DNA of 36,101 nt, taken from assembly GCA_023246195.1 (NCBI GenBank), contig JAHFIW010000003.1, positions 1 to 36,101 on the forward strand. Direction: 5' to 3'. The DNA comes from a bacterium (GTDB lineage: Bacteria > Patescibacteriota > Patescibacteriia > SG8-24). Under the pieces are notes generated by a model, which worked only from the letters and a program-made list of their open reading frames with translations, did not search any database and had not been told where the DNA came from. Shown one piece after another: positions 1-36,101 of this stretch (position 1 is the first letter of the stretch; every line of letters begins with the position of its first letter). A program made the translations under genes and the position numbers.

Positions 1-1923
1 CTGATGGCGAAGATCTCCAAGGCGGCCTGGGAGTGCGGTGATCCCGGCCTGCAGTACGACTCCACCATCAATCGCTGGCACACCTCGCCGAACTCGGGCC
101 GCATCAACGGCTCCAACCCGTGCAGCGAGTACATGTTCCTTGACGACACGGCCTGCAACCTGGCTTCGCTCAACCTCATGAAGTTCGTGCGCGAGGACGG
201 GAGCTTCGACGTCGACTCCTACAAGCACACGGCCGAGGTGATGGTCACTGCGCAGGAAATCCTGGTGAGCAACTCCAGCTACCCGACGCCGGCCATCGAG
301 GAAAACAGCCTCGACTTCCGCCCTTTGGGGATTGGTTACGCCAATCTGGGAGCGCTCCTGATGTCGCGCGGCTTGGCGTATGACTCTGATGAGGGCCGCA
401 ACTTTGCCGCCGCCGTCACTTCGCTGCTGTCCGGCCACTGCTATTACCAGTCGGCCAAAATTGCCGAAGCGCTCGGTTCTTTCCGCTACTACAAGCTCAA
501 CGAGAAGCCGTTTCTCAAGGTCATCGGCATGCACCGCGATCACGCCTATGCGGTTTCGTCGAACGGCGTGCCGGCAGATTTGTTGCGCGAGTCTCGTCAC
601 TCCTGGGACAACGCCCTTGAACACGGCATGACGTACGGCTTCAAGAACGCGCAGATCTCCGTGCTCGCGCCCACCGGTACCATCGGCTTCCTGATGGATT
701 GCGATACTACCGGCATCGAACCGGACATCGCGTTGGTGAAATACAAGTGGTTGGTCGGCGGCGGTCTCATGAAGATCGTCAACCAGACGGTGCCTTCCGC
801 GCTTTCCTCGCTCGGCTATGACGAGCGGCAGTGTCGCGAGATCCTCGACTACATCGACAAGCACGATACCATCGAGGGCGCTCCCGGCCTGTTGGAGGCG
901 CATCTCTCCATTTTTGACTGCGCGTTCAAGCCGGCAAAGGGTTCGCGTTCCATCCAGTACATGGGTCACATCCGGATGATGTCCGCGGTGCAGCCGTTCC
1001 TGTCCGGCGCGATTTCCAAGACGGTTAATCTTCCCGCGACCGCAAGCGTAGAAGACGTGCAGGATGCCTACGTGCAGGGGTGGAAGCTCGGGCTCAAGGC
1101 CATCGCCATTTATCGTGACGGATCAAAGGGCCAGCAGGTGCTGACCGTCACGTCGGAGAAGAATTCCGACAACAAGGCCGCTGCAGTCGCCGCGACTCCC
1201 GCACCGGCTGCTTCGTCCGCCGTCGAAACGAGAATCGAGTACCGCCCGCTCCGCCGCAGGCTGCCAGACGAGCGCAAGTCGTTGACGCACAAGTTTTCCG
1301 TTGGGGGGCATGAAGGCTACATCACCGTGGGCCTGTATGACGACGGTCAGCCCGGTGAACTGTTCGTTCGCATGGCCAAGGGCGGTACGGTCGTTTCCGG
1401 CCTGATGGATGCCTTTGCCACCTCGACGTCGATCGCGATGCAGTATGGCGTGCCGTTGAAGGTGCTGGTCAACAAGTTCGTGCACGTGCGCTTTGAGCCG
1501 TCCGGTTACACTTCGCATCCCAACATCCGCATTGCCAAGTCCATCGTGGACTACCTCTTCCGCTGGATTGCCATCAAGTTTCTGCCGCTTGAGGACCAGC
1601 GCGCCGTCGGGGTAAACATGGATGCGCCCACGCTTGGCGAAGCGGGCGAAAGCGACGTTGCCGTTTCTTCCGCGCCGCCGACGGCAAAGATCGAGCCAGA
1701 ACGTTCCGTCTCCGTAAACCAGATGCGCATGGGCGAAGTCGCTCCGGCGCAGCACGCTACCATGACGTTGGAAATCGACCGCAGCGCCACCGCAAACGCC
1801 CTTACCATGAGTTTTGACGTCTCTTCGGACTCGCCGGCCTGCGACACGTGCGGCGCCATCATGGTGCGCAACGCGGCCTGCTATAAGTGCCTGAACTGCG
1901 GCTCTACCAGCGGTTGTTCGTAA
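1..1923 (+). CDS. nrdJ: Vitamin B12-dependent (class II) ribonucleotide reductase, C-terminal part (5' truncated by window)
   Basis: Reads GSNPCSEYMFLDDTACNLASLNL, SVLAPTGTIGFLMDCDTTGIEPD, TSCPD-like domain and C-terminal CDTCG...CYKCLNCGSTSGCS; frame open from window start. Confidence 0.93.
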   Translation: MMAKISKAAWECGDPGLQYDSTINRWHTSPNSGRINGSNPCSEYMFLDDTACNLASLNLMKFVREDGSFDVDSYKHTAEVMVTAQEILVSNSSYPTPAIEENSLDFRPLGIGYANLGALLMSRGLAYDSDEGRNFAAAVTSLLSGHCYYQSAKIAEALGSFRYYKLNEKPFLKVIGMHRDHAYAVSSNGVPADLLRESRHSWDNALEHGMTYGFKNAQISVLAPTGTIGFLMDCDTTGIEPDIALVKYKWLVGGGLMKIVNQTVPSALSSLGYDERQCREILDYIDKHDTIEGAPGLLEAHLSIFDCAFKPAKGSRSIQYMGHIRMMSAVQPFLSGAISKTVNLPATASVEDVQDAYVQGWKLGLKAIAIYRDGSKGQQVLTVTSEKNSDNKAAAVAATPAPAASSAVETRIEYRPLRRRLPDERKSLTHKFSVGGHEGYITVGLYDDGQPGELFVRMAKGGTVVSGLMDAFATSTSIAMQYGVPLKVLVNKFVHVRFEPSGYTSHPNIRIAKSIVDYLFRWIAIKFLPLEDQRAVGVNMDAPTLGEAGESDVAVSSAPPTAKIEPERSVSVNQMRMGEVAPAQHATMTLEIDRSATANALTMSFDVSSDSPACDTCGAIMVRNAACYKCLNCGSTSGCS

Positions 1924-2120
1924 AGAGAAGACGCGGAGAATTCTTCCCGTCCCCACGGCGCGCTCACCGCAAGGAAGGTAAGCACGCCCGCAATGCCCGG
2001 CCGCTCGCAGGCCGGGCATTGCGTTTTTGAGCATTCCGGACGACGTGAGGCTTGCCAAGTTCGCGTTTATGGTGTATTTTGCATCGTCGCCGCACCATTG
2101 CGCGACACAAGGAGAACGTC

Positions 2121-2498
2121 ATGTCCCAGATCGTCAAAGTCCTTTTGCTCGACAAGTATGCCGATTACCTGCAAGACCTTTCGGCGCGCGACATCACCAT
2201 GGAGGTGACGCACGAGCTGGTCTGGAATCCGAACGTCTACGAGGCCACCAAGGCCACGATCGCCAAGATCCAAGAGCTGACCGCCATTCGCAGCTTCGAC
2301 ATCGTGGTGCTCGGCAACAACCTCGGCGCCGGCATCATCAAGGCGTCCGCCATTCATCAGCGGCTGCACGGCCGGACCGTCGTGGTCTGGAACGACGAGT
2401 ATTTCGCCGGCAGGGAGAAGTACGAGACGCTCGGATTCAAGAAGTTCATGGCGCGCTCCAGCCTGCGCGCATTCGTCATCAATTTCGTCACGAACTGA
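2121..2498 (+). CDS. Small hypothetical protein, possibly receiver-like alpha/beta fold
   Basis: AAGGAGAACGTC-ATG at 2121 is a better start than the 2052 start in the track; followed by a terminator. Confidence 0.65.
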   Translation: MSQIVKVLLLDKYADYLQDLSARDITMEVTHELVWNPNVYEATKATIAKIQELTAIRSFDIVVLGNNLGAGIIKASAIHQRLHGRTVVVWNDEYFAGREKYETLGFKKFMARSSLRAFVINFVTN

Positions 2499-2511
2499 CG
2501 GCACTCATCAG

Positions 2512-2538
2512 GCCCGCGGATTTCCGCGGGCTTTTTTT
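2512..2538 (+). terminator. Rho-independent terminator
   Basis: GCCCGCGGA-TTT-CCGCGGGC followed by T7. Confidence 0.85.
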
Positions 2539-2570
2539 AAAGATATTCGCCAAAGGAAAGGCTCGGAAAG

Positions 2571-2597
2571 AAAAAATCGGCCCTTACGGGCCGATTT
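2571..2597 (-). terminator. Rho-independent terminator for the 2646-3104 minus gene
   Basis: AAATCGGCCC-GTAA-GGGCCGATTTTTT on minus strand. Confidence 0.8.
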
Positions 2598-2645
2598 GGT
2601 TTTCGGAATCCTTCCATGATGGCGGGATTCCGGTCGCGATGCGTC

Positions 2646-3104
2646 TCAGTGCGTGACCGCGCGGACTTCGCGCCCGCGGTTGTCGAGGTTCCAGGCCGTG
2701 ACCTCGAAGAGGGGGACGACGTGGAACTTCGCGCGCGACGTCGAGGCAATCTCGGAGTCGGGCGGCAGGAGCTTGGCGGCGATGAGCACGCACTGGAACG
2801 AATAGAGCATGCCGCGTCCGTCTTCGACCACCGTGAACCCGGGAGTCAGCGTGAGCGGCCAGCCGACGTTTCCCGGCAGGATGCGCGGCACCATCACGAC
2901 GACCGAGTCCCGATTGTGCGTGTTGAGAAGCCCGTACTTGATGAGGCCCTTGGTCTCTTCGTCGCACGAGATCGGCACGCCGTCGTAGAGCTTCTCTTCG
3001 CACGGGTACGTGCTCCAGATCTGCTCCGGGATGACGGGCGCGCCGTTGTTGATCAGGGACGTGACGGTCTTGAGGACCGCGGAGGAAAGGTGCAATAATC
3101 GCAT
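2646..3104 (-). CDS. Hypothetical protein
   Basis: Start MRLLHLSSAV at 3104 preceded by CAAGGAGCGTTCAA SD on minus strand; ends just before terminator. Confidence 0.65.
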   Translation of the reverse strand: MRLLHLSSAVLKTVTSLINNGAPVIPEQIWSTYPCEEKLYDGVPISCDEETKGLIKYGLLNTHNRDSVVVMVPRILPGNVGWPLTLTPGFTVVEDGRGMLYSFQCVLIAAKLLPPDSEIASTSRAKFHVVPLFEVTAWNLDNRGREVRAVTH

Positions 3105-3252
3105 TTGAACGCTCCTTGTTTGTTCGTTTTTCGCGTCATGTTCGACGGGAAAAGGAACAGCCCATATTGTCATATGTTTCCGATTTTGTCAATATGGAGG
3201 CGTCATCGTGACCTGTTCTTTAAAGTGCCAACCGTTCATTCAGGAGCATCCG

Positions 3253-3651
3253 ATGTCGGACACGACTAAACCGCCTCCGTCACCCCCGAAAACCGAAGCT
3301 TCGCCGGAGAAGAAACCTCTCGAGAACCCCAAGGTCAACGTGCGGGTGGTTCCCGCAAAGAAGAACGACCGCGAGTACGCAGAGAAGGTCAAGCGCAACC
3401 TCAAGACCGATGTCGAAAAGACGGTCAGGGAAAATGAGGGCGGCGGCGCAAAGAAACAGCTCGAATCCGCCGAAAAGACGGTCAGGGGAGTCGGCACGCA
3501 GGTCGACCCGAACAAGATCAGGGAGATTTCCGTGGATGTCAGCGGCAAAGTCGGCAAGACGAAAATTGCCGAGGAAACCGTGGTCAAGCCCGGAGCCGCG
3601 CCCGCTTCGGCGCCGTCTCCCGCAAAGCCTGACGACGGCAAGAAGAAATGA
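3253..3651 (+). CDS. Hypothetical Lys/Pro/Glu-rich low-complexity protein
   Basis: CAGGAGCATCCG-ATG; contains two EKTVR(E/G) segments; followed by terminator. Confidence 0.6.
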   Translation: MSDTTKPPPSPPKTEASPEKKPLENPKVNVRVVPAKKNDREYAEKVKRNLKTDVEKTVRENEGGGAKKQLESAEKTVRGVGTQVDPNKIREISVDVSGKVGKTKIAEETVVKPGAAPASAPSPAKPDDGKKK

Positions 3652-3656
3652 CACAG

Positions 3657-3680
3657 CCCCCGATGTTTCGGGGTTTTTTG
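3657..3680 (+). terminator. Rho-independent terminator
   Basis: CCCCGATGTTTCGGGG then TTTTTT. Confidence 0.8.
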
Positions 3681-3686
3681 TTGGCT

Positions 3687-5330
3687 TTACGCGGATGCGT
3701 ATGCGACGGGTGCCAATTTTTTCACCATGTACGTTCCTTCGAGTGCGTAGCCGAGTTTTCGGTAATACTCTCGCACGCCAATGCCCGAAATGACCGCCAG
3801 CTTCGAGTACCCCGCAGCCGCGGCGACGCGCTCGGCTTCGGCCATCAGCTTGCGTCCGAGGCCTTTGTGCTGGCTCGCGTCCGCATCGTGTTCGTCGATG
3901 GGGACGAGATGGCCGTAAGTGTGCAGCTCGCGAATGAAGGCGACCCCGCGGATTTCGGGCATCGTATCCCACAGCTCCCTGACTTCGTCATGCGGATTTT
4001 TCGACGGCAGGCGCAATCGGCAGAAGGCGAACACGGCATGGCGCGCGCTGTCTTCGAGGCTCATGAAGTGCTCTTCGCCGCCGGACGCTTCGTAGACATC
4101 GTCAAAATATGTCAGCGCTTCTTTCATCAGCGCCGGTTCGGTTTGCGCGGCACGGCCGATCTCGCGGCATCGCAGGCAGGCGCACTTCAGCCCGCGCTTG
4201 GCCATCTCTGCCTGCACCGTCTGCCGCAGGTTCGTCACCGCGTTACCGGCGACGATGGACGTTGAGGGAATGTCGCGAATCAGGCGCGAGATGCGACAGT
4301 AGCGCGGTACGGCGGCCTTGGCGGCGATGAGCATCTCCGTGAGTTCGGCATCGGCGTAGGGAACATAGCGTCCGTCCTTCCACCATTCGTGGAGTTCGGC
4401 GAGTTCCACGGTCACGCACGGATAGATCTTGATCATGTCCGGACGGAAAGCGGGGTTGGCGAAAATCTCGCGCATCTCGGCGAGGTCGGAGGCGGGAGTG
4501 GCGCCGGGGAGTTGCGGCATCATGTGGAAGTCGGTCTTGTAGCCGGCGTCTTTCAGCAGCGCGGCGGCTCGCGTTACTGCGGCGACGTCGTGGCCGCGCT
4601 TGGTCAGCTCCAAAATGCGGTCGTCGACGGACTGCACGCCGAGCTCCACGCGGGTGCAGCCGAGCGCGCGCAGCCGCAAAATTTCCTTGGGCGTAATCCA
4701 GTCAGGACGCGTTTCCAAAGTGATGCCGATGATGCGGTGGCCGGCGGTCTCGTTACGGTCCTGGGCTTCGGCCAGGGTCTCGGTACGTTCGCGTTCCGCT
4801 GCCAAAAAATGATTGCAGGCGTCGAAACAGCGCTTGATGAACCATTGCTGATATTCCCAGGCATAGGCTGACCATGTCCCGCCCTTCACGATCAGTTCGA
4901 TCTTGTCGGCGGCGTGGCCGTTGTCGGTCAGGGCGCGCAGCCGTTGCGTCACCTGCTTCCACGGATCGAAGCGGTGCATGAGCGCGCGCATGGCCGCAGG
5001 CTCGTTGGAAAGGTAGCTCTTGGGCATGATGGCCTCGGTGGGGCAGTAGACGCACTTGCCGGGGCAGGCGTATGGTTTGGTGAGCACCGTCACGATGGCC
5101 ACGCCAGACAGCGAACGGACGCCGCGACGGGTGAGGACTTTGTCCAAGGCGGCGCTGGCCCTGGACGGATCGGCGGCGACGACCTTGGCGTAGGCTTTAC
5201 GCAGCGCCGAAGTGGGCGGAACGTTTTCTCCGGCGGCGCCGGACATCTTCCTCTTGAATTCCAAAAATTCGTCCTTGGTTTGGACGCCGTGCCTCAGAGA
5301 TGCTTGAATGATGTCTTCGGATATTCCCAT
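3687..5330 (-). CDS. elp3: Elp3: tRNA uridine(34) 5-carboxymethylaminomethyl modification radical SAM/GNAT enzyme
   Basis: RSLSGVAIVTVLTKPYACPGKCVYCPT (radical SAM CxxxCxxC), SNEPAAMRALMHRFDPWKQVTQRL, KIELIVKGGTWSAY, ELGVQSVDDRIL; C-terminal GNAT domain HQ/KGLGRKLMAEAERVA...VREYYRKLGY. Confidence 0.93.
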   Translation of the reverse strand: MGISEDIIQASLRHGVQTKDEFLEFKRKMSGAAGENVPPTSALRKAYAKVVAADPSRASAALDKVLTRRGVRSLSGVAIVTVLTKPYACPGKCVYCPTEAIMPKSYLSNEPAAMRALMHRFDPWKQVTQRLRALTDNGHAADKIELIVKGGTWSAYAWEYQQWFIKRCFDACNHFLAAERERTETLAEAQDRNETAGHRIIGITLETRPDWITPKEILRLRALGCTRVELGVQSVDDRILELTKRGHDVAAVTRAAALLKDAGYKTDFHMMPQLPGATPASDLAEMREIFANPAFRPDMIKIYPCVTVELAELHEWWKDGRYVPYADAELTEMLIAAKAAVPRYCRISRLIRDIPSTSIVAGNAVTNLRQTVQAEMAKRGLKCACLRCREIGRAAQTEPALMKEALTYFDDVYEASGGEEHFMSLEDSARHAVFAFCRLRLPSKNPHDEVRELWDTMPEIRGVAFIRELHTYGHLVPIDEHDADASQHKGLGRKLMAEAERVAAAAGYSKLAVISGIGVREYYRKLGYALEGTYMVKKLAPVAYASA

Positions 5331-5332
5331 GT

Positions 5333-6088
5333 ATGCGCAAAGAGATTGCCGATCAGCTGCTGGCCAAGGTGCGCGACGATTATGACGTGATAGCCGACGC
5401 CTTTTCGGCCTCGCGCGTTTCGACGTGGCCGGAAATGGACCGGATCCGCGAGTTCATCAAGCCCGGCGACCGCGTTTTGGACCTTGGATGCGGCAACGGC
5501 AGAGCGTATCAGCTGTGTAAGGGCATGGCAATAGAATATGAGGGCATGGACGCTTCATCCGAGCTCATCGCTCATGCCAAAAAAAACGTCAACGACCTGC
5601 TTGCCACCTTTGTCGTGGGAAACATGACCGCGTTGCCATATGAGTCGTCTTCGTTCGACCTCCTGTTGATGATCGCGTCGTTTCATCACCTGCCTTCCGA
5701 GGAGTATCGGCTTGCCGCGATGCGCGAAGCTTTTCGCGTGCTTAAGCCCGGAGGCGTGCTGTTCATGACTAATTGGGACAGGTGGAAGCCGCAATATGCG
5801 GCCGAACATTTCGCGGCATTTTTCAAGAAGATCCTCGGCCTGTCCCCCTATGATTTCGGTGACGTCTTCGTTGCCTGGAATCGCGGCGGTGCGAAGGTGA
5901 TGCGCTATTATCACGCCTTCACGCGCAGCAGCCTCGCAAGGGTATGTCGAAAGGCGGGACTCGTCGTAGCGGAGAACTATCATGTGGCCAAGGGCGTTCG
6001 CGTGCCGTGGTGGAAGGGCGATAATATCGTGACCGTCTGCCGCAAACCTCGTTTGGCCGACACGAATCCCGACCCCTTGCTTTTTTAG
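5333..6088 (+). CDS. Class I SAM methyltransferase of Trm9/ALKBH8-methyltransferase type (candidate tRNA cm5U methyltransferase)
   Basis: YDVIADAFSASRVSTWPEM, VLDLGCGNGR, ASFHHLPSEEYRLAAMREAFRVLKPGG, and RYYHAFTRSSLARVCRKAG matching the Trm9/ALKBH8 RYYHxF region. Confidence 0.75.
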   Translation: MRKEIADQLLAKVRDDYDVIADAFSASRVSTWPEMDRIREFIKPGDRVLDLGCGNGRAYQLCKGMAIEYEGMDASSELIAHAKKNVNDLLATFVVGNMTALPYESSSFDLLLMIASFHHLPSEEYRLAAMREAFRVLKPGGVLFMTNWDRWKPQYAAEHFAAFFKKILGLSPYDFGDVFVAWNRGGAKVMRYYHAFTRSSLARVCRKAGLVVAENYHVAKGVRVPWWKGDNIVTVCRKPRLADTNPDPLLF

Positions 6089-6189
6089 CTAAAAAAGATA
6101 TGCTCTTTAAAGTCCGTTCTTTAATGATATCCGATAGAATGAACGTCCGAAAAGGGTAGACGAATAGGCTGTACCAAGGAGGCATTGTC

Positions 6190-7038
6190 ATGAGTAAGGA
6201 CGAACGGGGTGTCCCGCGGAACGATGAAGAACGCGTCATGCGACGCTTTCTCGACAAGGGCATCGCCTGCAAGTGGGAGCCGTCGGAAGGCGGTCGAAAG
6301 ATCGTCTTCGATCATCCGGAAAAGCTGAACGATTTTTTCGAGATGATGATGCGGCGTCCGTCGGCGGGCTTTGCCGTCGGCGCGAGGCTGTTCTACCAGG
6401 GACTGGTTGCCAAGGACGTGGAGCAGACGGTGCGTTCGCATCTGCTTACGCGGCTGGCCCGTTCCCTGCACGACAGCGATTCCGAGGGCACGTCCCTCAT
6501 TACCGAGTCGGAAGTCGCGATGTTCGGCCATTTCGTCGCCGAACTCATCGGGGACTGGCCCGAGATCTTCGTCGCTTGGGCCGGAGACATGAACTCCGAC
6601 GATCCGAAGAACGACTTTCGGAAGCAGCCCACGGCCCTGATTCGCGGAGTGTTTCTTTCCTCTGCGGTCATTCAAAAAACGCAGAGCCTTCGGTTTTGGG
6701 AGATGGCCGCCGAATCGGTGCGGTTTCCCCTGAGGATCTTCTCGGATCCCTGCGAATCGAAACACGGCATCGTGTTCGCACCCTTTCACCTGAGGGCGTT
6801 CAGTCACATCCTCGGTGCCGTTTCGCAGTCTGCCGCGGAACGTTTCGCGAGGCAGATGTTCGCGCATGCTCGGACGAAGATTTTCATGGAGCCCGTTCGT
6901 CCCGGCGTGTGGGAGAGACGAGAGTTGCCCGTGACCGAGAACGAGCGGCTTCAGGCGTTCAATAACGTGGTTTCCGGCATCGAGGATGGCCATCGCCGAC
7001 AGGAAATGGCCAAGACGCTCGGTGTCGTCACGTCCTGA
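6190..7038 (+). CDS. Hypothetical protein
   Basis: ACCAAGGAGGCATTGTC-ATG strong SD; 282 aa; followed by terminator; no family recognised. Confidence 0.7.
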   Translation: MSKDERGVPRNDEERVMRRFLDKGIACKWEPSEGGRKIVFDHPEKLNDFFEMMMRRPSAGFAVGARLFYQGLVAKDVEQTVRSHLLTRLARSLHDSDSEGTSLITESEVAMFGHFVAELIGDWPEIFVAWAGDMNSDDPKNDFRKQPTALIRGVFLSSAVIQKTQSLRFWEMAAESVRFPLRIFSDPCESKHGIVFAPFHLRAFSHILGAVSQSAAERFARQMFAHARTKIFMEPVRPGVWERRELPVTENERLQAFNNVVSGIEDGHRRQEMAKTLGVVTS

Positions 7039-7043
7039 CGTTC

Positions 7044-7070
7044 AGGAGGGGGTACCCCCTCCTTTTTGTT
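7044..7070 (+). terminator. Rho-independent terminator with perfect palindrome
   Basis: AGGAGGGGGTACCCCCTCCT (perfect 20-nt palindrome) followed by T-rich tract. Confidence 0.8.
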
Positions 7071-7088
7071 TTTTTGGGCTTCTCGCCC

Positions 7089-7103
7089 TATACTTCATCG
7101 CAT
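7089..7103 (+). promoter_or_regulatory. Candidate -10 element for murC (near-leaderless transcript)
   Basis: TATACT followed by 9 nt then ATG; no SD between. Confidence 0.4.
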
Positions 7104-8516
7104 ATGTCCTTCCTGGATTCCGTAAAGAAGGCGCACGTCATCGGCGCGGGCGGCATCGGCGTTTCTGCCGTGGCCCGTCTTTTGCTGCATGAAGGCAAAA
7201 TCGTCAGCGGTTCCGACGCGGTCCGTAACGAAACGGTCGACGAGCTGAATGCGGCGGGCATCGTCGTGACGGTCGGTCATGATTCCTCTCACCTTCCCCC
7301 CGATGCCGACGTGGTGATTTTTTCCGACGCCGTGCCGCCCACCAATCCCGAACGTCATGAAGCCAGGCGCCTCGGCATTCGCGAGATGAGCTATTTCGAG
7401 TTTCTCGGCGAGTTTTCCAAGGATCGCTGGACCATCGCCGTCTCCGGCACCAACGGCAAGAGCACTACCACCGCGCTGCTCGGATTGATGCTGGAGCGCG
7501 GAGGGCTGGAGCCCACCGTCATCGTCGGGTCCAAGGTGCCGACCTTCGCGCACAAGAACCTGCGTATCGGCCGCAGCAAGTTCTTCGTGGTCGAGGCCGA
7601 CGAGTACAACGCGCACATGTTGCAGCTTTCGCCGCAAATGATCGTGCTTACCAACATCGAGGAAGACCATCTCGATTTTTATCGCGACCTGGCGCACATC
7701 CGCGACACCTTCAGGGAATACGTGCAGAACCTTCCGCCGGACGGCCAGCTGATCCTGAATGCCGACGATCACGTTTGCTTCTACGAGCTCGCGCCAAAGG
7801 TGCCGTTCGTCACTTACGCCATGGATAACCCGGCCGACTACGCGGCTCGTCATGTTTCCGTGACTTCGGGAATGCAGGCGTTTCAGATTGTTCGCACGCG
7901 AGGCGGATTGGAAACGGCGCTGGCCGACTGCGCCATGCGCCTGCCGGGACGGTTCAACGTCATGAACGCGCTTGCTGCCGCCACTGCCGCGCTCGAACTC
8001 GGCGTTTCGCCGGATGCCGTGGTCGCCACGTTGCGCGAGTTCACCGGCATCTGGCGCAGGTTTGAGTCGGTCGGGGAGTATCACGGCGCCACGCTCATAT
8101 CCGACTACGGCCATCATCCCACCGCCGTTCGCGGTACGATCGATGCCGTCCGCAGCTTTTTTCCCGGACGCCGCGTCGTGCTCGCGTTTCAACCGCATCA
8201 CCGTAACCGCACTCGAAAGCTGTTCGACGAGTTCGTGGCGTCCTTTGACGGCGCTGACGTGCTGGTGCTGTCCGAAGTCTATGACGTCGCCGGCCGCGAG
8301 GACGATGCCGACGCGAATGTCAGTTCGCGAGATCTCGTCGCCGCCACGAAGGCCCGTGATGCCGAGCGCGTCGTCGAACGCGAAGTGCTGTTCGGCGGCA
8401 CGGTCGCCGAAACGCAAAAGCGACTGGAGCATCTCATCAAGCCCGGCGACGCGGTGGTGCTGATGGGCGCCGGCGACCTCTACGTCATCGCCAAAAAACT
8501 TACCGGCGGCAGCTAG
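7104..8516 (+). CDS. murC: UDP-N-acetylmuramate--L-alanine ligase
   Basis: [60 protein letters not shown]. Confidence 0.95.
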
Positions 8517-8525
8517 GATTTTCGT

Positions 8526-9512
8526 ATGTCGCATCTCAGCGCGTTGCGCGAGCGGGTCTCGTCCGAAGTCAAAGAGGGGGAGCCTCTCGCAAAACACACC
8601 ACTTTCAAGATCGGCGGCGCTGCCGAGTATTTTTTTGAAGCAAAGAATGCCGACGATGCCGTCAGGGCCGTCAGGGTCGCGGGCGAGTTGGGGATTCCCC
8701 TTTTTCTTTTTGGCGGAGGCTCCAACATGCTGGTGTCTGATCGGGGCGTGACGGGTTTGGTCATCAAGATGGCCAATCGCGGCTTCGTCATCGAGGGGAA
8801 TGTCATCACCGCAGAGGCCGGCGCGCCGACCGGGCTGGTGTCGATGCGCGCCAGCGAGGCGGGGCTCACCGGATTCGAGTGGGCCGTGGGCGTTCCGGGT
8901 ACCGTCGGCGGGGCGATTCGCGGCAATGCGGGAGCGTACGGCGGCGAGATGAAAGACTCCGTCATTTCCGTACGCGCCTACAAGGACGGTCAGGTGGTCA
9001 CGTTGCGCAATGCCGACTGCGGCTTCGGTTATCGTGACTCCGCCTTTAAGCGCAATGCCGGATGGTTCGTGCTGTCCGCGACGCTCGAACTCAAACTCGC
9101 AGCCGACGCGGAAGCCTCGAAGGCCCAACTCAGAAAAAACCTTCTCGACCGCAAGGAAAAGCAACCCGTCGAATTTTCGACTGCCGGCTGCATGTTCACG
9201 AACTGGAGGCCGGAACGTCCCGAGCAGCTTGCCGGCATGCGCAAGTGGTTTGATCTCGACAAGGACGAGAAGGTCCCGTTGACTTCCCAGGGCACGATTC
9301 CCGCAGGATGGATCATCGACCGCGCCCAGCTCAAGGGCACCAAGGTGGGTCACGTGCAGGTGTCCGAAAAGCACGGCAATTTCTTCGTCAGTGACGGCCA
9401 AGCCAAGGCTGACGACGTGGTCGCGCTGACTGCGGTCCTCAAGACCCGTATTCGCAACATGACCGACGGCAACGTGCAGCTGCAGGAAGAGGTGGAATAC
9501 GTGGGGTTTTGA
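8526..9512 (+). CDS. murB: UDP-N-acetylenolpyruvoylglucosamine reductase
   Basis: [70 protein letters not shown]. Confidence 0.95.
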
Positions 9513-9516
9513 GATG

Positions 9517-9545
9517 TTGAGCTTCGCGAGGAACGTGGGTATACT
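9517..9545 (+). promoter_or_regulatory. Sigma70-like promoter for hpf
   Basis: TTGAGC - 17 nt - TATACT. Confidence 0.55.
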
Positions 9546-9595
9546 ATGTGCATTGAATGGCCTTTGCCGTTCGTCCGCCGCCTAACCGCATTATT

Positions 9596-9946
9596 ATGAA
9601 ACTCGCCATCAAGGCCACGCAAATCACCCTCACTGATGCCATTCGCGCCTACGTGGAACAGAAGGTCGCCTCGCTGGACAATAAGGTCAAGCGTTTCGGT
9701 CCCAGCGTCTCGGCAGATTGCGAAGTAGGTTTGACCTCCAAGCATCACAAGAAGGGCCCTATTTTCCGTGCCGAGCTTCACGTCCGTCTTCCGGGAATGC
9801 TCGTCTATGCCGAGCATGAGGACCTCAACCTGTACAACGCGATCAGCGAGACTAAGCGTGAAGTCGAGCGTCAAATCGCCGACTACAAGGGAGTGTTGGC
9901 TGAGAAGCTCCGTGCCGCCAAGAAGTCCAAGGGTGGACGCGCGTAA
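9596..9946 (+). CDS. hpf: Ribosome hibernation promoting factor / RaiA family
   Basis: MKLAIKATQITLTDAIRAYVEQKVASLDNKV...AELHVRLPGMLVYAEHEDLNLYNAI; typical HPF. Confidence 0.9.
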   Translation: MKLAIKATQITLTDAIRAYVEQKVASLDNKVKRFGPSVSADCEVGLTSKHHKKGPIFRAELHVRLPGMLVYAEHEDLNLYNAISETKREVERQIADYKGVLAEKLRAAKKSKGGRA

Positions 9947-10012
9947 GGCGATTGGGTATAAAGTGCGGACAGCAAATGGCTGCTTTCAGTTTGTCATTCT
10001 TTATCTGGCACC

Positions 10013-12793
<2,781 letters not shown>

Positions 12794-12805
12794 CGCCCGG
12801 CAATG

Positions 12806-12835
12806 AAAAAACCGCCTCCTAAAAAGGGGCGGTTT
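12806..12835. terminator. Bidirectional terminator between convergent secA and 12849-13091
   Basis: AAACCGCCTCCTAAAAAGGGGCGGTTT flanked by A and T runs. Confidence 0.75.
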
Positions 12836-12848
12836 GCGTTTGCGCGGC

Positions 12849-13091
12849 TTACGTCAGGATCTTGTAGACTGGCATGCCGAGCGGCATGTTCGAGGTGTTG
12901 CCGTCGTAGAGGCGTCTGGCGTTTTCGACGGTCGTCATGTCGGAGTTACGGAACTCCATGCTGATTTTCTCGAAAAGGAAGCTGCCTCCGCGAAGGCCGC
13001 AGTGGCCGGCATCGTCTCCGTCCCTGGGACGGCCGATGAATCGGTCACCGACGTTGAGTTCGCCGAACGTGAGCGGTTTCTGCTGTGACAT
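12849..13091 (-). CDS. Small hypothetical protein
   Basis: [22 protein letters not shown]...; minus-strand AAGGAGATTCTTC-ATG SD. Confidence 0.6.
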
Positions 13092-13178
13092 GAAGAATCT
13101 CCTTGAGTGACAGGTATCACGCGCCGGTGCTGATGTCAACATGTGACGAGCGCGCTTTTTTAGAAATACCTTTCGCTC

Positions 13179-13289
13179 ATGAAAAAACTCGTTCCCGCCC
13201 CCTGCGTCATCCAGCAGGACGGCCTCGTGCTTTTGGGCATGAAGCCGGCATGGTGCCGGAAGATTGCGAGTTCAGCGGAAGCATGCTGA
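13179..13289 (+). pseudogene. Possible remnant of a Nudix (MTH1-like) N-terminus
   Basis: 36-aa ORF MKKLVPAPCVIQQDGLVLLGMKPAWCRKIASSAEAC resembles an MTH1-type Nudix first strand (LVLLGMK) but has no Nudix box. Confidence 0.25.
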
Positions 13290-13298
13290 ACTGTGCCC

Positions 13299-14081
13299 AT
13301 GGCAAACGAAAAATTGACGATCGTCTCGCTCAACGCCTGGGGCGGGCGCGCGCTGCCGGAGCTGCTGCAGTTCCTGCGCCGACATGCCCCGACAACCGAC
13401 GTTTTTTGCCTGCAGGAGATCTTTGACACCGCTCAGGCCGTCGTGGATGGACGTCATCCCGGCGAGTCCGTGTGCGGCGACTTGTTTCAGCGGATTTCCG
13501 ATGAGCTTTATGGCTTCTACGGGTCGTTCGCGCGACACGGGGACAATCCTGACCGCGCGAGCCTCGCGATGTTCATCAGGAGCACCGTTCCTCGCAGGAG
13601 GGGCATCACCGACTTCACGGTGCACGTTCCAGGCCGTCCAGTGGACATCGGCAGCGCGGCGCCGTCGTCTCGCCGTTTGCAGCATGCCACTCTCAACTTC
13701 GGCGGCAGGGGCGTGCTCGTGGCAAACTATCACGGCTTGTGGTGCGACGGTCCCAAGACCGACACTCCGGAACGTCTGACGCAGTCTCGACGCGTGAGGG
13801 CATTTCTGGATACGCAGATATCGCCGCACGTGCTCTGCGGCGATTTCAACTTGCTGCCGGAGACGGAGTCGGTACGCATCATTGCCGAGCATATGCGCAA
13901 TCTCGTCGTTGAGGCAGGCGTGCCCGGGACCAGGACGCCGCTCTATCGGCATTACCATGATGAGACCGAGCCGAACTTCGCGGACTACGTCTTCACGACG
14001 CCGGACCTCCGCGTCGACCGTTTCGAAGTGCTGCCGGACATCGCTTCGGATCACGCCGCGCTCCTGGTGGAGGTCGGCTGA
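13299..14081 (+). CDS. Endonuclease/exonuclease/phosphatase (EEP) family protein
   Basis: LTIVSLNAWGG, DVFCLQEIF, HVLCGDFNLLPET, SDHAALLVEV. Confidence 0.85.
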   Translation: MANEKLTIVSLNAWGGRALPELLQFLRRHAPTTDVFCLQEIFDTAQAVVDGRHPGESVCGDLFQRISDELYGFYGSFARHGDNPDRASLAMFIRSTVPRRRGITDFTVHVPGRPVDIGSAAPSSRRLQHATLNFGGRGVLVANYHGLWCDGPKTDTPERLTQSRRVRAFLDTQISPHVLCGDFNLLPETESVRIIAEHMRNLVVEAGVPGTRTPLYRHYHDETEPNFADYVFTTPDLRVDRFEVLPDIASDHAALLVEVG

Positions 14082-14166
14082 CAGAAGGCCGCTGCGACGT
14101 GTGAGCTCGCGCCCGACTATCCGTGCCGCGCTCATTCATGTCGAGTCGAAACGGAAATAGCTCAGC

Positions 14167-14193
14167 AGTCCGACGTCACGTCGGACTTTTTTT
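14167..14193 (+). terminator. Rho-independent terminator
   Basis: AGTCCGACG-TCA-CGTCGGACT followed by T tract. Confidence 0.85.
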
Positions 14194-14236
14194 ATCATCT
14201 TCACTCTTTTGCGGGAAAGTCGTATTCTAGCGACAT

Positions 14237-14617
14237 ATGGATACCAAGAAACGCAAAGACGATTCGTTCGTGGAATACTTGATTGATGCGCTGGCGGCAT
14301 TGCCCGGCCTGCGGTCAAAGCCGATGTTCGGCGGGCACGGCCTGCAGAGCGAGGACGCGTTCTTCGGTATCGTGGATGACGGCGTCGCCTACTTCAAAGT
14401 CGACGAGACCACGCTTCTCAAGTATGAGGAGCAGGGTTCTGAACCGTTTACGTATAGTCGTGAAGGCAAGTCCATGACCATGGGCTATTACGCCGTGCCG
14501 GCAGACGTGGTCGAGGATCACGAGATGCTGTTTGCCTGGGCAGAGGACGCGATTCGCGTGGCGCGGAAGGCGAGATCTACTAGGACGGGAAGGACGAATA
14601 AAAAGAGTCACACATGA
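14237..14617 (+). CDS. TfoX N-terminal domain protein
   Basis: FVEYLIDALAALPGLRSKPMFGGHGL...FFGIVDDGVAYFKVDETT; YYAVPADVVEDHEML. Confidence 0.8.
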   Translation: MDTKKRKDDSFVEYLIDALAALPGLRSKPMFGGHGLQSEDAFFGIVDDGVAYFKVDETTLLKYEEQGSEPFTYSREGKSMTMGYYAVPADVVEDHEMLFAWAEDAIRVARKARSTRTGRTNKKSHT

Positions 14618-14627
14618 TGCTTTTCGA

Positions 14628-15194
14628 ATGAAACTCACCTTCGTCGATTTGGGAAAACTCGGCTTCGTCATGGAACCACGCTACTATTTTTTTGGCTGGT
14701 CTGATTCGCCGCGCGTGATGGCGCGCAAGTCCTTGGCTGTGGCGCTTGCCCGGGCGCGGAAGCTGCTGCCGAAGGGCTGCAACTTCAAAGTGTGGGATTG
14801 TCAGCGCGATCGCAGGGTGCAGCTGAAGATGATCGCGGCATTCCGCCGTCGCCTGATAGCCGCGCACCCAAAGTGGAACGAGAGGCGGCTGGAGAAGGAA
14901 ATATTCACCTTTGCCAGTCGGCCAAAGCTGCGCGTCACGCGCCTTGATCATCATCGCAACGGGGGAGCCGTTGATCTCACCGTCATCGATCGCCAGGGTC
15001 GCGAGCTTTGGATGGGCACGGACCACGATGACCTTACGCCTGTTGCCGCCATGGACTACTTTGAAAGCGTTACGTCGTTGCGGGCAATGGACAAAGAGGC
15101 CAAGAAGAACCGCCGTTTGCTCAAAAAAGCCATGGTTAAAGCGGGTTTTTACGTGTACGCACCGGAGTGGTGGCATTTCGGTTTTGAGCGATAA
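14628..15194 (+). CDS. D-alanyl-D-alanine dipeptidase-like (peptidase M15D, VanX/DdpX family)
   Basis: FKVWDCQRDRRVQLKM, DHHRNGGAVDLTV, APEWWHFGF zinc/catalytic motifs. Confidence 0.75.
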   Translation: MKLTFVDLGKLGFVMEPRYYFFGWSDSPRVMARKSLAVALARARKLLPKGCNFKVWDCQRDRRVQLKMIAAFRRRLIAAHPKWNERRLEKEIFTFASRPKLRVTRLDHHRNGGAVDLTVIDRQGRELWMGTDHDDLTPVAAMDYFESVTSLRAMDKEAKKNRRLLKKAMVKAGFYVYAPEWWHFGFER

Positions 15195-15312
15195 ATGCGG
15201 GCATGCTATCCACACTTCGTCCACTTCTCAAGGACGGGGCGTTTGTTATAGTGGAGGCCGCTTGAAGTTTGCTATTTCCGGATTCCCGCCTTCGCGGTGA
15301 TGATGAATTGTT

Positions 15313-15744
15313 ATGCAAGAACTCAAAGACGTCTTCGACCGGATTCAGGAAAAAAAGAAGGAGCGCAAGGAATTGACCAAGATGTTTCAGGATGAGTTGA
15401 AGCATAATGGCGATTATCAGAAGATCCTGGAAGACATCAAGACCCTTCGTGAGAAGAAAAAGTCCATCGAGAACCAGGCCAAGGCCAACGCCCTGGCTGA
15501 TGCCACGCAGCTCGATAATCTTTCCGAGGAGATTCAGGGGTCGACCGAACTGCTCACCGACATCGCCCTCACCAAGCTGATGAATCGCGAGACGGTTGAG
15601 ATCAACGACGAGGCTAATGACATTCGCTACGTGCCGGCATTCTCGGTGCGCTTCAAGAAGGAGGAGGGGGAGTCGTATCAGCAGAAGGCAGAGGCCGAGC
15701 GCGCCGAGTCGCACAAGGAGGAGCGCACGTTCGCCCCCGCATAA
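15313..15744 (+). CDS. Hypothetical coiled-coil protein
   Basis: Highly charged heptad-like sequence FDRIQEKKKERKELTKMFQDELK; followed by terminator. Confidence 0.6.
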   Translation: MQELKDVFDRIQEKKKERKELTKMFQDELKHNGDYQKILEDIKTLREKKKSIENQAKANALADATQLDNLSEEIQGSTELLTDIALTKLMNRETVEINDEANDIRYVPAFSVRFKKEEGESYQQKAEAERAESHKEERTFAPA

Positions 15745-15750
15745 GCAAGA

Positions 15751-15775
15751 CCGCCGTCCGAAAGGGCGGCGTTTG
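15751..15775 (+). terminator. Rho-independent terminator
   Basis: CCGCCGTCC-GAAA-GGGCGGCG then GTTTGG. Confidence 0.55.
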
Positions 15776-15843
15776 GTCATGGACTGTTTTGGCGCAGGCG
15801 GCTACACTGCGGGTGCGTTCATTTACCGAAAAAGGAGGCGGCG

Positions 15844-16491
15844 ATGCTCATCACATTCCTGATCCTGGTCATCGTGGGAGTGCTTGGCCTTACGATTCTC
15901 GTCGTCGATGTGCGACGGCTGCGCCGCGGCAAGCTTGCCGCAGCCAAGAAGCAACTCGAACGTCAATCCGGAGTCACCGACACCTTGGCCGCGTACGCGC
16001 GCAATGACGAGATCGTGCGTTACGACTGCGGCCATGAGTACGCCAAGAGCTTCGGTTTCGACTTTTACGGCGAGCGGAGGGGAGTCATTGGCGAGCATGC
16101 CGAGAAGCGTGAGAAGTGCGGCGACTGTCTGCTGGCGGAGATCGGTCCTCGTCTCATTCGCTGCTGCCGGTGCGGCTGCGCGATCATGCCCGGTCAGGCC
16201 GTCGCGGCGTACGACGATGACGGCAGTTTCAAAAAGGCCTGGTCAACCGTGATGCCCGGAGGCGGATGCGTCATCGGCTGCATGCGCATGGACTGTTGTC
16301 CGAGCGGCGGATTCTTCGTCGGTCATTGGTCCTCGCAAGGGGTCAGGTCGGCGTTTGGCGGGCACATGAACGCCATCGCGCTGGTCATGGCTACGGGAAA
16401 GCCCGTAGTGGTCAATATCCAGGATGGCGAGGCCGAGGTCACCATTCTGCGTGCTGACGACGACGGGAAGAAAGAAAACGAGTCAAAGTAA
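15844..16491 (+). CDS. Single-TM-anchored Cys-rich hypothetical protein
   Basis: N-terminal TM LITFLILVIVGVLGLTILVV; Cys clusters KCGDC, RCCRCGC, GGGCVIGCMRMDCCPSGG. Confidence 0.7.
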   Translation: MLITFLILVIVGVLGLTILVVDVRRLRRGKLAAAKKQLERQSGVTDTLAAYARNDEIVRYDCGHEYAKSFGFDFYGERRGVIGEHAEKREKCGDCLLAEIGPRLIRCCRCGCAIMPGQAVAAYDDDGSFKKAWSTVMPGGGCVIGCMRMDCCPSGGFFVGHWSSQGVRSAFGGHMNAIALVMATGKPVVVNIQDGEAEVTILRADDDGKKENESK

Positions 16492-16502
16492 ATGGTGCTG
16501 AT

Positions 16503-16525
16503 GCCGAATTCGTTCGGCTTTTTTA
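16503..16525 (+). terminator. Rho-independent terminator
   Basis: GCCGAATTCGTTCGGC then TTTTTT. Confidence 0.75.
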
Positions 16526-16537
16526 TCCGCCACAAAC

Positions 16538-16571
16538 AAAAACCCCGACCGTGAGGCCGGGGTTCTTTTTT
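16538..16571. terminator. Bidirectional terminator, second on + and end of the minus-strand ncRNA candidate
   Basis: AACCCCG...CGGGGTT flanked by A- and T-rich tracts. Confidence 0.7.
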
Positions 16572-16613
16572 GAGGGTCTGAAGTCCTGATCAGGCTTTTT
16601 GTACGACTGGCGT

Positions 16614-16654
16614 TACTTGATCCTGCTGAATCTTCGGGGACACGTGCGTCCTAT
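16614..16654. repeat. Imperfect direct repeat copy 1
   Basis: TACTTGATCCTGCTGAATCTTCGGGGACACGTGCGTCCTAT, similar to 16760-16800. Confidence 0.7.
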
Positions 16655-16759
16655 CTTGTCAGATGACTCTCTCTTGTCTCTTTGGCCTCGGCCGAGCGCA
16701 GCATGGCGCGTCGACGGAAGCAGGGCGGGGAGTGAAGATCCGGTTCAGGCAATAACTCC

Positions 16760-16800
16760 GTATTTGATCCTGCTGAACCTTCTGGACCTGTGCGTCCTAC
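16760..16800. repeat. Imperfect direct repeat copy 2
   Basis: GTATTTGATCCTGCTGAACCTTCTGGACCTGTGCGTCCTAC; shares exact TTGATCCTGCTGAA and GTGCGTCCTA with copy 1. Confidence 0.7.
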
Positions 16801-16844
16801 CGATTGGTCTCCCTCGCTTGAGGCACGAATTGCACAAGGCCTCC

Positions 16845-16873
16845 ACAATAGCAGGAATCGGTCTGGTTGTCAA
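16845..16873 (-). promoter_or_regulatory. Near-consensus sigma70-type promoter on minus strand
   Basis: TTGACA (16868-16873) - 17 nt - TATTGT (16845-16850). Confidence 0.65.
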
Positions 16874-17033
16874 TGGGTTCCGCTTCGGTTTGTCATAAAA
16901 GACCGTGTGGCAGCAGATATAGGGCGGAATTAAGGGGGTAAGACTGGTCGGCGGTGCCATCAGAGAAGGCTCCAGCTTGAAAGTCGCGTCGTTCGAGCGT
17001 ACCATGGCCTGAATCGTCATTTGTGGCGCTTCT

Positions 17034-18023
17034 ATGCCCCAACGCTCCTATCGGCCGTACGCGGACCTGCATAACCATCTCGGCGCCTCCGTGCGGCCGT
17101 CGATCTTGTGGTCTATCGCGCATCGGCAGGGCATCAAGCTGCCCACCAAGAACTATTGGGAGTTTGAGGCCATGATCACCATGAGCGGCGACGAGCGCAA
17201 TCGCGGTTTACGCGAGATGAACGACCGCTTCTTCCATTGGACGGAACTGATCCAGTCGTCACCTGAAGCCGTCGAGGAATCGGTGAAGGCCGTCATCGAC
17301 GGCGCCTATCGCCGCGGCAACATCGTGCTGCACGAGCTGCGTTTCAATCCCATGAAGCGCAATCGCGGCGGGGAGCGCGACCTCGACCACACCATCATGT
17401 CGGCGTTGTGGGGCATGGATAAGGCGCTGCTCGAATATCCGCAGGTGAAGGCCGGCATCATCCTGATGATGGATCGAAGCTTTCCCAAGGGTCTCAACGA
17501 GATCATCGTCGATAAGGCCATCCGGTACAGGAACCGCGGCATCATCGGCATCGACCTGGCCGGACCGAACCACAAGGGCTTCTCGATGACCAAGCTCAAG
17601 GACCTTTTCGCCAAGGCGCGTCGTGCCGGGCTGGGCATCACCGTGCATACGGGTGAGGAGCGCCAGCTCGACGAGATGCGCTATGTGGTCGACGTCATCC
17701 GTCCCGACCGCATCGGTCATGGCGTGCAATGCGCCGAGGATGAGCGCCTGATGGAGAAGGTGGCGCGTCGCGGCATCGTGCTGGAAATCTGTCCGACATC
17801 GAACCTGCGCAACAGCATTTTCACGAACGTCGGGCAGATGCGCGCGATGTTCGGCGGCATCGTGCGGCATGGCGTGAAGTTCTGCATCTGCACCGACGGT
17901 CCGGAGATGTATCAGACGCACCTGTATCAGGAAGAGACGTTCCTGCTCGACAACGGCATCCTCGGAAGGAAGGATTTGGACCGCTCCTGCAAGACCGCTT
18001 TTGAGGCGACGTTCATTCGCTGA
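17034..18023 (+). CDS. Adenosine-deaminase-like amidohydrolase with atypical active site
   Basis: ADLHNHLGAS, GIDLAGPN, ITVHTGEE, RIGHGVQ, EICPTSN, CTDGPEMY. Confidence 0.8.
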   Translation: MPQRSYRPYADLHNHLGASVRPSILWSIAHRQGIKLPTKNYWEFEAMITMSGDERNRGLREMNDRFFHWTELIQSSPEAVEESVKAVIDGAYRRGNIVLHELRFNPMKRNRGGERDLDHTIMSALWGMDKALLEYPQVKAGIILMMDRSFPKGLNEIIVDKAIRYRNRGIIGIDLAGPNHKGFSMTKLKDLFAKARRAGLGITVHTGEERQLDEMRYVVDVIRPDRIGHGVQCAEDERLMEKVARRGIVLEICPTSNLRNSIFTNVGQMRAMFGGIVRHGVKFCICTDGPEMYQTHLYQEETFLLDNGILGRKDLDRSCKTAFEATFIR

Positions 18024-18046
18024 GCGTCAGAAAACTTCGCAGATGA

Positions 18047-18077
18047 AAAAACGCCCCGACAGTCATCGGGGCGTTTG
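18047..18077. terminator. Bidirectional terminator
   Basis: CGCCCCGA-CAGTCA-TCGGGGCG with A run 5' and T-containing 3'. Confidence 0.7.
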
Positions 18078-18099
18078 CGTTTACGAGAGGCTCGGATTT

Positions 18100-18414
18100 T
18101 TACGGCTGCGTCCCGTCCGTTTCGGTGACGATGGCGTCATTGCGGGCGGCAAGCTCAGCCGTCACGAACTGCAGCAATCGGAATTTGCCGTCCAGGATGC
18201 GCAAGCCGAGGCGATATGCCGTATCGTGCGGTTCGCCTCGCTCCAGTTGCGCCTCCTCGCGAACGGTTTCCTCCGTCTCGCACAGCGTTTGGTACATCCA
18301 GAGCAGCAGCTCGGCGTCCGTTTTTGAAAGAAGGGCGTGCACGTACAGGGGATCGCTTCCTTCACCCAGCGCTTCGCGGACTCGTTTTACGAAGGCCTGA
18401 TTCGGTTCTGACAT
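18100..18414 (-). CDS. Hypothetical protein
   Basis: 104 aa; minus-strand SD GCAAGGAGTTTCCGA-ATG; terminator downstream. Confidence 0.6.
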   Translation of the reverse strand: MSEPNQAFVKRVREALGEGSDPLYVHALLSKTDAELLLWMYQTLCETEETVREEAQLERGEPHDTAYRLGLRILDGKFRLLQFVTAELAARNDAIVTETDGTQP

Positions 18415-18489
18415 TCGGAAACTCCTTGCATGCTGAAAGTACGCTCAGGCACGTATTCAAAAATGTCACATTTGAAGCGCCTTGTCAAT

Positions 18490-18520
18490 AAAAAATCCCC
18501 CGTTGTTACGAACGGGGGAT
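18490..18520 (-). terminator. Rho-independent terminator for S41 protease gene
   Basis: ATCCCCCGTTCGTAACAACGGGGGATTTTTT on minus strand. Confidence 0.85.
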
Positions 18521-18526
18521 GAGCGT

Positions 18527-19717
18527 TCATCGGCCTTCGGAAAGGAAGGTGATGGCGCTCTCGAGTTGCGTGTCCTTGTCCTTGGCGATGTCGTCGGGGC
18601 TGGCGATTACCATCTCGTCGGGCGTAATGCCCGACTTGTCGATGGAATGGCCTTTCGGCGTGAACCAGAGGAAGGCGGTCAGACGCAGTTGGGCGCCGTC
18701 AGAGAAGGTGGTGATGTCCTGACCGCACCCTTTTCCGAAGCTTCTCTCGCCGATGATTCGGGCATTGGCAAGGTCTTGCAAGGCGCCGGCCGTGATTTCT
18801 GATGCCGAGGCGGAGTACCTGTTGATGAGTACCGCGGTCGGCATGCCGGCCAAGCGGGGATTGCCGGTACACTTTTCCACCTCGCGTTTGCCGTCCTTGC
18901 GTTCCATGAGCACGTACGGCTGGCGCGAGATCCATGTGCAGGATACTGCGCCGGCCGCCTTGATGTAGCCGCCGGGATTGTCGCGGAGGTCCAGGATGAA
19001 GCCGTCGACTTTCGCATTGACGGCTTCCTCGGCCGCTCGGTCGAACAGGTCGCCGGTGTCCCCGTGGAAATTCGTGATGGTCGCGCGCATCAGCCGTTTG
19101 CCGTTGCTGCCCGAAACGATCTTCCACGTGACGGACTTGATGGCGATCGTGTCGCGGACGATACTGACGTCGCGGGTGCCGTCAATGCCGACGCTCTGGA
19201 TGGTCAGCACCACGGCCGTGCCCTTCAATCCGCGGGTTTCCGCGGTGATCGCCTGCAGCGATTTTCCGGCCGTGCTTGCGCCGTTCACGGCGGTAATGAT
19301 GTCGCCGGCGGTCACTCCGGCCTTGGCTGCGGGCGAATCGTCCATAAGCCCCAGTACCTGCGGACGATCGTTCTTGAGCACGATCTGCACGCCGATGCCG
19401 GCGAACGTGCCGGCCATGGTTTCGTCGATCCGTCTGGCCTCGGCGGGGTCGACGAACTGCGAATACGGATCTTCCCGCAGGGCGTTGACCATGCCGCCGA
19501 TGGCGCCGTAGTAGAGCTCGTCGTCGCTGACCGGTATCCCGACGTGTTGGGATCGAATCAGTGCCATCGTATCGCTCATGTCCTGCGTATCCCTGTGGAA
19601 CGGCAAGCCGGTAGAGCGGGCGCCAATGTAGATGCCGAGTCCCAGCAGCAGCGCGGCAATGGCCGCGCCGAGCAGGAATTGGCCGAAACCATTCAAGACG
19701 GCGTTGAACTTTTTCAT
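18527..19717 (-). CDS. S41 family C-terminal processing protease with PDZ domain
   Basis: N-terminal TM; PDZ GIGVQIVLKNDRPQVLGLMDDSPAAKAGVTAGDIITAVNG; catalytic INRYSASASEITAGALQD...GERSFGKG. Confidence 0.92.
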   Translation of the reverse strand: MKKFNAVLNGFGQFLLGAAIAALLLGLGIYIGARSTGLPFHRDTQDMSDTMALIRSQHVGIPVSDDELYYGAIGGMVNALREDPYSQFVDPAEARRIDETMAGTFAGIGVQIVLKNDRPQVLGLMDDSPAAKAGVTAGDIITAVNGASTAGKSLQAITAETRGLKGTAVVLTIQSVGIDGTRDVSIVRDTIAIKSVTWKIVSGSNGKRLMRATITNFHGDTGDLFDRAAEEAVNAKVDGFILDLRDNPGGYIKAAGAVSCTWISRQPYVLMERKDGKREVEKCTGNPRLAGMPTAVLINRYSASASEITAGALQDLANARIIGERSFGKGCGQDITTFSDGAQLRLTAFLWFTPKGHSIDKSGITPDEMVIASPDDIAKDKDTQLESAITFLSEGR

Positions 19718-19906
19718 CGTGAATACTCCGATATCCTTTGCGGGAAAGAACGTTGGCGTGACTTCAGCAAGAAAAAGGCGTTTTGTCAATGAGAAAGGGC
19801 CGCAGTCGAAGGCTCGTTTTCTTTTCATTTCGGGTAAAATTCGCGGTCATTTGCTATACTTTAACCGGATTGCCGGTAATGCCGTCCGATAACAGGTCGC
19901 CCTATT

Positions 19907-20614
19907 ATGCCAAGTCTGCTTTCAATCGTCGTCATCCTGGTCATCTCGATGTACACGGCCGTCATGGGGTATTCTTTCGGCGTAGAGACCGAAACGGATG
20001 CCTCCCTGTCGACTTCCTTCATGCGGCAGATCATCCACCGGCCCGGCGACACTTCTTCCTATGCGTCACGTGGCTGGAAGCTCTGGAATGACGGCAGCTT
20101 CGATAAATCAGGCAAGGCCTACGAAGGTTTTACGGTGAAATATCCGCGCGATTTCGACGAGCATCACGGTACGGATGTCGGCGGCAACTTTATCGGCAAA
20201 CCTTCGGTAAGACTGGCGTTTCCGCAGGATTCCTACATGACGCCAAAGACGAACTTCGGTGAGGCCTACATGACCGTCAGTGTCGACGACGGCAAGGATG
20301 CGGTGAAGACGTGTTATGCCAATCCCGACATGTCCGCGGCAGACAGGACGCTGCCCACCGTCGTCACCGTCGGAGGAATTGATTTTCGCCGCGGAGATGT
20401 CGCTGAGGCGGCTGCCGGCAATCGCTACGATTCGCGCGTGTACCGCGCCTTACGAGGGTCGCGATGCTACGAAGTCGTGCTGACCGTGCATACCGGCGCG
20501 ATCGGCAACTATGACCCCGGCACCGTGGCGGAGTTCGACAAGGAAAATGCCTTTTCCGTCCTTCAGAAGATGCTCAACACCTTTCAGTTCACCGACAAGT
20601 CTCCGACGTCCTAA
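19907..20614 (+). CDS. Membrane-anchored or secreted hypothetical protein
   Basis: N-terminal hydrophobic segment LLSIVVILVISMYTAVMGYSF; 235 aa. Confidence 0.65.
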   Translation: MPSLLSIVVILVISMYTAVMGYSFGVETETDASLSTSFMRQIIHRPGDTSSYASRGWKLWNDGSFDKSGKAYEGFTVKYPRDFDEHHGTDVGGNFIGKPSVRLAFPQDSYMTPKTNFGEAYMTVSVDDGKDAVKTCYANPDMSAADRTLPTVVTVGGIDFRRGDVAEAAAGNRYDSRVYRALRGSRCYEVVLTVHTGAIGNYDPGTVAEFDKENAFSVLQKMLNTFQFTDKSPTS

Positions 20615-20626
20615 TCGCGCGCCGCC

Positions 20627-21190
20627 ATGCCATCGACGTCTTCAACCAATATCGCGGTTTTCGGAGGGGGTTGCTTCTGGTGCACCGAGGCCGTTTTCAA
20701 GATGCTTCGCGGAGTCGTGGCCGTCGCTCCTGGGTATGCCGGAGGCACGGTCATGAATCCCACGTACGATCAAGTCTCCTCGGGACGCACCGGTCATGCC
20801 GAGTCCATTCGCGTTGAATTCGATCCGTCGCAGGTCAGCTATGAAACGTTGCTGATCGTCTTTTTCGCCACCCATGACCCCACCACGCTCAACCGGCAGG
20901 GGGATGACGTCGGCACGCAGTACCGTTCGGCCGTCTTTTATGCCGACGAAATGCAGCTGGCCAAGGCCAAGGCGTTCATCGCCGGATTGGAGCGCGAGAC
21001 GCCTGGAGGCGCGCCGATCGTGACCACGCTCGAATCGCTGACTGCCTTTTATCCCGCCGAGGATTATCATCGCGATTATTACGCTCGCAACAAGGACGCC
21101 GGGTATTGTCAGGCAGTCATCAATCCCAAGCTCAAGAAGGTCAAGGAAAAATTCGCCGCGCTGCTCGACGCTTCGGCTTTGGCAGATTGA
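20627..21190 (+). CDS. msrA: Peptide-methionine (S)-S-oxide reductase
   Basis: AVFGGGCFWCTEAVF, GYAGG, YDQVSSGRTGHAESI, TTLNRQGDDVGTQYRSAVFY, EDYHRDYY. Confidence 0.96.
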   Translation: MPSTSSTNIAVFGGGCFWCTEAVFKMLRGVVAVAPGYAGGTVMNPTYDQVSSGRTGHAESIRVEFDPSQVSYETLLIVFFATHDPTTLNRQGDDVGTQYRSAVFYADEMQLAKAKAFIAGLERETPGGAPIVTTLESLTAFYPAEDYHRDYYARNKDAGYCQAVINPKLKKVKEKFAALLDASALAD

Positions 21191-21200
21191 GGGAATAAAA

Positions 21201-21226
21201 TTGCCCCCGTAAAAAACGGGGGCAAT
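21201..21226 (-). terminator. Rho-independent terminator for 21230-22003 minus gene
   Basis: Minus strand TTGCCCCCG-TTTTTTA-CGGGGGCAATTTTA. Confidence 0.7.
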
Positions 21227-21229
21227 GCA

Positions 21230-22003
21230 TCATCGCAGGTCGGCGCGGGTGACGCCGAGCGATTCGAGCGCATCGTCGATGGGCAGCATGCGGAGGCGGT
21301 TTTTGATGCCGAAGGGTCCGAGCGTGATGCCGACGACTTCGCCGCAGGCGTTCAGCACCGGCGCGCCGTTGTCCGCAGCCTTGGACACGATGCCCGCATC
21401 GGCAAAATGCGTGACCATGCCGTCGCTGATGTCCGTCTGCGCGACGGTTCCCTGCGACAACGGACCGCGCTCTCCGAGGAACCAGACCCGGTCTCCGGTG
21501 ATGACCTGGTCGTGACGGATTGCCAGCGGTGCGGGCATCGGCTGATCGCTTGAAAGGGCCAGCAGGATCATGTCGGTACTGACCGAGGAGATCAGCGGAG
21601 TGGCCAACGCCTCCCGCGTTTCGACGAAGTTACCGTCGTCGGTGGGCTGGCGCAGGGTCACCGTGATCGTCTGCGCGCCCTGTACGATGTGGTAGGCGGT
21701 GATGACGTAGCCTTTTGAGCCGATGACCGTGCCAGTGCCGCTCGTGACCGACTTGCCCTCATGTCCGTCGTAACGGATGCTGCGGACGGTAACGGTCGAG
21801 GCGACAGTGCGACGTACGAACTCGCGTTCGCGGGCGCGTGCCGTTTCCGCGGGCAGCTTCGGTTCGTCGACCGCCAGGCATTCGGAGTCGCGCGAGCAGA
21901 CGCCGGGAGTGCGGACATAGACGGTTTTGATGCAGGCTGCCAGCGACGCCAGCATGATGCACAGCATCAGGGAACGCGTGGAATGAGCAATGGAACGGGC
22001 CAT
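21230..22003 (-). CDS. Trypsin-fold (S1C-like) lipoprotein, probably catalytically inactive
   Basis: Lipobox LAAC; GTGTVIGSKGYVITAYHIV, STDMILLAL, and NGAPVLNACGEVVGITLG where GNSGGP is expected. Confidence 0.7.
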   Translation of the reverse strand: MARSIAHSTRSLMLCIMLASLAACIKTVYVRTPGVCSRDSECLAVDEPKLPAETARAREREFVRRTVASTVTVRSIRYDGHEGKSVTSGTGTVIGSKGYVITAYHIVQGAQTITVTLRQPTDDGNFVETREALATPLISSVSTDMILLALSSDQPMPAPLAIRHDQVITGDRVWFLGERGPLSQGTVAQTDISDGMVTHFADAGIVSKAADNGAPVLNACGEVVGITLGPFGIKNRLRMLPIDDALESLGVTRADLR

Positions 22004-22140
22004 GGGAGCCTCCTTTTTGAGGTATCGGCCGACGTGTCATCCTTAGCAGGATCGGGTCGTTCCGTCAACCTGTGCGGGTGCCTCTGGACGCGTCGCATGC
22101 TATGCTTAGGGCAGTCCTTTCTGCAGCCAGGATGGCAAGC

Positions 22141-22788
22141 ATGAAAAAATCAAAAAGCCTGCGTGTTCCGCTGTGCACGCAACCGAACGGCGTCGGCTGG
22201 TGCGTTCCGGCGGCAGCTCGCATGGTCATGGCGTATCACGGCGATGACTTGCCGCTAAAAATCATTGCCCGAGAGATGGGGGTTCCTCGGCATGGCGGCG
22301 TCGATAGCATGCAGGCGGCAATCTACCTGCTCCGGCGCGGTTATGACGTGCGCATCGTCGGGTGGGTTTCCCAGTATCCCGCGTCATTCTCGCGCCTTCG
22401 CGGCCCTCTGCCTGCCGATGCCTTTCTTGCATGGGCGTCCCGAGACGTCGGGCGGACGTCTGCATATCGGTTGGCCTGCCGTTTGTACGGTTACGAGTTC
22501 GTTAAGCGGGGCGGCATCATCGAGCCTCGTCCGACGACATTGCAAGATATCCGTGATGCCGTCGAACGCAGGGAGCCGCCGATCGTGTTCGTCAATGTCA
22601 CCACGCTGTGGCATCGGAAAATGGAGAGATTCACTCACGCCGTCGTGCCCGTGAGCGTCAGCGCCGCTTCAATCACCCTGCTCGACCCCTCGCTTGCGGA
22701 GGGCCGTTCCAGGTATGGCACGGACGTGTTCCTTCACGCCTTTTATCGGGCGGAAGGAGAGTCCTTTCTCATCAGGCCGAAGCGTTAG
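22141..22788 (+). CDS. Peptidase C39-like family protein
   Basis: GVGWCVPAAARMVMAYHG (Cys), FTHAVVPVSV (His), ITLLDPS (Asp). Confidence 0.65.
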   Translation: MKKSKSLRVPLCTQPNGVGWCVPAAARMVMAYHGDDLPLKIIAREMGVPRHGGVDSMQAAIYLLRRGYDVRIVGWVSQYPASFSRLRGPLPADAFLAWASRDVGRTSAYRLACRLYGYEFVKRGGIIEPRPTTLQDIRDAVERREPPIVFVNVTTLWHRKMERFTHAVVPVSVSAASITLLDPSLAEGRSRYGTDVFLHAFYRAEGESFLIRPKR

Positions 22789-22805
22789 GCAAATCGACTC
22801 AGGTC

Positions 22806-22837
22806 GGCGCGAGCCTCAGGGCTCGCGCATTTTTTTA
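22806..22837 (+). terminator. Rho-independent terminator
   Basis: GCGCGAGCC-TCA-GGGCTCGCGC then A-T7. Confidence 0.85.
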
Positions 22838-22843
22838 GGCGAC

Positions 22844-22861
22844 GTGCGTGAAGTCACGCAC
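22844..22861. promoter_or_regulatory. Inverted repeat adjacent to a promoter
   Basis: GTGCGTGA-AG-TCACGCAC, perfect 8-bp arms, 2 nt upstream of TTGACC-N17-TAGTGT. Confidence 0.45.
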
Positions 22862-22863
22862 AA

Positions 22864-22892
22864 TTGACCAAAATGGGGAGAAGTGCTAGTGT
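22864..22892 (+). promoter_or_regulatory. Sigma70-like promoter for RlmI-like gene
   Basis: TTGACC - 17 nt - TAGTGT. Confidence 0.45.
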
Positions 22893-22932
22893 GTCGAGTC
22901 ATGACCTGACGAATCATTTTTAACGTACGAAT

Positions 22933-24147
22933 ATGTACCCACAAGTCACTCTGCAGTCCGGTAAGGAGATGAACGTCGTTTTTCGCCACCCGTGGATTTT
23001 CTCGGGCGCGCTCACCAAGCGCCCTGAAGGCGTGGAACATGGCGACCTCGTTCGCGTCACGGACATCTCCGGCAAGATTCTCGGCATCGGCACGTACTCC
23101 GGCAAGTCTTCCATAGCCGTTCGCATGCTCGCCTTCGGTGACGTCGACATTCACATCGATCAGGATTGGTTCGCGGCTCGCTTCCGCGAGGCAGAAGAGC
23201 GCAAAAACTTGCTCGGCTACGGCATGGGCACGCAGACGGACGGTTATCGCGTCATCTTCGGTGAGACCGACGGCGTTCCGGGCCTGGTGGTCGACCGCTA
23301 TCGCGACGTCTTCGTGATCCAGATTTCCACGGCAGGCATGGATCGCCAGCGCGAGGTCATCGTTGCCGCGCTCAGGGAAGTCTTTTCTCCCGCGGCTATC
23401 GTTGAGCGCAGCGACATTGCGGTGCGTAAGGAAGAAGCCCTGCACGACGTGGTCGGCGTGGTGTCCGGTACGCTTCCGGAAGTCGTGGAGTTCAAGGAGA
23501 ACGGCATGACGTTCGTGGCCGACGTGCGCGACGGTCAGAAGACCGGTTTTTTCCTTGACCAGAAAACTCTGCGTCAGTCGATCATGAAGTTGGCCAAGGG
23601 ACGCGAGGCGCTCAACCTGTTCTCATAGTCCGGTGCGGCTTCGGTCGCGGCCATCAAGGGCGGCGCGACGAAGGTCGTCAACGTGGACAGCTCCGCCTCC
23701 GCGCTCGCCGCGGCCCGTCGTCATGCCGAGCTCAACGTCATCGAAGAGCATGTCCTCGTCAATGAGGAATCCGACGTCTTCCAATATCTTTCCACTAAGA
23801 CCGAGCCCTGTTTCGACATGGTCATCGTTGATCCTCCGGCGCTCATCAAGGCCCACCGCGACGAAGAGGAAGGCAAGAAGGCCTACCACTTCCTCAATCG
23901 CGCCGCGCTCCGCCTGGTGCGCGACGGCGGCATCTTCGTCACCTCCAGCTGTTCGCATTTCTTCAGCGAGGAAGACTTCGCCTTCACGCTGCGCCGCGCT
24001 TCGGTCCAGGCAGGCGTGCGCCTCGACCTGCTCGAAGTGGTGCATCAGGCTCCTGACCATCCGACTTCCGTGTACTTCCCCGAATCTGCCTACCTCAAGT
24101 CGTTCGTTTGCCGCGTGACGCGCGAAGCCGTCAAGACAGCGGTCTAA
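22933..24147 (+). pseudogene. RlmI-type rRNA methyltransferase (PUA + SAM MTase) interrupted by in-frame TAG at 23626-23628
   Basis: Continuous frame except TAG: ...REALNLFS*SGAASVAAIKGGATKVVNVDSSASALAAARRHAELN...MVIVDPPALIK...GIFVTSSCSHFF. Confidence 0.85.
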
Positions 24148-24165
24148 TCGACGCCGTGATTGGCC

Positions 24166-24194
24166 GAAAATCGCCTTAGGTTAGGCGATTTTTC
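24166..24194 (+). terminator. Rho-independent terminator
   Basis: AAAATCGCC-TTAGGTTA-GGCGATTTTTCG. Confidence 0.75.
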
Positions 24195-24288
24195 GTTTCA
24201 GGTGAATTGACGTCCTGTGGGGGATTTGCTAAGCCGATGATGGCGCATCTTCATTTCGGGGAAAGCCCCTGCAAGGAGTCTGGTGGCC

Positions 24289-26577
24289 ATGAAAAATAAG
24301 ACGTTCATTCGCATGATGGTTGCGGCGGTAGTTGTGGCGTTCGCCATGACCGGATTCCTGGTGCACGAGATGAGGGAAACGGCAAAGCGGGCGCAACGGA
24401 TCAACGACGACCTGGACCGCACGCAAAAAGGTCTCGACAAGACGGCCAAAGAGATGGACGAAGTCACGCGCGCGCTCGAGGCTCAGCGCCGGCACATCAA
24501 GGTGCTGGTGACGCCGTTCGAAAACGACGCGGCGGCACGTTCACTCTCGGCACTGTCACTCGGGATTCCGGCGCACATTGCCGAGCGTCTCGAGGACGAC
24601 CCCGACGTGGAGCCGCTCAACGGACCGTTGGTGCTCACCGAGGCGCAGGCACAGCTGGTCTCGCCGCTCGGCAAGGACTACGACTTGGCAAAGGCCAACC
24701 AGTTGGCGGTGTCTCGCGGCGCCACCCATTTTCTCACCGGCCGTTTTAGCGGTCAGGTGTGGGCGTGGACGTTCGAGGCGACGCTCTACAGGGCCGGCTC
24801 TTCCGGACCGACGTTGGTCGGGACGGGGAAGGCCCTCGGCGATCTCACCGACTTGGCGATGACCTCCACGGGAAAATCCGTTCGCACCAATTCGGCGGCG
24901 AACATCTTTTCCCTGATGGGCAAGGCAGTCGACGGGGCATTCACGGCATCGGGCTTCGCGCTCGCGCCGGCCACGTCCAAAGCCATCGCCACGCCGCCGA
25001 CGTCGGACGCCTTCGCCTTCCTCAAGTTGGCGCGCGCCTACGTTCGTTACTTCGGCAGCGTGCAGAATGACGGCGTGGGCGATACGGCCATCGGCCTCGC
25101 CAAAGTGGCGGCCGTCATCGACCCCAAGCAGGCAGAAGCGCAGCGACTCTACGCCGCGCTGCTGCTGCAGGGCGATCAGCTCAAGCTGGCACGCATCCAT
25201 TACGAGTTCGCCATCGAGAGCCGTCCCGGGGACGTGCGTTCGCTGGTCGCCCTCGGCAAGCTGGAGCTCGACGCCGACAACCCGGACATCGCCGCCGGTT
25301 ATCTGAAGCGCGCCACCGAAGTCCGACCGGGCGACGGCGATCCCTTTTACTGGTACGCCACGGCCCAGCTCAGGCTCGGCAAGTCCGACGACGCGATTGC
25401 CTCGCTGGAAAAGGCGCGCACCCTCCAATGGTGGCACGCTGACGCCCGCAAGGAACTCGCCAACCAGTACGCCAGCCGTCATCGCTACCGCGAGGCCGCT
25501 GCCGAACTGGACGTGGTGGCCAACCGCATCCTGACCAACGACACCGCTCCGGTGTTCCTGGAAGCCGCCTGCCTTCGTGCGGCGGACGATCGGAACGCCG
25601 CGCGTGACGTGCTCGGCAAGGCGGCCGCGCGCTTTCCCAAGGAGGCGCGGATGCACAAGTTCCGCGGAGACCTCTTCCTGCACGACGGCGACGTCGCTGC
25701 GGCGAACGCGGAATACCGTGAGGCCGCGCGCATCGATCCGACCGACGCGCGCATGCAAGCCACGCTCGACGGCGCCGCCAAGGGCGCGGTTCCGCTCGGC
25801 GGCGATACGCTCATTCTGACCATCGGGTCCGCTACGGACGACGCTGTCTCCGTCGAGACCGCGCGCTCGGGCTTTCAGAAGGCGGTCAACGACGCCATCG
25901 CCGACTTGCACTACAATGCCGAGAAGGCCTGCAAGGACGGCGGTTCGTCATCATCGGCACTCCTTGCCCAGCAGTTGGGCAAGCAGCATCAGGAAGTCGG
26001 CGCGCGCTTCGTCACCGCATCCGCGCGCATCTCGCGGGCGCTGCATGACGGCGAAGGCGCCGCATTGACCCCCGACGAGACCATTGCCGCCGGCAAGGTC
26101 ATCGAAGGTTCCGCCGCATCGCAGGCGGACGCGCGCGAAATGCGCGGGCAGTACGTCTCGGTGTTCGTCCCGTTGTACAAGCGCTACAAGTGCGAAACCT
26201 ACGACGGCCCGCTGACAGCTGCCACCGTGGAAAGCGTCGACAGGCGCGACGCCGACAGGCAGGTCATCCTGCCGCCCGTGGCGGTACCTCCGACGCTGAT
26301 GTCCTTCAGTCCCCAAATCGACGTCGAGCAGGGGAGGGTCATCCGCTTCATCGTGGACAACAGGGACGGCAGCAAGGAGCAGGTCCTTACTGTCGACGAC
26401 AGGGAATTCGGAACGGTGCTTCCCGGTCAACAGATGACGTTCTCGACGCAGTTCGGGTATCATCGCCTCTGCCTGCTCCCCAAGGGCGGCAAATGCGGGG
26501 ATGTTTCCACGCTGCGAGTCCCGTTCCTTCACGAAGGCTGGACCATCCGGGTCCGTAACGCCAAATCGGCCAAGTAG
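24289..26577 (+). CDS. TPR-repeat protein with N-terminal TM and coiled coil
   Basis: N-terminal TM MMVAAVVVAFAMTGFLV; TolB-like VLVTPFENDAAARSLSALSLGIPAHIAERLEDDPDVEPL; multiple TPR-like segments; GTG at 24283 is an alternative start. Confidence 0.75.
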   Translation: MKNKTFIRMMVAAVVVAFAMTGFLVHEMRETAKRAQRINDDLDRTQKGLDKTAKEMDEVTRALEAQRRHIKVLVTPFENDAAARSLSALSLGIPAHIAERLEDDPDVEPLNGPLVLTEAQAQLVSPLGKDYDLAKANQLAVSRGATHFLTGRFSGQVWAWTFEATLYRAGSSGPTLVGTGKALGDLTDLAMTSTGKSVRTNSAANIFSLMGKAVDGAFTASGFALAPATSKAIATPPTSDAFAFLKLARAYVRYFGSVQNDGVGDTAIGLAKVAAVIDPKQAEAQRLYAALLLQGDQLKLARIHYEFAIESRPGDVRSLVALGKLELDADNPDIAAGYLKRATEVRPGDGDPFYWYATAQLRLGKSDDAIASLEKARTLQWWHADARKELANQYASRHRYREAAAELDVVANRILTNDTAPVFLEAACLRAADDRNAARDVLGKAAARFPKEARMHKFRGDLFLHDGDVAAANAEYREAARIDPTDARMQATLDGAAKGAVPLGGDTLILTIGSATDDAVSVETARSGFQKAVNDAIADLHYNAEKACKDGGSSSSALLAQQLGKQHQEVGARFVTASARISRALHDGEGAALTPDETIAAGKVIEGSAASQADAREMRGQYVSVFVPLYKRYKCETYDGPLTAATVESVDRRDADRQVILPPVAVPPTLMSFSPQIDVEQGRVIRFIVDNRDGSKEQVLTVDDREFGTVLPGQQMTFSTQFGYHRLCLLPKGGKCGDVSTLRVPFLHEGWTIRVRNAKSAK

Positions 26578-26586
26578 TTTGGCGCC

Positions 26587-26616
26587 TCCCCTGACATCAG
26601 TCGGGGGATTTTTTTT
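26587..26616 (+). terminator. Rho-independent terminator
   Basis: TCCCCTGACATCAGTCGGGGGA followed by T8. Confidence 0.7.
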
Positions 26617-26626
26617 GCCGAGCGCG

Positions 26627-26656
26627 TTGACAGTTTCGTACTTTCGGCGCTACCTT
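26627..26656 (+). promoter_or_regulatory. Sigma70-like promoter for PBP gene
   Basis: TTGACA - 18 nt - TACCTT. Confidence 0.5.
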
Positions 26657-26739
26657 ATCGGGACGTTTCTGTGGAGGAGGTCTCCTCAAAAACACGCTCT
26701 TTATCAGAGGAAATCCTTCTTAATTGAAGGGAGAAAAAG

Positions 26740-29382
26740 ATGAAAGACATGGTCATTCGATTGGCTCGTCTGGCAGGGTGGCTTTTGGCTATCTGGCTTT
26801 TGGCGAAGTGGATTGTCGCTTCGGTCAACGGCGTTACGGGAAGTCCGTATCTCAGCTGGCCGGCAGCCGCGCTGTTCGTCATCGCCGCTTTGCTCGCCGG
26901 CCGGCCTTACATGGCGCGGGGCGTCGACCGAAGGGGGTGGCGGATTCGTGCCATGGCCAAGGTGAAGCGAAAGACTCGCCTTGCTCGGATGGTGCCGTGG
27001 CGACTCGTCAGGGTCACGCTGCCGGGAAAGCGCTTTGCGTTTTTTCGGACACTGGCGCTGACAATCGCCATGACGGTGGTGTTTGGAGCCGCCTCGATTC
27101 CGTACGTGCGGGCGAGGATCGCGGAAGGTCTTCCCAAAGACCTCTCGGCGCTCCTCAAATACAACCCGCCGGTCACTACGCGCGTCTACTCCGCGGACAA
27201 CGAGCTTATCTGCACGTTTACCAACGAGAACCGCGTACGCGTGCCGTTGACTGACGTGCCAAAGCACGTGCAGCAGGCGTTCATCGCGGCCGAGGACAGG
27301 GACTTCTACAGTCATGGCGGCATCGACCCGGTTTCCATCGTACGCGCCGCGACGGTCAACTACCGCAGCGGGGCCACCAGGCAGGGGGCATCGACGCTCA
27401 CTCAGCAGGTGGTCAAGCAGGTCGTTCTTCATGACAATGCCAAGACGATCGCGCGTAAAATTCGCGAAATCGTGCTTGCGGTCGACGTAGAGCACCTGAT
27501 GACCAAGGACGAAATCCTCGAGGTCTACCTGAATCACGTCTTCCTCGGCCATAACGCTTACGGCGTTCAGGCCGCGGCGCAGGCGTACTTCGGCAAGGAC
27601 GTGAAGGACCTGACCTTGGGCGAGGCGGCGATGCTCGCGGGACTTCCGCGCGCGCCGTCACACGACTCGCCGTTCAGCCATTACGACCGCGCTCGCGTTC
27701 GCCAAGCCTACGTGCTCGGTCAGATGGTCAACGCGGGATTCGTCACGCAGGCGCAAGCCGACGCGGCGCTTCACGAGGAAATTGCCATCATCTACCGCGA
27801 GGACGCCCTCAATCACACGGCCGCTCCGTATTTCTGCGACCATGTGCGACGGGAGCTCAAGCGGATGTTCGGCAACGAGGCCATCTTCGAAAAGGGCCTG
27901 ACCGTGCAAACCACCCTCGACATGCGCATGCAGCGCGCGGCCGAGTCGGCGGTACGACGCGGGCTCATCGACCTGGAACGGCGCATCGGTTTCAACGGGC
28001 CCGAAGGAAAGGACCCGAAGTATGCCGGCTGCACCGGACCGGCTGAAGGTATCGTCGACGGCGTCATCGACATGGCCAGAGTGGCCGGCGTCGGCGGCAC
28101 GCCAAGCGTCTGCGTCAAAGGCACGGTCTATCCGATCTATGCCGAAGATGCCGATCGCATCGCCACGTGGGAGAAAAGCTCCTCAAAGAAACTGGCGGTC
28201 GGCGACCTCATGTCCGTGCAGATCGCGACCATCGCGCCCGATCCCGTTTCGAAGGGCGCGACGGACAAGGTCGGAGCGCCTGTCGTGGCGCCGGCATCCG
28301 CGAAGCGCTACGCCATCTCGGCGCGACGTACCAGCGGACCGGGTCATCCCGACGCGCTGCAGGCCGCGCTTATCGCAACGGACCCGCATACGGGTGAACT
28401 CAAGGCCTACGTCGGCGGCTATGATTTCGTCGAGAGCCAGTTCGACGCCGCTTCCATGGCACATCGTCAGCCCGGATCGTCGATCAAGCCGTACGTCTAC
28501 CTGACCGCGCTCGCGCACGGACTCAAAGTGGACGATGTCGTCATCGATGCGCCGTTCTGCTACCCGTCCGCTTCCGGTATCTGGTGTCCCCAAAACTACA
28601 AGAGTCCGTTTGGCGGAGATCAGTATTACGGTCGCATCGGTTTGCGCCGGGCGTTGGCGCTGTCTCTCAACTCGGTCTCGGTGCAGCTGGCCAACAGGGT
28701 CGGCATCGAGGAAGTCATCCGCACCATGCGTGCGCTTGGCATCACCTCGCCATTGCCGCGCGTGCTCCCGCTGGCCATCGGCGCCGCCGAGCTCACGCCG
28801 TGGGAACACACGTTCGCCTATACGTCGCTGGCTGCCGGCGGAAAAAAGCTTCCGCGTCATCCCGGTTCGGAAGACGCGGGCATCTTCATTCGCAGCGTCG
28901 TCGACGCTTCGGGTAAGGATCTCTACCGCTACGTGCCGGTACCTCGCGAGCAATGGCCGCAAGCGGTCAATGCCGGCGATGCCTATTGCATGACGTACCT
29001 GATGAAGGGCGTCGTGGAACAGGGTACCGGTCATCGCGTTCAGGAGCTGCAGCGTCCGGCTGCGGCCAAGACGGGAACTACCAACGATTTCCGCGACACG
29101 TGGTTCATGGGTTTTACCAATGACCTCGTGGTGGGAGTCTGGGTCGGGCGCATGACGCCGCAGCCCATCGTCAAGGAGGCAACCGGCGGTTCCGTGGCCC
29201 TCCCCATCTGGTTGGCTGCGGTAAAGGAGATGCATCCGCATACGCCGCCTCGGGACTTCAGCGTCCCAGATGACGTCATGCTCGTGCATAGCGTCTGGGA
29301 AGCGGACATGATCCCTTACCAGCGCGGACGTCTTCCTTATCAGCTCCTCGGAGGAAGCGGTAATACGGGAGACCTCAAGTAA
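26740..29382 (+). CDS. Penicillin-binding protein 1A family (glycosyltransferase + transpeptidase)
   Basis: AAEDRDFYSHGGIDPVSIVRA, RQGASTLTQQVVKQ, QPGSSIKPYVYLTAL (SxxK), SLNSVSV (SxN), AAKTGTTNDFRDTWFMGF (KTG). Confidence 0.95.
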   Translation: MKDMVIRLARLAGWLLAIWLLAKWIVASVNGVTGSPYLSWPAAALFVIAALLAGRPYMARGVDRRGWRIRAMAKVKRKTRLARMVPWRLVRVTLPGKRFAFFRTLALTIAMTVVFGAASIPYVRARIAEGLPKDLSALLKYNPPVTTRVYSADNELICTFTNENRVRVPLTDVPKHVQQAFIAAEDRDFYSHGGIDPVSIVRAATVNYRSGATRQGASTLTQQVVKQVVLHDNAKTIARKIREIVLAVDVEHLMTKDEILEVYLNHVFLGHNAYGVQAAAQAYFGKDVKDLTLGEAAMLAGLPRAPSHDSPFSHYDRARVRQAYVLGQMVNAGFVTQAQADAALHEEIAIIYREDALNHTAAPYFCDHVRRELKRMFGNEAIFEKGLTVQTTLDMRMQRAAESAVRRGLIDLERRIGFNGPEGKDPKYAGCTGPAEGIVDGVIDMARVAGVGGTPSVCVKGTVYPIYAEDADRIATWEKSSSKKLAVGDLMSVQIATIAPDPVSKGATDKVGAPVVAPASAKRYAISARRTSGPGHPDALQAALIATDPHTGELKAYVGGYDFVESQFDAASMAHRQPGSSIKPYVYLTALAHGLKVDDVVIDAPFCYPSASGIWCPQNYKSPFGGDQYYGRIGLRRALALSLNSVSVQLANRVGIEEVIRTMRALGITSPLPRVLPLAIGAAELTPWEHTFAYTSLAAGGKKLPRHPGSEDAGIFIRSVVDASGKDLYRYVPVPREQWPQAVNAGDAYCMTYLMKGVVEQGTGHRVQELQRPAAAKTGTTNDFRDTWFMGFTNDLVVGVWVGRMTPQPIVKEATGGSVALPIWLAAVKEMHPHTPPRDFSVPDDVMLVHSVWEADMIPYQRGRLPYQLLGGSGNTGDLK

Positions 29383-29389
29383 ACGAAGG

Positions 29390-29419
29390 CCCATCGCGCT
29401 TGCGATGGGTTTTTTTATT
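29390..29419 (+). terminator. Rho-independent terminator
   Basis: CCCATCGC-GCTT-GCGATGGG then T7. Confidence 0.85.
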
Positions 29420-29427
29420 AGGCGTGC

Positions 29428-29459
29428 AAAAAAAGACCCCGTGCATGATGCACGGGGTC
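29428..29459 (-). terminator. Rho-independent terminator
   Basis: GACCCCGTGCATCATGCACGGGGTCTTTTTTT on minus strand. Confidence 0.85.
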
Positions 29460-29481
29460 AAGTCCGCTTCCGTTGCGCAGA

Positions 29482-29814
29482 TTACTGCGCCTTCTCCTTG
29501 GCCTGGATGTCGAGTTGGTCCGGGTCGCCGACGTTCTTCGCCGAGTGCTTCTCGACGTAATCGGGCGCCGGATCCACGATCCACTCGGGGTGGATGCCGA
29601 TGCCGGGATCGCAGGACGGTCCCGGGCAGTGGCTCTGCCACGGGGGAGTGAACGGCGCGCCGCTCGCGCTGGGATTCGGGCTGCTTGCCGACCAGCCGAT
29701 CGGGCCGCCGGATGCGGGGGCCGCATCGTCCTGCTGTTGCGGGTCGGCACCGGCGCACCCGAGTGCGGAAACCAGCAAACCGACCGAGAGGACCGCTAAC
29801 GCTTTCGTTTTCAT
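29482..29814 (-). CDS. Small Pro-rich lipoprotein, hypothetical
   Basis: MKTKALAVLSVGLLVSALGCAG signal peptide II lipobox; terminator downstream. Confidence 0.7.
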   Translation of the reverse strand: MKTKALAVLSVGLLVSALGCAGADPQQQDDAAPASGGPIGWSASSPNPSASGAPFTPPWQSHCPGPSCDPGIGIHPEWIVDPAPDYVEKHSAKNVGDPDQLDIQAKEKAQ

Positions 29815-29960
29815 TTCTCCCTACCTTTTCCTTTCGAAATTTCGAATGAACTGACTGAGACCGGGTGTCGTCGCACGGTGTGCACGACAGTAAAAAATAG
29901 CACATTTTAGACCCCTTGTCAACAGTCATGGCGTAAGGGTCGTACCACGTCTTTCCCAAT

Positions 29961-29985
29961 AAAAAAGCCTGATGTTCATCAGGCT
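29961..29985 (-). terminator. Rho-independent terminator
   Basis: AGCCTGATGAACATCAGGCTTTTTTATTG on minus strand. Confidence 0.8.
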
Positions 29986-30016
29986 GGCATGAGGGGGAGC
30001 GAAAGAATGGAATCGG

Positions 30017-30598
30017 TCAGGAAGGTTCGGGGCATCGGATGGTGAAAAAGACGACGAGAAGGACGGCTGCCGACGACGACGCGACGGTAAGCAGTACCGG
30101 TAAGGATCCTTTGCATCCGAGACAGGCGATTCCGCACGCTGCCGCCGTGGAAAGGAATGCCATGACTTCCGGCTGAAGACCGAATTGGCGCCGCGACATG
30201 GCACAGAGGAGCGCGATGATGCCCACGGCGAACGCGATCGGCAACGTGCCGCCGAGGCCGTAATGCCCACCGTGTGACCGCAGGAACTCGATCAGCGCCC
30301 ATCCCGTTCCGAGAGCGAACGCGGAGAGGCCGACGTACATCGCTGAGACGCTCATGGCCATGAACGCATCGAAACGCGGGCCCGGTGAAATCCGTCGCGC
30401 CGACGTCATGAGCATGATGCCCAGAAAGGACGGCACGATGAGCACTCCGCTCGTGAGTATCGCGGCAGTCAACCTGTTGCCGTCGTACGCGACGAGGCAG
30501 GCGGCGAATGCGGCGCAGCACAGCGCGAGAGGAGAACACACGACGATGCTCGCCCTCTGTAAGAGCGAGAGCGATGACAACTGACTGATGGACTTCAT
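30017..30598 (-). CDS. Polytopic membrane protein, hypothetical
   Basis: Several hydrophobic stretches; minus-strand AATGGAGGTCAC-ATG SD; terminator downstream. Confidence 0.65.
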   Translation of the reverse strand: MKSISQLSSLSLLQRASIVVCSPLALCCAAFAACLVAYDGNRLTAAILTSGVLIVPSFLGIMLMTSARRISPGPRFDAFMAMSVSAMYVGLSAFALGTGWALIEFLRSHGGHYGLGGTLPIAFAVGIIALLCAMSRRQFGLQPEVMAFLSTAAACGIACLGCKGSLPVLLTVASSSAAVLLVVFFTIRCPEPS

Positions 30599-30720
30599 GT
30601 GACCTCCATTGGCCGATAAAATGACCAGCCGAAACCATACCTACGACGCGCTGCCGAGTCAACACGCTGTCGAACGGTGAAGGCGAAACCTCCGGCGTGG
30701 CGCCTTGCCCCGTTGACAAA

Positions 30721-30746
30721 ATGCCCAATCGTGCCAAGCTGGGCAT
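30721..30746. promoter_or_regulatory. Inverted repeat downstream of a TTGACA element
   Basis: TTGACAAA then ATGCCCA-N12-TGGGCAT upstream of the paralog pair. Confidence 0.35.
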
Positions 30747-30792
30747 AATCGTTCTTTGCCTGTCCAAAAGGCACTACAAATGGAGAAGTACA

Positions 30793-31455
30793 ATGAAAAC
30801 GCACGTTAGCGGATCTATCGCCATACTGGAGGGTCCCAAGTTCGACTTCCGCAGGGTCGTTGCCGCACATGAATCGGTGCTCGACACGATTCTCGAGAAT
30901 TCCGGCCCCGTGAAGATCGCGGTGGACATGTCCAAGGGTCGCAACCGCATCGACTGGCCGGTTCCCGGCAAAAGGATTGCCATGCAGTTATGGGACGGTC
31001 TCAAGAATCTGCATGATGCCGACTCTCGGTCGCTCATCGTGCTCGGTCAGGACATCACCGTGCAGGTGCGACTGCTCGGCATTACGTGGGTCATTCAGGA
31101 TGCCGAGACGGGAGCGCTGAAGCTGCACGACGGCAGCGACGTAGCGCGCATCAATCCCGCACCGGTCATCAGCGTGCTTGGTCCGTGGGACGAAGCACGC
31201 CAGGTGTTCCGCCTGCTGTCCGGGGCGCGAGTGGATCGCATTGCGGACCTGTGCAACGGGCCGCTGGCGCATCTCGGGCTGAAGTTCGAGCGTTTGAGCG
31301 TCTCGACCCATCAAACCAGGAAGTCCGACCTCACCGACTACGTGCGGATCCATTTCCCGCACGACAGCCGGTATGGCGCCGGGCGGGGTCTCATCACCGT
31401 TCGTTGCGTCTCGTCGGACGGACGCGAACCGGATCCAACCAGCGTGGAGAACTGA
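30793..31455 (+). CDS. Orphan protein, paralog A of tandem pair
   Basis: TGGAGAAGTACA-ATG; shares FD..RV..A.E...DT, (I/V)DWP.PGK, LHDG, YGAG......VRCV..DG with the next gene. Confidence 0.75.
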   Translation: MKTHVSGSIAILEGPKFDFRRVVAAHESVLDTILENSGPVKIAVDMSKGRNRIDWPVPGKRIAMQLWDGLKNLHDADSRSLIVLGQDITVQVRLLGITWVIQDAETGALKLHDGSDVARINPAPVISVLGPWDEARQVFRLLSGARVDRIADLCNGPLAHLGLKFERLSVSTHQTRKSDLTDYVRIHFPHDSRYGAGRGLITVRCVSSDGREPDPTSVEN

Positions 31456-31456
31456 G

Positions 31457-32125
31457 ATGCTCTTTGCAAAAAAGGCAGCGCCGCCGGTCATCGGCGGCGC
31501 TACGCCGATCTTCGGTAAAAAGTTCGACCTCGTACGCGTACTCTTCGCCTACGAACAGCTGTTCGATACGCTGACCGCCAAGTTCGGCAACGGCCGATCC
31601 AGGGTCTCTGCCCGATCGCCCGGCCTCGTCGACGGCGTCGACTGGCCGTATCCCGGAAAGGCCGGAGCCGTCGCGGCTTGGAAGGGGTGGTCCTGCGGTT
31701 TCGATGCCGTTGGAGAAGAAGCCGCTCACCAGGTCGGTCCCGTGAACGCCAAGGCCTACGTGCTTGCCAAGGGCTGGACCGTCTACGATCCCGTCAAAGG
31801 AACGCACACCTTGCATGACGGCAGGCCGCTCAAGGCCCTCGACACTGCTCCGGTCGTGGAAATCTACGGACGAAGCAGAGGCGAAGATGCATGCGGCATG
31901 AACGAGGTCCTTGCCGAAAAAGTCCGAGGCGTCATCGTCAGCGACCTTGCCAAGTTCGGATTCACCTACACTACCTCCTCGTTCTCTCGTTCCGATAACG
32001 GCGTCGAAATCGTCGGCATGATCTCATTCCCGCACTCCATCTACGGAGCGGGGGAGGATTGGCTCCGAGTGCGATGCGTCGGGCTGGACGGGAGCGAAGT
32101 ACGATCGGCGTTAGGCGGGAATTAG
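31457..32125 (+). CDS. Orphan protein, paralog B of tandem pair
   Basis: Starts 1 nt after the stop of paralog A (TGAGATG); same motif series in same order. Confidence 0.75.
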   Translation: MLFAKKAAPPVIGGATPIFGKKFDLVRVLFAYEQLFDTLTAKFGNGRSRVSARSPGLVDGVDWPYPGKAGAVAAWKGWSCGFDAVGEEAAHQVGPVNAKAYVLAKGWTVYDPVKGTHTLHDGRPLKALDTAPVVEIYGRSRGEDACGMNEVLAEKVRGVIVSDLAKFGFTYTTSSFSRSDNGVEIVGMISFPHSIYGAGEDWLRVRCVGLDGSEVRSALGGN

Positions 32126-32135
32126 GTTCGGTGTT

Positions 32136-32165
32136 GACCTCCCGGTAATGGGGGGTCTTTTTTAT
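32136..32165 (+). terminator. Rho-independent terminator
   Basis: GACCTCCCGGTAATGGGGGGTC then TTTTTTATT. Confidence 0.75.
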
Positions 32166-32169
32166 TGCC

Positions 32170-32198
32170 TTGACGCGCTACCGTACGTACGTTACTTT
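32170..32198 (+). promoter_or_regulatory. Sigma70-like promoter of NrtR-like gene
   Basis: TTGACG - 17 nt - TACTTT. Confidence 0.5.
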
Positions 32199-32220
32199 GT
32201 GTATTACTAACACTAAGTGA
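32192..32220. promoter_or_regulatory. Candidate NrtR operator (29-bp imperfect dyad)
   Basis: TTACTTTGTGT-ATTACTA-ACACTAAGTGA, 9 of 11 arm positions symmetric; overlaps -10 and abuts the ATG. Confidence 0.45.
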
Positions 32221-32223
32221 TAG

Positions 32224-32904
32224 ATGTCCTCACCGAAGAACGGGCACCCCTCATCGCAGGATATCAAGGTCGCCGTAGACGCGGCTATTTTTACCGTGCG
32301 GGACGGCGAATTGCGGGTGCTGGTCGTTCAGATGAAGAAGGCGCCTTTTGCAAGGCGCTGGGCCTTGCCGGGCGGACTCATCGGCGACCGTGAGACTTCG
32401 GAGTCCGCAGTACGTCGCGTACTTAAGGCCGAGACGGGCGTGGCTGACGTGTATGTGGAACAGCTCGGCACGTTCGACAATCCGGAGCGTGATCCGTTTG
32501 GTCGCGTGGTGAGCGTGGCGTATGTTGCCCTGATGTCTTCTGCGGATGTCGCGCTCAAGACCTCGTCAAAGTACGCGGACGTGCGCTGGGCCGCTTTGGA
32601 CGGGCTGAAGGCGTTGGCATATGACCATTCGGGGATTCTTAAGACGGCGGCGGCGCGGGTGCGCGAGCGGTTGGGATATTCCAACGTTGCTTGGAGCTTG
32701 TTGCCGAAGACGTTCACTTTGGCCGGTCTTCAGGAGGTGTACGAGGCCATTCTCGGGGAGAAGATGGATAAGCGGAATTTTCGCAAGAAAATCATGGCCG
32801 CGAGGCTGGTGGTTTCCGCGGGCAAGGTTTTGGTTGGCGGAGCGCACCGGCCGGCGGAGCTGTTCAAGTTCAAGACGCGAAACGTCGGGTTGACGTCACG
32901 GTGA
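32224..32904 (+). CDS. NrtR-like Nudix/winged-helix transcriptional regulator
   Basis: Nudix-like KVAVDAAIFTVRDGELRVLVVQMKKAPFARRWALPGGLIGDRETSESAVRRVLKAETGV with degenerate box, then C-terminal wHTH-like LLPKTFTLAGLQEVYEAILGEKMDKRNFRKKIM. Confidence 0.85.
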   Translation: MSSPKNGHPSSQDIKVAVDAAIFTVRDGELRVLVVQMKKAPFARRWALPGGLIGDRETSESAVRRVLKAETGVADVYVEQLGTFDNPERDPFGRVVSVAYVALMSSADVALKTSSKYADVRWAALDGLKALAYDHSGILKTAAARVRERLGYSNVAWSLLPKTFTLAGLQEVYEAILGEKMDKRNFRKKIMAARLVVSAGKVLVGGAHRPAELFKFKTRNVGLTSR

Positions 32905-33017
32905 TAATCGGCTAACATCAGCGGTTCTCCATGCGATGACAGTTCCGTGGAGGACGGGGCTCTTTTTCATTCGCGAGCGCGGCGCCGATTCCAGGCATCG
33001 AGACGGGCTCGTGGTCC

Positions 33018-33686
33018 ATGGACATCTCATTCGGAAACATCCAACAAATCGAGGTGGTCTTGTCCAAACACATTGCCGTCTATGGCGGCAGCTTCAATCC
33101 GCCGGGCAGTCATCACCGTGCCGTCGTGGAGCGGGTGATGCGCCAGAGCTGCAGGTTGCGCATCGACGAGATGGCGGTGGTTCCTTGCGGGCCTCGGCCC
33201 GACAAGGCCGCGATCAACGACGTCGCGCCCGTGCATCGCGCCGTCATGTGCGACCTGACCTTTCGGGGAATGCCGAACGTGCGCGTGGACCTGTTCGATC
33301 TCGAGAGCAGCATCTTCACTCGGCATCATCAGCTGCAGGAACGTTACGCTGCCGACGGGTCACAGGTGTGGCACGTGGTCGGTGCGGACTTGCTCAAGGG
33401 CGGTGCCGGCAGCGGTTCGCCGATCCAAAAAAAATGGGCCCACGGCGATGAACTGTGGCAATACTGCAATTTCATCGTGGTGCATCGCCAGGGGTTTCCT
33501 CTGGACGATGCGGACCTCCCGCCTCACTGCGAGGTGGTTGCGATAAGGGACAGTTTCGGAGCGGATCTGGTTTCGGGGTCTAGTTCGGAATTACGGCGGA
33601 GGATCTCTGGTCATCAGCCGTACGAAGGACTGGTGGTGCCGGAGGTGCATGACCACATCGAGCGGTACGGCTTATATCGCGAGTGA
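33018..33686 (+). CDS. nadD: Nicotinate-nucleotide adenylyltransferase-like
   Basis: IAVYGGSFNPPGSHHRAVVERV, VWHVVGADLLKGG, GSSSELRRRISGHQPYEGLVVPEVHDHIERYGLY; exact start uncertain. Confidence 0.75.
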   Translation: MDISFGNIQQIEVVLSKHIAVYGGSFNPPGSHHRAVVERVMRQSCRLRIDEMAVVPCGPRPDKAAINDVAPVHRAVMCDLTFRGMPNVRVDLFDLESSIFTRHHQLQERYAADGSQVWHVVGADLLKGGAGSGSPIQKKWAHGDELWQYCNFIVVHRQGFPLDDADLPPHCEVVAIRDSFGADLVSGSSSELRRRISGHQPYEGLVVPEVHDHIERYGLYRE

Positions 33687-33755
33687 CGGTCGTTAAGTCG
33701 CTTGGGCAAGCCTCGAGTCTGTCCTCTTTCTTCCGATGACGAGACGGTTCGGCAT

Positions 33756-33784
33756 GCGGTCCGTACTTTCGGACCGCCCTTTTC
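33756..33784 (+). terminator. Hairpin, possible terminator/attenuator upstream of the PRPP synthetase gene
   Basis: GCGGTCC-GTACTTTC-GGACCGC then CCTTTTCC. Confidence 0.45.
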
Positions 33785-33856
33785 CGAGGCTGCGCACTGC
33801 AAGGTGGGCAGCCGCGGCTGAAGAACGACCAGGTCTTTACAGGTAGAGGAGAAATC

Positions 33857-34795
33857 ATGGAATCGGGAGCCATCTTGTTTCACTGTCCGCAGATGACGGG
33901 TCTTGCGCGGCGCATCTGCGCCATCGAGCCCCGCATCGATTTGGGCCATATTTCGTGGAAGCGCTTCGATGACGGTTTTCCGAACATCTACATCGAGAAG
34001 CAGCGGCAGATCCGCCGCGCCAACGTCGCTTTCCTCGCGTCGTTCGATACGATGGGCGACATCTTCGAGCAGCTGTCGGCCATCATGGCGCTCACGCGCT
34101 GCGGCACGCAGCTGTTCAAGATCATCTTGCCGTATTTTCCGACCGGCACGATGGAGCGGGTGGATGATGAAGGCCAAGTGGCTACCGCAAAGACGCTGGC
34201 GCGATTCATGTCCTGCACGCCGATGTGCGGACAAGGTCCCGCCGAGATCGTCCTCTACGACGTGCATACGTTGCAGCAGCGATTTTACTTCGGCGACAAC
34301 GTCGTGCCGCGCCTTAAGAGCGGAACGAAGTACCTGAAGCGCGAGCTGGCGAAACTCACGGACGTGGCCATCGTTTTTCCCGATTTCGGCGCCAAGAAGC
34401 GCTTCGGGAAGATGTTCGCGGATTTTCCGCAGATCGTCTGCGAGAAGATACGGAATGGCGATGAGCGGACGGTGACCATCGCCGAGGGCAACCCCGGCGG
34501 TCGGCATTGCGTCATCGTCGATGACATCATCAAGTCGGGCGCGACGCTCATCAAGTGCAAGGATGCGCTTTTGGCGGCAGGGGCAGGATCGGTCAGCACG
34601 TACGCGACCCATGCGAGCTGTCCGCAAAATTCCTGGCGTCAGTTCATCGACGCGGGTTTCTCCAACGTCTGGATCTCGGACTCCTGTCCGCTCACGGTCG
34701 AGTCGGTGCGCGACCGTGAGCCGTTCCGCATCCTTTCGCTGGACGAGTCCATCGCCCGCGTCATCGTCGACGAGGATGAGCGGTCGGCGACTTGA
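33857..34795 (+). CDS. Ribose-phosphate pyrophosphokinase, plant class II-like
   Basis: ILPYFPTGTMERVDDEGQVATAKTLARFM, LYDVHTLQQRFYFGDNVVP, EGNPGGRHCVIVDDIIKSGATLIKC (PRPP loop), WISDSCPLTV. Confidence 0.85.
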   Translation: MESGAILFHCPQMTGLARRICAIEPRIDLGHISWKRFDDGFPNIYIEKQRQIRRANVAFLASFDTMGDIFEQLSAIMALTRCGTQLFKIILPYFPTGTMERVDDEGQVATAKTLARFMSCTPMCGQGPAEIVLYDVHTLQQRFYFGDNVVPRLKSGTKYLKRELAKLTDVAIVFPDFGAKKRFGKMFADFPQIVCEKIRNGDERTVTIAEGNPGGRHCVIVDDIIKSGATLIKCKDALLAAGAGSVSTYATHASCPQNSWRQFIDAGFSNVWISDSCPLTVESVRDREPFRILSLDESIARVIVDEDERSAT

Positions 34796-34820
34796 TTTCA
34801 TCGAGCACGTACGATATTCT

Positions 34821-34849
34821 GCCGGTCCCGTCATGGGCCGGCTTTTCTT
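34821..34849 (+). terminator. Rho-independent terminator
   Basis: GCCGGTCCC-GTCAT-GGGCCGGC then TTTTCTT. Confidence 0.7.
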
Positions 34850-34903
34850 ATCTGCGAATCCGCGCAGGCGGTGCTATACTGACGGCGAACCACGTATCGA
34901 ATT

Positions 34904-35815
34904 ATGCGCAAGGAAATTTCCGTCCTGCTGGAAAGAAAGGCAATTCAAGACGTGCGAAAGATTTCCCTGACTCCGGATGTCCTGAAGGGCATGGACGAAA
35001 AGTCCGTGGCATACATGCGTTTCGCGTCACGCAAGGCCGACGTCTATCATTTTTTTTACCAATCGAGAGGTTTGCGCGTGGCCGGCTACATGGCGCTGCC
35101 GAAACGGCTCGTCGCAAAGGCGCCGTGCGTCATTTACAATCGCGGCGGATCATTCGATCTTTTCAAGATGACGCCGAGGTTCGCCTTGGGACGGCTGGCG
35201 CAATATGCTTCGTGGGGCTACGTGGTCGTCGGCAGCCAGTATCGTGGCAATGACGGCGGGGAGGGGCGAGACGAACTTGGCGGGAGAGACTTGTACGACG
35301 TTTTGCAATTGCGCAACGTGCTTCGCGCCGTTCCGAACGCGGACATCGCGCGCATCGGCATGGTGGGCGGTAGCCGCGGTGGCATGATGACGTATCTGGC
35401 GTTGGCGAAGGTGCGTTGGATACGAGCTGCGGTAACCATGGCCGGCTTGGCTGACGTGGTGCGCAACGTGCGGCTTCGCCCGGGAATGCGTGAAATCGTG
35501 AAGCAGGCCCATGGGGCAAAAATGTCGGATCTTCGCGCGCGTTCTGCCGTTGCGTGGCCGCAAAAGTTCAGCAAGAAGGTGCCAATCCTGCTCATGCACG
35601 GCACGGCAGATTGGCGCGTGTCTCCGCTGGATTCGCTAGACTTATCGAGAAAATTATACGAGGCAAAGGTGCCGCATCGTCTCATCATGCTTGAAGGGGG
35701 TGACCACGGGTTGCGCGAGTTTCGCGGAGAAGTGGCGGTGCAGACTCGCGCCTGGCTTGATCGCTTCGTGAAGAACGGCGAGGCGTTGCCGGACCTGAAA
35801 CCGCACGGAGAGTAG
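34904..35815 (+). CDS. Alpha/beta hydrolase, prolyl oligopeptidase (S9)-like
   Basis: IGMVGGSRGGMMTYLAL (GxSxGG), ILLMHGTADWRVSP (Asp), GGDHGLREF (His). Confidence 0.85.
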   Translation: MRKEISVLLERKAIQDVRKISLTPDVLKGMDEKSVAYMRFASRKADVYHFFYQSRGLRVAGYMALPKRLVAKAPCVIYNRGGSFDLFKMTPRFALGRLAQYASWGYVVVGSQYRGNDGGEGRDELGGRDLYDVLQLRNVLRAVPNADIARIGMVGGSRGGMMTYLALAKVRWIRAAVTMAGLADVVRNVRLRPGMREIVKQAHGAKMSDLRARSAVAWPQKFSKKVPILLMHGTADWRVSPLDSLDLSRKLYEAKVPHRLIMLEGGDHGLREFRGEVAVQTRAWLDRFVKNGEALPDLKPHGE

Positions 35816-35895
35816 TCGTGCGGGCGCCTCATTGACAAATTCGTCTTTTTGGGGTAACAAGCACGGGTCCAATCGCGGACGAAAGGGAGGAACGA

Positions 35896-36101
35896 ATGAG
35901 TTCATTTTGGAAGCATGCGTTGCTGTCGGTCGCGGTGATGACGGTCTTGGGACTTTGCGACTGCGGCGGCTACTCCGGTCCCCGTTGCGGCGATAACGTC
36001 TGTAACGGGTACGAGACGTCGTACAGCTGTCCGTTGGATTGCGGCAGGGTGCCGACGACCAACAGCGGCTATTGCGGCGACGGCGTCTGCAGCGGCGGCG
36101 A
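35896..36101 (+). CDS. Cys-rich lipoprotein, 3' truncated by window
   Basis: GGGAGGAACGA-ATG; MSSFWKHALLSVAVMTVLGLCDCGGYSGPRCGDNVCNGYETSYSCPLDCGRVPTTNSGYCGDGVCSGG; frame open to window end (not in the ORF track). Confidence 0.65.
   Translation, partial: MSSFWKHALLSVAVMTVLGLCDCGGYSGPRCGDNVCNGYETSYSCPLDCGRVPTTNSGYCGDGVCSGG

Follow-up and report, generated by a model that had tools for sequence, protein, structure and literature searches.

The closest described systems are those of eukaryotes, in which Elp3 acts within Elongator to form cm5U34 and a Trm9-type methyltransferase (MTase) esterifies the product. The MTase is Trm9–Trm112 in yeast and ALKBH8–TRMT112 in human. Yeast Trm9 requires Trm112 (PMC3110198), and archaeal Trm9 works with Trm112 as well (PMC7694415). 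Archaeal candidates that combine a lone Elp3 with a predicted Trm9 have been described in Sulfolobus and Haloferax (PMC2584109, PMC5372719). Clustering of the Elp3 and Trm9 genes in Sulfolobus solfataricus was noted in 2008, and an mcm5s2U-like base has been proposed for Haloferax (both PMC2584109). The lone Elp3 of Dehalococcoides mccartyi (DmcElp3), whose structure has been solved, was termed "a rare example of bacterial Elp3s" (PMC6367351). The bases cm5U, mcm5U, and ncm5U are listed for archaea and eukaryotes, not for Bacteria (PMC7694415), and the enzyme that converts cm5U to ncm5U is unknown (PMC7694415, PMC6367351). The usual bacterial route to C5 modification of U34 in split-box tRNAs is that of MnmE/MnmG (cmnm5U/mnm5U34).

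The window analyzed here is a stretch of 36,101 nucleotides from a patescibacterial genome of 1.17 Mb that is 98% complete. Within it, elp3 (3687..5330, minus strand; 547 aa), encoding a radical SAM and GNAT tRNA U34 carboxymethyl enzyme that is the predicted cm5U34 maker, lies head-to-head with the gene for a Trm9-like class I SAM MTase (5333..6088, plus strand; 251 aa), a predicted cm5U34 carboxyl methyltransferase that would yield mcm5U34. The first-pass annotation had described this divergent pair, and both open reading frames (ORFs) are indeed intact; the MTase motifs that it quoted, including the SAM motif VLDLGCGNGR and the HH motif, are all present. The two ATG start codons (5328..5335) are separated by 2 bp. 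For either gene, a promoter or ribosome site would have to lie in or beyond the opposite gene, and no sigma-70-like site was found. Relatives carry full-length orthologs of both ORFs (34–67% identity) in an identical arrangement, so neither is a chance frame. The N-termini line up with those of the orthologs, which makes both start sites plausible.

The synteny elp3–MTase–uncharacterized gene–murC is kept in two relatives (G005 and G006). In three others (G004, G008, and G009; loci L027, L028, and L029), the order of elp3, the uncharacterized gene, and murC is intact and the MTase alone is cleanly absent, which would amount to loss at one locus (or later gain elsewhere). The ORF at 6190-7038 of the window (plus strand) encodes a protein of 282 aa that matched nothing in Pfam or NCBIfam; conserved at 25–36% identity, it separates the elp3/MTase locus from murC in most of the same-family genomes examined. 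Adjoining elp3 is an ORF (3208-3651, plus strand) for a Lys/Pro/Glu-rich protein of about 130–147 aa.

Window Elp3 scored 567 bits against TIGR01211, passing the curated cut-off of 350, and matched PF04055, PF16199, and PF00583, which cover the radical SAM and GNAT domains. The cluster cysteines of the CX3CX2C motif are kept (C89/C93/C96), and K77, K193, E386, and Y441 of DmcElp3 correspond to K143, K265, E468, and Y522. The nearest PDB structures were those of archaeal M. infernus Elp3 and of Dehalococcoides Elp3; the D. mccartyi protein scored 404 bits to window Elp3. These matches confirm the predicted enzyme as complete, with its catalytic residues intact.

Named relatives of the MTase belong to Kuenenbacteria and other Patescibacteria. 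The MTase was placed with a family profile made from an alignment of 41 relatives. Searched against 177,635 PDB sequences, this profile gave Yarrowia Trm9 (5cm2_Z) as its top match (E = 1.7e-28, near full length). A single relative (L054) likewise found Trm9 5cm2 first (2.9e-17); for the window MTase alone, Trm9 was merely one among many PDB matches (2e-7), and its best matches in Pfam and NCBIfam were generic or UbiE-type models. With the family profile, Trm9/ALKBH8 reached 102–120 bits; the E. coli proteins scored 56 (UbiG), 45 (BioC), 44 (UbiE), 41 (CmoM), 32 (CmoA), and 20 (CmoB). The Yarrowia Trm9 sequence was used as given in the PDB. The yeast Trm9 sequence used has the right length (279) and carries each of the five residues at its published position; neither it nor the human ALKBH8 sequence is needed for the main claim.

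In two trees, Trm9/ALKBH8 joined the MTase family with SH-aLRT values of 91 and 87, and E. coli UbiE, UbiG, BioC, and CmoA/B/M fell outside this group together with generic bacterial MTases. Tree support is moderate, and a comparison of Trm9 inside versus beside the bacterial family gave an AU p value of 0.70. An AlphaFold2 model of the window MTase had a mean pLDDT of 95. Foldseek with this model returned 3sm3 first, Hvo_0019 second and third, and Trm9 5cm2_Z fourth, the last having a target TM-score of 0.81, above that of any other top match; class I MTases share so similar a fold that rank discriminates poorly here. Among class I MTases, the window protein thus appears closest to Trm9/ALKBH8, a placement for which the tree support is not decisive. 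The first-pass annotation had favored this resemblance over a UbiE-type or generic identity; the profile search agrees, UbiE-type models fall far under their cut-offs, and the trees group the MTase with Trm9/ALKBH8, not with quinone or small-molecule enzymes.

Other identities were considered and rejected. UbiE/MenG was excluded by its scores (TIGR01934, 67.8 against a cut-off of 158.35; PRK00216, 52.8 against 216; 44 bits with the family profile) and by the tree, and UbiG, BioC, and CmoA/B/M by family-profile scores and the tree. The protein is not a full ALKBH8: only the methyltransferase domain was found, with no RRM or AlkB dioxygenase domain. Against the MTase profile, a long ORF from Candidatus Paraprochloron (L080:4800-6242) scored 120 bits, no lower than Trm9; no elp3 lies near it, and it adjoins an asparagine synthetase gene (6746-8320).

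Mutation of R29, H115, R241, Y243, or N271 in yeast Trm9 strongly lowers tRNA affinity and turnover and leaves SAM binding unaffected (PMC5372719). All five residues have counterparts in the window MTase: R28 (codon 5414..5416, plus strand), H118, R191, Y193, and N231 (codon 6023..6025, plus strand, from the alignment). R191 and Y193 belong to an RYYH motif (R191-H194; 5903..5914, plus strand) that corresponds to R241-H244 of yeast Trm9 in the family alignment and the PDB match. Across 72 family members, the equivalents are conserved in 71 (R29), 65 (H115), 71 (R241), 39 (Y243), and 66 (N271). Trp occupies the position of Trm9 W145 in 72/72 family members versus 5/40 generic MTases.

The sole exception at the R29-equivalent position is a His in G010, an order-level relative in which Elp3 was not detectable. 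This genome keeps the MTase at the same murC-linked locus (L026 / L035) though elp3 is missing, and an ORF similar in appearance to the Lys/Pro/Glu-rich one of the window adjoins the orphan gene (L022:893-1480). Loss of Elp3 and loss of the R29-equivalent go together in G010, and its MTase looks like a protein in decay or with altered function after elp3 loss.

We surveyed 286 genomes of the class with an MTase profile from five near relatives (a later survey used the profile from 41). The MTase was found in 178 genomes and Elp3 in 182; 170 have both, eight the MTase only, 12 Elp3 only, and 96 neither. Elp3 is therefore present in 170 of the 178 MTase-bearing genomes (Fisher, 5e-52, a value that overstates independence because the genomes share ancestry). 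In two MTase-only genomes, G074 and G107, the MTase lies near a contig end, and G107 has an Elp3 fragment there. The co-occurrence with elp3 on which the first-pass annotation had staked its reading thus holds in the class, and so does the conserved neighborhood: of 121 placed pairs, 109 (about 90%) are divergent at distances of up to 5 kb, with a spacing below 600 bp in 91 (one with a 2-nt overlap) and a larger one in 18. In a sample of 380 genomes from the phylum, 109 have an MTase match of 100 bits or higher, and Elp3 occurs in 107 of these; the 90 matches that reach 160 bits all belong to genomes with Elp3. The pairing recurs across Patescibacteria and likewise in Chloroflexota and Dojkabacteria. 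In the named collection, where an alignment query was used to find relatives (a single-protein query matched nothing there), a full-length MTase is divergent from elp3 in Chloroflexota (seven contigs) and Dojkabacteria (one contig). Two further Chloroflexota loci (L073 and L077) showed no elp3 within the stretches examined. No elp3 was found near loci in this collection whose match was confined to the generic SAM domain.

The genomic context was examined for the other enzymes of U34 modification. MnmG, the usual bacterial U34 enzyme, was found in 0/286 class genomes by a search that was positive in 9/14 control genomes. Both Elp3 and MnmG are missing from about a third of the class genomes surveyed; in these, C5 of U34 may be unmodified or may be modified by other means. 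MnmA, responsible for 2-thiolation, is present in the genome of the window and in 44/48 relatives. A search for a Trm112-like partner, suggested in the first-pass annotation, yielded no convincing stand-alone homologue across the 286 genomes. The Trm112p matches in 31 of them were discounted as false or unrelated, since almost all are located within ORFs at least about 250 aa long. We treat this absence as a functional difference and therefore call the protein Trm9-like. The Elongator scaffold (Elp1/2/4-6) is presumably absent too.

We consider it very probable that elp3 and the MTase gene constitute a minimal bacterial two-protein pathway to mcm5U34, the reading of the first-pass annotation, which homology, residues, and linkage support by comparison. 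The lone Elp3, without Elp1/2/4-6, would use acetyl-CoA and radical SAM chemistry to convert the wobble uridine to cm5U34. The adjoining Trm9-like enzyme would methylate the carboxylate of cm5U34 with SAM to give mcm5U34, with no Trm112 partner. Together with the MnmA of the genome, the product would be mcm5s2U34 on split-box tRNAs (Lys, Glu, and Gln), and the route would replace that of MnmE/MnmG, MnmG being missing from the sampled class. We infer the cm5U-to-mcm5U reaction, its product, the tRNA targets, and the independence from Trm112 from these comparisons. Several points count against the pathway: Elp3 occurs without the MTase in 12/286 genomes, tree support is moderate, Trm9 is placed only fourth by Foldseek, mcm5U is not on record for Bacteria (PMC7694415), and yeast Trm9 needs Trm112, of which no stand-alone copy was found.

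An improbable alternative has the MTase working on what Elp3 makes without mcm5U being the end base: the ester could be an intermediate (aminated to ncm5U, for example), or the enzyme could methylate another C5 substituent. In yeast trm9 mutants, ncm5U and cm5U are linked in a manner that is unresolved (PMC3110198), and the poor conservation of the Y243 equivalent points to a possible partial difference in substrate recognition. Against this, four of the five Trm9 substrate residues are near-invariant in the family and all five are present in the window MTase; moreover, no amidating gene adjoins any examined pair, and an asparagine-synthetase-like gene was found only where there is no adjacent MTase.

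Two other readings are much less probable still. Carboxyl methylation at C5 of U34 is carried out in bacteria by CmoM, and the E. coli cmoM annotation agrees with this role. The MTase could by this identical chemistry methylate cmo5U34 on family-box tRNAs (to mcmo5U), independently of Elp3, but E. coli CmoM scored far below Trm9 with the family profile and lies elsewhere in the tree, and the co-occurrence partner of the MTase is Elp3. The notion of a generic Methyltransf_11 enzyme for quinones or small molecules that neighbors elp3 by chance draws on the best Pfam/NCBIfam matches and is largely refuted by sub-threshold UbiE-type scores, elp3 linkage across two phyla, the family-specific Trm9 residues (W145, for example, by the counts given), and the tree.

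The two-protein pathway to mcm5U34 gains a possible counterpart where elp3 has no adjacent MTase. In six such loci, the neighbor of elp3 is a stand-alone PF00733 synthetase domain of the asparagine synthetase type, about 265 aa long, and none of these elp3-adjoining proteins has a glutaminase domain. The loci come from four family-level groups (genomes G306, G355, G380, G420, and G476, with a truncated copy in G341). The intact genes are at L179:2457-3305 (minus strand), L183:2822-3610 (plus), L185:5719-6531 (plus), L186:3039-3824 (minus), and L188:3254-4033 (plus), and the truncated one is at L232:4334-4765 (plus). The gene is divergent from elp3 in three family groups and on the same strand, tightly spaced, in one. 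Among some 47 loci examined in which the MTase is linked, none had a PF00733 neighbor (Fisher, 0.008, the counts being approximate and sharing ancestry). We regard the protein as a candidate ncm5U-forming enzyme, a lead and not a result, because ATP-dependent carboxylate amidation is the chemistry needed to convert cm5U to ncm5U. If this is correct, it is the first candidate for the missing enzyme, and the question of the ncm5U maker becomes directly testable. A broader and distinctly tentative idea is that lone Elp3 provides a common first step in Patescibacteria and that the adjoining second enzymes are interchangeable, a Trm112-free Trm9-like MTase (mcm5U) in most and a PF00733 amidase (ncm5U) in others.

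Well over half of the class genomes sampled, none of which yielded MnmG, carry both Elp3 and the Trm9-like MTase. If the proposed pathway operates, a wobble base of the archaeal/eukaryotic type serves these reduced bacteria in decoding split codon boxes. A two-protein system, possibly free of the Elongator scaffold and of Trm112, would be a model for enzymes linked to human disease, and the pair is relevant to the question of where eukaryotic Trm9 came from. A search of open-licence PMC papers turned up neither a bacterial Elp3–Trm9 pair nor bacterial mcm5U. Archaeal Elp3/Trm9 clustering and the Trm9 family are already known; what is new is the bacterial setting, apparently without Elongator scaffold or Trm112.

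Compared with the enzymes of yeast and human, the bacterial pair shares the SAM- and cm5U-binding residues but differs in other respects: Elongator scaffold subunits are presumably lacking and no stand-alone Trm112 was found; the MTase is a single-domain protein without RRM or AlkB; the two genes are adjacent and divergent; and the thiolase is bacterial MnmA instead of Ncs2/Ncs6. MnmE/MnmG are unrelated enzymes with a different product. E. coli CmoM likewise methylates the carboxyl group of a U34 substituent, but on cmo5U rather than cm5U. Whereas the D. mccartyi protein is a lone bacterial Elp3, Elp3 is found here in 182/286 class genomes with a dedicated MTase partner, and whereas the Sulfolobus and Haloferax candidates are archaeal, this pair belongs to Bacteria, being widespread over Patescibacteria and present also in Chloroflexota.
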